This document shows positions 1 through 64,000 of a stretch of 64,000 bases of DNA, in pieces. The notes below the pieces were generated by a model. It was not told the DNA's origin. It saw only the letters and a list, made by a program, of their open reading frames with translations, and searched no databases. How positions within the stretch are numbered: position 1 is the stretch's first letter; the number at the start of each line of letters is the position of its first letter. Both the position numbers and the translations under genes were made by a program. The DNA comes from Sinorhizobium meliloti 4H41 (lineage in GTDB: Bacteria > Pseudomonadota > Alphaproteobacteria > Rhizobiales > Rhizobiaceae), in the NCBI RefSeq assembly GCF_000375585.1, contig NZ_AQWP01000002.1, positions 558,001 through 622,000 on the forward strand, given 5' to 3'.

Positions 1-709
1 CATAAACCGGTCTGAAATCGACGATCTTCAGATCGCCGTCGAGCTCCACGCCGAAGGGCCGTTCGTCCGGCACCAGCCGCGCCCGCAGGCTCAAGGCGCC
101 CGTTTCGTCGACGGTGTTGCTCGTCAATGAGAAGCTTCCCGCCTCACCGTCGAGCGTCGCACGGCCCTCGACCCTCCAGGGCCCGGCGAGCGCGCGGGCC
201 GAGAGGTCGGCGGAGAGCTCACTGACCCGGCGCGTGCGCCCCGTCTGCTCATCCACGAACTCGATCTCGCCGTCGGCGATCTCCACCCTCTCCAGGATGA
301 CCGTATTGGCGGGAATCGCGGCGCGCGACCCGCGTGCCCAATCCAGCGTGCCATCGGGCTGGAGCCGGAGCCGCGCCTTCGGCCGGTCGAGCCGCATGTC
401 GAAAATCAGCGCCTCGCCGCTCAGGAAGGGCGCAAGCTCCGCGCTCATCGAAAACTGCGCGACCTGAATCAGCGGTGCGCCGCCGTCGCTCGCTCCGACG
501 CGCACGTCGTTGAGCGTGACCGTAGGAAAGGGAATGAGACGCGCATCGACGCTGCCATGGACCACCACGGGCTTGCCCATGATGCGGCTTGCCTCCCGCT
601 CGAAATCGGCACGGAAGCTGGTCCAGTCGATAAACAGGGGTGCGATCAGCGCGGCAAAGAGCGCGACGACCAACAGTCCTCCGAGGGTAACCAGAATTCG
701 CGCCAGCAC
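1..709 (-). CDS. AsmA family protein, N-terminal part (runs off the left edge)
   Basis: The reading frame opens with GTG at 709 and is still open at base 1, giving about 236 residues. An in-frame TGA lies just upstream, so this start is well bounded. Residues about 5-25 are one hydrophobic segment, followed by a region typical of AsmA proteins (short beta-rich stretches, 'FDMRLDRPKARLRL', 'DGTLDWARG'). AsmA-like proteins are inner-membrane-anchored periplasmic proteins linked to outer-membrane assembly or lipid transport; the exact role here is unknown. The C-terminal part lies outside the window. The family call rests on the N-terminus alone. Confidence 0.75.
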   Translation of the reverse strand, partial: MLARILVTLGGLLVVALFAALIAPLFIDWTSFRADFEREASRIMGKPVVVHGSVDARLIPFPTVTLNDVRVGASDGGAPLIQVAQFSMSAELAPFLSGEALIFDMRLDRPKARLRLQPDGTLDWARGSRAAIPANTVILERVEIADGEIEFVDEQTGRTRRVSELSADLSARALAGPWRVEGRATLDGEAGSFSLTSNTVDETGALSLRARLVPDERPFGVELDGDLKIVDFRPVY

Positions 710-773
710 CGTGTCACATTCCCGTCAGTTCGTCCGTCCCTTGCATTGCGGCTTTGAACCGGTTTTGCAAGTC

Positions 774-2180
774 TCAGGCAAAGATCTTGCCCGGATTGAA
801 GATGTTGTCGGGATCGAGAGAGCGTTTGATCTGCCGCATCAGATCCAACGCATCGCCGAGTTCGGCCGCAAGAAACGGCATCTTGCCCTGCCCGATCCCA
901 TGTTCGCCCGTACAGGTGCCGTCCATGGAGAGCGCCCGCCCATTCAGCCGCTCGACGAAAGCCTCCGCCTGCGCCACGTCAGCCGCATCCGTGTCGTCGA
1001 AGAGCAGCCCCACATGAAAATTTCCATCGCCGGCGTGCCCGACGATCGGCGCGACCAAACCATGCGCAGCAATGTCTTCATGCGTCGCCGCGACGCAGTC
1101 GGCAAGACGCGAGATCGGCACGCAGACATCGGTGGAGAGAATGGCGCGCCCGGGCATGAGGCTCTTCTGCGCCCAGTAGGCGTTGTGCCGTGCCTTCCAG
1201 AGCCGTGCCCGCTCTTCCGGATTGGTCGTCCAGATGAAACCCGTAGAACCGAATTCCGACGCTATTTCGGCGAATTGACGGGACTGCAGCTCGACGCTCT
1301 CCCCGTTGCCGTGGAATTCGACGAAAAGGGTGGGCGTTTCCTGGTAGGTCAGGCCCGAATAGGCATTGCACGCCCTCATCTGCAACGCGTCCAGGAGTTC
1401 TATGCGCGCCACCGGGATGCCGGACTGGATCGTCAGGATCACGGCATTGCAGGCGTCGGCAATCGTCGGAAAAGGGCAGACGCCGCCGGAAATCACCTCC
1501 GGTATGCCCTGCAGGCGAAGCGTGATCGAGGTGAGGATGCCGAGGGTGCCTTCCGCGCCGACGAAGAGGCGCGTCAGGTCATAGCCGGTCGACGACTTGC
1601 GCGCCCGATGCGCCGTCGTGATTTCGCGCCCGCCGGCGACGACGGCCGTGACGGCGAGCACGTTTTCCTTCATGGTACCGTAGCGCACCGCATTGGTGCC
1701 CGATGCACGCGTCGACGCCATGCCGCCGATCGAGGCGTTTGCGCCCGGATCGATCGGGAAGAAGAGACCGGTATCGCGCAGGTAGCTGTTGAGTTCCTCC
1801 CGCGTCACGCCCGGCTCCACTGTGCAGTCCAGGTCGTCGGCATTAACCGCAAGCACCCGGTTCATCCGCATCATGTCGACCGAGATGCCGCCATGGGGCG
1901 CGTTGACGTGACCTTCGAGCGAGGAGCCCGTTCCGAAGGGAATGAGCGGCACGCGGTATTCACACGCGATCTCCACGACCTCGCGCACCTCGGCTGCACT
2001 TTCGGGGAAAACCACGGCATCGGGCATCTGCGCGGGAATGTAGGTCGTCGTGTGGGCGTGCTGGGCCCGGATCGCTTCACCGGTCTGGAATCGATCTCCG
2101 AAGCGTGTGGCGAGGTGTGTTTTGGCCGCAGCGATACCGTTCTCGTTTCTCGCCCCTGCCCGGATTGCGTTCACCGCCAC
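774..2180 (-). CDS. FAD-linked oxidase, D-lactate dehydrogenase / glycolate oxidase GlcD type
   Basis: About 468 residues, the usual length for the VAO-fold FAD-linked 2-hydroxyacid dehydrogenases. The FAD-binding core is visible as 'PFGTGSSLEGHVN', 'GGMASTRASGTNAVRYGTM' and 'GAEGTLGILTSITL'. The C-terminal cap carries 'VGHAGDGNFHVGL' and 'CTGEHGIGQGKM', whose histidines are characteristic of the D-lactate dehydrogenase branch. The likely reaction is oxidation of D-lactate or a related 2-hydroxy acid with electrons passed to cytochrome or quinone. I chose the GTG at 2180 because an AAGGAG lies 7 bases upstream; in-frame starts at 2198 (ATG) and 2255 (GTG) are possible. No GlcE or GlcF partner is adjacent, which favours a stand-alone enzyme. 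The exact substrate is inference. Confidence 0.85.
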   Translation of the reverse strand: MAVNAIRAGARNENGIAAAKTHLATRFGDRFQTGEAIRAQHAHTTTYIPAQMPDAVVFPESAAEVREVVEIACEYRVPLIPFGTGSSLEGHVNAPHGGISVDMMRMNRVLAVNADDLDCTVEPGVTREELNSYLRDTGLFFPIDPGANASIGGMASTRASGTNAVRYGTMKENVLAVTAVVAGGREITTAHRARKSSTGYDLTRLFVGAEGTLGILTSITLRLQGIPEVISGGVCPFPTIADACNAVILTIQSGIPVARIELLDALQMRACNAYSGLTYQETPTLFVEFHGNGESVELQSRQFAEIASEFGSTGFIWTTNPEERARLWKARHNAYWAQKSLMPGRAILSTDVCVPISRLADCVAATHEDIAAHGLVAPIVGHAGDGNFHVGLLFDDTDAADVAQAEAFVERLNGRALSMDGTCTGEHGIGQGKMPFLAAELGDALDLMRQIKRSLDPDNIFNPGKIFA

Positions 2181-2650
2181 GAAAATTCTCCTTCTCATCT
2201 CCCGTTGCGCCTTCGCAGCCCCGGAAGAGCGCTCTTTCGTCTTGAGCGCCCGCACAATCTATCCCCAATTCGCACTCGAATTAAGGGCACCCGGTCCGGC
2301 GCGACAAGGAAAATACGCGAGGGCTCACTCTCCCGTCTCCACTCTCGCAAATCCGTCGCGGGCGCTTTGGACGGCTTCGAAGATCGACACCGTCCTTGTC
2401 CGCACGCGCCCCAGCCACCCGGCCGACCGGAAGCGCTTACATTTCAATGGGCTACTGTGCAAATCGGAATCACTTTGTCCAGAAGTTCACCCGTTTGGAG
2501 CGGCATCGCGTCAAAAAATTACCGCCGGTGATACCGGCTTGTCACAAGTCCGGCCGACTGCAGGGCACCGCAGCGAATGCGTCTTTTGTTTGCAGGCCTA
2601 TAGGATATCAGGCCTATAGGATATTATGTCCGGAAAGGGAGAACGTTCGC
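2181..2650. other. Divergent intergenic region
   Basis: No convincing gene lies between the flavoprotein (leftward) and the DUF1772 gene (rightward). The region presumably holds both promoters. Its only clear structure is the tandem duplication at 2593-2624, next to the rightward gene. Confidence 0.6.
2593..2624 (+). repeat. Perfect 16-bp tandem duplication upstream of a DUF1772 gene
   Basis: CAGGCCTATAGGATAT occurs at 2593-2608 and again directly at 2609-2624. Each unit contains the palindrome CCTATAGG. The pair ends 26 bases before the ATG at 2651, where an operator or core promoter would sit. Binding-site function is inferred from position and symmetry only. Confidence 0.8.
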
Positions 2651-3085
2651 ATGTTCGGGCTGCTTGCTTTGATCACCGCGTCGATTTTCTTCGGCGCCGC
2701 CATTTACATCAATGTGGCTGAACAGCCTGCCAGACTGGCGCTGGACGGAAGTGCAGCGTTGCGGGAATGGGTACCCGCCTATCGGCGCGGCTTCGAGATG
2801 CAGGCTCCTCTCGCGATCGTTTCCTGCCTCCTCGGCGCTGTGGCATGGTGGCAGTCAGGCGATGCGCTCTGGGGCTTGGGAGCGGCCGTCATCATACTCA
2901 ACTGGCCCTATACGCTTTTCGTCATCATGCCCGTCAACCAGCGCCTGAAGACGACCCGTCCGGATCAGGCGAATGCGGAAACCCGTGAACTGATCGAGCG
3001 CTGGGGCAGGCTCCATGCCGGCCGCAGCGCCCTCGGTGCGCTCGCTACCCTCATCTATCTCGCTGCCGCAGCAGGCGGCTTCTGA
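2651..3085 (+). CDS. DUF1772-type integral membrane protein
   Basis: 144 residues with about four hydrophobic segments (roughly 1-20, 55-75, 82-100 and 125-143) and the family feature 'NWPYTLFVIMPVNQRL' before the last helices. The ATG at 2651 follows the purine-rich GGAAAGGGAG about 8 bases upstream. DUF1772 proteins are small inner-membrane proteins of unknown activity, sometimes named anthrone-oxygenase-like. It stands alone, and convergently with the RND permease gene, so context gives no further clue. The tandem 16-bp repeat just upstream suggests specific regulation. Confidence 0.8.
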   Translation: MFGLLALITASIFFGAAIYINVAEQPARLALDGSAALREWVPAYRRGFEMQAPLAIVSCLLGAVAWWQSGDALWGLGAAVIILNWPYTLFVIMPVNQRLKTTRPDQANAETRELIERWGRLHAGRSALGALATLIYLAAAAGGF

Positions 3086-3139
3086 CGATCCGCGGCAATT
3101 GCGCCGCGCCACCTGCCGCTGCCTCAGATTTCGACCATG

Positions 3140-6100
3140 TCAGATCTTGAGCACCTCGGCCGCCTTCATCTCCTCCAGCAGCTTCCGCTCCTCGTCGGCA
3201 TGCGGCTTGGTAAAGCGGGCAATGACCAGATAGGCGACGGGCGTCAGATAGAGCGTCACGACCACCGCCAGGCCCAACCCACCCACGAGCACCCAGCCAA
3301 GGGCGATGCGCGCTTCGGCGCCGGCACCGCTTGCCAGAACCAGCGGTACCGCGCCCACGACGGTCGCGATCATTGTCATCATCACCGGCCTAAGACGGAT
3401 ATTGGCGGCATTCTCGATGGCGCTGCGGACGTCCTGCCCACGGTCGCGGAGCTGGTTGGCGAACTCGACGATCAGGATGCCGTTCTTGGCCATGATGCCG
3501 ACCAGCATGACGAGCCCGATCTGACTGTAGATGTTGAGCGTGTTGCCGGTCACGATCATTGCGAAGACGGCGCAGGCGAGACCGAGCGGCACGGTCGACA
3601 TGATGATGAGGCCGCTCACGAAGCTTTCGAATTGCGCCGCAAGCACCAGAAAGATGATGACGAGCGCGAAGCCGAAGGTAACGAACAGGCCGTTGGCGTT
3701 CTCGTCCAGCGTCGCGGCCTCGGCAAGCGGCATGATCCGCGATCCGGGCGGCAGAAGGGGTTCGGCCACCTCCTCGACCATCGACAGCGCCTCGCCGAGT
3801 GCGAGATCGGACTTCAGGCCGGCCGACAGCGAAACGGCGCGCAGTTGCGATTCGCGGGAAAGCTGCGGCGCCACTGCCTTCTCCTCGACCGTGGCGATGG
3901 ACGACATCGGCACGATGCGGCCGTCGCCGGCCTTGACGAAGATGTTCTGCAGATCCGTCGGGTCGTTGAGCGGCTCGGTGGAAGAGAGCAGTTTGACCGG
4001 ATAGGACTCTCCTTCCACGAAGATATCGACGACGCTGCTGCCGTCGAGCATCGCCTGCAGCGCCCAGGAGAGGCCACCTATGTCCACGCCGAGGTCGGAG
4101 GCGCGCTCCCGGTCGATCGTCACCGACAATTGCGCCTGGTTGGCCTCGTAGTTGAGCCTCACATTCTCGAAGCGGCCGGTATCCTCCATTGCCCTGACGA
4201 GCTTCGCCGCCGCGTCGCCCAGCTTCGTGTAATCGTTGCCGACAAGCGCGACCTGCAGGCCGCTGCCGGCACCGCGGATACCGAGGCTGTTCGCCTGGAT
4301 GGTGAAGGCGCGAACCGACGGGATCTTCGAGGTCGCCCTGTTGATGTCGGCGACGATCTGGCCCTGCGTACGCTCGCGCGCTTCCCACGGGGCAAGCGTC
4401 AGGACCATGAAGCCGCTATTGGCCGAGCCGCCCTGACCGGAAATAGAGAACACATTGCTGATCTCGCCGGATTTGAGCAGCGGCTGCAGGCCCTCTTCGA
4501 TGCGGCGCAGCTGTGCCTGCGTGTATTCCAGCGAGACGCCCTGCGGCGCGTTGATCCGCAGCATGACCTGCGAACGGTCCTCGTTCGGCGTCAGCTCCGA
4601 CTTGAGCGTCAGAAAGCCCAAAGCGCCGGCGGCGGTAAAGAAGGCGGCTACCGCGAAGACGATGAGCGGCGCGTTGAGGCAGGCGCGAAGCGTCACGCGG
4701 TAGAAGGCGGAAGCGCGCCGGCCGAAGCGCTGCATCACCCCCTCATGCTCATGCGGCTCTTTCGTCAGCATGCGCGAGGCGAGCATCGGACAGAGCGTCA
4801 GCGAGACGAAGGACGACAGAAGGATCGCAAAGGCGAGCACGAAGCCGAATTCACGGAAGAGCCCGCCCGTCTGCCCCGGCAGGAAGGAGAGCGGAACGAA
4901 CACGGCCGCCAGCGTAGCCGTGGTTGCGAGCACGGCGAAGAAGACCTCGAGCGTACCGTGGACGGCGGCGGCGCGCGGACCGAGGCCCTCGGCCCGGCGC
5001 CGCACGATATTTTCGAGCACCACGATCGCATCATCGACGACGAGCCCGGTCGCAAGCACGATCGCCAGAAGCGTCAGGATGTTGATCGAAAAGCCCGCAA
5101 GATAGATCGCGGCCACCGTTCCGATCAGCGCGATCGGCATGGTTATGGTCGGGATGAGCGTCGCGCGCCAGTCGAGCAGGAACAGGTAGATGACGAGGGT
5201 GACGATGAAAACGGCGACGAAGAGTGCGATCTCCACCTCATGGATGGCGCCGTTGATGAACACCGCGTCGTCGCTGGTGATCTTGAGCCCGGTTCCGGGC
5301 GGCAGGATATCCGAGGAGATTGCGTCCACGACGCTGCGCACGCCCTCGGAAATATCGACCGTGTTCGACTGGGCCTGGCGGATGATGCCGAGGCCGATAC
5401 CCTCGCGGCCGTTGGAGCGCAGCGCCGAAGTGCCCGTATCCGGGCCGAGGGTCACGGTCGCGACGTCGCGAAGCCGGACATTGTTGCCGAGCATCAGGTT
5501 TTCGAACTGCTCGGGCGTCTGGAGGTCGGCCGTCGCCCGAACGGAAATGTCCTGACTTGCGCTCGTCAACGAGCCCGCCGGCACATCGTAGGAGGCGTCG
5601 GAAAGCGCCTCGCGAAGATTGGCCACGGTGACTCCGCGTCCGGCGAGCTTCGCCTGATTCAGGTCGATACGGAAAATCTTCTCCTGGTCGCCGTAGACTG
5701 TGACGTCGGCAACGCCTTCGACCGCGGCCAGCCGGTCGCTGATCTCGTTCTCGACGAGCAGCGTCATGTCGTCCATGCTCATCGTGTCGGAGGTCAATGC
5801 AAGGCGCATGATCGGCTGGCTGTCGGAATCCGCCTTCACGATGCGCGGCTCGTCGGCATCATCAGGCAATTGGCCGGTGATCCGGCCGAGCGCATCGCGA
5901 ACGTCGTTGGCCGCCTGGCCGATATCGGTCGTGTCGGAGAATTCGAGCGTCACCCGGCTGCGCCCGAATGACGAGGAAGACGAAATGCCCTTGATGCCCT
6001 GCACCCGCGAGACGGCGCCTTCGATGGCCGAGGTCACTTCACGGTCGATCGTTTCCGGCGAGGCGCCGTCGAACTCGGTCGTGACAGAGACCACCGGCTG

Positions 6101-6274
6101 GTCGACCTGCGGCAGTTCGCGGATCTCGACACCGTTCCAGGCGGCAAGACCGGCCACGACGATCAGCGTGTTGACGACCAGGGCGAAGATCGGCCGGCGG
6201 ATGAAAAGCGCGGTGAAACCCGTCCTTCCGCCCTGCCCTCCGCCTGGTTGATGGCCTCCCATGCCGATATTCAT
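3140..6274 (-). CDS. RND (HAE1-type) multidrug efflux permease
   Basis: 1044 residues, the standard length for an AcrB-like trimeric inner-membrane pump. The first transmembrane helix is at about 24-45 and eleven more follow in the usual two groups around two large periplasmic loops. The proton-relay residues are visible: the Asp pair in TM4 ('GLVVDDAIVVLENI') and the Lys in TM10 ('GIMAKNGILIVEFAN'). It probably exports hydrophobic drugs, detergents or plant compounds with the adaptor encoded immediately upstream. Its ATG overlaps the adaptor stop codon as ATGA, indicating translational coupling. No TolC-like outer-membrane gene or TetR regulator is adjacent. Substrate unknown. Confidence 0.93.
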   Translation of the reverse strand: MNIGMGGHQPGGGQGGRTGFTALFIRRPIFALVVNTLIVVAGLAAWNGVEIRELPQVDQPVVSVTTEFDGASPETIDREVTSAIEGAVSRVQGIKGISSSSSFGRSRVTLEFSDTTDIGQAANDVRDALGRITGQLPDDADEPRIVKADSDSQPIMRLALTSDTMSMDDMTLLVENEISDRLAAVEGVADVTVYGDQEKIFRIDLNQAKLAGRGVTVANLREALSDASYDVPAGSLTSASQDISVRATADLQTPEQFENLMLGNNVRLRDVATVTLGPDTGTSALRSNGREGIGLGIIRQAQSNTVDISEGVRSVVDAISSDILPPGTGLKITSDDAVFINGAIHEVEIALFVAVFIVTLVIYLFLLDWRATLIPTITMPIALIGTVAAIYLAGFSINILTLLAIVLATGLVVDDAIVVLENIVRRRAEGLGPRAAAVHGTLEVFFAVLATTATLAAVFVPLSFLPGQTGGLFREFGFVLAFAILLSSFVSLTLCPMLASRMLTKEPHEHEGVMQRFGRRASAFYRVTLRACLNAPLIVFAVAAFFTAAGALGFLTLKSELTPNEDRSQVMLRINAPQGVSLEYTQAQLRRIEEGLQPLLKSGEISNVFSISGQGGSANSGFMVLTLAPWEARERTQGQIVADINRATSKIPSVRAFTIQANSLGIRGAGSGLQVALVGNDYTKLGDAAAKLVRAMEDTGRFENVRLNYEANQAQLSVTIDRERASDLGVDIGGLSWALQAMLDGSSVVDIFVEGESYPVKLLSSTEPLNDPTDLQNIFVKAGDGRIVPMSSIATVEEKAVAPQLSRESQLRAVSLSAGLKSDLALGEALSMVEEVAEPLLPPGSRIMPLAEAATLDENANGLFVTFGFALVIIFLVLAAQFESFVSGLIIMSTVPLGLACAVFAMIVTGNTLNIYSQIGLVMLVGIMAKNGILIVEFANQLRDRGQDVRSAIENAANIRLRPVMMTMIATVVGAVPLVLASGAGAEARIALGWVLVGGLGLAVVVTLYLTPVAYLVIARFTKPHADEERKLLEEMKAAEVLKI

Positions 6275-7467
6275 TTCGCGTCTCCCGCGACCTTCTGCTC
6301 GGCCTCGGCCGCAGGCTCGCCGGCGATCCGCACCACGCCGCCGTCGCGAAGCCGCTGCACGCCCTCGGTCACGACGCGGTCGCCCTCGGCGAGGTCCGCA
6401 TCGACAAGCACCCTGTCGGGATTGCGCTGGATGATCTTGATCGGCACGCGCTCGCTTTTGTCGCCTTTGACCCGCCAGATAAAGGAGCCTTCGGAACTCC
6501 ACTGGATCGCCAGCGGGTCGACGGTGGGATATCGGTCGCCGTCGAATGCCACGGTGACCGAAAAGGACATGCCGGCGCGCAGCATGTCATCCGGATTCTC
6601 GAGTCGCGCCCGGACCCGGAGCGTCCGGCTCTCCGGGTCGAGGCGGTTGTCTATCGCGTGAACGACGCCCTGGAGTGCACGCCCTGGCTGCGCGATCGCG
6701 CTCGCGGTCACCGGCTGATCGACAGAGATCTTGCCTGCGAAGCGCTCGGGCACCCAGAAGTCGACGAGGATCTGCGACCGGTCGTCCACGACGGCGATCG
6801 GCGTCGAGGTCGTGACGTAATCTCCTATATTGACGGTGATGATCCCGACCACCCCCTTGGAGGGCGCCACGATGTCGCGACGCTTCAGGTCGAGCTCGGC
6901 GGTTTTCAGTGCCAGTTCGGCTGCCTGCAGCGCGATCTCGGAGTCACGCACCTCGACGGCCGTCACTGCGCGCGCGGTGCTGAGATTGCGGTAGCGCTCG
7001 ACCTTCTCCCGGGCACTGTCGCGGGTCAGCCGCGCCTGCTCGGCAGCGATCATCTGGTCGTCGCTGTCGAGGCGCGCGATAACCTGGCCTTCCGTGATCC
7101 TGTCGCCCGACTTCACCAGTATTTCCGTGAGATTTCCCGTTGCGGTCGGCGTCACCGTAACCGAGCGGATCGCTTCGCCGTTGCCGATCGCGTTCAGCCT
7201 GTCGTTGACGACGGCGCGCTCGGCAGGCTTAACGACGACCAGGGGGGCTTCCGCGAAGCCGCTGCGTCGACCCTGCCCGCGCTCGCCATTGCCCGAACCG
7301 CCCCTTGCCCCTTCGCCGTCCTTTGGTCCCGACAACGCATCGATCAACGGTTGCGAAACCCCGATCGCCGCCAAGGTCTCACCCGCGCCGGGCGCAAAGC
7401 GCACCCACGCGGCGCCCCCGATGGCGAGGACGACGACGCTGATCGCGAGCTGATTCCAAAAGCGCAT
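6271..7467 (-). CDS. RND efflux periplasmic adaptor (membrane fusion protein, HlyD/AcrA type)
   Basis: 398 residues. An N-terminal membrane anchor (about 5-25) precedes a low-complexity Gly/Arg/Glu linker (about 48-72). Then come the lipoyl half-motifs, a short coiled-coil hairpin (about 125-185, 'AALELAL'-like heptads) and the beta-barrel domains. It bridges the permease to an outer-membrane channel. The ATG at 7467 has a GGAG six bases upstream, and that ribosome-binding region is present in three tandem near-copies. An out-of-frame ATG at 7471 overlaps it (ATGAATG). It forms a two-gene operon with the permease. Confidence 0.92.
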   Translation of the reverse strand: MRFWNQLAISVVVLAIGGAAWVRFAPGAGETLAAIGVSQPLIDALSGPKDGEGARGGSGNGERGQGRRSGFAEAPLVVVKPAERAVVNDRLNAIGNGEAIRSVTVTPTATGNLTEILVKSGDRITEGQVIARLDSDDQMIAAEQARLTRDSAREKVERYRNLSTARAVTAVEVRDSEIALQAAELALKTAELDLKRRDIVAPSKGVVGIITVNIGDYVTTSTPIAVVDDRSQILVDFWVPERFAGKISVDQPVTASAIAQPGRALQGVVHAIDNRLDPESRTLRVRARLENPDDMLRAGMSFSVTVAFDGDRYPTVDPLAIQWSSEGSFIWRVKGDKSERVPIKIIQRNPDRVLVDADLAEGDRVVTEGVQRLRDGGVVRIAGEPAAEAEQKVAGDAK

Positions 7468-7472
7468 TCATG

Positions 7473-7521
7473 TCTCCAAAAGAAAAGCTCTCCAAAAGAA
7501 AAAGCCCTCCAAAAGAAAAGG
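7473..7521 (-). repeat. Three tandem ~16-bp units, each containing a Shine-Dalgarno-like core
   Basis: Units at 7473-7488, 7489-7505 and 7506-7521 share TCCAAAAGAAAA; the middle unit is one base longer. Read on the minus strand each gives CTTTTCTTTTGGAG, so the GGAG that serves the adaptor gene is repeated three times. Slipped-strand changes in copy number look possible. Confidence 0.8.
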
Positions 7522-7611
7522 GCGCTCCAACGAGGCGCGCACCCGATGGAACGTTCCGATTTGCGCTGATTATCGTTGTTTGCAGACGTCCGGGCAATCT
7601 CGGAATGGCAT

Positions 7612-7628
7612 CATTACGCAATTGTAAC
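7612..7628 (-). promoter_or_regulatory. Candidate regulator site shared with 15640-15656
   Basis: CATTACGCAATTGTAAC differs at 2 of 17 positions from the sequence at 15640-15656. Both lie about 145-160 bases upstream of a minus-strand start and have the same orientation to it. On the gene strand it reads as two TTAC-like half sites, the style of an OmpR-family direct repeat. Function is a guess. Confidence 0.3.
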
Positions 7629-7787
7629 AAAAGCGATTTTGGTGGCGGCATGATGGCCCCTGCGCCCGTCCTGAACCGCACACGCTGGCGGCGGGTCGGC
7701 GGCATGTTTACAGCTTGCGTGGCTCGGCTATTCTGTTCGTCGCCGGCGGCTGTTTCGGGCCGGCTCTCGACACGAAGGGAGACGGCA

Positions 7788-8609
7788 ATGTGCGATGCAT
7801 GCGTCATCGAATCGGTCAAGCAGCGGATGATGTCGCGGCGGAGTTTGCTCCGTGCGGCCGCGGTCGGTACGGCAGGCATTGCCGCCGCCGGCATGGGGAT
7901 CGCACCTCCGGCGCTTGCCGCCGGCCACGGCAGCGTCACCGATCTCACCCATGAACTTCATGAGGAGTTTCCGACTTTCTTCGGTCAGCAGCAATTCTTC
8001 CGGGAGCAGAAGTTCAAATATGCCGAACACAAGTTCAACCTGTTCGAACTTCGGGTGAACGAGCACACCGGCACTCATGTCGACGCGCCGCTGCACTTCT
8101 CCGCCGACGGCCTTTCAGTCGCCGAGTTGCCCCTCGACAAGCTGCTCGTGCCGCTCTGCGTCGTCGACATCCGCGAGAAGGCGGCCGCCGATCCGGATGC
8201 GCAGCTGACGCCGGACGACATCAAGGCGTGGATTGCGGCCAATGGAGACATTCCCGAAAATGCCTGCGTCGCCATGCTGTCGGGCTGGTCGGATCATCTC
8301 GGTACCGACAAGTTCCGCAATGCAGACACGGCCGGTAAGATGCATTTCCCCGGCTTTCACGTGGAAGCAGCCAAGTTCCTGATCGAGGACACGAAGGCAG
8401 CCGGCATGGCCGTCGATACCCTCTCGCTCGATCACGGCATTTCGCCCGATTTCGCCACCCATTACGCCTGGCTGCCGGAAGGCCGCTGGGGCCTCGAGGC
8501 GGCCGCCAATCTCGACAAGGTGCCGGCCAAGGGCGCGACGCTGGTCCTCGGCGCACCAAAGCACCGTGGCGGCACCGGCGGCCCGGCCCGCGTCTTCGCC
8601 CTCGTTTGA
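7788..8609 (+). CDS. Tat-exported cyclase-family hydrolase (kynurenine formamidase-like)
   Basis: 273 residues. The N-terminus has a twin-arginine signal, 'SRRSLLRAAAVGTAG' (about 16-30), ending near 'PALAAGHG'. The mature part has the metal-binding motif of the cyclase family, 'HTGTHVDAPLHF', and the later 'LSLDHGISPDF' and 'GAPKHRGGTGGPARVFAL'. Family members are Mn/Zn-dependent amide or cyclic-ester hydrolases, including bacterial kynurenine formamidase and isatin hydrolase; the substrate here cannot be read. Export by Tat implies a folded metalloenzyme acting in the periplasm. The ATG at 7788 follows GAAGGGAGA. The AhpD-like gene 16 bases downstream is probably cotranscribed. Confidence 0.87.
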   Translation: MCDACVIESVKQRMMSRRSLLRAAAVGTAGIAAAGMGIAPPALAAGHGSVTDLTHELHEEFPTFFGQQQFFREQKFKYAEHKFNLFELRVNEHTGTHVDAPLHFSADGLSVAELPLDKLLVPLCVVDIREKAAADPDAQLTPDDIKAWIAANGDIPENACVAMLSGWSDHLGTDKFRNADTAGKMHFPGFHVEAAKFLIEDTKAAGMAVDTLSLDHGISPDFATHYAWLPEGRWGLEAAANLDKVPAKGATLVLGAPKHRGGTGGPARVFALV

Positions 8610-8625
8610 AACGCATGGAGTAAGC

Positions 8626-9036
8626 ATGAGCACTGTGGCGCCGCCATCCGGTCCCGAATCCGACCCACGCGTCAAGGCCGTCTTCGACGACATCCGGGCG
8701 ACTCGGAAATCGGACTTCATCAACAATATGTGGCTCTGGCTCGCCTTCGACCCCGAACTGCTGGAGCGGACCTGGGCGGAGGTCAAGGCGGTAATGGCGA
8801 CGCCTTCGGCGCTCGACCCGCTGGTGAAGGAAATGCTGTATATCGCGGTTTCCGTGAGCAATGGCTGCGGCTACTGCATTCACTCCCACACCGCCGCCGC
8901 AAGGACCAAGGGAATGACGGACGCCGAGCACGCGGATCTCCTGCGCGTCATTTCGCTCGCCGCCAAGACCAACCAGCTGGCGACGGCCCTGCAGGTCCCG
9001 GTCGATCCGGTGTTCGACGCGTCCGGCAAAACATAG
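8626..9036 (+). CDS. Carboxymuconolactone decarboxylase / AhpD-like protein
   Basis: 136 residues of the CMD/AhpD all-helical fold. The redox-active pair is visible in 'NGCGYCIHSHTAAARTKG', the CxxC plus downstream His of the alkylhydroperoxidase AhpD core. Such proteins handle peroxides or act as thiol-dependent oxidoreductases. The ATG at 8626 has GGAG five bases upstream. It follows the cyclase-family gene closely, so the two probably form a small operon, perhaps for degrading or detoxifying one compound. Confidence 0.85.
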   Translation: MSTVAPPSGPESDPRVKAVFDDIRATRKSDFINNMWLWLAFDPELLERTWAEVKAVMATPSALDPLVKEMLYIAVSVSNGCGYCIHSHTAAARTKGMTDAEHADLLRVISLAAKTNQLATALQVPVDPVFDASGKT

Positions 9037-9160
9037 ACGGCGGCATGCCGACCTGAAAACATCAGTCTTTCCACAGGCATGCGCGAGCGGGCGAAGGTTC
9101 CGGAATAAAAGAAGAACATCCTTTCTGGCCTTTCGGTCCCGAATCACTACATTGGGCCGC

Positions 9161-11713
9161 ATGACCAAAGGTTTTGACGATATTCCCTTTTTCGACGAGG
9201 AACCCGCGCCGCGGAAACCCGCGGCCGCCGGCGGCGGCATCGCGGCGCGCGCCATGGCCGCCCGCGACAAGACCCAGCGACCGGACTATGTCTCCGGGCT
9301 CAACCCGGAGCAACGGGAGGCAGTCGAGGCGCTGGAAGGTCCGGTGCTCGTGCTCGCCGGCGCCGGCACCGGCAAGACGCGCGTGCTGACGACGCGGATC
9401 GCCCATATCCTTTCGACCGGCCGCGCCTATCCCTCGCAGATCCTCGCCGTCACCTTCACCAACAAGGCGGCGCGGGAAATGAAGGAGCGCATCGGCGTGC
9501 TCGTCGGCCACGCCGTCGAGGGCATGCCCTGGCTCGGTACCTTCCACTCGATCGGGGTCAAGCTCCTCCGCCGCCATGCCGAACTGGTGGGTTTGCGGTC
9601 CGACTTCACCATCCTCGACACCGACGATGTCGTTCGACTTATCAAGCAGCTCATCCAGGCGGAGGGTCTCGACGACAAGCGCTGGCCGGCCAAGCAGTTC
9701 GCCGGCATGATCGACACCTGGAAGAACAAGGGCCTGGACCCGTCGCAAATCCCGGAAGGCGATGCCCGCGCCTTTGCCAACGGCAAGGGCCGCGAGCTCT
9801 ATGCCGCCTACCAGAACCGGCTGCTGACCTTGAATGCCTGCGATTTCGGCGATCTGCTGCTGCATCCGATCCGCATGTTCCGTGCCAATCCGGACGTGCT
9901 GAAGGAGTATCACGGCAAGTTCCGCTACATCCTCGTCGACGAGTACCAAGATACCAACACGGCGCAATATATGTGGCTGAGGCTGCTGGCCCAGCGGACG
10001 CAGGGTTCCGGGAGGAACAACCCCTCCCCAAGCCCTGCGGCGCCGCAGTCTAGCCCCTCCCCCTCGTGGGGAGCGGTTGGGGAGGGGCATTCCCCTGGCG
10101 CCGAAGAGAGAAAGCCCACCGTCAACATTTGCTGCGTCGGCGACGACGACCAGTCGATCTATGGCTGGCGCGGCGCCGAGGTGGACAACATTCTCCGCTT
10201 CGAGAAGGATTTCCCCGGCGCCAAGGTCATCAAGCTGGAGCGCAACTACCGCTCGACCGAGCATATCCTCGGCGCGGCGGCGCATCTGATTGCCCATAAC
10301 GAGGGCCGGCTCGGCAAGACGCTCTTTACCGAACGCACCAATCCCGACGACGAGAAAGTGCATGTTCATGCCGCCTGGGATTCCGAGGAGGAGGCTCGCG
10401 CGATCGGCGAAGAGATCGAGCAGCTCCAGCGCAAGAAGCACAACCTTAACGACATATCGATCCTCGTGCGCGCCTCTTTCCAGATGCGCGAGTTCGAAGA
10501 CCGCTTCGTCACGCTCGGCCTCAACTATCGCGTCATCGGCGGCCCTCGCTTCTATGAGCGGCTCGAAATTCGCGATGCCATGGCCTATTTCCGCCTCGTC
10601 TGTCAGCCCGCCGACGATCTCGCCTTCGAGCGGATCGTCAACACGCCGAAGCGTGGCCTCGGCGAGACGACCGTCCGTACCCTGCACGACTATGCCCGGG
10701 CCCGCGACATCCCGATGCTGGCCGCGGCGAGCGAGATCGTCGAGACGGACGAATTGAAGCCGAAGGCGCGCAAGGGCCTCTTCGACGTCGTCGCCGATTT
10801 CCGCCGCTGGCAGGGTTTGCTCGAATCGACGCCGCACACCGAACTTGCAGAGCAGATCCTCGACGAGAGCGGCTATACCGCCATGTGGCAGGCCGACAAA
10901 TCGGCCGAAGCGCCCGGGCGCCTGGAAAACCTGAAGGAACTCATCCGTTCGATGGAAGCCTTCGAGTCCATGCGCGGCTTTCTCGAGCACGTCGCCCTCG
11001 TGATGGACGCCGAGCAGAACGAGAATATGGACGCCGTCTCCATCATGACGCTGCATTCGGCCAAAGGGCTGGAATTCGACACCGTCTTCCTGCCGGGATG
11101 GGAGGAAGGGCTGTTCCCGCATCAGCGCGCCCTGGACGAGGGCGGCCGCGCAGGTCTGGAGGAGGAACGCCGCCTCGCCTATGTCGGAATCACTCGCGCC
11201 AAGCGCCGCTGTCATATCTGGTTCGTTTCGAACCGCCGCATCCACGGCCTCTGGCAATCGACGCTTCCCTCACGCTTCCTCGACGAGTTGCCGCTCGCCC
11301 ATGTGGAAGTCGCCGAACAGGAGGTCTCTTATGGCGGTTACGGTCGCGGCGGTTACGGCCAGTCGCGCTTCGACAAGGCCGATCCCTTCGAGAACAATTA
11401 TCAGACGCCCGGCTGGAAGCGCGCCCAGCAGCACCGGTCGGACGCCACCCGCGACAACTGGGGCACCCGCTCCGGCCACGCCATCGAACGAATCGGTTAC
11501 GGCGAATCGGGGCCCCGCACGCGCACCATCGAAGGCGAGCTCGTCGCCAAGTCGACGAGCGCCGAGCCCTCCCGTTTCAATGTCGGCGACCGGGTCTTCC
11601 ACATCAAGTTCGGCAACGGCAACATCGCGGCGATCGAGGGCAACAAGCTGACGATCGATTTCGACCGCGCCGGGCAGAAGCGTGTGCTGGATGGGTTCGT
11701 AGAGCCGGTGTAA
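9161..11713 (+). CDS. uvrD: UvrD/PcrA-family superfamily 1 DNA helicase with an in-frame insertion
   Basis: 850 residues from the ATG at 9161 (a TTG at 9152 is also in frame). All SF1A motifs are present: I 'AGAGTGKT', Ia 'TFTNKAAREMKERI', II 'DEYQDTN', III 'GDDDQSIYGWRGA', IV 'LERNYRS', V 'TLHSAKGLEFDTVFLPG' and VI 'AYVGITRAKRR'. The C-terminus ends in a Tudor-like fold ('FNVGDRVFHIKFGNGNI'), as in PcrA/UvrD, which contacts RNA polymerase. The enzyme unwinds DNA 3'-5' in excision and mismatch repair. Between motifs II and III, where relatives have a short loop, about 40 residues rich in Ser, Pro and Gly are inserted (residues about 282-318), encoded by a GC-rich palindromic element. Rhizobia may have more than one UvrD-like gene, so the exact symbol is provisional. 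Confidence 0.93.
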   Translation: MTKGFDDIPFFDEEPAPRKPAAAGGGIAARAMAARDKTQRPDYVSGLNPEQREAVEALEGPVLVLAGAGTGKTRVLTTRIAHILSTGRAYPSQILAVTFTNKAAREMKERIGVLVGHAVEGMPWLGTFHSIGVKLLRRHAELVGLRSDFTILDTDDVVRLIKQLIQAEGLDDKRWPAKQFAGMIDTWKNKGLDPSQIPEGDARAFANGKGRELYAAYQNRLLTLNACDFGDLLLHPIRMFRANPDVLKEYHGKFRYILVDEYQDTNTAQYMWLRLLAQRTQGSGRNNPSPSPAAPQSSPSPSWGAVGEGHSPGAEERKPTVNICCVGDDDQSIYGWRGAEVDNILRFEKDFPGAKVIKLERNYRSTEHILGAAAHLIAHNEGRLGKTLFTERTNPDDEKVHVHAAWDSEEEARAIGEEIEQLQRKKHNLNDISILVRASFQMREFEDRFVTLGLNYRVIGGPRFYERLEIRDAMAYFRLVCQPADDLAFERIVNTPKRGLGETTVRTLHDYARARDIPMLAAASEIVETDELKPKARKGLFDVVADFRRWQGLLESTPHTELAEQILDESGYTAMWQADKSAEAPGRLENLKELIRSMEAFESMRGFLEHVALVMDAEQNENMDAVSIMTLHSAKGLEFDTVFLPGWEEGLFPHQRALDEGGRAGLEEERRLAYVGITRAKRRCHIWFVSNRRIHGLWQSTLPSRFLDELPLAHVEVAEQEVSYGGYGRGGYGQSRFDKADPFENNYQTPGWKRAQQHRSDATRDNWGTRSGHAIERIGYGESGPRTRTIEGELVAKSTSAEPSRFNVGDRVFHIKFGNGNIAAIEGNKLTIDFDRAGQKRVLDGFVEPV
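10006..10110 (+). repeat. GC-rich palindromic element inserted in-frame in the uvrD-like gene
   Basis: The stretch contains CCCCTCCCC (10054-10062) opposite GGGGAGGGG (10079-10087), the palindrome GCGGCGCCGC (10037-10046) and another CCCCTCCCC at 10021. It is translated as low-complexity Ser/Pro/Gly with no stop codon and sits in a surface loop between helicase motifs II and III. Its composition differs sharply from flanking codons and resembles intergenic rhizobial palindromes such as 28510-28590. Confidence 0.65.
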
Positions 11714-11719
11714 GCACTT

Positions 11720-11750
11720 CAGGGAAAAGGTGTGCAGCGCTTTTCCGTTC
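11720..11750. terminator. Hairpin after the helicase gene, part of a dispersed repeat
   Basis: GGAAAAG (11723-11729) pairs with CTTTTCC (11740-11746) around a 10-base loop. It lies ten bases after the helicase stop and may end that transcript and the convergent GNAT transcript. Its reverse complement resembles the element at 22104-22151 ('CGCTGCACAC' followed by 'TTTT'), so this is also a copy of a small repeat. Confidence 0.5.
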
Positions 11751-11766
11751 TACCCGACCGCAGGCC

Positions 11767-12228
11767 TCAAAACATCTTTCGATACATGACGAAGCCCGAC
11801 TTCTCGGCCACCTTGTCGTAGAGCTGCATCGCCGTGTGGTTGGTCTCGTGGGTCAGCCAATAGACGCGCGGCGACCCCGCGCGTTTCGCCGCTTCGTAGA
11901 CGCCGTTGATAAGCGCCCGGCCGACTCCCTTGCCGCGGCCGGCCTCATCGGTGAAAAGGTCCTGCAGATAGCAATTCGGCTGGATCGACGTCGTGCTGCG
12001 GTGGAAAATATAGTGCGTCAATCCGATGAGCCGTCCTTCGCTTTCGGCGACCAGCGCATGCATCGGCTCATAGGCATCGAAGAAGCGCGACCAGGTCATC
12101 TGGGTGATGTCGGGAGGGAGCGCCGTTTCACCGGCTCGGCCGTAAAAGGCGTTGTAGCCGTTCCAAAGCGGCAGCCACTGCTCATAGTCGAGGCGCGTTA
12201 CCGGGCGTATGGCAAGATAGTCGGACAT
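11767..12228 (-). CDS. GNAT-family N-acetyltransferase
   Basis: 153 residues, the standard length for a single GNAT domain. Acetyl-CoA motif A is visible as 'LQDLFTDEAGRGKGVGRALI' (Q/RxxGxG/A), followed by the motif B region 'NHTAMQLYDKVAEKSGFVMY'. The acceptor (small molecule or protein) cannot be told. The ATG at 12228 follows GGGGATTGAGA; an in-frame TTG at 12234 is a weaker alternative. It is convergent with the helicase gene and stands alone. Confidence 0.9.
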   Translation of the reverse strand: MSDYLAIRPVTRLDYEQWLPLWNGYNAFYGRAGETALPPDITQMTWSRFFDAYEPMHALVAESEGRLIGLTHYIFHRSTTSIQPNCYLQDLFTDEAGRGKGVGRALINGVYEAAKRAGSPRVYWLTHETNHTAMQLYDKVAEKSGFVMYRKMF

Positions 12229-12310
12229 TCTCAATCCCCGTTCGCAAATTCAGGCGCACTACAACTATCTTTGCCGGAAGACTGTGTCACGCCCCAGCGC
12301 AAGACCCCGT

Positions 12311-13000
12311 TTATCCGCCCCTCGCCTGTCTCAACAGCGCGATCACCTCGGCATCCGTGGTCTGCTCGAAATCGTCGTAATAGACGCTGACCGCATGGAA
12401 AGGGGTGGGGGTGGCGAGACAGACGAGCCGGTCCACCTCGTCCCGCAGGGCGACGATCGCGCTCTTCGGCGAGACCGGAACGGCGAGCATCAGCGCCGCG
12501 GCGCCTGCCTGCCGCAGGGCTTTCGCCGCAGCTTTGGCCGTTCCCCCCGTGGCAATGCCGTCATCGACAATGATGACATTGCGCCCGCTTGGAGAAATTC
12601 GCGTCTGATCGCCCAGATAGAGGACACGGCGGCGCGCGAGTTCGAGCCTTTGCCGCTCTGTCTCCGCCTGGACGTACTTCTCGGAAGGACTGACGATACG
12701 CATTGCCTCGGCATTGAGGACGACCTGCGGCTCGTCGCTGTCGACCAGCGCTCCGAGACCGAATTCGGGATGACCGGGTGCGCCGATCTTGCGAACGATG
12801 AGGAGTTCGAGGGAGGCGGCGAGGGTTCTTGCCACCTCGAAGGCCACCGGTACGCCGCCGCGCGGCAACGCCATCACCAGCGGGTCGGCGAAGTCCGCTT
12901 TCTCGGTGAGATGCGCTTCGATGGCGCGAGCAAGCCTTCGACCCGCATCGGCCCTGTCTGCAAAGGGTATGTCTGCAAAGGATATGCCTTCCTGGGCCAT
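12311..13000 (-). CDS. Phosphoribosyltransferase-domain protein
   Basis: 229 residues with the type I PRT fold. The PRPP-binding loop is 'VIIVDDGIATGGTAKAA', preceded by 'ALPRGGVPVAFEVA' and 'LIVRKIGAPGHPEFGLGA'. This subtype (often annotated only as phosphoribosyltransferase) is distinct from the housekeeping purine and pyrimidine PRTs, and its base acceptor is unknown. The ATG at 13000 has GGGAG about nine bases upstream. The N-terminus carries a small internal duplication encoding 'FADIPFADR', seen as two nearly identical 15-base units at 12955-12985. Confidence 0.85.
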   Translation of the reverse strand: MAQEGISFADIPFADRADAGRRLARAIEAHLTEKADFADPLVMALPRGGVPVAFEVARTLAASLELLIVRKIGAPGHPEFGLGALVDSDEPQVVLNAEAMRIVSPSEKYVQAETERQRLELARRRVLYLGDQTRISPSGRNVIIVDDGIATGGTAKAAAKALRQAGAAALMLAVPVSPKSAIVALRDEVDRLVCLATPTPFHAVSVYYDDFEQTTDAEVIALLRQARGG

Positions 13001-13173
13001 GACATCGCTCCCTGAAAAGCGCCGCGACCGATTGCCACAACTATGGAGAGAGTGATCGCTCAAATTGCAGCGAATTTCGCCAGCTTTCGTTAATGCGCCA
13101 TCGTTACCAATGGCCTTGCATAATGGCTGAAACGCAAGCCGCACTTTATTTTAGCACGACAGGCCGTTTCGAA

Positions 13174-14403
13174 ATGAGCTTTCTCTCCGCCATACCGGTC
13201 ATCGCCCTTCTTGCCATGCTACCCGTTCTCCTTTCTCTGCGGCCGGTCGCCGCTGTTCGGGAGTTCTCCGCCGGTTGCGCGCTCTCGGCAGCTTCGGCAG
13301 GCGCTTTGACGGTCGCGGCGGCGTTGCAGGCGCCGATCGCTGCAATGTTCGGCTATGCGGGTCTTGCCGTTTCCCTCTTCTTCGTCCTACAGGGCCTCCG
13401 CTGGTTCCTCGCATCGTCGATGCCGGCATCGCTTTGTCTGGTGCTCGCATTCACGAGCGGCGTGCTCGGCTTCATCATCGCGCTCGGCGGCCATGACAGT
13501 CCGGCCGCGGCCCTGATTGTCGTTGCGGGCGTTGTCGCGGCTCCACTTTTCGTCCTTGGTCTGGCCGCAGCCGACCGCTGGCCGAGCGAAAAGCCGGCGA
13601 TCGGGATCGTAGTCGTCGGCTCCGCCGCCGTGGTTTTCACCGCCCTTGCTCATGTTCTCGGCCCATCGTCGCACGTCGTGCCGGGGCCCCCGGGGCCGCC
13701 CGCTTCGATGCTGTTTGATTTCCTGCTCGTCACCATGCGGGTGCTGTGCCTTCCCCTCGTCTTCCTGGCCGTGATCCTTACGATGCAGGCCCGCATCATC
13801 GCCGGGTTGAGGGCTATGATCGCACGCGACGGCTTGACCGGTGCGCTGTCGCGCGGGACGCTCATGGAAGAGGGCGAGCGGATCTTCGCCGAGTGCCTGG
13901 CACGCCAGGAGCCGGCTGCCTTCCTGCTGCTCGACCTCGATTTCTTCAAACAGATCAACGATCAGTACGGGCACGCCTGCGGCGACATGGCGCTCGCGCA
14001 TTTTGCCGAAACCGTCTCGGCTTTCCTCGCCGGACGGGGCGTCCTCGGACGGATCGGTGGCGAGGAATTCGGTATCGTCCTGCCGGACCACACGGAAGAG
14101 CAGGCAAAGGCGCTGGCGGAGGACATCTGCCGCGTGGTGCGCGAGACGCCTGCCGGCCGCTCGCATCAGCGCATCCGTTTGACCGTGAGCATCGGGATCG
14201 CCGCCGCCATTGCGGGCGAAACGATTGCCGACGTGATGATACGCGCCGATCTTGCTCTCTACGACTCAAAGGCCGATGGACGCGACCGTTGCTCGGTGGC
14301 AAGGGATCGCCGCATTGACGCCAGCGCCCGCGCCCTTGCGGCAGCCGCCGCGCAATTGCGCGAAGCGCGTGCCGCCCGGTCGGAACTGCGCCACTCCGCG
14401 TGA
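13174..14403 (+). CDS. Membrane-bound GGDEF protein (probable diguanylate cyclase)
   Basis: About 409 residues from the ATG at 13174; earlier in-frame ATGs at 13093 and 13123 are possible, and no start has a strong ribosome-binding site. The N-terminal half has six to seven hydrophobic segments. A GGDEF domain follows (about 235-390) with 'DGLTGALSRGTL', 'LLLDLDFFKQINDQYGHACGD' and the signature 'GRIGGEEFGIVLP'. GGEEF is an active variant, so c-di-GMP synthesis is likely. No RxxD inhibitory site is seen just before the signature, so product feedback may be missing. The membrane half is presumably a sensor of unknown signal. Confidence 0.88.
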   Translation: MSFLSAIPVIALLAMLPVLLSLRPVAAVREFSAGCALSAASAGALTVAAALQAPIAAMFGYAGLAVSLFFVLQGLRWFLASSMPASLCLVLAFTSGVLGFIIALGGHDSPAAALIVVAGVVAAPLFVLGLAAADRWPSEKPAIGIVVVGSAAVVFTALAHVLGPSSHVVPGPPGPPASMLFDFLLVTMRVLCLPLVFLAVILTMQARIIAGLRAMIARDGLTGALSRGTLMEEGERIFAECLARQEPAAFLLLDLDFFKQINDQYGHACGDMALAHFAETVSAFLAGRGVLGRIGGEEFGIVLPDHTEEQAKALAEDICRVVRETPAGRSHQRIRLTVSIGIAAAIAGETIADVMIRADLALYDSKADGRDRCSVARDRRIDASARALAAAAAQLREARAARSELRHSA

Positions 14404-14506
14404 CTTCTCGCACGATGGATCCTGCATGTCGACGGGCGTGGCGGCCGGTGCTTGCATTGCAGCATCCACTGCCTATCTGAACGGTGCAGTTCATTGGAGG
14501 ATACTC

Positions 14507-15004
14507 ATGTTGCGCCGCATCCGTGCCTTGCTTGTCGCCGGCCTCACCGTCTCGGCCGCGGCGGTTGCGCCCGTCCACGCCGAAACCGTCGGCCAGGTCG
14601 GGGTCGACTGGCTCGGCAACGATATCAAGATCGATGCCGTGAGCGACCCGAAGGTGACCGGGGTTACCTGCCACGTCACCTATTTCGATCGCAGCGTCAT
14701 CGACCGCCTGAAGAACGGCAACTGGTTCGAGGATCCGTCGAACAACTCCATCGCCTGCCGCCAGACCGGCCCCATCGCCATCGGCGATATCGACCTGTCG
14801 AAGGAGGGGGAGGAAGTCTTCCGTTCCGGACTGTCCCTCATATGGAAGAACCTGCTGGTGACCCGTATCTACGACAAGGCCAACGACACGCTGATCTATC
14901 TGGCGCATTCGAGGCAGTTGACCGACGGTTCGGCCAAGATGTCGATCACCACGGTCCCGCTCTATGGCCAGCCGGTCACCTGGGAGAATGGGCGGCCGGA
15001 ATAA
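14507..15004 (+). CDS. creA: CreA family periplasmic protein
   Basis: 165 residues. A signal peptide of about 25 residues ends at 'PVHA|ETVGQVGVDWLGNDIKID', the characteristic start of mature CreA. The rest matches the family throughout ('VTCHVTYFD', 'SIACRQTGPI', 'SLIWKNLLVTRIYD'). CreA is a widespread small periplasmic protein of unknown biochemical role. The ATG follows a consensus TGGAGG at 14495-14500. It is convergent with the small secreted protein gene that follows, and a strong hairpin lies 32 bases after its stop. Confidence 0.92.
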   Translation: MLRRIRALLVAGLTVSAAAVAPVHAETVGQVGVDWLGNDIKIDAVSDPKVTGVTCHVTYFDRSVIDRLKNGNWFEDPSNNSIACRQTGPIAIGDIDLSKEGEEVFRSGLSLIWKNLLVTRIYDKANDTLIYLAHSRQLTDGSAKMSITTVPLYGQPVTWENGRPE

Positions 15005-15035
15005 GCGATCCGGCAGACGCAGCAGATCAAACGGC

Positions 15036-15071
15036 CGGAAGGGGAGTACGGGTTTCCACACTCCCCTTCCG
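15036..15071 (+). terminator. Hairpin downstream of creA
   Basis: A perfect 12-bp stem (CGGAAGGGGAGT, 15036-15047, with its complement at 15060-15071) and a 12-base loop. No long T-run follows, so it may act as a weak terminator or a 3' stabiliser. Confidence 0.6.
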
Positions 15072-15181
15072 AGCTACAGCGCGCGCTTCTGCGAGACTAA
15101 GGTCTGCCGCATTTTACGCCGCATACATAATTTCTTGAGCTGGTGCGCCTCGATGAAACATGCAGTAGCTGATTTCGCGCC

Positions 15182-15481
15182 TTACGGTTTAGGCGGCACA
15201 ATACCCCGATAGTAGTCGCCCTCACCCGGGTCGTATCTCTCCTGGTAGGTACCGTTCGGAGACATCATACGACCTCCGTCGATACTCCCTGTCGCAGTCG
15301 GGTCGACCGAAGACGGAGGCAGATTACGCGAGGTCGGCATGCGCACCTGATTCTGCGTCCCCGGAGGGTGGTTCGGGTCGAGGCCCTGATAGTAGCTATC
15401 CGCAAAGGCTGGCGCCGCGGCGCCCACCAAGGCGGATGACAGGACAAATGCAGCAAATGATTTTTTCAGAGAAAGTCTCAT
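15182..15481 (-). CDS. Small secreted protein, paralogue A ('SYYQG' protein)
   Basis: 99 residues starting 'MRLSLKKSF', with a Sec signal peptide (about 1-27) cleaved at 'PAFA|DSYYQG'. The mature part begins 'DSYYQGLDPNHPPGTQN' and ends 'GDYYRGIVPPKP', so the same Tyr-Tyr-x-Gly motif frames a low-complexity middle. The neighbouring gene at 15789-16178 encodes a clear paralogue with the same ends. I do not recognise a function; a small periplasmic or surface protein is likely. The ATG at 15481 follows GGAG eight bases upstream. Confidence 0.75.
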   Translation of the reverse strand: MRLSLKKSFAAFVLSSALVGAAAPAFADSYYQGLDPNHPPGTQNQVRMPTSRNLPPSSVDPTATGSIDGGRMMSPNGTYQERYDPGEGDYYRGIVPPKP

Positions 15482-15639
15482 GACATTAACTCCTATGTCC
15501 GTTAGGCATCCCACCTCCCAATGGATGCTACTGTTCAGCATACGAGCCTCCTACGGATGCTGCGGTTACAAAGATAACACCGGGCACCGGTCGAAAGCGT
15601 TTGACGATTTGTCACTTTTGCTCATCCAAGAGTGATGCT

Positions 15640-15656
15640 CATTACGTAACTGTAAC
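15640..15656 (-). promoter_or_regulatory. Candidate regulator site shared with 7612-7628
   Basis: CATTACGTAACTGTAAC, 15 of 17 identical to the site at 7612-7628, lies about 160 bases upstream of paralogue A in the same orientation relative to the gene. It contains TACGTA and TTAC half sites. Confidence 0.3.
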
Positions 15657-15722
15657 TTGACCGCCCCCTCCACCGCGAAGGTGGCATTGCGGGCGCGTCC
15701 TCAGACTGAAGAGCATGCAGCG

Positions 15723-15754
15723 GCGGACCATCGCCTCTAGAGGCGGTGGTCCGC
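15723..15754 (-). terminator. 32-bp near-perfect palindrome after paralogue B
   Basis: 16 base pairs, one of them a T-G wobble, with no spacer, centred on CTCTAGAG and beginning 35 bases after the paralogue B stop. It can form a strong hairpin on either strand. No T-run follows, so terminator function is plausible but not certain. Confidence 0.5.
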
Positions 15755-15788
15755 GAAAGCGCAATGCGCTCAAAGGCATCAGGAATGT

Positions 15789-16178
15789 TTAGGGACGGGG
15801 AGCCGGAGGCGAGATGCCTTGATAATAGTCGCCGTCACCGGGGCCCTGGTACTCGTTCGTATAGTGCTCACGTACCCGGCCGGGAGCGTTGCTCGCCCGG
15901 CTGCCCGGCGCCGGTTCCATGTAGATGCTGCCGGTCGGCGCCGGATCGACATAGACGCTGCCCGTCGGTGCGGGATCGACATAGACGCTGCCGGTCGGGG
16001 CAGGATCGACGTAATACGGACGGGCCGGCACCATTACCGCGCCTCTGTTCTGAGTGCCCGGAGGATTATGCGGGTCGATGCCCTGATAGTAACTGTCTGC
16101 AAAGGCCGGCACGGCGACGCCGGCAAGCGCCGATGAGAGGGCAAATGCAGCGAGCGATGTTCTGAAAGAAACTTTCAT
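15789..16178 (-). CDS. Small secreted protein, paralogue B with VDPAPTGS repeats
   Basis: 129 residues. The Sec signal peptide ends 'PAFA|DSYYQGIDPHNPPGTQN', nearly the same as paralogue A, and the C-terminus is 'GDYYQGISPPAPRP'. The middle holds three tandem ten-residue repeats of the form VDPAPTGSVY, encoded by three 30-bp DNA units; paralogue A has one degenerate unit ('VDPTATGSI'). No cysteines or catalytic motifs are visible, so a structural or surface role is more likely than an enzyme. The ATG at 16178 has AGGAG eight bases upstream. Function unknown. Confidence 0.75.
   Translation of the reverse strand: MKVSFRTSLAAFALSSALAGVAVPAFADSYYQGIDPHNPPGTQNRGAVMVPARPYYVDPAPTGSVYVDPAPTGSVYVDPAPTGSIYMEPAPGSRASNAPGRVREHYTNEYQGPGDGDYYQGISPPAPRP
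15921..16010. repeat. Three 30-bp tandem repeats within paralogue B
   Basis: Units at 15921-15950, 15951-15980 and 15981-16010 share the AGACGCTGCC-GTCGG-G-GATCGAC pattern with few differences. Thirty bases keep the reading frame, so unit number can vary without breaking the gene. Confidence 0.85.
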
Positions 16179-16383
16179 GGCGTTGCTCCTGTCTGTTTCC
16201 ACATCAGCTTCCAAACGCGGAGGCTGTAATCACCAGCAGACGGCTTCTCGCCAAATGCTGCCTGTGCATAACTCGTTTGGCGTGCAGGGGTTCCTTGCGT
16301 GCGACCGCCACGTTTTCACATTTGCTCGCTCCGCCGTGATGCCGATCGCCATGCAACAGCCGCCGGGCGTCCGCCGGCTCCTG

Positions 16384-16413
16384 CGAAAAGGCCCGCTTTC
16401 GCGGGCCTTTTCG
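16384..16413 (-). terminator. Rho-independent terminator of the mcp-cheW operon
   Basis: A perfect 13-bp stem, CGAAAAGGCCCGC (16384-16396) with its complement at 16401-16413, closes a TTTC loop. On the minus strand it ends in CCTTTTCG. It lies 64 bases after the cheW stop and may also work in the other direction. Confidence 0.8.
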
Positions 16414-16476
16414 GAAACCGTCCCTGGCGGTCCGGCAGTCATGCTTTCAGGGCCGAGCCGACCTGAAAAATCGTGA

Positions 16477-16941
16477 CTAGGCTGCCTGTGCCAGTTCCTC
16501 GGCGATGACGGTGTCGAGATTGAGGAAGCAGACCATGGATTTTTCAAGCGCGACGATGCCGCGGCAGAAGGCGCGCTGGGCTTCCGGGATGATCTCCGGC
16601 GCGGGCTGCAGGTCTTCGCTGCGGATCGTCATCATATCGGAGACCTGCTCGACCAGCAGTCCGACGAGCTTGCCATTGATGTCGGTGACGATGATGGCGG
16701 AGCGCTCCGACGGCTCGGTCATCTTCATGCCGAGGCGGCAGGCCATGTCGATGACCGGGATCACTGCACCCCGCAGGTTGATGAGGCCGAGAACGTACGG
16801 CGGCGTGTGCGGCATCGGCGTCACCGGTGCCCAACCGCGGATTTCCCGGATTGCCATGATGTCGATGCAGAATTCCTGTTCACCCAGGTGAAAGGAGACG
16901 ATTTCGAGATAGGCGCCTGACTGCTTGATTGCGTTGCTCAT
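16477..16941 (-). CDS. cheW: Chemotaxis coupling protein CheW
   Basis: 154 residues, a single CheW domain of normal length. Typical stretches are 'FHLGEQEFCIDIMAIREI' and 'GLINLRGAVIPVIDMACRLG', followed by 'GLLVEQVSDM'. CheW links receptor tips to the kinase CheA. The start (ATG 16941) is 2 bases after the chemoreceptor stop, so the two genes are cotranscribed and this CheW may be dedicated to that receptor. No cheA is nearby, so the main chemotaxis operon must lie elsewhere. Confidence 0.93.
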   Translation of the reverse strand: MSNAIKQSGAYLEIVSFHLGEQEFCIDIMAIREIRGWAPVTPMPHTPPYVLGLINLRGAVIPVIDMACRLGMKMTEPSERSAIIVTDINGKLVGLLVEQVSDMMTIRSEDLQPAPEIIPEAQRAFCRGIVALEKSMVCFLNLDTVIAEELAQAA

Positions 16942-16943
16942 GA

Positions 16944-19013
16944 TCAAAACTCTTCCCAATTTTCACCGGACGCCGTTGTCGACGGCGTTGATCCCGGCAT
17001 GTTGCCGAATGCGCCAGCCAGTTTTCCCATCAGCGCCTTTGCTGGAGATGGAGCTGGACGCGTGGATGATTGCGCGGCCGCGGGCTTGCGAAGTGACACG
17101 GGCGCGGCAGCAGTCGCTGTTGCCGTCCCCCCCGGAGCGCCTGCCCTCGCCGGGCCTGCCCTGCCCGGCGGCCGGATCGCCGCCGTGCGGATCGCCGTCT
17201 CGCGCGCCTGCCCGTGGCGGAATTGCCCGACGATCTCGCTGAGCTTCTCGGCATCCTGCGCAAGCGTATGGCTCGCCGCATTGGTCTGCTCGACCATGGC
17301 GGCATTCTGCTGCGTCATCTGATCGAGTTGAGCGACGGCGGTATTGATTTCGCGGAGGCCCGTCGATTGCTCGCGCGCCGCCATGACGATGGAGCTCATA
17401 TGTTCGTTGATGCAGGCCACTTTGGCACCGATGCGGCCAAGCGCGTCGCCGGTCTCCTGAACCAGCCTGACGCCGGTCTTGACCTCGTTGCCCGAGCGGC
17501 TCACCAGAGCCTTGATATCCTTCGCGGCACCGGCAGCGCGTTGGGCGAGCTCCCTCACCTCCTGGGCAACGACGGCAAAGCCCTTGCCGGCCTCCCCAGC
17601 CCGCGCGGCCTCGACCCCGGCATTGAGCGCCAGCAGATTGGTCTGGAACGCGATCTCGTCGATCACGTCGATGATCTTGCCTATCTCGCTGGAAGCGCCC
17701 TCGATGCGGGCCATGGCGGCGATCGCCTCGCCGACGATGCGCCCGGACTCCTCGGCATTGATGCGCGCCTCGTCGACCATATGGCTTGCCTCTTCGGCGC
17801 GCTCGGTCGCTGTCTTCACGGTGACGGTGATTTCCTCGAGCGCGGCCGAGGTCTGCTCCAGCGATGCGGCCTGTTTTTCCGTTCGCCGAGCCAGATCGTC
17901 GGCCGCGCTGCGCATCTGCCGCCCATTCGATTCGATCGAGGCGGTATTCTCCGTGACACTCGAAAGGACATGGCTCAGCCGTTCCACCGTGTCGTTGAAG
18001 TCGCGGCGCAACGCATCGAGTCCGCTATCGAAAGGCTCGCGGATCGCAACCGCCAGATTGCCGTCTGCAAGCTGATTGAGCGCTCCGCCGAGGGCTTCGA
18101 CTGCGGTCTTGATCCGTCCGATAACCTGCTCGCGCTCCGTCTCGTGCCGCTCGCGTTCCGCCTCGATTTCCTGCCGACTCGCCCTCGCCCCTTCCTCGAG
18201 CGCGCGTTTCTCGATTGCCGAGACCCGGAAAAGCTCCACCGAACGTGCCATCTCGCCGATTTCGTCGCCGCGGTCGAGCCCCGCCACTTCAGTCGTGAGC
18301 TCGCCCGAATGTATCCGCCGCATGCCGTCGCGCAGACCGAGGACGCCTCGGCGCAAGACGTTCCCATGGAACCAGATAAGGCCGATCAGGGTCGCCATTG
18401 CCAGCAAACAGGCGGCTGCCTGGAGCATGAGCGCATGCTCACCACTGGTGCGGACATCTGCGATGCGCGCCGCGGCCAGGCCGGCTGCGGCATCGGCCAG
18501 TTGCGCAAGCGATGCGCCCACGCGCTCGCCTGCGGCGTCGATGACATCGTCGATGCGGGCGAATTCATCGCCTGGCGCTCCGGCCTCCACGAGCGCTTTC
18601 AGGTCCTGCTCGACGGCCTTGCGCAGTTGGGCGATATCCGCTTCGAACCCGGCAAGAACTTCCGGCTTGCCGACAAGACGCGCGAGCGCCTCGAGATCGG
18701 CTTGCCTGCCCTCGATGACCTCTAGCGAGGATTTGATCTGGGCCGCACGCTCCGGCTGTATCCGGCGTTCGCCGCGGTCGACGATGGTGTCCATTGCCGC
18801 AAGCACGAGCTTCAGGCGGGCAAGGCGCATTTCCTCTATCGTTCCCATGTCGCGCTGAGCGATAACCGCCTTGTCGAGCGCCTCTTGCGAGCTGCCTTGC
18901 TCATAGAGGCCGACGGCGAGAACGGAACCGAAACCGAGAAAAGCTGCCCCCGCAAGCGTCGCAAGGCGTTGGCTGACGGAGAGCGTTCTCCTGGCGGATG
19001 CAAGGGTGTTCAT
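16944..19013 (-). CDS. Methyl-accepting chemotaxis protein with C-terminal NWEEF
   Basis: 689 residues. TM1 is at about 22-40 and TM2 at about 196-215, enclosing a roughly 155-residue, mostly helical periplasmic sensor domain. A HAMP domain follows ('DGMRRIHSGELTTEVAGLDRGDEI'), then the signalling domain with the conserved hairpin tip 'IDEIAFQTNLLALNAGVEAARAG'-like sequence. The C-terminus is a long flexible Ala/Pro/Thr tail ending in Asn-Trp-Glu-Glu-Phe, the type of pentapeptide that tethers CheR or CheB in other bacteria. The ligand is unknown. It is cotranscribed with cheW. Confidence 0.95.
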   Translation of the reverse strand: MNTLASARRTLSVSQRLATLAGAAFLGFGSVLAVGLYEQGSSQEALDKAVIAQRDMGTIEEMRLARLKLVLAAMDTIVDRGERRIQPERAAQIKSSLEVIEGRQADLEALARLVGKPEVLAGFEADIAQLRKAVEQDLKALVEAGAPGDEFARIDDVIDAAGERVGASLAQLADAAAGLAAARIADVRTSGEHALMLQAAACLLAMATLIGLIWFHGNVLRRGVLGLRDGMRRIHSGELTTEVAGLDRGDEIGEMARSVELFRVSAIEKRALEEGARASRQEIEAERERHETEREQVIGRIKTAVEALGGALNQLADGNLAVAIREPFDSGLDALRRDFNDTVERLSHVLSSVTENTASIESNGRQMRSAADDLARRTEKQAASLEQTSAALEEITVTVKTATERAEEASHMVDEARINAEESGRIVGEAIAAMARIEGASSEIGKIIDVIDEIAFQTNLLALNAGVEAARAGEAGKGFAVVAQEVRELAQRAAGAAKDIKALVSRSGNEVKTGVRLVQETGDALGRIGAKVACINEHMSSIVMAAREQSTGLREINTAVAQLDQMTQQNAAMVEQTNAASHTLAQDAEKLSEIVGQFRHGQARETAIRTAAIRPPGRAGPARAGAPGGTATATAAAPVSLRKPAAAQSSTRPAPSPAKALMGKLAGAFGNMPGSTPSTTASGENWEEF

Positions 19014-19263
19014 CGATATGGCAGTCCATAGCTGGACCCGCCGCGGCAGGCGGGGTCCTCCGTTGCGATCGATGCGGAAAACCGGGCTCGATCAAACCGG
19101 ATGACCTCATGTCATATCGAAGTGGTTCACTTCTCCGCGTCTGTGGACAGTGGCAAACAGACCTTAAACAATCGCTAAAACACGGGCCGCGACTTTGCGG
19201 AAGTTCGCGCGTTTCGACCGCTGCCGCCCTTTTCCTTCCGTCTCATGGTGTTATGATCGCCTC

Positions 19264-19422
19264 ATGCGCACGGACACCAAAAAGTCGCTCTCTCCCCTGA
19301 TCCTCGCCCTCGCCACCGGCGTGCTCGCGCTCGTCTTCCTGCTCGCCTTCAGAGGCTGGATCGCGAATGGCGCCGACATTTTCCTGTCGCTGGCGCAAGC
19401 CGGCCTCGCCTGGTGCATTTGA
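19264..19422 (+). CDS. Small single-span membrane protein (hypothetical)
   Basis: 52 residues, 'MRTDTKKSLSPLILALATGV...', with one or two hydrophobic segments (about 10-30 and 36-50) and a positively charged N-terminus. The ribosome-binding site is weak. It lies 145 bases upstream of the SCO gene on the same strand. No homology can be claimed; support is hydrophobic pattern, position and codon use only. Confidence 0.45.
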   Translation: MRTDTKKSLSPLILALATGVLALVFLLAFRGWIANGADIFLSLAQAGLAWCI

Positions 19423-19512
19423 GACGCATCGCCTCGAGCACACCTGCGGCAATTGTCCCCTTTGCACCCGTGTGTCCGAAGCGGTATCAACGCTACATTC
19501 CTGACGGCCCGA

Positions 19513-19553
19513 CGGCGCCGTGCGTCCGTTTCAGATGCGTCGGGGCAGCAACA
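19513..19553 (+). repeat. Degenerate copy of the mosaic palindromic repeat
   Basis: GGCGCCGTGCGTCC and a partly complementary GATGCGTC match the core of the better copies at 53284, 50241 and 34961. It abuts the start of the SCO gene. Confidence 0.4.
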
Positions 19554-19567
19554 GACTGGTGGCAATA

Positions 19568-20167
19568 ATGAAATCCATACGCATCGTTCTCTGGGTAGCC
19601 ATTCTCGTCATGGTGGCCGTCCTCGGCTGGCTGACCTTCGACATGACGCAGTCGAAGCAGCAGGCCGCATCCAGCCCCTTCGGCGTACCCTTTACCCTCG
19701 TCGCCCAGAATGGCGAGCCCATCACCGAGAAAGCGTTCACCGGCAAGCCGACGGCGCTCTTCTTCGGCTTCACCCATTGCCCGGAAGTTTGCCCCACCAC
19801 GCTGTTCGAACTGAACGGCTGGCTCGACAAGGTCGACCCCGAGGGCAACAAGCTGCAGGCCTACTTCATCACCGTCGATCCGGAGCGCGATACCCCCGAG
19901 GTGCTCGGCCAGTATGTTTCAAACGTGTCCAAGCGCATCACCGGTATCTCCGGTCCGCCCGAAAAGGTGCTGGATATGGTCAAGGGTTACCGCGTCTATT
20001 ACAAGAAAGTCCCCACCGACGAGGCAAAGCCGGACGGCGACTACACAATGGATCATACAGCCTCGGTCTTCCTGCTCGACGCCAACGGCCAGTTCAGCGG
20101 AACGATCGCCTATGGCGAAAATCCCGAAACGGCCGTCAAGAAGCTGGAAAACCTCACGCGCGGCTAA
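19568..20167 (+). CDS. SCO1/SenC-type copper chaperone (thioredoxin-like)
   Basis: 199 residues. An N-terminal membrane anchor (about 5-24) is followed by a periplasmic thioredoxin-like domain. The copper ligands are visible: 'FTHCPEVCP' gives Cys71 and Cys75, and 'MDHTASVFLLD' gives His163. SCO proteins deliver copper to, or keep reduced, the CuA site of cytochrome c oxidase. No oxidase genes are adjacent, so this is an unlinked assembly factor. The ATG at 19568 lacks a strong ribosome-binding site; an in-frame ATG at 19520 would add 16 residues. Confidence 0.9.
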   Translation: MKSIRIVLWVAILVMVAVLGWLTFDMTQSKQQAASSPFGVPFTLVAQNGEPITEKAFTGKPTALFFGFTHCPEVCPTTLFELNGWLDKVDPEGNKLQAYFITVDPERDTPEVLGQYVSNVSKRITGISGPPEKVLDMVKGYRVYYKKVPTDEAKPDGDYTMDHTASVFLLDANGQFSGTIAYGENPETAVKKLENLTRG

Positions 20168-20327
20168 CAAGGCTTGCCCGTCTATCCTGCGGGCGCCGGC
20201 AATCCCGGCGCTTTGCCTTTGTACCTCATTCATGATAGCGGCGAACCGCCCACAGCGCGCGCATCCGTTCGGACGCGCCGAAGCCACTGTGGCCCTTTTG
20301 AATGGCTGCATGCCGAAGGAAAGCACC

Positions 20328-21203
20328 GTGAGCGAGATACGCCTTTTCGTTACCACTACCGAGAAGCAGGCGGCCGCCGTCCTCGACGTCATGAGCGCAA
20401 TCTTCGAAGAAGACGATTACGCGATCGCGACCATGGAGATCGACGAGAAGCGGGATGTCTGGGAGGCCTCCGTCTACATGATGACGGATGAAGAAGAGAG
20501 CGTGAGATCACGCCTCGCTCAGGCACTCGAAGCCGAATTTTCGCATCTTCCGATCGAGCGCGAAGTGCTGCCGGATGTCGACTGGATCGCCAAGTCGCTG
20601 GAGGGCCTCGCCCCCGTGCGCGCGGGCCGCTTCGTCATCCACGGCTCGCATGATCGCGACAAGGTGAAGCCGGGCGAGATTGCCATCGAGATCGATGCCG
20701 GTCAGGCCTTCGGTACCGGCCATCACGGCACGACCGCCGGCTGCCTCGAAATGCTTGCCTCCGTCGCCCGTTCCCGGCCTCTCCGCAACGCGCTCGACCT
20801 CGGAACGGGAAGCGGCGTGCTGGCGATCGCCGCCTGGAAGCTCCTGCATGTTCCGGTGCTCGCAACCGATATCGATCCGATCGCAACCCGCGTCGCCGCC
20901 GACAATGCCCGTCGCAACGGCGTCGTCAACGGCTTGACATTCGCCACGGCGCCCGGCTTTCACTCGACCACCTTCAGCGCCAACGGCCCCTTCGATCTCA
21001 TCATCGCCAACATTCTGGCGCGCCCGCTGATGAAGATGGCGCCGCAACTTGTGGCCAACCTCGCTCCGGGCGGTTCGGTCATCCTCTCCGGCATTCTCGC
21101 CGAACAGCGCTGGAAGGTGCTCGCAGCCTATAACGGCCAGAACCTCAGACATGCGTGCACCATCTGGCGCAATGGCTGGGTAACCATTCATCTGACCAGG
21201 TAA
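20328..21203 (+). CDS. prmA: Ribosomal protein L11 methyltransferase PrmA
   Basis: 291 residues from GTG at 20328, which has AGGA at a good distance; an in-frame ATG at 20310 is the alternative. The N-terminal substrate-binding domain is followed by the SAM-binding domain with 'FGTGHHGTTAGCLEML', 'ALDLGTGSGVLAIAAWKL' and the NPPY-like 'FDLIIANILARPL'. It trimethylates ribosomal protein L11. It is monocistronic or follows the SCO gene with about 160 bases between. Confidence 0.93.
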   Translation: MSEIRLFVTTTEKQAAAVLDVMSAIFEEDDYAIATMEIDEKRDVWEASVYMMTDEEESVRSRLAQALEAEFSHLPIEREVLPDVDWIAKSLEGLAPVRAGRFVIHGSHDRDKVKPGEIAIEIDAGQAFGTGHHGTTAGCLEMLASVARSRPLRNALDLGTGSGVLAIAAWKLLHVPVLATDIDPIATRVAADNARRNGVVNGLTFATAPGFHSTTFSANGPFDLIIANILARPLMKMAPQLVANLAPGGSVILSGILAEQRWKVLAAYNGQNLRHACTIWRNGWVTIHLTR

Positions 21204-21272
21204 GCCACGCTTGTCGCAGACGCGTCCGGTCGCGGCGTCCCCTTCAGTGTTTCTATGAAACGTTGGAATGCC

Positions 21273-21530
21273 CTAAAGCGCATCCCTGATCGGGAACATG
21301 TCTTCGCCGTAATGATGAAGCCTCGTGTGATGTCGGCGGCATAACCACCGCACCTTCAAAGGCTCGTCGTATTGATCGTGATGGGCATCGACCGCTTCGA
21401 TCCCGCAAACCTCGCACGTCTGCTTTTCCAGCTCGCCTGCCTTCACGGCTCGCTGCACAGCGAGGTGAGCATCATATTTTCCCGGATTGGCACGGCGCCA
21501 ATTGGCTTGACGGGTATCGGTTTTCAGCAT
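21273..21530 (-). CDS. HNH-like zinc-binding small protein
   Basis: 85 residues. The signature 'CEVCGIEAVDAHHDQYDEPL', with 'WLCRRHHTRLH' after it, has the two CxxC/CxxH pairs and central His residues of the compact HNH-like proteins often found in phages. The N-terminal 40 residues are basic ('RQANWRRANPGKYDAH'), consistent with nucleic acid binding. Whether it cuts DNA is uncertain. It stands alone, with no integrase or phage genes nearby. Start ATG 21530; the ribosome-binding site is weak. Confidence 0.7.
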   Translation of the reverse strand: MLKTDTRQANWRRANPGKYDAHLAVQRAVKAGELEKQTCEVCGIEAVDAHHDQYDEPLKVRWLCRRHHTRLHHYGEDMFPIRDAL

Positions 21531-21689
21531 CGCTGCTCTACCTCTGCATGCTCCGTTTGAGAGATATCCTCGCAAGTCGACCGTAAGCGGGCATATCACG
21601 AAGCAAACCGTTCTTCATTTGTTTTCCCGTGGACACCGCCTCTTTCCACAGGAACCTCCGTACCGACCGAAACGGGAGCCGAGAAAACG

Positions 21690-21725
21690 AAAAGGCCGCC
21701 CAGTCCATCATGACGGGCGGCCTTC
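21690..21725 (-). terminator. Strong terminator on the minus strand
   Basis: GGCCGCCC (21694-21701) pairs with GGGCGGCC (21715-21722). On the minus strand the stem is followed by TTTTCGTTTTC. It backs up a second hairpin just upstream (21736-21755). Confidence 0.85.
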
Positions 21726-21727
21726 TC

Positions 21728-21923
21728 GAAACAAAGGCGATGCCGAAGCATCGCCTGCTGACCGGCTTTTGGCCGACCATACCCGCGAGCTTGAGGAGGA
21801 GGAGCGCTCAAGCGGGCTCTACCGTTCCGAAGCTGGCCACCCTGAGGGAGGAGGAGAACAGATGACCAACTATTCTCGGAACTGCAGTCTTTTGAACCGG
21901 CGGACGTTCGTCCGTGTTCGTTG
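21728..21923 (-). ncRNA. Candidate regulatory sRNA with exposed CCUCCUCC loops
   Basis: The minus strand shows a plausible promoter (CTTTCT at 21958-21953, 17-base spacer, TATAAG at 21935-21930) and a 3' hairpin GGCGATGC-UUCG-GCATCGCC (21755-21736) followed by a T-rich TTTGTTT. Two internal hairpins hold anti-Shine-Dalgarno sequence in their loops. One is CUCCUCCUC at about 21804-21796, closed by GCTTGAG/CTCAAGC. The other is CUCCUCCUCCCUC at about 21856-21844, closed by TGGTCA/TGGCCA and GTTCCGA/TCGGAAC. Alphaproteobacterial 'cuckoo'/CcsR-type RNAs have such CCUCCUCCC loops and act on ribosome-binding sites. Transcription from this strand is inferred, not shown. Confidence 0.55.
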
Positions 21924-22103
21924 AGGCGGCTTATAACCTATAATTCCGATAGAGAAAGCCACATTCGGGCATGGGTGCCATGCGCCGCGTGCATATGTAT
22001 TACAAATGAGCAATGCCGCCCGCGCTGCCCGAGGTGCGGGGACGTTCACGTGAATTTCGCCTCCCCGTGCGGGAGCGGATCTTAAGTTGTTATTTTATGG
22101 GGG

Positions 22104-22151
22104 TCGTTACCCCAAAACCGCTGCACACTTTTGGAAGAGATGCATTAACAT
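22104..22151 (+). repeat. Short dispersed rhizobial repeat
   Basis: CCCCAAAACCGCTGCACAC and the following TTTTGG...GATGCATTA match a motif I recognise as common between rhizobial genes. The reverse complement of 11720-11750 shares the central CGCTGCACAC. It lies within 50 bases of the aminopeptidase start. Confidence 0.55.
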
Positions 22152-22196
22152 GCTCGTCTCACCTGCGGTTCTCCGCCAAGCTTACCGGGAAAGTCC

Positions 22197-24032
22197 ATGT
22201 TCCAATCCTTCGAAGTCACCTCCACGCCCCAGTTCGGCAAGGAGAGAACCACCGCCCTGCGTGCCGCCCTCGCAACCCTGGGCGTCGATGGCTTCCTCGT
22301 GCCGCGTGCCGACGAATTTCAAGGGGAGTATGTGCCCCGCAGTTCCGAGCGGCTGTCGTGGCTGACGGGCTTTACCGGTTCGGCCGGTGTAGCGCTCGTG
22401 ACGCAGCGCGAGGCGATCGTCTTCGTCGACGGCCGTTATGTAACCCAGCTCAAGGAGCAGGTGGACGGCAGCGTCTTCACCGGCGGCGATCTCATCGGCG
22501 AACCGCCGCATGTCTGGCTGGAGCGCCATGGACCCAAGGACTTCCGCCTCGGCATCGATCCTTGGCTGCACACCGCGGCGGAAGTTCGCCGGCTCGAAAA
22601 GGCGCTGACGGCGGTCGGCGGCAGTGTCGTCCTCCTCGACCACAATCCGCTCGACCGGCTCTGGACCGACCGTCCCGCAGCGCCGCTCGGCCCTGTGACG
22701 ATCCAGCCGGTCGAGCATGCGGGACAATTGGCAAGAGACAAGATAGCGGAGATCGCGGCGGGCGTGTCAAAGGCGAAGGCCGCGGCCGTCATACTTACCG
22801 ATCCCTCCTCCGTCGCCTGGACCTTCAACATCCGTGGCAGCGACGTGCCGCACACGCCGCACCCGCTGGCACGCGCCATCGTCCATGCGGACGGCAGCGC
22901 CGAGCTTTTCCTCGACAAACGCAAGACCGGCATCGAGCAGGAGGCCTACCTGACGCAGCTCGCCGATATAATGGCGCCTGCTACCTTCGACGATCGGCTC
23001 GCCGCCCTCGCCTCGACCGGCGCAGCCATCATGATCGATCCGGATCTCGCCCCCTTTGCGATCGGCGAGCTGATTCGCAGGAAGGAAGGTTCGGTGGTCG
23101 AGGCGGTCGATCCCGCCCGCCTGCCACGCGCCTGCAAGAATGCAGCCGAGATCGCCGGATCGACCCGGGCGCACCTGCAGGATGGTGCGGCGATGGTCGA
23201 GTTCCTCGCCTGGCTGGACGCGAGGGAGCCCGGCAGCGTCACCGAAATCGGCGCAACCAGGCAATTGGAGGCAATGCGCGCGGCCGTCGGCGAGCGCATG
23301 CAGAACCCGCTGAAGGACGTTTCTTTCGACACGATCGCCGGCGCCGGTTCGCATGCCGCAATCATGCATTACCGGGTCACGAACGAAACCGACCGGCGGA
23401 TCGAGGCGGGTACCATCTTCCTGATCGACTCCGGCGCGCAATACATCAACGGCACGACCGACATCACCCGCACGGTCGCGATCGGCGCGGTGCCGGAAGA
23501 ACAGAAGCGATTCTTCACGCTCGTGCTCAAGGGCATGATCGCAATCAGCACGGCGCGCTTCCCGAAGGGGTCACGCGGCGTCGATCTCGATCCGCTCGCC
23601 CGGATCGCACTGTGGAAGGCGGGCGCCGATTATGCGCATGGGACCGGCCACGGTGTCGGCTCCTATCTCTCGGTCCACGAAGGACCGCAGCGCATTGCCC
23701 GGCTTGCCACGCAGGAATTGCTGCCGGGCATGATCCTGTCCAACGAACCCGGTTACTATCGCCCCGGTGCCTTCGGCATCCGCATCGAGAATCTCGTCGT
23801 CGTCCGCCAGCCGGAGGAGATCGATGGCGGCGACCAGCCGATGCTCGGCTTCGACACGCTGACCTTCTGCCCGATCGATCGCCGGCTCGTCCTTCCCGCC
23901 CTGCTGACCGACGACGAGCTCGACTGGCTGAATGCCTACCACGCGGAAACGCGGGAAAAGCTGATGCCGCTGCTGTCGGACGCGGAGACGAGAGACTGGC
24001 TGGCCAATGCTACGGAAGCAATCGCGCGGTAG
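22197..24032 (+). CDS. Aminopeptidase P family protein (M24 Xaa-Pro aminopeptidase)
   Basis: 611 residues, the long three-domain form with two creatinase-like N-terminal domains and a C-terminal pita-bread domain. The dinuclear metal ligands are visible in order: 'LIDSGAQY' (Asp), 'GTTDITRTV' (Asp), 'HGTGHGVGSYL' (His), 'ILSNEPGYY' (Glu) and 'GIRIENLVVV' (Glu). It removes N-terminal residues before proline in the cytoplasm. The ATG at 22197 follows GGGAAAGTCC. It is monocistronic. The symbol pepP is usually used for the shorter form, so none is given. Confidence 0.93.
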   Translation: MFQSFEVTSTPQFGKERTTALRAALATLGVDGFLVPRADEFQGEYVPRSSERLSWLTGFTGSAGVALVTQREAIVFVDGRYVTQLKEQVDGSVFTGGDLIGEPPHVWLERHGPKDFRLGIDPWLHTAAEVRRLEKALTAVGGSVVLLDHNPLDRLWTDRPAAPLGPVTIQPVEHAGQLARDKIAEIAAGVSKAKAAAVILTDPSSVAWTFNIRGSDVPHTPHPLARAIVHADGSAELFLDKRKTGIEQEAYLTQLADIMAPATFDDRLAALASTGAAIMIDPDLAPFAIGELIRRKEGSVVEAVDPARLPRACKNAAEIAGSTRAHLQDGAAMVEFLAWLDAREPGSVTEIGATRQLEAMRAAVGERMQNPLKDVSFDTIAGAGSHAAIMHYRVTNETDRRIEAGTIFLIDSGAQYINGTTDITRTVAIGAVPEEQKRFFTLVLKGMIAISTARFPKGSRGVDLDPLARIALWKAGADYAHGTGHGVGSYLSVHEGPQRIARLATQELLPGMILSNEPGYYRPGAFGIRIENLVVVRQPEEIDGGDQPMLGFDTLTFCPIDRRLVLPALLTDDELDWLNAYHAETREKLMPLLSDAETRDWLANATEAIAR

Positions 24033-24180
24033 CTCGGAACCGGGCGGCCCGGCGGTGTGGGCTGGGGCTGGGGTACCGCCGGGCCTCCGTTGGGAGGGTC
24101 GATTTCTCAACCAACAGCATGGTTATATTTGCGGCGACGCTTTCGCGTAACCCGCGAATTTTACTGGATCGCAGCCTTAG

Positions 24181-24233
24181 AGCGTCTCATAAGACGCGCA
24201 AAGGTCGCTGCAGGAAACTTTTCGGAGGACTGC
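24181..24233 (+). repeat. Mosaic palindromic repeat, partial copy
   Basis: The core AGCGTCTCATAAGACGCGCA followed by AAGGTCGCTG matches the core at 53291-53320. The outer CATGCAG-type half is missing or degenerate. Confidence 0.75.
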
Positions 24234-24235
24234 AA

Positions 24236-24315
24236 TCTCTCCTCCTCCCTCACATGTGCTTGTCACAGAAATGAAGGCCGCGCCGCGCCTGCGGCGCGAC
24301 GAGCACAGGGGATGA
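24236..24315 (+). repeat. Dispersed intergenic repeat with a GC-rich hairpin
   Basis: CTCCTCCTCCCTCAC, then TGTGCTTGTCACAG, then a perfect 8-bp hairpin CGCGCCGC-GCCT-GCGGCGCG (24280-24299). I recognise the TGTGCTTGTCACAG-plus-GC-hairpin arrangement as a common rhizobial intergenic element. It could terminate the convergent transcripts. Confidence 0.55.
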
Positions 24316-24405
24316 CGAGATCAAAAAAGCCGCGGCAGGTAGCCCGAATCTCAACAGGCGTTCATCCGACAATCGTCTGAATGCCAAATCACGGCGCGTT
24401 CCCAG

Positions 24406-24645
24406 TCAGATACCGAGCATAGTCTTGGCTTGGCCGAGCGCTGCTTCCGAACCCGCATGGTCGCCGGCCTTGTGCAAGTCTTCGCCCTGCTGGCGCAACT
24501 GTTTCACCTTGGCCATGTCGGCCTCGGACAACGATGCGTTGGGCATGGCCGCATCGATGGCCTGCATCATGGCGGGGCACTGATTCGCAAAAGCGGGGAC
24601 AGGCGCAAGCGCGAGAAACAGCGCAACGGAAATTCTGGTAATCAT
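24406..24645 (-). CDS. Small secreted protein of unknown function
   Basis: 79 residues. A clear Sec signal peptide (about 1-20, 'LFLALAPVPAFA|NQCPAMM') precedes a short, charged, mainly helical mature part of about 59 residues ending 'ALGQAKTMLGI'. The ATG at 24645 has an excellent GGAGG six to ten bases upstream, which supports it as a real gene. I do not recognise the family. It probably resides in the periplasm. Confidence 0.75.
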   Translation of the reverse strand: MITRISVALFLALAPVPAFANQCPAMMQAIDAAMPNASLSEADMAKVKQLRQQGEDLHKAGDHAGSEAALGQAKTMLGI

Positions 24646-24761
24646 GGTCGCTCCTCCGTGGGCCGGGGGGCGGCTGCCTCCCCGGCAACGAGAGGATGAT
24701 AGTCCAGAACCGGTCTGGCGCCAATCCGAGCGGCCGGACCCGTGCTCAGGCGGGCGGGAAC

Positions 24762-25070
24762 CTACATGATCAGGTGCCGGATCGCTATGACCGCGATCCA
24801 GCCGACGAGCAGCATCCGAAGCGTCGATAAGCGCAGCCCGATGACGAAGGCGACGAGCATCGCTGCGGCGACGTCCATGCCACCATAGACGAAGGCGGGC
24901 GCCACCAGCGTCGTCAATACAGCCGCGGGGACTGCGTTCAGCGCAGATTCGATCCGCGGGGGAATGTACTTCAGCTGAGTGATGAGCACGTAGCCACCGA
25001 AGCGCGTGACATAAGTGGCGACTGCGGCCGCAACGATGAGATAGAGCAGATCGAGGTGTTGCGCGTCCAA
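24762..25070 (-). CDS. azlD: AzlD-type branched-chain amino acid exporter subunit
   Basis: 102 residues with about four hydrophobic helices, the usual form of AzlD. The conserved 'ATYVTRFGGYVL' occurs near the N-terminus. With AzlC it forms an exporter of branched-chain and related amino acids. It appears to start with TTG at 25070: an AGGAGG overlapping the end of azlC is well placed for it, and the two genes are three bases apart. Confidence 0.88.
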   Translation of the reverse strand: MDAQHLDLLYLIVAAAVATYVTRFGGYVLITQLKYIPPRIESALNAVPAAVLTTLVAPAFVYGGMDVAAAMLVAFVIGLRLSTLRMLLVGWIAVIAIRHLIM

Positions 25071-25073
25071 GGA

Positions 25074-25790
25074 TCAGGCCTCCTTTTCCACGGCGTGGGC
25101 TTCGATCGCCGGTCGCTTCGGCGGCATGCAGGCCGCGAGCACGATGCCGGCAAGCGCGCCGATGCTGACATGCCAGGGGGAGCCGACGAAATGCATCGCC
25201 GCCACCGAGGCGACGGCGCTCACGGCCACGATCGGCAGAAAACGGTCGCGTGTGCGGAAGCTCATCACCAGCCCCAGAAAGTAGATCGGGAGGAGCACGT
25301 CGAGACCGATCGCTTTGGGATCGCCGATCAACTGCCCGAAAATCGCACCGATCAGCGTATTGATGATCCACGGAACATAGATCACGACGCCGAAGCCCGC
25401 ATACCAGGCGAAGGTGACCGGCAATCCGCGCTCGCCGCGCTGCTCGGTCTCTGCATATTGCGGATCCACGAGCAGAAAGAAGGCGATCAGCTTTTGAGCG
25501 AAGCTGAAATGGCGGATGTGCTTGGCGAGAGAAGCGGAATAGAGCACGTGGCGGAAGTTGACCGCAAAAACCGAGAGCACCACGAGCCAGGGCTGAACGT
25601 TGCTTCCGAAGAGTTCGATGCCGACCATCTGGCTTGCACCCGCATAGACGGTGGCGCTCATGAATACCGCATCGGCAATCGAAAAACCGTTATCCACCGC
25701 AAGCGCGCCGAAAAGCGCGCCGAAGGGCGATGCCGCCAGCATGATCGGAAAGCCGCCGCGAAGCCCTTCCCGGAAATCGCCTCTGCTCAT
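25074..25790 (-). CDS. azlC: AzlC-type branched-chain amino acid exporter subunit
   Basis: 238 residues, polytopic, with the family stretches 'GGFPIMLAASPFGALFGALA', 'YAGASQMVGIELFG' and 'VNFRHVLYSASLAKHI'. It is the large subunit of the AzlCD exporter. The ATG at 25790 follows GGGAGAATTTC. No adjacent regulator was recognised. Confidence 0.92.
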   Translation of the reverse strand: MSRGDFREGLRGGFPIMLAASPFGALFGALAVDNGFSIADAVFMSATVYAGASQMVGIELFGSNVQPWLVVLSVFAVNFRHVLYSASLAKHIRHFSFAQKLIAFFLLVDPQYAETEQRGERGLPVTFAWYAGFGVVIYVPWIINTLIGAIFGQLIGDPKAIGLDVLLPIYFLGLVMSFRTRDRFLPIVAVSAVASVAAMHFVGSPWHVSIGALAGIVLAACMPPKRPAIEAHAVEKEA

Positions 25791-26007
25791 GAAATTCTCC
25801 CGCGGGGGCCGCTCGTAACGAGCATGCCGGCAGATTGCCTGCCGGACAGATAGGCGCTGCCGCACATCGCGACAATTCAATTACTCTGATGCGGCGATTG
25901 AATTTTCTGATGGTTGGACGCGCGTCATTCCAAGCGCACGCAAGACCAGGTGCTCGGCCGGCCAACCATAAGAAGGCGGACGCAAGGAACGCGCCCGCCC
26001 CGACACG

Positions 26008-26829
26008 TCAGCGCTTTACCTGAAACGTGTGCTCTATGCCTGGAAAAGTGCGCGCCTTCACCTCGTTGGCATAGGCCTCCGCCGCCTTTGAGATCGTCGG
26101 TGCCAGTTCGGCGAAGTGCTTGACGAAGCGCGGCTTGAAATCGTTGAAAAGACCCAGCATGTCATCCGATACCAGTATCTGGCCGTCGCAGGCCGGCGAA
26201 GCGCCGATGCCGATGGTCGGCGCGCGCAGCGTGGCGGTGATCTCGCGGGCGACTGGCTCGACCGTTCCCTCGACCACGATGGCGAAAGCGCCGGCATCGT
26301 CGATCGCCTTGGCGTCGCGGCGGATCTTGGCCACTTCCTTCTCGTTGCGCCCGACCGAGCGGTAGCCGCCCGTCGTGTTGACGAGCTGCGGCATCAAGCC
26401 CACATGGCCGAGCACCGGAATGCCACGGCTGACAAGGAATTCGACAGTCTCGGCCATCTCGGCCCCGCCCTCGAGCTTCACTGCGCTGCAGCCCGTTTCC
26501 TTCAGGATGCGCGCGGCGCTGCGGAAGGCCTGTTCCTTGGATTCCTGATAGGCGCCGAAAGGCAGGTCGACGACGACACAACAGCGCTCTGAACCGCGCA
26601 TGACCGCCTGGCCATGCGCAATCATCATGTCGAGCGTGACGCCGACGGTCGTATCGAGGCCGTAGAGAACCATGCCGAGCGAATCGCCGACCAGGAGGAA
26701 ATCCACATGAGGATCGAGAAGCCGTGCGATCGGCGTCGTATAGGCCGTCAGGCTGACGATCGGGCGCTCACCCTTCAGGGCTTCGATGCTGGCGGGGCTG
26801 AGCCGCCGTTTCGTGGTCTGGACGCTCAT
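26008..26829 (-). CDS. panB: 3-methyl-2-oxobutanoate hydroxymethyltransferase PanB
   Basis: 273 residues. PanB transfers a hydroxymethyl group from methylene-tetrahydrofolate to 2-ketoisovalerate, the first committed step to pantothenate. Mg-binding Asp49 ('[10 protein letters not shown]'), Asp88 ('VVDLPFGAY') and Glu120 ('VKLEGG') are present, as is '[13 protein letters not shown]'. Its ATG lies 2 bases after the panC stop, so panC-panB is one transcript. Confidence 0.96.
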
Positions 26830-26831
26830 TC

Positions 26832-27707
26832 TCAGGCTACCTTTGCAAAACGGGCGGATTTCGGGGCTATGACGCGGTTGTCGAGCAGCTTCGTGGTGCC
26901 GAAGCGGACGAAGAGCAGGAGCAGGACCGGCTTTTCTCCGATCTCGCCGACAGGCTCAAGCGTTTCCGGGTCGCGCAGCGCCACCACTTCGGGCCGCGCC
27001 AGGGGTTCGCCGGCGAGAAACTCCAAGACACCCTTCTCGATTTCGGCCGGTTCGGTGACGCCGCTTGCGATCAGCCGCTCGGCCTCGTCCAGCGCCTTCG
27101 GCACGATCGCGGCTGCACGCCGCTCTTGTGTCGTCAGATAGACGTTGCGCGACGAACAGGCGAGCCCGTCCTCCTCGCGCACCGTCGGTACGCCGATGAC
27201 CGTAACCGGCTGCGCCAGATCCTCGACCATGCGCCGGATGATCTGGAGCTGCTGGAAATCCTTTTCGCCGAAATAGGCGCGGTCCGGCTGGACGATGTTG
27301 AAGAGCTTGGTGACGACGGTCGCAACGCCTGCGAAATGGCCGGGCCTCACCGCGCCTTCGAGCTCGGAGCCGAGCTTCGGCACGTCGACCACCGTTTCCA
27401 TCGGCCGCGGATACATGTCGGAAACGCCGGGGGCAAAAAGGAAATCGACGCCGCCATCGGTCAGCAGCGCCTGATCACGGGCGAGGTCGCGCGGGTATTT
27501 GCCAAGATCCTCGTTCGCGCCGAACTGCAGCGGATTGACGAATATGCTGGCAACGACCACGTGGTTCTCGACGCGGGCGCGGCGCACGAGTTCCATATGG
27601 CCGACATGGAGATAGCCCATGGTGGGGACCAGTCCGATGGACCTGCCCGCGCGCCGATGCTCGGCAAGGGCCTCTCGCAGTTCGGCGATGGTGCTGATGG
27701 TTCTCAT
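26832..27707 (-). CDS. panC: Pantothenate synthetase PanC
   Basis: 291 residues. PanC joins pantoate and beta-alanine using ATP. The nucleotidyltransferase HxGH motif is '[14 protein letters not shown]' (His34, His37). Also seen are 'FVNPLQFG', '[10 protein letters not shown]' and the KMSKS-like 'SSRN'. The ATG at 27707 follows a good GGAGG. It is first in the panC-panB operon; panD is not nearby. Confidence 0.96.
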
Positions 27708-28055
27708 TTCGGACCCTCCAATCCGCCGGGACGTTAGATACGCCCCGCTTCGCCGATATGGCTCCTGCATCGTCAAAATGCTACAGCGACAGTTGCGCGT
27801 CCGATAAGACGCGCGGCTGCGGGCGCCAGCCCCGCGAAAAGGCAATTGCACAAATTTTGGCTGCAAGATCTATCTTGTGCAGCGCAAAAACACAAACGGA
27901 AATGGGCTCAAATTCGAAGCGCCGCACCTGATCGGCGTCTCAGACCGTGGTCGACTACGAGGGGGTCGAAAAATTCAACGAGCCCTGTCGGCACGCGGCA
28001 CATGTCTTCGTCCTTGGCTCATCGAAGCGAAACCATCTTCAACAAGGAGCACCCC
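27708..28055. other. Divergent intergenic region between panC and the VOC gene
   Basis: It contains a partial mosaic repeat (27760-27820) and nested inverted repeats at 27847-27881 (TGCACAA...TTGTGCA, with AAGAT...ATCTT inside), which could be a regulator site for the rightward gene. No gene is apparent. Confidence 0.5.
27760..27820 (-). repeat. Mosaic palindromic repeat, partial copy
   Basis: On the minus strand it reads GCGCGTCTTATCGGACGCGC, then the AAC-GTCGCTGTAGCATTTTGA part. This matches the core and flank of the copy at 53284. Confidence 0.75.
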
Positions 28056-28460
28056 ATGCGCATGATTTTCGTCAACCTGCCGGTCAAGGATCTGAAAGCC
28101 TCGCGGTCCTTCTTCTCCGCTTTGGGCTTTACATTCAACGAGCAGTTTTCCGACGAGACCGCCGCCTGCATGGTCATCGACGACAATATCTTCGCCATGC
28201 TTCTGACCGAGCCGAAGTTCCGTAGCTTCATCGTCGGCGAGATCAGCGACACGGCGAAGGGCACCGAGGTTATCACCGCGCTCTCCGCCGGAAGCCGTGC
28301 CGAATGCGACGACATGTTCGACAAGGCTATTGCCGCGGGAGGCAAGCCATGGAAGCCGGCGATCGACTACGGCTTCATGTACGGCATCAGCTTCCAGGAC
28401 CTGGACGGCCACGTCTGGGAGTTCATGTGGATGGACATGTCGGCTGAGCAGCAGGCGTGA
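28056..28460 (+). CDS. VOC-superfamily (glyoxalase-like) protein
   Basis: 134 residues, one vicinal-oxygen-chelate module of two beta-alpha-beta-beta-beta units. It begins 'MRMIFVNLPVKDLKASRSFF' and ends with 'SFQDLDGHVWEFMWMD', whose Glu would be a metal ligand. Members include glyoxalases, dioxygenases and antibiotic-resistance proteins; the activity here is unknown. AAGGAG precedes the ATG. It stands alone, convergent with ligA. Confidence 0.88.
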   Translation: MRMIFVNLPVKDLKASRSFFSALGFTFNEQFSDETAACMVIDDNIFAMLLTEPKFRSFIVGEISDTAKGTEVITALSAGSRAECDDMFDKAIAAGGKPWKPAIDYGFMYGISFQDLDGHVWEFMWMDMSAEQQA

Positions 28461-28509
28461 CGATCTAAACCAACGGGTCGCGCGGCATCGCTCTCATCCG
28501 CCTGCCGGC

Positions 28510-28590
28510 ACCTTCTCCCCACGTCAATGGGGAGAAGGGACAAGAAGCGGCGCCGCGCCCCCCTTCGCCCCGCTTGCGGGAGAAACAAAA
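28510..28590. repeat. Palindromic element / terminator between the VOC gene and ligA
   Basis: CCTTCTCCCC and GGGGAGAAGG (about 28510-28538) form a 10-bp stem, followed by GCGGCGCCGCG and a second CGCCCCGC...GCGGG arm. It sits between two converging genes and probably terminates both. Its composition resembles the insertion in the helicase gene. Confidence 0.65.
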
Positions 28591-28594
28591 CACG

Positions 28595-30822
<2,228 letters not shown>

Positions 30823-30845
30823 ATACGAAGATAAGTGGGGGCTAT

Positions 30846-32519
30846 TCAACCGTTGCCGGCGAGCAATCGCGCAGCCGCGGCCCTCGCCTCCTCGGTAATC
30901 GAGGCGCCGGCGAGCATGCGGGCGATCTCTTCCGTGCGTGCCGCTTCGTCCATGCGGGCGACTCGGGTGGCGATCATCTCGGTCTTTTCCGCGGAAGGCC
31001 CCTTCGAAATCAGGAGATGCGTCGCCGCACGCGCGGCAACCTGCGGCGCATGGGTGACGGAAAGCACCTGCACGGTTTTCGAAAGTCGCTTCAGGCGCTG
31101 GCCGATCGCGTCCGCCACGGCGCCGCCGACGCCGGTATCGATCTCGTCGAAGACGAGCGTCGGCGCGGAACCGCGGTCGGCGAGCGCCACTTTCAGCGCG
31201 AGCAGGAAGCGCGAGAGCTCGCCACCCGAAGCGACCTTCATGATCGGCCCCGGCCTGGTGCCGGGATTGGTCTGGACGTGGAATTCGACCGCATCGATCC
31301 CGTCGGCCGTCGGCGATCCCGGATCGCTCGTCACCTCCACCATGAAGCGGGCGCGTTCGAGCTTCAGCGCAGGCAATTCTTCCATGACGGCGGCCGAAAG
31401 CGCAGCAGCCGTATTGTGGCGCTTCTCGGAAAGCGAGCGGGCCGCAACGTCGAAGGCCGCCCTGGCTTCGTCGACCTGTATTTCCAGCTGCTTCAGCTTC
31501 TCCTCGCCGGCGTCGAGATCGGCAAGATCTGCGATCATCCGCGCGGCAAGTGCCGGCAGTTCGGTGACGGGAACCGAATATTTGCGGCTCGCGGCCCGCA
31601 GAGCAAAAAGCCGCTCCTCGACGCGCTCGAGTTCCTTCGGATCGAATTCCGTGTTGCGGAGCGCGCGCTCGACCGCCATCTGGGCATCCGCAAGCTGGTT
31701 CAGCGCCCCGTCCAGAAGCTCGACCGTCTCTTCGAGCAGGCCTGGTGCCTCATGGCTCTTGCGTTCGAGCCGCCGGACGAGCGACGCGATGAGCGGTACC
31801 GGCGAGGCGTTGCCGTTCAGAAACTCGGATGCCTCGCTGATGTCCCCGGCAATGCGCTCGACCTTCATCATGCGGGCTCGGCTCTCGGCGAGTTCCTCCT
31901 CTTCGCCGTCGCGTGGCGAAAGCGTCTCGAGTTCCTCGACGGAGGAACGCAGATAGTCCGCCTCGCGGGCTGCTGCCTCCACCTTCTCGCGGTGTTTCTT
32001 CAGACAGCGCTCGGCATCCTTCCAGCCGCGATAGAAGGTCGCGACGTCTTCCGCAGCTTCGGTCGTGCCGCCGAAAGCGTCGAGCAGCGTGCGGTGCGCG
32101 TCGGTGTCGACAAGCGCCCGATCGTCGTGCTGGCCGTGAATTTCAACGAGCGTCTGGCCGACCTGCCGCATCAGCTGGACGCTCACCGGCTGGTCGTTGA
32201 TGAACGCCTTGGTGCGGCCGTCGGCCGATTGCACACGGCGGAAGATCAGATCGCCGTCGTCGTCGATGCCGTTCTCGCGCAGGAAGAGCCGCGCCGCATG
32301 GCCGGCGGGAACGTCGAAGACAGCGGTAACCTGGCCCCTGTCCTCGCCGTGACGCACGAGCGAACCGTCGCCGCGGCCGCCCAGCGCGAGCGACAGACTG
32401 TCGAGAAGGATGGATTTGCCCGCGCCGGTTTCGCCGGTCAGCACCGAAAGCCCGGCATCGAAGCTGAGGTCAAGCCGTTCGATCAGGACGATATCGCGGA
32501 TCGCGAGCTGGGCGAGCAT
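30846..32519 (-). CDS. recN: DNA repair protein RecN
   Basis: 557 residues, an SMC-like ATPase for double-strand-break repair. Walker A is 'GETGAGKS' (29-36). Long coiled-coil arms occupy about 160-360. The signature 'VASGGELSRFLLAL' and Walker B 'LVFDEIDTGVGG' follow, with a terminal 'VTHAPQVAARA'. The ATG at 32519 is 37 bases after bamD, and the order bamD-recN-ligA is typical of rhizobia. Confidence 0.96.
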   Translation of the reverse strand: MLAQLAIRDIVLIERLDLSFDAGLSVLTGETGAGKSILLDSLSLALGGRGDGSLVRHGEDRGQVTAVFDVPAGHAARLFLRENGIDDDGDLIFRRVQSADGRTKAFINDQPVSVQLMRQVGQTLVEIHGQHDDRALVDTDAHRTLLDAFGGTTEAAEDVATFYRGWKDAERCLKKHREKVEAAAREADYLRSSVEELETLSPRDGEEEELAESRARMMKVERIAGDISEASEFLNGNASPVPLIASLVRRLERKSHEAPGLLEETVELLDGALNQLADAQMAVERALRNTEFDPKELERVEERLFALRAASRKYSVPVTELPALAARMIADLADLDAGEEKLKQLEIQVDEARAAFDVAARSLSEKRHNTAAALSAAVMEELPALKLERARFMVEVTSDPGSPTADGIDAVEFHVQTNPGTRPGPIMKVASGGELSRFLLALKVALADRGSAPTLVFDEIDTGVGGAVADAIGQRLKRLSKTVQVLSVTHAPQVAARAATHLLISKGPSAEKTEMIATRVARMDEAARTEEIARMLAGASITEEARAAAARLLAGNG

Positions 32520-32555
32520 CCGGTTTCATATCTTCGTTGTCGGGCGCCGGGAAAA

Positions 32556-33422
32556 TCACGCGCCGATGAGGTTCTTTCCCGCGCGCGCGATCCAGGACGT
32601 GCCGGTTTCGCGCGGCTCAAGCCCGCCGGATTGCAGCAGCTTGTAGGAGTCGGCATACCATTGGCTGTCGGGGTAGTTATGCCCGAGAACCGCTGCCGCC
32701 GTCTGGGCTTCCCCAGTCACGCCCATCGCATAATAGGCTTCGACGAGACGGGCGAGCGCTTCCTCGACCTGATTGGTGGTCGGATATCGCTCGACGACGG
32801 TGCGGAAGCGTGAAATCGCCGCAAGGTATTCCTTGCGCTCGAGATAATAGCGGCCGACCTGCATCTCCTTGCCGGCGAGCTGGTCGCGTGCAAAGCGGAT
32901 CTTTGCCTGCGCATCGTCGACATATTCGGAGTCCGGATACTTGTCGACGACGACCTGCATCGCCTCGATCGCCTTCGCCGCAGGTCTTTGATCCTGCGTC
33001 ACCGACGGAATCTGCTTCGTATAGGCAAGGCCCTGTATATATTGCGCGTAGGCCGCGTCTTCCGACTGCGGATAAAGGTTCAGATAACGGTTGGTCGAGT
33101 TGATCGCGTCCTGATACTGGCCGTTGCGATAGGAAACGAATGCATTCATGACCAGCGCTTTGCGGGCATATTCGGAGAACGGATGCTGCTTGTCGATCGC
33201 CTCGAACTTCCGCGCCGCCTCCGTCGTCTTGCCGGCGTTCAGGTTTGCAAGGCCCTGGTTATAGAGCACGTCCGGCGGATCGGTCTCGGCCGTGAGTTTG
33301 GTGATGTCGATGTCCGGATCGTTCTGGCAGGCCGTGATCAGACTGGAGCCGGCGATAGCCGCAAGAACGACCGCGGCGACGCGCGCTGATCTTCTTATGT
33401 CGACAGAAACTGCAAGAACCAT
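32556..33422 (-). CDS. bamD: Outer membrane assembly lipoprotein BamD
   Basis: 288 residues from ATG 33422 (a GTG at 33440 is also in frame). The lipoprotein signal ends 'SSLITAC', making Cys32 the lipidated residue. The rest is TPR repeats ('[19 protein letters not shown]', '[18 protein letters not shown]') as in BamD/ComL. It is an essential part of the BAM complex that folds outer-membrane proteins. It follows lpxC by about 265 bases and probably has its own promoter, because a terminator lies between. Confidence 0.94.
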
Positions 33423-33637
33423 CGGATATTCCCGTTTCACTCAGCGCCTAGCATCGCGCCAGACTTGCGCGTTTTAGAGCAAGTTACCTCAAGACCGCAA
33501 CGTCATGATCGGCAATTCATGCAAATTTGTGGCGCCCTGCAACGCTGCACCCCTTTTCAGATGTGTAAAGCGCCTCTGGCACCGTGAAAATCGGTGCCGA
33601 AGAACACGCGTTACTCGGGGAAACTATCGAATCATCA

Positions 33638-33665
33638 TAAAAATGCCGGCCTTTCGGCCGGCGAC
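33638..33665 (-). terminator. Rho-independent terminator after lpxC
   Basis: GCCGGCC (33645-33651) pairs with GGCCGGC (33656-33662) round a four-base loop. On the minus strand it is followed by ATTTTTATGA. It separates lpxC from bamD. Confidence 0.88.
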
Positions 33666-33687
33666 TGGAGATGAATGTCCTGTGCCC

Positions 33688-34641
33688 TCAGGCGGACCAG
33701 GGCGCGAAGCCCGGTGCGGCAACCGCCACCATGTCCCGCGAACGGGTGCGCTGGCGCGGCGTTGCCGTTTCCACCACCTCATAGGCGGTCGGATCGCTGA
33801 GCAATGCCTTGAGGGCATTGGCATTCATCCGGTGCCCGCCGCGATAGGAGCGGTAGCAGCCGAGGAAGGGAGCGCCCGCCAGCGAAAGATCGCCCACGGC
33901 GTCGAGGGTCTTGTGGCGGACGAACTCGTCCGTATACCGCAGTCCCTCCACATTGATGACCGCGTTGTCGTCCGAGATTACCACGGAGTTTTCGAGTGAC
34001 GAGCCGAGCGCGAAACCGCCTGCCCAAAGGCGCTCCACATCGCGCATGAAGCCGAAAGTACGCGCCCGCGACAGCTCCCGCTTGAAAACGGAAGGCGTCA
34101 TGTCGCCCTTCCATGCCTGACGGCCGATCAGCGGGCAATCGAAATCGATCTCGACTTCGAAGCGCATGCCGTCATAGGGCGTGAATTCCGACCAGGAAGC
34201 GCCCGATTCGATGCGCACCGGCTTTAGGATGCGGATATAGCGGCGCTTCTCGGCAAGCGATTGAATACCTGCCTGCTCGATCGCCTCGATAAAGGGAGCG
34301 GAGCTGCCATCCATGATCGGCATTTCGGCGCCATGCACCTCGATCGACAGGTTGTCGAGGCCGAGCGCATAGACCGCCGCCATGACATGCTCGATCGTGG
34401 CGATCGAGGTCGCCGGCGAGAGGCCAAGGACGGTGCAGAGATCGGTGTTGCCGACCTGCGACGAGACGGCCCGGAATTCGCTCACCCGGCCGCCGGCAAG
34501 CACACGCTGGAACACGATCCCGGCGTCGGCATCGGCCGGCTGGAAGGTGATCTCGACTTCCGCACCGGAGTGAACGCCAATTCCCTTGAGGGTTATCGGG
34601 TTTGCAATCGTCGTCTGAAACCCGAGCAGTTCGATTCCCAT
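33688..34641 (-). CDS. lpxC: UDP-3-O-acyl-N-acetylglucosamine deacetylase LpxC
   Basis: 317 residues. LpxC makes the first committed step of lipid A synthesis. The zinc ligands are His85 ('TIEHVMAAV'), His243 and Asp247 ('VRHKTLDAVGDL'), with catalytic His270 ('RGGHRMNANA'). The ATG at 34641 has only a weak upstream purine run; an in-frame TTG at 34656 is the alternative. It is separated from ftsZ by a terminator and from bamD by another, so it looks like a separate unit. Confidence 0.96.
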   Translation of the reverse strand: MGIELLGFQTTIANPITLKGIGVHSGAEVEITFQPADADAGIVFQRVLAGGRVSEFRAVSSQVGNTDLCTVLGLSPATSIATIEHVMAAVYALGLDNLSIEVHGAEMPIMDGSSAPFIEAIEQAGIQSLAEKRRYIRILKPVRIESGASWSEFTPYDGMRFEVEIDFDCPLIGRQAWKGDMTPSVFKRELSRARTFGFMRDVERLWAGGFALGSSLENSVVISDDNAVINVEGLRYTDEFVRHKTLDAVGDLSLAGAPFLGCYRSYRGGHRMNANALKALLSDPTAYEVVETATPRQRTRSRDMVAVAAPGFAPWSA

Positions 34642-34914
34642 TCTCGTCACTTTCAATCAAGGCGGCCTTCGGCCAAAATCCTAGAGGGTGCCACGTTGCT
34701 CAAGACACAAGACGAAGTACCGGGATCCCGCGCCAGTCGGCGGAAATCTCGTCTTCGAACTAACAGCGCCCGATCGAATCGTATGCGTCCCCAATTCCGA
34801 TGATGAAAATAAGAGTTTGGAGACACCATTCCAAATCACTGTTCGTTTCGGTTTGTTACGCAATTCATATGCGCGCAATGCAAATGACAAGTGTCTGATT
34901 TCGCGAGGGAAATC
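34642..34914. other. Probable lpxC promoter region
   Basis: An A/T-rich stretch (about 34790-34900) follows the ftsZ terminator and precedes lpxC on the minus strand. No gene or clear operator is seen. Confidence 0.5.
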
Positions 34915-34943
34915 GAAAAATGCCCGGGCTGGCGCCCGGGCAT
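34915..34943 (-). terminator. Rho-independent terminator of the ftsZ transcript
   Basis: TGCCCGGGC (34921-34929) and GCCCGGGCA (34934-34942) form a perfect 9-bp stem; on the minus strand it ends in TTTTTCGATTT. Confidence 0.92.
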
Positions 34944-34960
34944 CGGCAAGGTGAAGGAAC

Positions 34961-35063
34961 AGTCTCCGCATGTTTCCCTGAACCGGAGTCGGCTCAGGAA
35001 AAACTGCGGCGACTGAAAGTACCACGGCGACGTTGCGCGTCCGATCGGACGCACGGCGCCGTA
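34961..35063 (-). repeat. Mosaic palindromic repeat, near-full copy after ftsZ
   Basis: On the minus strand the core GGCGCCGTGCGTCCGATCGG (35059-35040) runs on into ACGCGCAAC, then GTCGCCGTGG, and ends in an outer arm around CCGACTCCGGTTC and GGAAACATGCGG. It begins five bases past the ftsZ stop and precedes the terminator, so it is in the ftsZ 3' untranslated region. Confidence 0.85.
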
Positions 35064-35067
35064 GGTA

Positions 35068-36849
35068 TCAGCTCGACTGGCGGCGCAGGAACGCCGGAAT
35101 TTCGAGCTGATCGTCTTCATGCGACCGCATCTGAGGCGCAGCGCGACCGTGATCGTCGAGCTGGCCGCGACGCGGCGCATAGAGGCTGGCTTCCGGCGAA
35201 AGCGGCCGGCGCTGTTGCGAGGCGGCGCTTGGTGCGGCGGCGGTCATGTCGGACGAGACATTCGTCGCTTCCCGTTCACGCAGCCCGAGCGAGCTCGTGA
35301 TCCGGTTCAGGAGTCCCATCGGTCCGCGTTCCTCCTGATGCACAGGCGCCGGCTGCGTCCGGTGATCCATTTCCGCCTTCACGACCGGCGGAAAGTCCTC
35401 GACCTTCGGCATGCGTACCGGCTCGGCCTGCTGCCGCACGACCGGGGTGGGCTCCTGCCGGACCGGCTGTGCCTGCATCTGCGGCTGAACGGGCGCCTGC
35501 ATCTCGACCGGGCGCGGTGCCGGCTGCGCCGGCCGCATGACCGGTGCGGCCTCCGCCGGAGCAACGCCTGCGAAAAGCTTGCTCTGCGGACGGAAGGTCT
35601 CTTCCTGCAGTTGCGGCTGCGGCTGCGGCTGCGTCTGCGGTGCGGCGACCTGGGTGCGCGCAGCGATGTCGAGTTCGCGCTCCATTTCGGCTTCGCGAAT
35701 GGCGAGCGCGATGTGGTCGACATTCTGCTGCTGCTGGAGCGGCTGCTGCACCGGCTGCGGCTGCGGCGCGGGCTGCAGCGAAACAGTCGGCTGCGGCTGG
35801 GCCGGAACGGCGGCGGACGGGCGGACGATCGGCTTCGGCGCTACCGGACGAAAGTCGGCGGAGCGGCCGGCCACCTCCGCGGCCGTGCGGTCGATGCCGG
35901 TCGCGACGACCGAAACCCGAATGAGGCCTTCGAGCTCCTCGTCGAAGGTCGCACCGAGAATGATGTTGGCGTCCGGATCGACCTCCTCGCGGATACGCGT
36001 CGCAGCCTCGTCCACCTCGAAGAGCGTGAGGTCGCGGCCACCGGTGATGGAGATGAGCAGGCCTTGAGCGCCCTTCATCGAGGTTTCGTCGAGCAGCGGG
36101 TTGGCGATCGCAGCTTCCGCAGCGGCCATTGCGCGGCCTTCGCCGGAGGCTTCGCCCGTGCCCATCATGGCGCGGCCCATTTCGCGCATCACCGAACGGA
36201 CGTCGGCGAAGTCGAGATTGATGAGGCCTTCCTTGACCATGAGGTCGGTGATGCAGGCGACGCCGGAATAAAGAACCTGATCGGCCATGGCGAAGGCGTC
36301 CGCGAAGGTCGTCTTGTCATTGGCGATGCGGAAGAGGTTCTGGTTCGGGATGACGATCAGGGTGTCGACCGACTTCTGAAGATCGGAAATACCCTGGTCG
36401 GCGATCCGCATGCGGCGTCCGCCTTCGAAATGGAACGGCTTGGTGACGACGCCGACGGTGAGGATACCCTTGTTGCGGGCAGCCTGGGCGACGATCGGAG
36501 CAGCGCCCGTGCCGGTGCCGCCGCCCATGCCGGCGGTGACGAAGCACATATGCGTGCCCTGCAGGTGATCGATGATCTCGTCGATGCATTCTTCAGCGGC
36601 CGCACGGCCGACTTCCGGCTGCGAGCCGGCACCAAGACCTTCGGTGACGGCGACACCCATCTGGATGATCCGCTCGGCCTTGGTCATGGTGAGTGCCTGG
36701 GCATCCGTGTTGGCGACGACGAAATCGACGCCCTGGAGCCCGGCGGTGATCATGTTGTTGACGGCGTTGCCGCCGCCGCCGCCGACGCCGAAGACCGTGA
36801 TACGCGGCTTCAGCTCGGTAATGTCCGGCTTCTGCAAGTTGATGGCCAT
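35068..36849 (-). CDS. ftsZ: Cell division protein FtsZ (long form)
   Basis: 593 residues, against about 380 in E. coli. The tubulin-like GTPase core spans about 14-320, with the GTP signature 'GGGTGTG' at 109-115 and T7 loop '[11 protein letters not shown]'. A very long Gln/Pro-rich linker of about 250 residues follows. The end is the conserved peptide '[12 protein letters not shown]' that binds FtsA and other partners. Such length is known for FtsZ1 of rhizobia, which also have a short second FtsZ elsewhere. It forms the division ring. ftsA lies 94 bases upstream. Confidence 0.98.
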
Positions 36850-36943
36850 AGTCCTGTTCCTTCTCTTTCCCTGGCCGCCTTGCCGAGCCGGCCAATTCCT
36901 TCAAACTCGAACACCTGTCCCGTTCGGCGATATGCCGAGCGGT

Positions 36944-38272
36944 CTAGAAACTTTCTTTCAGCCATTGCCCCATCCGGGCGAAACGGCTGTTGCCACCGAG
37001 GGTGGAGAACATGCCGCTGCCGGCGGCATGCGTCTCGAGGTCGGCGACCTGCGGGTAGATCATCAGCCCGACGGCCGTGGAGAAGGCCGGGCCCTTGGCA
37101 GCGGCCGGCAGTCCGGATACGCCGAGCGGGCGGCCGATGCGGACATTGCGTGCGAGAATGCGCCGCGCCGCTTCCGGCAGGCCGGTCAACTGGCTGGCTC
37201 CCCCCGTCAATACGATCCGCTTGCCGACGATCGGGCTGAAACCGGACCGCTGGATGCGGTCGCGTATGAGTTCCAGCGTCTCTTCGATGCGAGCGCGAAC
37301 GATGCGCGAAACCAGAGCGCGCGGCACGTGCGTCGGCTGATCGCGGTCGTCTTCGCCGATCGGCGGAACCGAAATGATATCGCGCTCGTCCACGCTGTTC
37401 GGAAGCGCCGAACCGTGCACGACCTTCAGGCGCTCGGCATCCTCGATGCGGGTGGACAGGCCGCGCGCAAGATCGGTCGTGACGTGGTGGCCGCCAAGCC
37501 CGACGGCATCCGCATGGACGAGCTTGCCTTCGGCGAAAACCGAGATCGTCGTCGTACCGCCGCCCATGTCGATGGCCGCACATCCGAGCTCGACCTCGTC
37601 ATCCACGAGTGCCGCAAGGCCGCTGGCATAGGGCGTCGCTACCATGCCCTCGACCGAGAGGTGAGCGCGATTGACGCAGAGTTCGAGGTTCTTCAGTGCG
37701 GGCCGCTCCGCCGTCAGCACATGCATGTCGACGCCGAGAACGTCACCGAACATCGCCAGCGGGTCGCGGATGCCGCGCTCGCCGTCGAGCGAGAAGCCGG
37801 TCGGCAGAGAGTGCAGGATGGCACGATCGGTGCGCAGCGACTGGTGACCCGCGGCAGCGAGTACCTTCTTCAGATCGTTCGCCTCGACCTCCTGCCCGCC
37901 GAGATCGATCGTCGCGGTATAGACGTCGCTCTGCAGGCGGCCGGCGGAAACATTCACGATGAGGCTGTCGATGGTTAGTCCCGCCATGCGCTCGGCTGCA
38001 TCGACCGCAAGCCGGACGACACTTTCGACCGCGTCGAGATCGGCGATGACGCCATTCTTGACGCCCCGCGACTTCTGGTGCCCGATGCCGATGACCTCGA
38101 TGCTGTGCGTGCGCCCGGGCAGGATCTGGCTCTCGGCACGCGGCGTCAGGCGGCCGATCATGCATACCACCTTGGTCGAGCCGATATCGAGCACCGACAC
38201 GACATGCGACCGCTTCGAGGGCAAGGGTTTCAGACGCGGAAGGCCGAAATTGGCGGATCCGAACAAACTCAT
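36944..38272 (-). CDS. ftsA: Cell division protein FtsA
   Basis: 442 residues of the actin-like ATPase. The phosphate loops are 'VLDIGSTKVVCMIG' and 'AAIDMGGGTTTISVF'; 'RIVLTGGASQLTGLPEAA' is the adenosine motif. The C-terminal 'FARMGQWLKESF' is the amphipathic helix that anchors FtsZ to the membrane. The ATG overlaps the ftsQ stop as ATGA. Confidence 0.97.
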   Translation of the reverse strand: MSLFGSANFGLPRLKPLPSKRSHVVSVLDIGSTKVVCMIGRLTPRAESQILPGRTHSIEVIGIGHQKSRGVKNGVIADLDAVESVVRLAVDAAERMAGLTIDSLIVNVSAGRLQSDVYTATIDLGGQEVEANDLKKVLAAAGHQSLRTDRAILHSLPTGFSLDGERGIRDPLAMFGDVLGVDMHVLTAERPALKNLELCVNRAHLSVEGMVATPYASGLAALVDDEVELGCAAIDMGGGTTTISVFAEGKLVHADAVGLGGHHVTTDLARGLSTRIEDAERLKVVHGSALPNSVDERDIISVPPIGEDDRDQPTHVPRALVSRIVRARIEETLELIRDRIQRSGFSPIVGKRIVLTGGASQLTGLPEAARRILARNVRIGRPLGVSGLPAAAKGPAFSTAVGLMIYPQVADLETHAAGSGMFSTLGGNSRFARMGQWLKESF

Positions 38273-39198
38273 ATCCGCTTCTCCTGGGCTTTCAGCATTT
38301 TCTCCCTCGCCTTGAGTGCGACTTCCCGGCGCTTCACGGCTTCCGGCGTCAACTGTACGGTCGTGCGGTCTTCGAGCCTGAGATCGACGGCGGCGATATC
38401 GCGCTCCAGCAACTGATGCGTGTCTTGCATACCGGCGAGCACGCTCATCGCGCGGGCAACATCCTTTTCCGGAAGCTTCACGACGACGCCGTTGTTGAGC
38501 CGCAGATCCCAGCGACGCCCGGCCACGCGCACGAAGGCTTTGACGCGGGAGCGGAACTCCGGCCAGCGGGAAAATTCATCGTAGAACGCGGCCGCCGCCG
38601 TCTCCGCGTCGCGGCCGACGAAAAGCGGCAGGCTGGCGAACTTGTTGTCCCTGAGCGGCGCGATGACGCTGCCGCTACGCTCTATCAGGGAGAGATCCGA
38701 TCCGTGCTGCCAGATACCGAAGGCTTCGCGCTCCTTGAGAACGACCTCGATCGTACCCGGATAGATCTTGCGCACCGTGACGGTCTCCACCCAGGGCAGT
38801 TCGCCGATAAGCCGACGCGCCTCCTCGATGTCGAGCGCCACCAGTGACGTCGTGCCGTCCAGGCCGAGCTGCTGGAGAATGTCGATCTCGGAGGTCTGCG
38901 CGTTGCCGGAAACGCGGACGTCCTCGATCGCGAAGCCGGCGGCAGTCGTCGAGACCTGCGCGAAACTCTGCGTGTGGCCGCCGAGCGACATGCCGTAAAG
39001 GCCCGTGGCCACCATGAAAGCTGCGGCGGAAACTGTTCCAGTATGATTCGGGAAGCGGATTCGACCGGCGCCAAGGCTGATCAGAAAGCGCACGCCCTTG
39101 CGCAGCGGCCGCGGCAGGACGAACGCTTCATCCGCCTCGGCGACAGCGCCGGCCGGGTAACGAACCCTCTTGCCCCTTCTGCCCCTCAGCGCAAGCAC
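38269..39198 (-). CDS. ftsQ: Cell division protein FtsQ
   Basis: 309 residues from GTG 39198, chosen because GGAGGA lies seven to eight bases upstream; a GTG at 39219 is also in frame. There is one membrane span (about 45-65) after a basic cytoplasmic segment. A POTRA domain follows ('[20 protein letters not shown]') and the FtsQ/DivIB domain after it. It links early and late division proteins. It overlaps the ddl 3' end by 13 bases. Confidence 0.93.
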
Positions 39199-40112
39199 GA
39201 CGCGTCCTCCACCATCCACCTGAGAAATTCACCGAATTGAAGGCCCGCATGCTGCGCCATTTCGGGCACCAGGGACGTTGGGGTCATGCCGGGTTGGGTA
39301 TTGATCTCGAGCCAGATCAACTCGCCCTCACCATCCCCACGATCGTCGAAACGAAAGTCGGACCGGCTGACGCCGCGGCAACCGATCGCCTCATGCGCCT
39401 TCAACGCCAGTGTTTGTATTTTTTGGTAAATATTTGGTGAAATCTGTGCAGGTATGACGTGCTTTGAACCACCTTTTACGTATTTCGAGTCGTAATCGTA
39501 GAAGGCGTGCCCCTGCGGGATGATTTCAGTGACGCCGAGGGCGACATCGCCCATGACACCGCAGGTGAATTCGCGTCCGGCAATATAGCGCTCGACCATG
39601 ACGCGGTCGCCGTACCGCCACTCGCTTGAGGTGATCAACTGAGGCGGATGCGACTGATCCTCCTTGACGATCACCACCCCGAAGCTCGACCCCTCGCGGA
39701 CCGGCTTCACCACATAGGGCGGTTTCATCGGATGCTGATTGCCGAAGCTGCGCCGGTCCATGACCAGCGCCTCGGCAACCGGGATGCCGGCAGCCTTGGC
39801 GACATGCTTTGCCTGGTCTTTATCCATGGCCAGTGCAGAAGCCAGGACGCCCGAATGGGTATAGGGGATCTCGAGATATTCGAGAATGCCCTGGATCGTC
39901 CCGTCTTCGCCGAACGGCCCATGAAGCGCATTGAAGACGACATCCGGGCGCAATTCCTGAAGAACCGCTGCGACGTCGCGACCGACATCGACGCGCGTGA
40001 CGCGATAGCCTTCCGCCTCCAGGGCATCCGCGCAAGCCGTCCCCGAAGACAGGCTCACCGGCCTCTCCGAGGAAAATCCGCCCAACAGGACAGCAACATG
40101 CTTGCTGCTCAT
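39186..40112 (-). CDS. ddl: D-alanine-D-alanine ligase
   Basis: 308 residues, an ATP-grasp ligase making the D-Ala-D-Ala of the peptidoglycan stem. Motifs are '[16 protein letters not shown]', '[16 protein letters not shown]', 'VREGSSFGV' and '[11 protein letters not shown]'. The ATG at 40112 starts the ddl-ftsQ-ftsA-ftsZ block, which is detached from murB by the aqpZ/MFS insertion, so a promoter in 40113-40360 is expected. Confidence 0.96.
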
Positions 40113-40360
40113 TCAAACCCCCAAACAATACGCCACTATCGCGAAGCTTGCTTGCACCTGGCTGATTTCGAAGCCTCGATTCGCGTGACCGTCGCGTGAA
40201 ACCACTACAACGACATTATGGTTAATGAAGTGTTTACTTTGGTTAACTCTCGCCGCGAAACGCGCTTCGGCGCAACCCGCCCAGAATCAATCAGAGACAA
40301 GATTTCCTAGCTGAATCAGAGCTTTCTGTGGCTTGCAAGGGAAATAATCTTAGGAAAGGC
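40113..40360. other. Probable promoter region for ddl-ftsQAZ
   Basis: About 250 bases with A/T-rich patches (40200-40260, 40285-40350). It lies downstream of a strong terminator on the same strand, so the ddl block must be initiated here or within. No specific operator recognised. Confidence 0.5.
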
Positions 40361-40390
40361 AGAGCCCGCCTGCGTGTGCAGGCGGGCTCT
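40361..40390 (-). terminator. Strong terminator after aqpZ
   Basis: A perfect 13-bp stem (AGAGCCCGCCTGC, 40361-40373, with its complement at 40378-40390) around a GTGT loop. It insulates ddl-ftsQAZ from aqpZ transcription. Confidence 0.85.
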
Positions 40391-40422
40391 ACATGGTCTT
40401 ACGTGGCGCTATCTTTCCCGAT

Positions 40423-41109
40423 CTAGCTATCGTCGCCGACGATTTTCCATACGATCCCGGCAATGGCTGCACCGATCAGCGGCGCGACCCAGAAGAGCCA
40501 GAGCTGGGAAATGGCCCAGTCGCCGACGAACAGCGCCTGTCCGGTCGATCGGGCCGGATTTACGGAGGTGTTGGTGACCGGGATCGAGACGAGGTGAATC
40601 AAGGTCAGCCCAAGGCCGATGGCGATGGGCGCGAAGCCCACAGGCACGCGGCCATGCGTCGAGCCAAGAATGATGAGCAGGAAAAAGGCGGTCATGACGA
40701 CCTCGGTGACGAGAGCCGCCGTCAACGAGTAGCCCCCCGGAGAATGTTCGCCGTAACCATTGGCGGCAAAACCGCCAAGCTGAAAATCGGCCTTGCCGCT
40801 GGCGATCACGTAGAGCACGGCAGCCGCGGCGATCGCGCCGGCGACCTGCGCGATGATGTAACCGACGAGGCTCGCCGGCGGCATTCTGCCGGCAACGGCA
40901 AGTCCGACCGATACCGCCGGATTGAAATGGCCGCCGGAAATTCCGCCGACCGCATAGGCCATGGTCAGCACCGTAAGGCCGAAGGCAAAGGAGACGCCGA
41001 GCAGGCCGATGCCGACCTCCGGGAAGGCAGCGGCAAGTACGGCGCTGCCGCACCCGCCGAGAACGAGCCAGAAAGTACCGAGAAATTCCGCAGAGAGCTT
41101 TCTGAACAT
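40423..41109 (-). CDS. aqpZ: Aquaporin Z
   Basis: 228 residues with six helices and the two NPA boxes, '[13 protein letters not shown]' and '[14 protein letters not shown]'. The residues around them (His beside NPA-like positions, '[19 protein letters not shown]') fit the narrow water-selective AqpZ rather than glycerol facilitators. It moves water across the inner membrane. The ATG at 41109 follows GGGGGAA; an in-frame start at 41133 would add eight residues. It is an island inside the dcw region. Confidence 0.93.
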
Positions 41110-41510
41110 GAATATTCCCCCAAATCGAAGCAAAACGCTTCGCCGACGAGAGTTCTCCAGTATTCGATTCTCGTCAAGCGGAAGATGTATTTTCTGTCAA
41201 TGCCCGCATTACGGGAAGCCCATGAATTCATGTAGGTGGGCATGTCGACTGCTCGGGCAAGGCGGGGCGATGCGCCGGTGGAATATTGCTGCGCCGGCAA
41301 GCGCATTTAGTTCGCATTTCTTACGAAATCGGACTTTCTCGATGTGAAAACTTGCGCTAAGAACCGGCCGCCCGCCTCCCAAGACGGCATAACCGCCAGA
41401 TCATTTTTTTGCGTCCATGGGACAGCGAACTGATCTAACCCTCTGAAACTACGCAATTCCGGCGGGAGAGAGTTACTCGCTTTCCCGCGAATTGCCACAG
41501 GAACGAACCA
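41110..41510. other. Divergent intergenic region between aqpZ and the MFS gene
   Basis: 400 bases without a gene. It holds the 12-bp palindrome CATGAATTCATG (41221-41232) and A/T-rich patches that could be the two promoters. Confidence 0.5.
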
Positions 41511-42821
41511 ATGACAGACGCGACAACCTCGCTGTCGCCGCAGGATGGTGCGTTGCATCGGCAGGCCGTGAACTCCCCTGCCCGGGTGCTGTTCGCCAGC
41601 CTGGTCGGCACCACGATCGAATTCTTCGACTTCTATGTCTATGCGACCGCAGCGGTAATCATCTTCCCGCACCTTTTCTTCCCTGCAGCCGATCCGACCT
41701 CGGCAATGCTGCAGTCCCTCGCCACCTTTTCGATCGCCTTCTTCGCCCGCCCGCTCGGCGCCGTGATCTTCGGTCACTTCGGCGACAGGATCGGCCGGAA
41801 GGCGACGCTCGTCGCCGCGCTGATGACCATGGGCATTTCCACGGTCATCATCGGCCTGTTGCCCACCTATGCGACGATCGGCGTCGTGGCACCGCTGCTG
41901 CTTGCCCTTTGCCGTTTCGGTCAGAGCCTCGGCCTCGGCGGCGAATGGGGCGGCGCGGTGTTGCTCGCCACCGAGAATGCGCCCGAAGGCAAGCGGAGCT
42001 GGTACGCCATGTTCCCGCAGCTGGGCGCGCCGATCGGCTTCATCCTGTCGGCAGGAACCTTCCTCATCCTCGGCGAAGTCATGAGCGAAGAGGCCTTTTT
42101 CGCCTGGGGCTGGCGCGTTCCCTTCATCGCCAGCGTGCTGCTCGTGATCGTCGGCCTCTATGTCCGCCTGAAGATCACCGAAACGCCGGAATTCCAGAAG
42201 GCGATCGACAAGCACGAGCGTGTCGAGGTGCCGGTCGCGGCGATCTTCCGCTCGCACAAGCGAAGCCTCGTACTCGGCACTTTCGTGGCGCTCGCGACCT
42301 TCGTCCTGTTCTATCTGATGACCGTCTTCTCGCTCTCCTGGGGCACGACCAAGCTCGGCTATTCGCGCGAACAGTTCCTGCTCGTACAGATGACGGGCGT
42401 CGTCTTCTTCGGCCTGATGATCCCGGTCTCCGGCATACTTTCGGACCGCTTCGGCCGGCGCCTCGTGCTGGTGCTGACGACGATCGGCATCGGCGTTTTC
42501 GGCCTCTTCATGGCGCCGCTTCTGTCATCCGGTCTCGGCGGGGCCTTCGTATTCTCGATCGTCGGCCTCGGCCTGATGGGCCTCACCTACGGGCCGATCG
42601 GCGCGGCGCTGGCGGCTCCCTTCCCGACGGCGGTGCGCTATACCGGCGCCTCGATGACCTTCAACCTCGCCGGCATCTTCGGCGCGTCGCTGGCGCCCTA
42701 TATCGCCACCTGGCTCGCGACCAATTACAGCCTCGGCCATGTCGGCTACTATCTGCTGGCGGCGGCATCGATCACGCTCGTCTGCCTGCTTCTTTCGAAC
42801 GAGGAAGAGGTCTCGGGCTGA
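41511..42821 (+). CDS. MFS transporter, metabolite:H+ symporter (MHS) family
   Basis: 436 residues with twelve predicted helices. The MHS/sugar-porter motif 'GHFGDRIGRKATLVAALMTMG' in loop 2-3 and its echo 'GILSDRFGRRLVLVLT' in loop 8-9 are clear, and 'SLGLGGEWGGAVLLATENAP' is the MHS family hallmark (as in ProP, KgtP and ShiA). It imports a small organic acid or osmolyte with protons; substrate unknown. It faces the opposite way to all surrounding dcw genes. AGGA precedes the ATG. Confidence 0.92.
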   Translation: MTDATTSLSPQDGALHRQAVNSPARVLFASLVGTTIEFFDFYVYATAAVIIFPHLFFPAADPTSAMLQSLATFSIAFFARPLGAVIFGHFGDRIGRKATLVAALMTMGISTVIIGLLPTYATIGVVAPLLLALCRFGQSLGLGGEWGGAVLLATENAPEGKRSWYAMFPQLGAPIGFILSAGTFLILGEVMSEEAFFAWGWRVPFIASVLLVIVGLYVRLKITETPEFQKAIDKHERVEVPVAAIFRSHKRSLVLGTFVALATFVLFYLMTVFSLSWGTTKLGYSREQFLLVQMTGVVFFGLMIPVSGILSDRFGRRLVLVLTTIGIGVFGLFMAPLLSSGLGGAFVFSIVGLGLMGLTYGPIGAALAAPFPTAVRYTGASMTFNLAGIFGASLAPYIATWLATNYSLGHVGYYLLAAASITLVCLLLSNEEEVSG

Positions 42822-42841
42822 GAGATGGAATAATCCTGAAA

Positions 42842-42876
42842 AAGGGCCGCGTCGGATATCCGCCGCGGCCTTTTTC
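42842..42876 (+). terminator. Rho-independent terminator of the MFS gene
   Basis: GGCCGCG (42845-42851) and CGCGGCC (42864-42870) followed by TTTTT. The preceding AAAA run also makes it a possible terminator for murB transcripts coming the other way. Confidence 0.92.
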
Positions 42877-42893
42877 TTGGTCCCGATTTCGGA

Positions 42894-43868
42894 TCAGGCC
42901 GTGGCGCGGCCGAGGAATTCCCTGATTTCATAGCCCGGCATGAAATTGCCGACCCGCTTGATTTCCCATTCCAGCTTGACGCCGGAATGCTCCATCACCC
43001 GCTGGCGCACGGTCTCGCCGAGATATTCGAGCTCGTAGCCGGTCGCCTGTCCGGTATTGATCATGAAATTGCAGTGAAGCGGCGACATCTGGGCATTGCC
43101 GATCATCATCCCGCGGCAGCCGGCCTCGTCGATCAGCTTCCAGGCCGAATGGCCGTCCGGGTTCTTGAACGTGGATCCGCCGGTCTTCTCGCGGATCGGC
43201 TGCACCGTTTCGCGATGCTGGCGCACGGCGTCCATGTCGGTGCGGATCTTGGTCTTGTCTTCCGCATAGCCCTCGAAGATCGCATGCGTGAAGATCAGCT
43301 CCTTGGCCGCGCCGGAATGGCGGTAGCCGTAGCCCATCTCGGCTTTGCTCAGGACATGCCTGTTGCCCTTGCGGTCGACGGCATGGACCTCGACGACGCG
43401 TTCGCTGGTTTCGCCGCTATTGGCGCCGGCGTTCATGCGGAGTGCCCCGCCGATCGAACCGGGAATGCCGTAATAGAAGTAGAAGCCGCCGATACCATGG
43501 TCGAGTGCCATGGCGGCGATGTTCTTGTCCGGGCAGATCGCGCCCGCCTTGATGCGGTTTTCACCGGCGAGTTCGAGATCGCCGAAGCCCTTCGCCGAAA
43601 GCCGGATGACGACACCCGGAATACCGCCGTCGCGCACGAGCAGGTTGGAGCCCACGCCGACGACCATCACCGGCACCTCTTCGGGCACCAGCTTCAGGAA
43701 GGCGACGAGGTCGTCGGTGTCGTGCGGCTGGAACATGAGCTCGGCGAGACCGCCCGCACGAAACCAGGTAACGCGGTCCATCGGGGCATCGGGCGTGAGA
43801 CGTCCGCGGATTGCAGCGACGCCGTTTCCGAGCGAATCGAGAAGTTTCTGACCGTTGACCTGTTTCAT
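42894..43868 (-). CDS. murB: UDP-N-acetylenolpyruvoylglucosamine reductase MurB
   Basis: 324 residues, the FAD enzyme that makes UDP-MurNAc. FAD-binding '[13 protein letters not shown]', '[16 protein letters not shown]' and the catalytic Ser region '[12 protein letters not shown]' are present; it belongs to the shorter type II MurB with a full 'AGCRGMMIG' region. The ATG overlaps the murC stop (ATGA). It is the last gene of the mraZ-murB block. Confidence 0.97.
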
Positions 43869-45280
43869 GCTCGATTTCCTGAAATTTCCGCGAGCTGCTT
43901 GGGCAAGGCCGCGGCCCAATAGGTAATGCTGCCAGCTCCCAAGAGAACCACAAAATCGCCCGGCTGTGCAATCTTCGCGATAACGGGCGCCAATGCCTCC
44001 TGTCCGGGGATGTGGCGGGCATCGCGATGGCCGGCAGCCTTGATGCGGTCGACGAGCGCTTCCGAGCTGACGCCCTCTATGGCTTCCTCGCCGGCCGCAT
44101 AGACCGGAGCGAGCAGGATCGTATCGGCGTCGTTGAAGCAGGATGTGAAGTCTTCGAAGAGGCTCGACAGGCGCGAGTAGCGATGCGGCTGGTGGACCGC
44201 GACGATGCGCCCCTGGCACGCCTCGCGCGCCGCCCTCAGGACCGCCCTGATCTCGACCGGATGGTGGCCGTAATCGTCGAAGATGCGCGCGCCGTTCCAC
44301 TCTCCCGTCAGAGTAAAGCGGCGTTTCACGCCGCCGAAGGTGGCAAGACCTCTCGCAATGTCCTCGGGCTTGATGCCGAGCCGCTGTGCGACCGCCACGG
44401 CAGCCGTGGCGTTGGAGACATTATGGCGTCCGGGCATCGGCAGCCTGAGGTCCTTGATCGCGATCACCTGGCCCGTGCGGCGGCGGCGGATCTCGATATC
44501 GAAGATGGAGGTCGCACCGTCCATGCGGATATTGTGGAAGCGCACGTCGGCCTGGGGGTTCTCGCCGTAGGTGACGACCTTCCGGTCCTCGATCTTGCCG
44601 ACCATGGACTGGACCTCCGGGTGGTCGAGACACAGCACGCCAAAACCGTAAAAGGGCACGTTCTCGACGAACTGCCGGAAGGCCGCACGGACGGCGTCGA
44701 AATTGCCGTAGTGGTCGAGATGTTCGGGATCGATATTGGTGACGACCGCGATGTCGGCCGGCAGCTTCAGGAACGTGCCGTCGGATTCGTCTGCTTCGAC
44801 CACCATCCATTCGCCGGCGCCCATGCGCGCATTGGTGCCGTAGGCGTTGATGATGCCGCCGTTGATCACGGTCGGATCGAGGCCGCCCGCATCGAGCAGG
44901 GCGGCGACCATCGAGGTCGTCGTCGTCTTTCCATGGGTCCCGCCGATCGCAATTGCATTGCGGAAGCGCATCAGCTCGGCAAGCATCTCGGCACGCCGCA
45001 CGACCGGCAGGAATTTCTCGCGGGCAGCGATGAGCTCGGGGTTGTCCTTCTTGATCGCCGTCGAGACGACGACCACCTCGGCATCGCCGAGATTTTCCGC
45101 TTTGTGCCCGATGGAGACGCTGATGCCCTTTTCCCGCAGACGCTGCACATTGGCGCTGTCGGCTTGGTCGGAACCCTGGACGCGATGGCCGAGATTGTGC
45201 AGGACCTCGGCAATACCGCTCATGCCGATGCCGCCGATACCAATGAAATGTACGAGCCCGATCGTCTTCGGCATCTTCAT
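43865..45280 (-). CDS. murC: UDP-N-acetylmuramate-L-alanine ligase MurC
   Basis: 471 residues. MurC adds L-Ala to UDP-MurNAc. '[17 protein letters not shown]' is the N-terminal UDP-binding loop, '[12 protein letters not shown]' the ATP loop, and '[14 protein letters not shown]' the C-terminal domain motif. Its ATG overlaps the murG stop (ATGA), and its own stop overlaps murB. Confidence 0.97.
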
Positions 45281-46401
45281 GAGCGTGTTTCCTTGAACTT
45301 CGCGACTGTCGAGCCGCTGGCAATAGCCTCTACCAGCAAGGCAAGCAAGCGCGCGGCATCCGGCTTGCCGGTCTGGCGGGCGCCGGCCGCCATCTGCGCC
45401 AGCGCATCCGGGTTGCTCATCGCATCCGTAAGGATGCCGGCGAGCCGCTCGGCGCTGAGCTCCACCTGCGCGATCACGCGCGCCCCCCCTTTCGCGGCGA
45501 GTGCCGCGGCATTGGCTGCCTGGTCGTGGTCGAGAGCGTAGGGATACGGCACCAGGATCGCCGGGCGTCCGATGACCGAGATTTCCGAAACGGTGGACGC
45601 GCCCGAGCGGCAGATAACGAGCTGCGCCGAAGCGATCCGACCGGCCATGTCGGTGAAGAAGGGAGATACCTCAGCGGGAACGCCGAGCTTCTCGTAGACC
45701 GCGATGACGCCTTCGCGGTCCTCGGGCCGGGCCTGCTGCGTCACCTTCAGCCGTTGGCGCAGCGCGTCGTCGAGCCGGCAGACCGCCTGCGGCACCGTTT
45801 TCGAGAAGAATTGCGCGCCCTGGCTGCCGCCGAAGACCACGAGATGAAAGGGCGCATCGCCGGCAGCCGGCGCATAAGGAAGCCCGGCAGCCTTCAGCAC
45901 CGCCGGACGCACAGGGTTTCCGGTCGCCACGGTCTTCGCCGCGAAGGCTCCGGCGCCTTCCGGGAGAAAGCCGCCGGCGACGGCCTTGACCCGTGATGCG
46001 AGCATTTTGTTGGCGCGGCCCATCACCGCGTTCTGTTCGTGGATGATCGACGGAATGCCCATGCCCGTGGCCGCAAGCAGCGGCGGCACCGTCGGGTAGC
46101 CGCCGAAGCCGACGACGGCCCTGGGCCTAAGCCTGGCAATCAGTCGCCGTGCCGCCCTCAGGCCCGTCCAGAGCTTCCACACCGACCGGGCGAGTTTCAT
46201 CGGGTTCTTCGAACCGATCGTCGCCGACGGCACGACATGAATCTCGTCGGCCGGGAACTTCCCCGTGAAGCGTTCGGCACGGCTGTCCGTCACCAGATGC
46301 ACGGAATAGCCTGTCGCTTTCAGCTCATGCGCCAGCGCCTCGGCTGGAAAGAGGTGCCCGCCGGTCCCGCCGGCGGCAAGAAGAATGATGCCTTTATCCA
46401 T
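45277..46401 (-). CDS. murG: UDP-GlcNAc:lipid I transferase MurG
   Basis: 374 residues, a membrane-associated GT-B glycosyltransferase that makes lipid II. '[16 protein letters not shown]' and '[12 protein letters not shown]' are the two glycine loops; '[19 protein letters not shown]' contacts the UDP-GlcNAc donor. It is separated by three bases from ftsW and overlaps murC. Confidence 0.97.
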
Positions 46402-46404
46402 GTC

Positions 46405-47559
46405 TCACTCCGCCGGCACTCCGACGCCCGATCGAAAGAGGCTGCGCTCGACGGCGCGTTTCTCCGGCCGATGACGCGTCAGTGCCAGAATGAACCCCGC
46501 CGTCACGCAGATCGCCACCATCGACGACCCGCCATAGGAAATCAGCGGGAGCGTCATGCCCTTGGCCGGAAGCAGCTCGAGATTCACGCCGATATTGATC
46601 ATCGACTGGATGCCGATTTGCAGAACCAGCCCAGCAACCGCGAACCGATTGAAGTCGTTGCGCTCGCGGAAGGCATGATTGAGACCGCGCATGACCACGA
46701 AGGCGAAGATCATGACGATGACCATGCAGAAGACGATGCCGAACTCCTCCGCAGCGACGGAAAAGATGAAGTCCGTATGGCTGTCCGGAATGATGCGCTT
46801 CACCACGCCCTCACCGGGGCCGCGGCCGAACCAGTCGCCGCGAATGATCGCCTCGCGGGCCGTATCCACCTGGAACGTATCGCCTTCGCCGGTCAGGAAC
46901 CGGTCGATGCGGCCGGCGACGTGGGGCAGGATGGAATAGGCGGCGAAAAATCCGCCTATCGCCACCGACGCGAGCACGATGATCCAGAGCCATGGCATGC
47001 CGGCCATGAAGAACATGCCGCCCCAGACCGCCGCAGTGAGGATGGTCTGGCCGAGGTCGGGCTGGGCAACGAGGAGCGCCCCGACGATACCGAAGAGGAG
47101 GATCGAAAGCAGATTGCCGGGAATTTCCGGCTGCCGTGCATGTTCGGCGAAAAGCCAGGCGCAGACCACGACAAAGGCGGGCTTCATGAATTCCGAGGGC
47201 TGTATCGAAATGCCGGCGAGCGACAGCCACCGCCGGGAGCCCTTGACCTCCTGGCCGAAGAACAGAGCCAGCACCATCATCGCCGTGGAAATCACGAGCA
47301 GGATGATCGCCGTGCGCCGAACCTGTCGGGGCGAGAGAAAGGAGATGCCGACCATCACCACCAGCGACGGCAGGAGGAAGAGCGCATGGCGCTTGACGAA
47401 GTGGAAGCTGTCGAGGCCGAGCCGTTCGGCGACCGGGGGGCTTGCGGCGAAGGAGAGCATGAAGCCCACGCCCATCAGCAGGATGAAGGCGGCGAGAAAA
47501 AATCTGTCGATCGTCCAGAACCAGTCGGCCACGGGGCCACGTTCGGCTCGGCTTACCAT
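46405..47559 (-). CDS. ftsW: Peptidoglycan glycosyltransferase FtsW
   Basis: 384 residues of the SEDS family with about ten transmembrane helices. Conserved stretches are 'IQPSEFMKPAFVVV', 'QPDLGQTILTAAVWGGMFF' and the C-terminal 'GMTLPLISYGGSSM'. It polymerises septal peptidoglycan with FtsI. AAGGGGACAG precedes the ATG at 47559. The gap to murD is 57 bases. Confidence 0.96.
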   Translation of the reverse strand: MVSRAERGPVADWFWTIDRFFLAAFILLMGVGFMLSFAASPPVAERLGLDSFHFVKRHALFLLPSLVVMVGISFLSPRQVRRTAIILLVISTAMMVLALFFGQEVKGSRRWLSLAGISIQPSEFMKPAFVVVCAWLFAEHARQPEIPGNLLSILLFGIVGALLVAQPDLGQTILTAAVWGGMFFMAGMPWLWIIVLASVAIGGFFAAYSILPHVAGRIDRFLTGEGDTFQVDTAREAIIRGDWFGRGPGEGVVKRIIPDSHTDFIFSVAAEEFGIVFCMVIVMIFAFVVMRGLNHAFRERNDFNRFAVAGLVLQIGIQSMINIGVNLELLPAKGMTLPLISYGGSSMVAICVTAGFILALTRHRPEKRAVERSLFRSGVGVPAE

Positions 47560-47616
47560 CAGTCTGTCCCCTTTCCGGGCGCGTACCGCGCCAACATCCA
47601 CTACCGGCCGAAGCCG

Positions 47617-49008
<1,392 letters not shown>

Positions 49009-49014
49009 CGCGGC

Positions 49015-50115
49015 TCACCGCAGCTTCAGCGTCGAGAGGCCGACCATTGCGAGGATTACTGCGATGATCCAGAAACGGATCACCACCTGGCTTTCCGTCC
49101 AGCCTTTCTTCTCGAAGTGATGGTGGATCGGCGCCATCAGGAAGACGCGATGCCCGGTGCGCTTGAACCAGAAGACCTGAATGATGACCGACAGCGTCTC
49201 GATGACGAAGAGCCCGCCGATGATGACCATGACGATCTCGTGCTTGGTCGCGACGGCCACGGTGCCGATCAGGCCGCCGAGCGCAAGCGAACCCGTATCG
49301 CCCATGAAAATCGCAGCAGGCGGTGCGTTGAACCACAGGAAGCCGAGGCCCGCGCCGATCACGGCACCGAGGATCACCGCGAGTTCGCCGGTGCCGGGCA
49401 CGAAATGGATCTGCAGGTAATTGGCGAAGACGGCGTTACCGGCAAGATAGGCGATCAGCCCAAATGCGGCCGACGCGATCATGACGGGAACGATCGCGAG
49501 CCCGTCGAGACCGTCGGTCAGGTTTACGGAATTTCCCGCGCCGACGATGACGAACCCGCCGAACAGCACGAAGAAATATCCGAGATTGAGCATCAGGTCC
49601 TTGAAGAAGGGAAAGGTCACCGACGAGCCGAAGGTGGAACCCGCCGCCCCCGCGGAAAGCGCCGCCTGCATCATGAAGAAGACGGCAACGGCGGCGATCA
49701 CGAACTCGATGCCGAGCCGTGCCTTGCCGGAGAAGCCCTTTTCCGACTGCTTCGTCACCTTCAGATAGTCGTCGTAGAAGCCTATAGCGCCGAACCCGAG
49801 CGTCACCAGAAGCGTCGATACGACATAGATGCTGGATAGATCGGCCCAGAGCAGCGACGACACCACGATGCCGGTCAGGATCATCAACCCGCCCATGGTC
49901 GGGGTCCCTGCCTTCTTGAAGTGCGTCTGGGGGCCGTCCGCACGGATCGGCTGGCCCTTGCCCTGGCGGATGCGCAACGATGCGATCATGGCGGGGCCGA
50001 ACAGGAACACGATCAAGGCAGAGGTGAAGAGAGCCGCCCCCGTACGGAAGGTGATGTAGCGAAAGAGATTGAAGAATTGAAAGTGGTCCGCCAGTTCCAC
50101 AAGCCAGATCAGCAT
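49015..50115 (-). CDS. mraY: Phospho-MurNAc-pentapeptide translocase MraY
   Basis: 366 residues and ten helices. MraY transfers the pentapeptide sugar to undecaprenyl phosphate (lipid I). Motifs are '[13 protein letters not shown]', '[13 protein letters not shown]', '[14 protein letters not shown]' and '[14 protein letters not shown]'. The ATG at 50115 follows AAGG. Unlike most dcw junctions, the upstream gap to murF is 241 bases and holds a repeat. Confidence 0.97.
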
Positions 50116-50240
50116 AAGGGACCTTTCCCCCGGAAGTTTATAATTGGACATCGTCCAACAGAATCATCTGCCAGAAGATACCCGCTTGCGTTCGACTATG
50201 TTAGGCCATTTCCCCTGGCCGAAGGCCGTATCCACCAGCA

Positions 50241-50344
50241 CTGCGGCGCCGCGCACCCTTTCGGGTGCACAAGAGCCGCCGCAGCGCTTTCAGTAGCCGC
50301 ATGTTCTTCCGCAGACCGGTTCCGGTTCGAGGAAACATGCAGCG
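50241..50344 (+). repeat. Mosaic palindromic repeat, near-full copy between murF and mraY
   Basis: Core GGCGCCGCGCACCCTTTCGG then GTGCACAAG, then GCCGCCGCAGCGCTTTCAG, then an outer arm from GCATGTTCTTCC to GGAAACATGCAGC (50299-50343). It forms two hairpins and breaks an otherwise compact operon. Confidence 0.8.
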
Positions 50345-50356
50345 ATGGCAACGTCC

Positions 50357-51790
50357 CTATACTTCCCCTGCTCCGGCCGTCTCCTGCGGATAGGCATCGA
50401 GAAGCGCCTGGACGATCTTTGCGCAACCGGTGCCCTTCGAAGACTTGACCATCACGACGTCGCCGGCCGCGACAGCTCCGAGCGCGTAGCCCGTGAGATC
50501 ATCCACCCGGTCCCGATGGACGACGGATACCTCCGGCGGCAGGGCGTCGCGCAGATGGGCCATCTCGGGCCCGGCCAGCCAGACATCGGCAATACCCGCC
50601 TCGATAATGGGTCTCGCAAGCGCCGCATGAACCACCGCCGAATGCTCGCCCATTTCCAGCATGTCGCCGAGAACGGCAATGCGTCGCCCGCCGGCTGACG
50701 GCTCTGCATCGCGCAGAAGCGAGATCGCCGCCCGCATCGAGGCGGGATTGGCGTTGTAGCTTTCGTCGATCACGGTGAGGTGCCCGGCGCCGATCCTCAG
50801 GTGATGCCGCAGCCCCCGGCCCTTTTCCGGCTGCATCGTCGCAAACGACGCGACGACGCGATCGGTATCCGCGCCTGCCAGCGTCGCCGCGGCGATCGCC
50901 GCCAAGGCGTTCTCGGCAATATGGCGCCCGGGTGCCCCGATCGCTATCTCAAGCGTTCTGCCTCCCACGGCGGCCCAGAGCACCGAGCTTTCCGCTCCTC
51001 CGGCAAACTCGGCCAGACGGAACTCCGATCTCGGATTTGCGCCGAAGGAATGGACATGGCTGACCCCCGCCGCCGCAGCCGCCCTTTCGAGGAACTCGTA
51101 TTGCGCGCTGTCCCGATTGATGACCGCATGGCCGCCGTTGACCACGCCTTCGAAGATCTCGGCCTTGGCGGCCGCAATCTCGTCCAGGCTCGTGAAATTG
51201 CCCAGATGGGCGGCGGCAATGCTGGTCACCACCGCGACATGCGGGCGGACCATCCGTGTCAGCGGCAGAATTTCGCCCGCATGGTTCATTCCGATCTCGA
51301 AGACCCCGAAATCGGTCGTCTCCGGCATGCGCGCAAGCGTCAGCGGCACGCCCCAGTGATTGTTGAAGGACGCCACGGAGGCGTGCACCCGGCCGAGGGG
51401 CGACAGCACGTGCCTCAGCATCTCCTTCGTGGTGGTCTTGCCCACCGATCCCGTGACGGCGATGATTTTCGCCGCGCTGCGGTCGCGGGCGGCGCAACCG
51501 AGCCGGATCATCGCCTCCAGCACGTCGTCGACGACGATCATCGGGGCGGTCAGGCGCCCCAGCGCCGGGAGTTTCGCTTCGCTGACGACCAGGAGCGCGG
51601 CTCCGTTTGCAAGCGCGATCCCGGCATAGTCGTGGCCGTCGACGCGATCGCCTCTGATCGCGAAAAAGGCCTCGCCATCGCCGATCGTGCGGCTGTCGAT
51701 CGAAATGCCGGTGATCCCTTCGGGCAGGTTCCCGACCGGGCGGCCGTTCATGGCGGCCAGAAGATCGCTGCTTGTCCAGAGCCAGTTCAA
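50357..51790 (-). CDS. murF: UDP-MurNAc-tripeptide-D-Ala-D-Ala ligase MurF
   Basis: 477 residues. MurF adds the D-Ala-D-Ala made by Ddl. The ATP loop is 'AVTGSVGKTTTKEML'; 'FEIGMNHAGEILPLTRMV' and 'DESYNANPASMRAAI' are MurF-specific. The start is TTG at 51790 with GGGAGG at a good distance, one base after the murE stop. A TTG start may lower expression relative to its neighbours. Confidence 0.95.
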   Translation of the reverse strand: MNWLWTSSDLLAAMNGRPVGNLPEGITGISIDSRTIGDGEAFFAIRGDRVDGHDYAGIALANGAALLVVSEAKLPALGRLTAPMIVVDDVLEAMIRLGCAARDRSAAKIIAVTGSVGKTTTKEMLRHVLSPLGRVHASVASFNNHWGVPLTLARMPETTDFGVFEIGMNHAGEILPLTRMVRPHVAVVTSIAAAHLGNFTSLDEIAAAKAEIFEGVVNGGHAVINRDSAQYEFLERAAAAAGVSHVHSFGANPRSEFRLAEFAGGAESSVLWAAVGGRTLEIAIGAPGRHIAENALAAIAAATLAGADTDRVVASFATMQPEKGRGLRHHLRIGAGHLTVIDESYNANPASMRAAISLLRDAEPSAGGRRIAVLGDMLEMGEHSAVVHAALARPIIEAGIADVWLAGPEMAHLRDALPPEVSVVHRDRVDDLTGYALGAVAAGDVVMVKSSKGTGCAKIVQALLDAYPQETAGAGEV

Positions 51791-51791
51791 A

Positions 51792-53252
51792 TCAAAGACC
51801 TCCCAGTGCCTTGCGGACCTCCGCGTGGTCGGAAAAAGGCAGCGTCACCGAACCGATCGTCTGCCCCTCTTCATGCCCCTTTCCGGCAACGATCAGCGTA
51901 TCGCCGGTCTTCAGCATGCCGACGGCCGCACGGATCGCCTCGGCGCGATCGCCGATTTCCGTAGCCCCCTTGGCCGCAGCCATGATCTCGGCACGGATCA
52001 CTTCCGGTACTTCCGAGCGCGGATTGTCGTCGGTGACGATCACGACATCGGCGAGGCGGCTGGCAATCTCTCCCATGATCGGGCGCTTGCCCTTGTCCCG
52101 GTCGCCGCCGCATCCGAAAACCACCACGACCCGGCCGGTGGTAAAGGGACGCACGGACTCCAGCACGTTTGCGAGTGCGTCCGGCTTGTGGGCGTAGTCC
52201 ACATAGGCGAGTGCGCCGTCCTTCGTCTGTCCGACGAGCTCCAGCCGCCCCGAAGCGCCCTGCAGCCTCTCCAGCGCCGAGAATGCCGCCTTTGCGGTGA
52301 TCCCGGTGGACATTGCGAGCCCCGCGGCGACGAGCGCGTTGGCGATCTGGAAATCACCGGCGAGCGGCACGTGAATTTCGTAGATGTCGTCACCGACATG
52401 CACCTCCGCCGACTGCTTGTGGCGGAAATGCTCGACGCGCTTCAGCGCAATGAAATCGCCGTTGCGCCCGACGGTGCGCACATCGTGGCCGGCCTTGCGA
52501 GCGGCAGCGATCGCCTCGGCGGACCATTGGTCGTCCGCGAAGATCACCGCCGGCGAACCTTTCGGCAGGAGCGCCCCGAAGAGGCGCATCTTGGAGGCCA
52601 TGTAGTGTTCGACCGTCGGATGGTAATCCATGTGATCGCGACCGAGATTGGTAAAGGCGGCGGCTGCGAGGTTGACCCCGTCCAGCCGGCACTGGTCCAG
52701 ACCGTGGCTCGAAGCCTCCATTGCCGCATGGGTCACGCCCTCATCGGCAAGTTCCGCAAGCAGCTTGTGCAGGGATACCGGGTCGGGGGTCGTCAGCGAG
52801 CCGTATTCGGTGCGGCCGGGCGCCACCACTCCCGTGGTGCCGATCATCGCCGCCGAGAAGCCGCTATGCGCCCAGATCTGCCGGGTGAAGGAAGCAACGG
52901 ACGTCTTTCCCGCCGTGCCCGTGACCGCCACCATCGTCTCCGGCTGGCGCTCGTAGAAGCTGGATGCCGCCTTTGCCAGGAACCTGCGCGGTTCGGAGAT
53001 CGCAAAGACGGGCGCACCCGCTTCCGCCTGGGCACCTTTTCCGGCGACGACCGCCGAGGCTCCGCGAGACAGCGCATCCGCTATGTAAGCGGCCCCGTCC
53101 GCCTTCGATCCGGCAACGGCGACGAAGAGGTCGCCGGGCCTGACCTGCCGGCTATCGGCCGTGATGCCGCCGATCTCGATGGTCGCGGCGTCGCCCTTCA
53201 GCTGCGCCGAAAGTTCCGGGAAATTCGATCCCGCCAGGTCCGTGATCTTCAT
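51792..53252 (-). CDS. murE: UDP-MurNAc-tripeptide synthetase MurE (meso-DAP adding)
   Basis: 486 residues from ATG 53252 (GTG 53261 also in frame). MurE adds the third stem residue. The ATP loop is '[18 protein letters not shown]'. The motif 'TDDNPRSE' marks meso-diaminopimelate specificity, as expected for a Gram-negative. Its promoter-side gap to ftsI (165 bases) holds a mosaic repeat. Confidence 0.97.
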
Positions 53253-53283
53253 GAACTGCACGTCTCACATCGATATGATCCAA

Positions 53284-53384
53284 CAGCGCCGTGCGTCTTC
53301 TCAGACGCGCAAAGGTCGCCGTAACATTTTGAATGCAGCATGGTATGGTCCTTGAATCGACTCCGGTTCACGGAGCCATGCAGC
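53284..53384 (+). repeat. Mosaic palindromic repeat, near-full copy between ftsI and murE
   Basis: Core GCGCCGTGCGTCTTCTCAGA then CGCGCAAAGGTCGCCGTAAC, then ATTTTGAATGCAGCATGG, then an outer arm to CATGCAGC at 53377-53384. This copy is the clearest of the family and serves as the reference for the others. Confidence 0.85.
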
Positions 53385-53417
53385 GGAATCGCGAATCCTC
53401 CGCCTTTCATTTCACGG

Positions 53418-55166
53418 TCAATAAGACACAAGCAAGGCAGAACCGTCTTGTCCGAACTTCGGCTCCACGCCGAGCAGCGGAGCGGAGCGGCTGATGATGT
53501 CGCGCACCATCGGGGCGGCATTCGAACCGGCCGTGCGTCCCCCGCCTTCGCCGGTCTTGGGCGCGTCGATGAAGGTCAGCACCATGTATTTGGGATCGTC
53601 GATCGGAAACGCCGCAAGGAAGGCATTGAAGTTCAGGTCGCTGGCATAGCGGCCGTTGACGACCTTGTCGGCCGTGCCGGTCTTGCCGCCGACATTGAAA
53701 CCCGGAACGAGCGCCCGCTTGCCCGAACCCGCGATGCCGTTCCAGCGAAGCAGATAGCGCATGTCTTCACTGGTACTCTTCTTGACCACTGCGCTCGCGA
53801 GTTCGCTCGCTTTTTCCTCGCTGCGCGGCAGGAAGGTCGGCGGGATGAGTTTGCCGCCATTGACCAGCGCGGCACCTGCGACCGCCGTCTGCAGCGGCGT
53901 CGTCGAAACGCCGTGGCCGAAGGAGATCGTGATCGAGTTGATCTTCTTCCACTCGCGCGGCTGGCTTGGCGCCTTCACTTCCGGCAGTTCGGTCGGAAGC
54001 CTCGTCAGCAGGCCTATCCGCGTGAGGAACTCCTTGTGGCCCGGAATGCCGATCAGGTCGGCGATCTTGGCGGTACCGATATTCGAGGAATACTGGAAGA
54101 TTTCCGGCACCGTCAGTACGCGGCGCTTGCCGTGGAAGTCCTTGATCGTGAATCCGCCGATGCGGATCGGTGCGGTCGCATCGAAACTGTCGTTGAGCGT
54201 CACCTTGCCGGAATCGAGACCCATGGCGATGGTGAAGGTCTTGAAGGTGGAGCCCATCTCGAACGTGCCGTTCGACATGCGGTTCATCCAGCCCTCTTCG
54301 GCGCCTTCCGCGGGCCTGTTCGGGTCGTAATCCGGCACGGAGGCCATGGCCAGCACTTCGCCGGTATGGACGTCGAGGACGACGGCACCGGCGGCAATCG
54401 CCTGGTAGTTCTTCATGCCTGCGTCGATGACGTCGCGCACGATATTCTGCACGCGCACGTCGATCGAAAGCCTGACCGGTTCGAGCTTGGCATCGCTGGT
54501 CATTCCGATCGCCGCAAGATCGGCGAGACCCTGCTCGTCTATGTAACGCTCCATACCGGCGACGCCGCGGTTGTCGATGTTGACGTGACCGAGGATGTGG
54601 GCGGCAGTCGGCCCTCCCGGATAGAAGCGCCGTTTCTCCGGGCGGAAGCCGATGCCGGGAATGCCGAGCGCGAGGATTTCGCTCTGCTGCTTCGGCGTCA
54701 GTTGCCGGCGCAGCCATTGAAAGCGCGAATTCGACTTGAGCTTGTTGTAGATTTCGCGCGCGTTGAGATCAGGAAGCACCGTCGCCAATCGCTCCACCGC
54801 CTCGTCGGCATCGACGATCTTGTGCGGCTCCGCATAGAGCGAGACGGTACGGATATCGGTTGCGAGAACCTCGCCGTTGCGGTCGAGAATATCCGGCCGC
54901 GAGGCCATGAGACTATCGGCGCGGCCGATCGAGGAGACCGTTTCCGGCTGCGCGAGACCATATTGGACGAGGCGTCCTCCGATCGCCGCGTAGACGAGGC
55001 CGAAACTGGCGATGATGATCGCGACCCGGCTTTTCGCCCGGCTTGCGCTCTTCTTGCGCGTTCCTTCGAAAGTGACGTTGAGCCCGCTGTCGGCGGGGCG
55101 GTTATTGCCGCCCGCCGAAAAATGCGCCTTGCTCTTCAGCACCATGATACGAGAGAGAAACGACAT
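53418..55166 (-). CDS. ftsI: Division-specific penicillin-binding protein FtsI (PBP3)
   Basis: 582 residues. One membrane span (about 48-66), a dimerisation domain, then the transpeptidase domain. Catalytic Ser306 and Lys309 lie in 'GSTFKTF'; 'QYSSNIGTAK' is the SxN box and 'VGGKTGTADK' the KTG box. It crosslinks septal peptidoglycan with FtsW. The ATG overlaps the ftsL stop as TGATG. Confidence 0.97.
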   Translation of the reverse strand: MSFLSRIMVLKSKAHFSAGGNNRPADSGLNVTFEGTRKKSASRAKSRVAIIIASFGLVYAAIGGRLVQYGLAQPETVSSIGRADSLMASRPDILDRNGEVLATDIRTVSLYAEPHKIVDADEAVERLATVLPDLNAREIYNKLKSNSRFQWLRRQLTPKQQSEILALGIPGIGFRPEKRRFYPGGPTAAHILGHVNIDNRGVAGMERYIDEQGLADLAAIGMTSDAKLEPVRLSIDVRVQNIVRDVIDAGMKNYQAIAAGAVVLDVHTGEVLAMASVPDYDPNRPAEGAEEGWMNRMSNGTFEMGSTFKTFTIAMGLDSGKVTLNDSFDATAPIRIGGFTIKDFHGKRRVLTVPEIFQYSSNIGTAKIADLIGIPGHKEFLTRIGLLTRLPTELPEVKAPSQPREWKKINSITISFGHGVSTTPLQTAVAGAALVNGGKLIPPTFLPRSEEKASELASAVVKKSTSEDMRYLLRWNGIAGSGKRALVPGFNVGGKTGTADKVVNGRYASDLNFNAFLAAFPIDDPKYMVLTFIDAPKTGEGGGRTAGSNAAPMVRDIISRSAPLLGVEPKFGQDGSALLVSY

Positions 55167-55561
55167 CAGCGCGCCACCGAACCTGTTGCGATATTGTCGG
55201 CCTCGATGACGGCGGCGATATTGTCGGCCGCCTGCTCCGTGGCCTTCTTATCCTCTTCGGATGGAGGCAGATCAGCCCTCAGCATCGGCAGCTCCTCCGG
55301 CCGCGCCAGCTGCGTCGAGGGGGTCGGCGCGAGTTGCAGATCGGCTGCAAAGACGGTCACCAGTCTCTCCAGCCGGTTCGGCTGGGTCAGAAGCGCCCAG
55401 TCGGCCTTGAGCAGATCGATCGTGTCCTCTTCGAGCTTTATCGCTGCGTCGAGCCTGCGCACCTCTTCGAGCTTGTTCTCGGCCTTATGCTTGATCGTGT
55501 AGGTGACCGTCGCGGCCGCCGTCATGATGACGATCAGGACAATATCGAGCGTTCTGAGCAT
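55166..55561 (-). CDS. ftsL: Cell division protein FtsL
   Basis: 131 residues, recognised more by position, size and topology than sequence: a short cytoplasmic end, one membrane helix (about 5-22) and a coiled-coil periplasmic segment (about 28-60), 'KAENKLEEVRRLDAAIKLEE'. FtsL bridges FtsQ/FtsB to FtsWI. It lies between rsmH and ftsI, as in other proteobacteria. The C-terminal acidic tail (about 80-131) is long for the family. Confidence 0.9.
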   Translation of the reverse strand: MLRTLDIVLIVIMTAAATVTYTIKHKAENKLEEVRRLDAAIKLEEDTIDLLKADWALLTQPNRLERLVTVFAADLQLAPTPSTQLARPEELPMLRADLPPSEEDKKATEQAADNIAAVIEADNIATGSVAR

Positions 55562-55567
55562 CGTCTT

Positions 55568-56593
55568 CTAGCCCCCCAGCCTTGCAAGGCTCGCCAGTTC
55601 CGGCAGATTGAAAATCGAAAGATCGGCGCCCGGCGACGGAGCCTCGGTGCGGACACCCGCTCTCAGCTTCGCGGACCGGGCACGAGGATTGCGGGACGCC
55701 TCCTCCTCGCTTGCCGCGACCATAGGCTTGCCGACTGGCGTGAAGGTTGCGGCGCGCGCCGTCACCAGCGGCAGATGGCGGGAGCCGCCCGCCTTGCCGG
55801 ACCGATCCTGGAAGAACGTCTTTACGATTCGATCCTCGAGCGAATGAAAGGTAACGACGACGAGCCGGCCGCCAGGTTTCAGAGCCCGTTCGGCCGCAAA
55901 CAGGGCATGGGCGAGCTCGCCCAGCTCGTCATTGACGAAGATGCGCAACGCCTGGAAGACACGCGTTGCGGGGTGAATCTTGTCCTTGGCCTTGCGCGGC
56001 GTAACCGTCTCGATGAGATTTGCGAGATCGCGGGTGGTCTCGAACGGCGTCTCGGCGCGGCGCTTTTCGATGGCGCGCGCAATCCGCCCCGCCTGCTTTT
56101 CCTCTCCGAGGAAGCCGAAGATGCGGATGAGGTCCGACACCTTCGCTCGATTGACGACATCGGCGGCGGAGACGCCGGCGGCCGACATGCGCATGTCGAG
56201 CGGCCCCTTCTTCTGAAAGGAGAAGCCACGCTCCGCCTCGTCGATCTGCATGGAAGAGACGCCGATATCGAGCACGACGCCGTCGAGCCCTTGTGCCGGC
56301 GCATGCTCGGCCAGATCGGAAAAACGGGAATGAACGAGCTTCAGCCGCCCGCCACTCGCGTGCATCATGGCCTGCCCCGCGGCGATCGCCGTCGGATCGC
56401 GGTCGAGCGCGATGACGTCGGCACCGGCATCGAGAATGGCGGATGCGTAGCCGCCGGCGCCGAAAGTGCCGTCGAGAACGATCTTGCCGGGAGCGGGATC
56501 CAGAGCCGCGAGAACTTCCTTCAGGAGGACGGGAATGTGACGAACCGGTCCGCCGTCGGCATCAGAAGTTCCGCCGCCTTGATCCGTCACCAT
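55568..56593 (-). CDS. rsmH: 16S rRNA m4C1402 methyltransferase RsmH (MraW)
   Basis: 341 residues. RsmH methylates N4 of C1402 in 16S rRNA. The SAM loop is '[16 protein letters not shown]'; '[20 protein letters not shown]' and '[17 protein letters not shown]' are signature stretches. The ATG at 56593 is 14 bases past mraZ and follows GGCGGG. The frame stays open upstream through mraZ and beyond, but that is a shadow. Confidence 0.96.
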
Positions 56594-56607
56594 CCCGCCT
56601 CTCCATT

Positions 56608-57048
56608 CTATTGTGAACGCAGCCCCCGTTGCTTGCGCCCTTCTCTGGCCTCCGCCTGCGCCCTCGCAAACGCCTGCGGATCCCAGAGCTGAAAATGATC
56701 GCCCCGCCCGACGAAGGTCACGTCGTTCGAGATGCCGGTGAAGTCGCGGATGAAATCCGTCACCATCAGCCGGCCCTCCGGGTCGAGCTTCACATAGACC
56801 CCGCCCCCATGAACAAGGAGCGACATCTCGTTGGCCGCATCCGAAAACGGATCCTCGGCGGCCATCTGCTTCTCGAACCGGTCCAGAAGCTCCGGCCCGC
56901 CGACGCTGATCGCCGGAAAGACGAAGTCCTGAAAACAGTATAACTCCCGCACGCCTGCCTCCAAAAGCACGGCGCGAAAGGCCGAAGGGACGGAGACCCG
57001 CCCTTTGGCATCGATCCGGTTCGTAACATGTGACAAGAAGCGGTTCAT
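56608..57048 (-). CDS. mraZ: Transcriptional regulator MraZ
   Basis: 146 residues, two AbrB-like SpoVT domains. '[19 protein letters not shown]' and the second '[20 protein letters not shown]' are the two DNA-binding swapped-hairpin motifs (the DxxGR pattern). MraZ represses its own dcw operon by binding spaced TGGG repeats, which are seen upstream at 57224-57258. It is the first gene of the operon. Confidence 0.96.
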
Positions 57049-57223
57049 GACGCGAAACGGCCGCCTCCGATTGACGGGCCACGATCATCGGCCCGCACAT
57101 ACACTCGCACCACCGCGCATGGATCCCCCGCCGGGCACGTGCGTGCCCGCCTGATCTTCCCATCGACGGAAGCCTCGAATTTCGCGATGGAGGGCCATTG
57201 CACGGCCCTTGCGCAGTACCATT

Positions 57224-57258
57224 ATGGGATAACATGGGACCATATGGGCGTCAATGGG
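57224..57258. promoter_or_regulatory. MraZ operator: four ATGGG boxes at 10-bp spacing
   Basis: ATGGG occurs at 57224, 57234, 57244 and 57254, exactly one helical turn apart, each followed by a five-base spacer. MraZ is known to bind TGGG-type direct repeats with this period upstream of mraZ. The boxes lie about 175-210 bases from the mraZ start and read on the strand opposite to mraZ. The dcw promoter should lie within 57050-57260. Confidence 0.85.
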
Positions 57259-57467
57259 AGAAGCTCGTAACCAGCCTTGCGGATGATCAAATATTGATAG
57301 GTTGTTAAGTTTAACAAAGGGTTACGATCAAAACCCTAATGCCTTGGAATCGCGCGCAAAAGCGAGCCGCGTCCGTGAGGTGCGGCGAGCCTCGCAGGCG
57401 TGATTCGCTGAGTCAGGGAATTGAGGAGACGTGCTTTGCCGCAGTGGCGAAAGCTGCAAAGAAAAAA

Positions 57468-57867
57468 GCCAGTTGGCCTGTAAGCCGGGTTCTGTATGGC
57501 TCCGCCTCCGGAGAGACGAAACGTGGCAGCCATTCATCTGGGGCTGCGCTTGCGCGCAGCCTCGTGCAACCCACCCGGACGACGCGCCTGGAAACCGGCT
57601 GGGCGCTTGCGCGCCCGTGTCGTCCCTATTCGGTCTTGCTCCCGGTGGGGTTTGCCGTGCCGTCCATGTCGCCATGTCCGCGGTGGGCTCTTACCCCACC
57701 CTTTCACCCTTACTCCGCAAGCGGAGCGGTCTGCTTTCTGTGGCACTTTCCCTGGGGTCGCCCCCGCCGGACGTTATCCGGCACCGTGTTTCCGTGGAGC
57801 CCGGACTTTCCTCGCCCCGCGGCCTTTCGGCACTTGCGAGGCGCGGCTGCCCGGCCAACTGGCAGAG
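57468..57867 (-). ncRNA. rnpB: RNase P RNA (type A)
   Basis: The 5' end GCCAGTTGGCC (57863-57853 on the minus strand) is the exact complement of the 3' end GGCCAACTGGC (57478-57468), forming helix P1. Universal sequences are present: GAGGAAAGTCCGGGCTCC near the 5' end (about 57812-57795), GGGTAAGAGCCCACC in the middle and CAGAACCCGGCTTACAGGCC at the 3' end. A run of six T follows at 57467-57462 as terminator. It is the catalytic RNA that matures tRNA 5' ends. Open frames across it are artefacts. Confidence 0.97.
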
Positions 57868-57933
57868 GCTCATTAAACGACCGGGACGGCAAGCGCCAGA
57901 GAAATCGGCACGGCCGCGCGGTCCGGCGGTTAC

Positions 57934-59121
57934 TTAGCGATACGCGACCGCGAAGTCCGTTTCGTACCCGTCCGCCTCGAGCCGGCCGTCCGCCACCAGC
58001 ACCGCGCCAAGCCTGCCGATCTCGTCGGAGCTCTTGGCAGCCTGGCCGTTGCCGCCTGTGAGCACGGCAATGCGGTCGCTCACGAAACCGATATAAGGAT
58101 AGCCGTGTCGCGTGAACGCCGTGACGCAGGGCGAATAATGCGTCGAAGCGGGTCTCAAGCCGGGGATCGTCTCGGCGAGCAGTCCGCGCATGTGTTCGGC
58201 CGCATCCGCGTTTGCACCGCTTCGGAACCAGTCCCTGATCGCCGGCTCGCTCGCAAGGATCCGATCGGTCGGATCGCCGCCGATCTTTACGTAGTGTTTG
58301 CCATCGGCATAGGCAACCGGCGGCAACAGGTAATAGCTTCTCTCCTGCTCCGGCGCGACTCCGATCAGCGACGGCATGCCTTCATAGAAGGAAAGATCAT
58401 CCGCGCCCACCTCCGCAAAAAGCACGGTGCGCGCCTTTACCGCAAGGTCGAGCGGCCGCGGAAGAAGCGCCTGCGAAAGCGAGAAGCCGCCCGCGGCGAC
58501 CAGGACGCGGCCGGCCCGTACCAGGTGGCCGTCGATCGTGCCGACCACCACGTGATCCGGACCGTCTTCGACCGAGATCACCTCCGAGCGGATCACCCGT
58601 GCACCCGATTTTTCGGCCGCGATCGTTTGCGCACGGACGAGCGAACGAGGATTTATGTAGCCTGCACCGTTTGCCTCATGAACGCCGGCATAGCCTTGCG
58701 GGAAGCGGAACCAGGGAAACCGCCTGGCAAGGTCGTCGCCAAGGATCAGCGGTGCCTCGACGCCCAGCCTGTCGCGGGCACGCTCGACATTCTCGAGATA
58801 GTCGAACGCGCCGCCGGGAGCTGGAGCCGCGATCAGACAGCCGACGGGAAAATAGAAGTCGACGCCGCTTTCCTGTGCGATTTCCGGATACCGATCGATC
58901 GAGCGCCGGGCCAGACGCGCCCAGACCGGGTCGTCGTCGATCGTACGGGTGATGCGGGCATTGTCGTAGTGACTGGCGAAAACGCCGCCGTGGCTCGCCC
59001 AGTCCTCCGGCTCATCGGGGCCGATAAGCGCGACACCGGCGCCCGCCCTCGCAAGGTGACGCGCCGCTGCGGCGCCCATCATCCCCTTGCCAATGATAAC
59101 GAAATCAACGCTCTCCGACAT
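57934..59121 (-). CDS. FAD-dependent oxidoreductase, DAO (D-amino acid/sarcosine oxidase) family
   Basis: 395 residues. The N-terminal dinucleotide fold is 'VIIGKGMMGAAAARHLARAG', a GxGxxG variant with the acidic residue replaced (ending 'VALIGPDEP'). 'VLVAAGGFS' and the C-terminal 'IAVLTGGNGQAAKSS' close the FAD site; 'PYIGFVSDRIAVLTGGNG' is typical of sarcosine or N-methyl amino acid oxidases. The substrate is unknown. GGGGAAGGG precedes the ATG at 59121. Confidence 0.88.
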   Translation of the reverse strand: MSESVDFVIIGKGMMGAAAARHLARAGAGVALIGPDEPEDWASHGGVFASHYDNARITRTIDDDPVWARLARRSIDRYPEIAQESGVDFYFPVGCLIAAPAPGGAFDYLENVERARDRLGVEAPLILGDDLARRFPWFRFPQGYAGVHEANGAGYINPRSLVRAQTIAAEKSGARVIRSEVISVEDGPDHVVVGTIDGHLVRAGRVLVAAGGFSLSQALLPRPLDLAVKARTVLFAEVGADDLSFYEGMPSLIGVAPEQERSYYLLPPVAYADGKHYVKIGGDPTDRILASEPAIRDWFRSGANADAAEHMRGLLAETIPGLRPASTHYSPCVTAFTRHGYPYIGFVSDRIAVLTGGNGQAAKSSDEIGRLGAVLVADGRLEADGYETDFAVAYR

Positions 59122-59258
59122 GCCCTTCCCCGATGTTCGCTTCGCGACCGAGATAGCACGCCGTTCAGTCTTCCGCACCGAATTCCTTCGGACAATCAAC
59201 AATATGCCGGAACGCAATACCCATCCGGCGTATGTCTTACAGCGTCACATGCGGTAGA

Positions 59259-59798
59259 TCACAACCAATCCAGGATGTTCTTGACTTTACCGCAGTAGCG
59301 CTTCGAAACGGGGTTCATTCGCTTAGCGCCATGGCCGGCATTGTATTTGAGGATGGTGCCGCAGGTCGTCCCGTCCGAAAGCTCCTGCGCCTTCGCCAGG
59401 TACTTCATCCCGAATTTGATATTGGTCTCAGGCTCGTAGAGGTCTTTGATCGAACCGGTATAGCCCATCATCCGGGCCGTGGCCGGCTTGATTTGCATCA
59501 GGCCGACTTCGCCGGCGCTTCCGCGAGCCTTGGCATTGAAGTTGCTCTCGACCTCGACGATCGCGTGAGCGAGGTCGGCGGGAATGCCGTATTGCTTAGC
59601 ATAGGACTGGATGAGGATCGTGTATTGGGATCCGCGCGGCAAAGTCAGGTCGGGTTTCGGATAACCCGTCGTTCTGCTTACCGACGGAATTGCAGAAGTC
59701 TTGACGGTCTTGTCGATGCCCCCTGCATACGACGTACCAATCCCGGCGAAGAACATGCCAAGGCATGCCGCCACCGCAGCAACAGACGCTATTCTCAT
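59259..59798 (-). CDS. Lytic murein transglycosylase (SLT domain)
   Basis: 179 residues. A Sec signal peptide (about 1-25, 'GIGTSYAGG') precedes the lysozyme-like SLT domain. Glu84 in 'IVEVESNFNAKARGSAGEVG' is the catalytic acid; 'GLMQIKPATARMMGY' and 'ILKYNAGHGAKR' complete the fold. It cleaves peptidoglycan glycan strands with 1,6-anhydro ends. It is short, lacking the superhelical U domain of Slt70. Confidence 0.92.
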   Translation of the reverse strand: MRIASVAAVAACLGMFFAGIGTSYAGGIDKTVKTSAIPSVSRTTGYPKPDLTLPRGSQYTILIQSYAKQYGIPADLAHAIVEVESNFNAKARGSAGEVGLMQIKPATARMMGYTGSIKDLYEPETNIKFGMKYLAKAQELSDGTTCGTILKYNAGHGAKRMNPVSKRYCGKVKNILDWL

Positions 59799-60024
59799 TT
59801 AGTTTGAAGTCTCCGGTCTGGGGAACCGATCGCGCGGCGCACCCCACCGCGACGATCGAATTTCCCGATCGTTTTCATTGACAAGAGTGCCGCGCCCGGC
59901 GCCACATCCCCTGCAGTTGATGCAACGGAAATGACCGGCGCATCATGGTAAACATGTGGCAGCACGAGAAAATCGTGCGCAAAAATCAATCAGACGCTAA
60001 TTTAGGGCGGACAAAAATCGCTTT

Positions 60025-60789
60025 TCAGGCGGCCGGAATCGGCAATGTCGAAAGCAGACGATGCAGCGTATCGATGGTGGAAACGTCGGCGATGCCGTCC
60101 ACTCGAGATTGTCGGAAATGGCGCTGGAACGCAGCGACCACCCCTTCGGTCTTCGCGCAGAAATCCCCTGTGATTTCAATTCCGTAACCATAAAGCCAAA
60201 GCATGGACTGGAGTGCTTCCACGGGCTGGCCCCGGTCGCCGCGCTGGAAGAAGCGACCGCCCCTCACGGAGGCCGGTTCAACCCAGTGTCCGACCCCGCG
60301 ACGAAACAGCACATCCCAAGGAAAATTTTCTCCAGGATCTACCTTGCGAATCGGCGCGATATCGCTATGCGCGAGCACCCTCTCCGGGGTGATTTGCCAG
60401 CGTTCGCCACAGTCCAGACACAATTCGGCGACCGCCTCGATCTGCGCTTCAGGGAAATCCGGGAGGCCGCCCGGGTGACCGGCATTGGCAATCTCGATCC
60501 CGATGGAGCACGAATTGATATCCGTTTCGCCCTTCCAGACGCCCTTGCCCGCGTGCCAGGCCCTGCGTTCTTCCGGCACCAGCTGGGCGATTTGCCCCTC
60601 CTCGTCTATGAAATAGTGACAGGAAACCTGGCTTTCCTCGCGACAGAGCCAGTCGAGCGCGGACGCCGCCGTCTCCATGCCGGTGTAGTGAAGGATGATC
60701 ATATCCGGCCTGCGCCCGCCGGCGCGCTCGCCATGATTGGGCGAGGGCACGAGGTGAGCGCCGGGGAAGTCGCAGGTCTCGGATGTCAT
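60025..60789 (-). CDS. N-acetylmuramoyl-L-alanine amidase with peptidoglycan-binding domain (AmiD/AmpD type)
   Basis: 254 residues. The Amidase_2 domain has zinc ligands His34 ('IILHYTGME'), His141 and Asp151 ('LAHSDIAPIRKVDPG') and catalytic Glu99 ('IGIEI'). A PG_binding_1 domain occupies about 185-250 ('DRGQPVEALQSMLWLYGY'). It cuts between MurNAc and L-Ala. No signal peptide is visible, so it may act on recycled muropeptides in the cytoplasm. The ATG overlaps the djlA-like stop (ATGA). Confidence 0.93.
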   Translation of the reverse strand: MTSETCDFPGAHLVPSPNHGERAGGRRPDMIILHYTGMETAASALDWLCREESQVSCHYFIDEEGQIAQLVPEERRAWHAGKGVWKGETDINSCSIGIEIANAGHPGGLPDFPEAQIEAVAELCLDCGERWQITPERVLAHSDIAPIRKVDPGENFPWDVLFRRGVGHWVEPASVRGGRFFQRGDRGQPVEALQSMLWLYGYGIEITGDFCAKTEGVVAAFQRHFRQSRVDGIADVSTIDTLHRLLSTLPIPAA

Positions 60790-61493
60790 GCGGCGCGGCG
60801 CTCTCGTTCGATCGCCTCGTAGGCCGCGTTGAGCACGGCCATGCGATCGTTGGCGATCGCGTGGAACTCTTCCGGCACGCCGCGCGCCACGAGCATGTCC
60901 GGGTGGTTCTCGGAAACGAGAACGCGATAGCGCTTGCGAATCGCGGAAAAGTCATCCTTCGGCGAAACGCCGAGAACCTGATAGGGATCGCGGTCGTCGC
61001 CATGAACGTGGCGCGCCATGATGCGCCCGAAATGCTCGTCGTCCATCCTGAATATCTCAGCCACACGCCTCAGGAACGTAAGCTCCTTCTCGTGCACCGC
61101 CCCGTCGGATTTGGCGATATGGAACAGGCCGTCGACGATGTCTTCGAGAATCGGGCAATTCCTCTCGCAAGAGGAGCAGAGCGAAGCCATTTTCTCCGCA
61201 TAGGCCTCGTAGCCGGCAACGTCCTGGCGGGCGAGATTGTAAAGCCTGGCGACGTTCCTCGCCTGGTCCGCGGGAAACTTGAAGATGTCGCGAAAGGCGC
61301 TCACCTCGGCCTCGTTCACGATGCCGTCGGCCTTCGCCATTTTCGCCGAAAGGGCGATCATGGCGACCGAAAAGGCGACCTTTCGCCGGGTTTCCGGATC
61401 TCCTTCGAAGAGCGTCCGGACCGCCTCGACCACTCCCGTAAGGGCGTTACCAGTGGTCGTGACGATTTTGAGGAGGCTGTCCCAAAATGACAT
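60786..61493 (-). CDS. DjlA-like TerB/J-domain protein
   Basis: 235 residues. The N-terminal half is a TerB-like helical domain (about 35-150, 'MAKADGIVNEAEVSAFRDIF'); the C-terminal half is a J domain (about 165-232) with the essential HPD in 'VSENHPDMLV'. J-domain proteins stimulate DnaK. Unlike E. coli DjlA it has no clear N-terminal membrane helix. It is coupled to the amidase gene. Confidence 0.9.
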   Translation of the reverse strand: MSFWDSLLKIVTTTGNALTGVVEAVRTLFEGDPETRRKVAFSVAMIALSAKMAKADGIVNEAEVSAFRDIFKFPADQARNVARLYNLARQDVAGYEAYAEKMASLCSSCERNCPILEDIVDGLFHIAKSDGAVHEKELTFLRRVAEIFRMDDEHFGRIMARHVHGDDRDPYQVLGVSPKDDFSAIRKRYRVLVSENHPDMLVARGVPEEFHAIANDRMAVLNAAYEAIERERRAA

Positions 61494-61836
61494 GAGTGCG
61501 ATTGTTCCCTGTCCACCGCGCGAGCATGATCTGATGCGGTGGCGATTTGCAAGCGGCAGAGCCGCGTCAACCATCATGGATGACGAATTTGTGATGGCCC
61601 CTCAATAATTCATATCGTCACAAATCTCAATCGAATTCCTGGACGGTGCCGTGCGACCTTCAGGCGCAACGCTGCAACCGCGCGGCCGGTTCCCGGTTCT
61701 CGTGATCCACAACCCTGTCATTTAATTTCCATCGGATTTGGGTTAGACCACCGCTATCTTTGATCTAAGGCAAGGATTTAGAATGCGGTTGATCTCACGA
61801 GCGATCGCTTGATGCCGAAATCCCCAGGAGGACCCC
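61494..61836. other. Divergent intergenic region between the djlA-like gene and pfp
   Basis: The region contains a degenerate mosaic repeat (61645-61680) and A/T-rich sequence at about 61720-61790 that may hold the pfp promoter. No gene is apparent. Confidence 0.5.
61645..61680 (+). repeat. Degenerate copy of the mosaic palindromic repeat
   Basis: GGTGCCGTGCG, CAGGCGCAAC and GCTGCAAC follow the order of the core at 53286-53320, with several mismatches. Confidence 0.4.
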
Positions 61837-63051
61837 ATGGCCAAGAAGAAAGTCGCAATGTTGACGGCAGGCGGGCTCGCGCCCTGCCTCTCATCCGCTG
61901 TCGGCGGCCTGATCGAACGCTACACGGACATCGCGCCGGACTATGAGCTCGTGGCCTACCGTTCCGGCTATCAGGGCCTGCTTCTCGCCGACCGGATCGA
62001 AATCACCCCGGCCATGCGCGAGAAGGCGCATGTGCTCCACCGCCACGGCGGATCGCCGATCGGCAACAGCCGCGTAAAGCTCACCAACACCGCCGACTGC
62101 GTGAAGCGCGGTCTCGTCAAGGAAGGGGAGAATCCGCTGCGCGTCGCGGCCGAGAGGCTCGCCTCCGACGGCATCAGCATCCTGCACACGATCGGCGGCG
62201 ACGATACCAACACCACCGCGGCCGATCTCGCAGCCTATCTCGGAGCCAACGGCTACGATCTGACGGTCGTGGGGCTGCCGAAGACGGTCGACAACGACGT
62301 GGTGCCCATCCGCCAGACACTCGGCGCCTGGACGGCGGCCGAATACGGCGCACGCTTCTTCGACCATGTCAGCAACGAACAGAGCGCTGCGCCGCGCACC
62401 CTCGTCGTCCATGAAGTCATGGGCCGCCACTGCGGCTGGCTGACCGCGGCAACCGCGCGCGCCTATATCCAGCTGGCCGGCAACAAGGAATATGTCGACG
62501 GCTTCATGATGAACGCACAGCTGAAGAACATCGACGGCCTCTACCTTCCCGAGATGGCGTTCGATCTGGAAGCGGAAGCCGAGCGCCTGCGCGAAGTCAT
62601 GGATCGCGCCGGGTTCGTCACGCTGTTCGTGAGCGAAGGCGCCTGCCTCGACGCCATCGTCGCCGAGCGGGAGGCCGCCGGCGAGACGGTCAAGCGCGAC
62701 GCGTTCGGCCACGTGAAGATCGATACGATCAACGTCGGCAACTGGTTCTCCAAGCAGTTTGCGGCGCTCCTCGGCGCCGAGCGGTCCATGGTGCAGAAGT
62801 CCGGCTACTATGCCCGCTCCGCCCCCGCCAATGTCGACGATCTGCGCCTCATCCAGAGCATGGTCGATCTGGCGGTCGAGAGCGCGCTCAACAAGGTCTC
62901 CGGCGTGACGGGTCACGACGAGGACCAGGGCGGGCGGCTGCGCACGATCGAGTTCCCGCGCATCAAGGGCGGAAAGCATTTCGACACGTCCGCGAAATGG
63001 TTCGGCGAGGTCATGGATGTCGTCGGTCAGAAATGGCAGGTGGCCGACTGA
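61837..63051 (+). CDS. pfp: Pyrophosphate-fructose 6-phosphate 1-phosphotransferase
   Basis: 404 residues. It phosphorylates fructose 6-phosphate with pyrophosphate, reversibly. 'IGGDDTNTTAAD' (GGDD at 120-123) and 'GLPKTVDND' (Lys149) carry the Asp and Lys that mark PPi- rather than ATP-dependent phosphofructokinases. 'HEVMGRHCGWLTAATARA' binds the sugar phosphate. AGGAGG lies just before the ATG. Rhizobia often lack an ATP-dependent enzyme, so this may be the only one. Confidence 0.95.
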   Translation: MAKKKVAMLTAGGLAPCLSSAVGGLIERYTDIAPDYELVAYRSGYQGLLLADRIEITPAMREKAHVLHRHGGSPIGNSRVKLTNTADCVKRGLVKEGENPLRVAAERLASDGISILHTIGGDDTNTTAADLAAYLGANGYDLTVVGLPKTVDNDVVPIRQTLGAWTAAEYGARFFDHVSNEQSAAPRTLVVHEVMGRHCGWLTAATARAYIQLAGNKEYVDGFMMNAQLKNIDGLYLPEMAFDLEAEAERLREVMDRAGFVTLFVSEGACLDAIVAEREAAGETVKRDAFGHVKIDTINVGNWFSKQFAALLGAERSMVQKSGYYARSAPANVDDLRLIQSMVDLAVESALNKVSGVTGHDEDQGGRLRTIEFPRIKGGKHFDTSAKWFGEVMDVVGQKWQVAD

Positions 63052-63191
63052 TGAAGGACGAGGAGCGGTTCGCTGTTTTCTGAAACGGCGAGCCGCTTCT
63101 CACCGGAGGCTTTCGGCTCGAGAGGAGTTGACGGCTGCGCGCCGGCATGGCTCCCTCCTCTTCAGCAGCCATTCAACCGCGGAGCCCCCTC

Positions 63192-63827
63192 ATGTCCTTC
63201 GAACACTGGTTCGCCTTCGCCGCCGCATCTGCGGTGCTGCTTGCGATTCCCGGCCCCACGATCCTTCTCGTCATATCCTATGCGCTCGGCCACGGCCGCA
63301 AGATCGCGGGGGCGACCGTGGCTGGTGTGGCTCTTGGCGATTTCACCGCAATGACGGCGTCGATGCTCGGCCTCGGCGCTCTGCTTGCAACCTCGGCGGC
63401 GATTTTCACCGTGCTGAAGTGGGTCGGCGCCGCCTATCTCGTCTGGCTCGGCATCAAGCTCTGGAAGGCGCCGGTCGGCAACGACAGCGGGAGCACCCTT
63501 GAAACGAGTCCTGCAGAAAGGCCGCTGCGGATCTTCGTTCACACCTATGCGGTGACCGCACTCAACCCGAAGAGCATTCTCTTCTTCGTCGCCTTCCTGC
63601 CCCAGTTCCTCGATCTGTCGCGGCCGCTTTTCGCGCAGATGGCGATCTTCGAGACGACATTCCTGATACTCGCCACGATCAACGCGGCGCTTTATGCCTG
63701 GCTTGCTGCCGCGGCCGGAAGCACCATCCGCAAGCCGAATGTCCGGCGCATCGTCAATCGCCTCGGTGGTTCGCTGCTCATCGGCGCCGGCCTGCTGACG
63801 GCGGGCCTGAAGCGCGCCACGACCTGA
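63192..63827 (+). CDS. LysE/RhtB-family amino acid exporter
   Basis: 211 residues with about six helices. 'AIPGPTILLVISYALGHGRK' is the LysE family N-terminal signature, with 'WVGAAYLVWLGIKLW' and 'NPKSILFFVAFLPQF' later. It probably exports an amino acid or homoserine lactone; substrate unknown. Start ATG 63192; GGAG lies nearby. Confidence 0.92.
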   Translation: MSFEHWFAFAAASAVLLAIPGPTILLVISYALGHGRKIAGATVAGVALGDFTAMTASMLGLGALLATSAAIFTVLKWVGAAYLVWLGIKLWKAPVGNDSGSTLETSPAERPLRIFVHTYAVTALNPKSILFFVAFLPQFLDLSRPLFAQMAIFETTFLILATINAALYAWLAAAAGSTIRKPNVRRIVNRLGGSLLIGAGLLTAGLKRATT

Positions 63828-63960
63828 CATGAGCAGTCTCTGAAATGCTCTCACGCGCTTGCCGCAACCGGCGGCATAGGTTAATGGAGATTCAAGCGCG
63901 GCGGGGTGGCAACCGCTGATTTGCAGGGGCTACGGGGCCCAGAAGCACGAAAGTGACAGC

Positions 63961-64000
63961 ATGGCGAAATTCCGTATTCCCCTTTCGAAGCGGGCACTTG
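63961..64000 (+). CDS. Start of an unidentified gene, cut by the right edge
   Basis: An ATG at 63961 opens a frame ('MAKFRIPLSKRAL') that is still open at the window end. Only 13 residues are visible and the ribosome-binding site is weak, so identity and even reality cannot be settled. Confidence 0.35.
   Translation, partial: MAKFRIPLSKRAL

Follow-up and report, generated by a model that had tools for sequence, protein, structure and literature searches.

The window, a 64,000-nt stretch of the Sinorhizobium meliloti 4H41 genome, was found by sequence reading and folding to hold a small RNA (sRNA) gene on the minus strand, running from about position 21922 to about 21685. By its position, strand, and length, the RNA is taken to be the orthologue of S. 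meliloti Sm26/SmelC531, and the transcript is therefore not new but an already catalogued conserved sRNA. As far as the searched literature goes, its anti-Shine-Dalgarno (anti-SD) design, its probable control by LsrB, and the existence of related loci with and without a small open reading frame (ORF) are new, and an earlier listing among surveys of the cuckoo family is possible. The explanation that fits best as a whole, and that is considered very probable, is that this Sm26/SmelC531 orthologue would be activated by LsrB, would block the ribosome sites of mRNAs, and would have been left alone after the loss of an ORF.

The transcript and its identity with Sm26/SmelC531

The start of the transcript (21685..21922, minus strand) was placed at 21922 from the -10 element, and 238 nt from this position lead to 21685, directly behind the second of two terminators. 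The RNA opens with a short 5′ hairpin, CGGAC-GAAC-GUCCG (21901..21914), which is predicted by folding; 2 of 23 genus loci have a double-sided change in one of its pairs. It is followed by hairpin 1 (21819..21887), supported by both folding and covariation, with the anti-SD loop CUCCUCCUCCC at 21856-21846, and by hairpin 2 (21781..21817), with the anti-SD loop CUCCUCCUCCUC at 21804-21793 and a stem whose sequence is itself conserved. A third hairpin (21759..21778) is dispensable, as it is missing from 5/23 genus loci. Terminator 1 (21735..21756) has a UUCG-type, GCUUCGGC-capped loop and a TTTGTTT tail, and the stronger terminator 2 (~21690..21724), with a TTTT tail, lies partly beyond the range 21728..21923 covered by the sequence-only reading.

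Folding of a 195-nt stretch gave -83.4 kcal/mol (z = -4.05), and a 251-nt stretch gave z = -5.44; none of 200 shuffles was equally good in either case. Both anti-SD loops are unpaired in the minimum free energy (MFE) structure and in the consensus fold; the sequence of loop 2 is CCUCCUCCUC, and the exact motif CCUCCUCCC is present in loop 1 only. The sequence-only reading had proposed a minus-strand anti-SD sRNA with two exposed loops, a UUCG-tetraloop terminator, and a second terminator behind it, all of which were recovered here. Its length of about 195 nt was an underestimate, and the full transcript is probably about 238 nt long, reaching to ~21685, as in S. meliloti.

SmelC531, which is the same RNA as Sm26, was mapped to 2321050-2321287 on the minus strand, with a length of 238 nt, in the available part of the report by Schluter et al. 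2010 (PMC2873474). The consulted portion of Valverde et al. 2008 (PMC2573895) placed Sm26 in the gap between SMc04453 and SMc01885 and described a Northern doublet of ~135 and ~200 nt, with microarray signals on the same strand, so that the minus-strand transcript proposed for the window has a reported counterpart in S. meliloti. The rnpB gene of strain 1021 lies at 2356793-2357134 on the minus strand (PMC7143759, in the part available), 35,506 bp from SmelC531 (2356793 minus 2321287). In the window, the RNase P RNA (bacterial class A, rnpB; 57465-57862, minus), a landmark from a whole-window Rfam scan, lies 35,543 bp away (57465 minus 21922), with both RNAs again on the minus strand. Strand, length, and distance to rnpB are alike, and over 98% of the query the window locus shares 94.6% identity with that of S. 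meliloti AK57.

The positive microarray probe (2321429-2321478) maps 142-191 nt upstream of the SmelC531 5′ end, and the predicted unit was 392 nt long (PMC2573895, as excerpted); a longer minus-strand transcript is therefore possible. The available portions of the descriptions of Sm26/SmelC531 (PMC2573895, PMC2873474) make no mention of anti-SD loops, an LsrB box, or small-ORF relatives, and SmelC531 does not appear among the conserved families in the accessible text of PMC3927594 or in the table of PMC7143759 as available. Two other known RNAs were rejected as the identity of the window RNA: GspR, which is flanked by SMc03844/SMc03845, and PmaR, which occurs in Agrobacterium only.

Conservation, covariation, and gene neighbourhood

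A DNA search of 40 genomes located the RNA in 23 of 24 genus genomes, the exception being a genome that is 70% complete; a 35-nt match (L024) was excluded from all alignments. Identity to the loci of Sinorhizobium sp. M103, C101, and K101 was 99.3%. Within the genus, the loops are nearly invariant, although loop 2 of a single locus (L020) is 3 nt shorter; in hairpin 1, a C-G pair is replaced by U-A in 8/23 loci. CTC units in loop 2 (21793-21804) differ in number, with one less in L020 and one more in S. meliloti AK57. At the level of the family, a covariance model of the two-hairpin core (R1) matched 73 of 394 genomes and 19 of 109 genera (E up to 0.01), and a further model (R2) matched 81 of 394 genomes and 23 of 109 genera (E up to 0.001), with a single match each. 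Among the matches listed are loci of Rhizobium, Neorhizobium, Shinella, Pararhizobium, Ciceribacter, Agrobacterium larrymoorei, Mycoplana, Gellertiella, and others. An order-wide search matched 15/397 genomes, four of them outside the family with E values of 0.0015-0.007. Seven order-wide loci (L124-L130) were rejected as orthologues because neither prmA nor the aminopeptidase gene was found within ~1.5 kb on each side (L125 is cut by a contig end).

Covariation was evaluated in an alignment (A4) of 61 of 79 loci, 55 of them distinct, in which 94.8% of the cells were paired, compared with 67.3% in shuffles, with the reservation that the alignment was fitted to the covariance model, which favours the structure. 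Compensatory changes in the stems, a check named beforehand, were abundant: double-sided changes were found in 26/33 pairs, and none of 500 shuffles reached the observed value for any of five measures. When the partners were shifted by 1-3 columns, pairing fell to 28-43%. In helices 1-3, which form hairpin 1, all 23 of 23 pairs were double-changed across the 61 family loci. Hairpin 2 was paired in 99.6% of its cells; three of its ten pairs were double-changed, three changed on one side only, and four never vary. The anti-SD core of both loops is nearly invariant. In one locus (L095, genome G099), a terminator hairpin 3′ of the core has a CCTCCTCCC loop, which constitutes a third anti-SD motif.

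Synteny was checked in 72 of the 73 R1-matched genomes (G403 was left out), giving 79 loci, some of which are repeat fetches. A divergent gene of the aminopeptidase P family (22197..24032, plus strand) adjoins the RNA in 79/79 loci from the 72 genomes, and a prmA-like gene (20310..21203, plus strand; its name is that of the sequence-only reading, and its start codon was checked) was present in 75/79 loci, the other four being without it within the stretch fetched. Among the R2 matches, three of 81 (G209, G330, and G063) have neither gene within ~2.5 kb, and four g100 genomes have prmA but not the aminopeptidase gene within this distance. An HNH-like ORF, named by eye, lies between prmA and the RNA (21273-21599, minus strand), and among the loci searched, it was found only in the window's own genome, Sinorhizobium sp. 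M103, USDA 6670, and S. meliloti AK57, where the match covers residues 22-108 at 100%. In AK57, an annotated Phd/YefM-type antitoxin gene is also located between prmA and the RNA.

The LsrB-type box and the small ORF of the relatives

The sequence-only reading had described a promoter-like pair, of which the -10 element TTATAA (21931..21936, minus strand) proved good; the -35 element is poor, and a sigma70 consensus scan of 21000-23000 returned no promoter. A sigma54 promoter, judged by eye, was discarded, since the window does not retain its -12 part. Upstream lies an LsrB-type box, TGCA-N6-GCAT-GGCACCCAT (21971..21994, minus strand; -72 to -49 from the putative start), with its TGCA-N6-GCAT core at 21993-21980, corresponding to -71 to -58. 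The LsrB motif published for NfeR1 is TGCA-N6-GCAT at -72 to -60 (PMC10746234, in the part available), and AbcR1 is described as being under LsrB control in the accessible text of PMC8844928. The box, placed 57-58 bp 5′ of the -10 element, fits the LsrB sites of NfeR1 and AbcR1.

A composite pattern of the box, built from the window site and one ar14 (NfeR1-type) copy, was matched exactly at three places in the window's own genome, namely the window locus, the ar14 copy used, and a site before a peroxiredoxin-like gene. The last site (G000:C2:939425-939448; L295) is ~150 nt 5′ of this ORF, which was named by eye, and its placement would fit a redox regulator. One mismatch added two sites, one before ORFs without a name and the other 5′ of the tandem ar15/AbcR pair, which was not among the sequences from which the pattern was made. 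Two mismatches gave seven sites, one of them before a DUF1127 gene adjoining ar14; another 2-mismatch copy (G000:C1:972150; L299) is followed by a 50-codon ORF. Two ar14 copies and two DUF1127 genes were found together at G000:C9:67500-71500 (L261), with the box 5′ of the second ar14 copy and of one DUF1127 gene. With up to three mismatches, the pattern had 93 places versus 46 for the reversed pattern, and therefore only the top matches mean much.

The box was found 5′ of 103 of 120 loci (118 stretches among the matches listed, AK57, and the window), versus 0/1849 control windows from the same loci, with the proviso that the loci are related and the counts are not independent. For 88 of the 103 boxes, a -10-like hexamer begins 57 or 58 nt after the first base of the box. 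The 17 loci without the box as written (11 with the ORF described below and 6 without it) include most carriers of the Neorhizobium/Agrobacterium ORF form, and three of them (L191, L200, and L229) have less than 420 nt of upstream DNA. VtlR is presumably the counterpart of LsrB. In Brucella, it was reported to activate AbcR2 and three DUF1127 genes (PMC12595884, in the part available). Such a link between a regulator of this type, anti-SD RNAs, and DUF1127 genes fits the present locus.

Among the matches listed, an ORF of 46-57 codons is located between the promoter and the hairpins in Rhizobium, Neorhizobium, Agrobacterium, and others, and among the loci listed, it is absent from this place in Sinorhizobium, Shinella, and Pararhizobium. 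Among the matches listed, box and loop are 138-199 nt apart in 55 loci that lack the ORF and 297-314 nt apart in 48 that have it. The ORF carries AAGGA-type ribosome sites, and its stop is 17-46 nt 5′ of the CTCCTCCCT of loop 1, placing the end of the ORF within the 5′ arm of hairpin 1 or immediately ahead of it. In the Rhizobium form, 5286 differences fall on the third codon position, versus 2232 and 1790 on the others (all pairs of 30 sequences), and 3775 differences are synonymous versus 2410 non-synonymous; coding-type variation was likewise found in the two other forms. Profile comparison with seven DUF1127 proteins (hhalign) gave 72% for the Neorhizobium/Ciceribacter/Agrobacterium form and 28% for all forms pooled, and Pfam and NCBIfam searches with the relatives' ORF gave no DUF1127 match (PF06568 was not reached). 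The DUF1127 likeness is thus weak and does not extend to all forms. By the same type of comparison, the R. leguminosarum-type form is related to the Neorhizobium/Agrobacterium form (96.7%), and the R. tropici-type form is related to the R. leguminosarum-type (97.6%) and weakly (44%) to the Neorhizobium/Agrobacterium form.

On a prmA tree of those loci with enough prmA (105 of 120, among the matches listed), the ORF state requires five changes, one of which is an artefact of a cut locus, L200, scored as having none solely because its upstream DNA is cut. Since both sides of the tree have related ORFs at this place, including R. alarense beside Shinella, the ORF is read as ancestral and its absence in Sinorhizobium would be a loss; the prmA tree, which does not resolve the root, is also compatible with a gain.

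Alternative readings and the proposed mechanism

The sequence-only reading had called the RNA "cuckoo"-type, and it might be a true ar14/cuckoo member, a drifted copy of an NfeR1-like RNA. Like ar14/NfeR1/cuckoo RNAs, it has several hairpins with CCUCCUCCC-type loops, variable stems, and an LsrB-type box at the same distance; a weak ar14 match aligns both of its loops to ar14 loops, and two ar14 copies of the same genome adjoin DUF1127 genes. However, the ar14/cuckoo covariance model (RF02344), a search that the sequence-only reading had suggested, gave 15.3 bits against a cut-off of 58.8, whereas four other ar14 copies in this genome score 87-109 bits. In the reverse direction, model R1 gave 14-20 bits at 5/7 own-genome ar14 loci and no match at 2/7. 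Rfam at the gathering cut-off returned RNase P only for the whole window, and at E up to 10 nothing over threshold at the RNA locus. The accessible part of PMC3927594 defines ar14/cuckoo by three (or four) hairpins each with CCUCCUCCC; the window RNA has only two anti-SD hairpins with different loop sizes, a conserved hairpin-2 stem, and fixed synteny, and instead of the multiple copies of ar14, R2 has one match in each of 81 genomes. Family membership is accordingly judged unlikely, and what stands of the cuckoo label is the probable mode of action and, in part, the gene arrangement of the relatives, with a small ORF upstream.

Two further known systems share features with the locus. The relatives' loci resemble CcsR1-4/CcaF1 of Rhodobacter sphaeroides, whose DUF1127-CcsR arrangement is called CIN1 (PMC10253847, in the part available), in that a small ORF, partly DUF1127-like, directly precedes anti-SD hairpins behind one promoter. 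Unlike CIN1-type loci, the window genus has no ORF and the ORF of the relatives does not reach Pfam DUF1127, and unlike CcsR1-4, the window RNA has two hairpins in one transcript rather than four separate RNAs. The ar15/AbcR1-2 RNAs (RF02345) share anti-SD motifs, the same box upstream in this genome, and LsrB control, which is described for AbcR1 in the available portion of PMC8844928; however, they have another structure, form a tandem pair elsewhere in the genome, and gave no match in the window.

The position of the relatives' ORF, which ends just before or inside the hairpin 1 5′ arm, would also suit an element of a 3′ UTR or leader that acts in cis instead of an RNA that acts in trans, but this appears quite improbable, since no such ORF was found in the window genus, the downstream HNH-like gene was found, among the loci searched, only in the own genome and close relatives, terminators close the unit, and the loops are kept while the stems change. 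A small gene on the plus strand, with an ATG at 21862 behind GGGAGGAGGAG, is hardly credible despite its strong Shine-Dalgarno sequence and 20-codon ORF: the ATG is changed to ACG in 2/23 genus loci, the length ranges from 5 to 50 codons (20 in 9/23), and its Shine-Dalgarno sequence is the complement of an anti-SD loop. This mini-ORF was rejected as a conserved gene, though local use of it is conceivable. As for the box, it is a near-palindrome (GCATGG-N3-CCATGC) between two divergent genes, and LysR boxes are degenerate, so that another regulator might bind it or it might serve the divergent aminopeptidase gene. That assignment is doubtful in view of the 57-58 nt spacing to the RNA -10 element in most boxes and of the LsrB site of NfeR1, which is at the same distance from its start (PMC10746234, as excerpted).

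In the preferred reading, a sigma70-type promoter with a weak -35 element would transcribe the ~238 nt on the minus strand, probably with activation by LsrB, a LysR regulator that would bind at -72 to -49. The two stable hairpins would hold open loops complementary to ribosome sites, and by pairing with the GGAGG-type Shine-Dalgarno sequences of mRNAs these loops may prevent ribosome binding. Loops of this kind match too many mRNA leaders for particular targets to stand out. The analogy is to NfeR1 and AbcR1/2, for which ribosome-site pairing and a block of translation were reported in the available parts of PMC10746234 and PMC8844928. In the relatives, the same promoter would read the 46-57 codon ORF first and then the same hairpins, and the window RNA would most likely be the remnant after loss of the ORF.

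These considerations lead to a proposal, to which about an even chance is given, that the sRNA gene was born by loss of the protein-coding part of a longer unit. The ancestral LsrB-driven transcript would have encoded a small DUF1127-like protein followed by 3′ anti-SD hairpins; deletion of the ORF, probably on more than one occasion, in the lineages of Sinorhizobium, Shinella, and Pararhizobium would then have spared the promoter box, start region, and hairpins and left a stand-alone ribosome-masking sRNA. The strictly kept stem of hairpin 2 would, in the same proposal, be a protein-binding or target-specific element.

With this analysis, Sm26/SmelC531 is no longer just a catalogue entry but a defined RNA found across the family, for which a structure, a predicted regulator, and a history open to testing are now available. 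Comparing loci that have the small ORF with loci that lack it would show directly how an RNA located behind a small gene turns into an sRNA in its own right, and whether the small protein acts on the RNA. If LsrB drives Sm26, three different anti-SD RNAs (AbcR1, NfeR1, and Sm26) would be under one redox-linked regulator that is important for nodulation.
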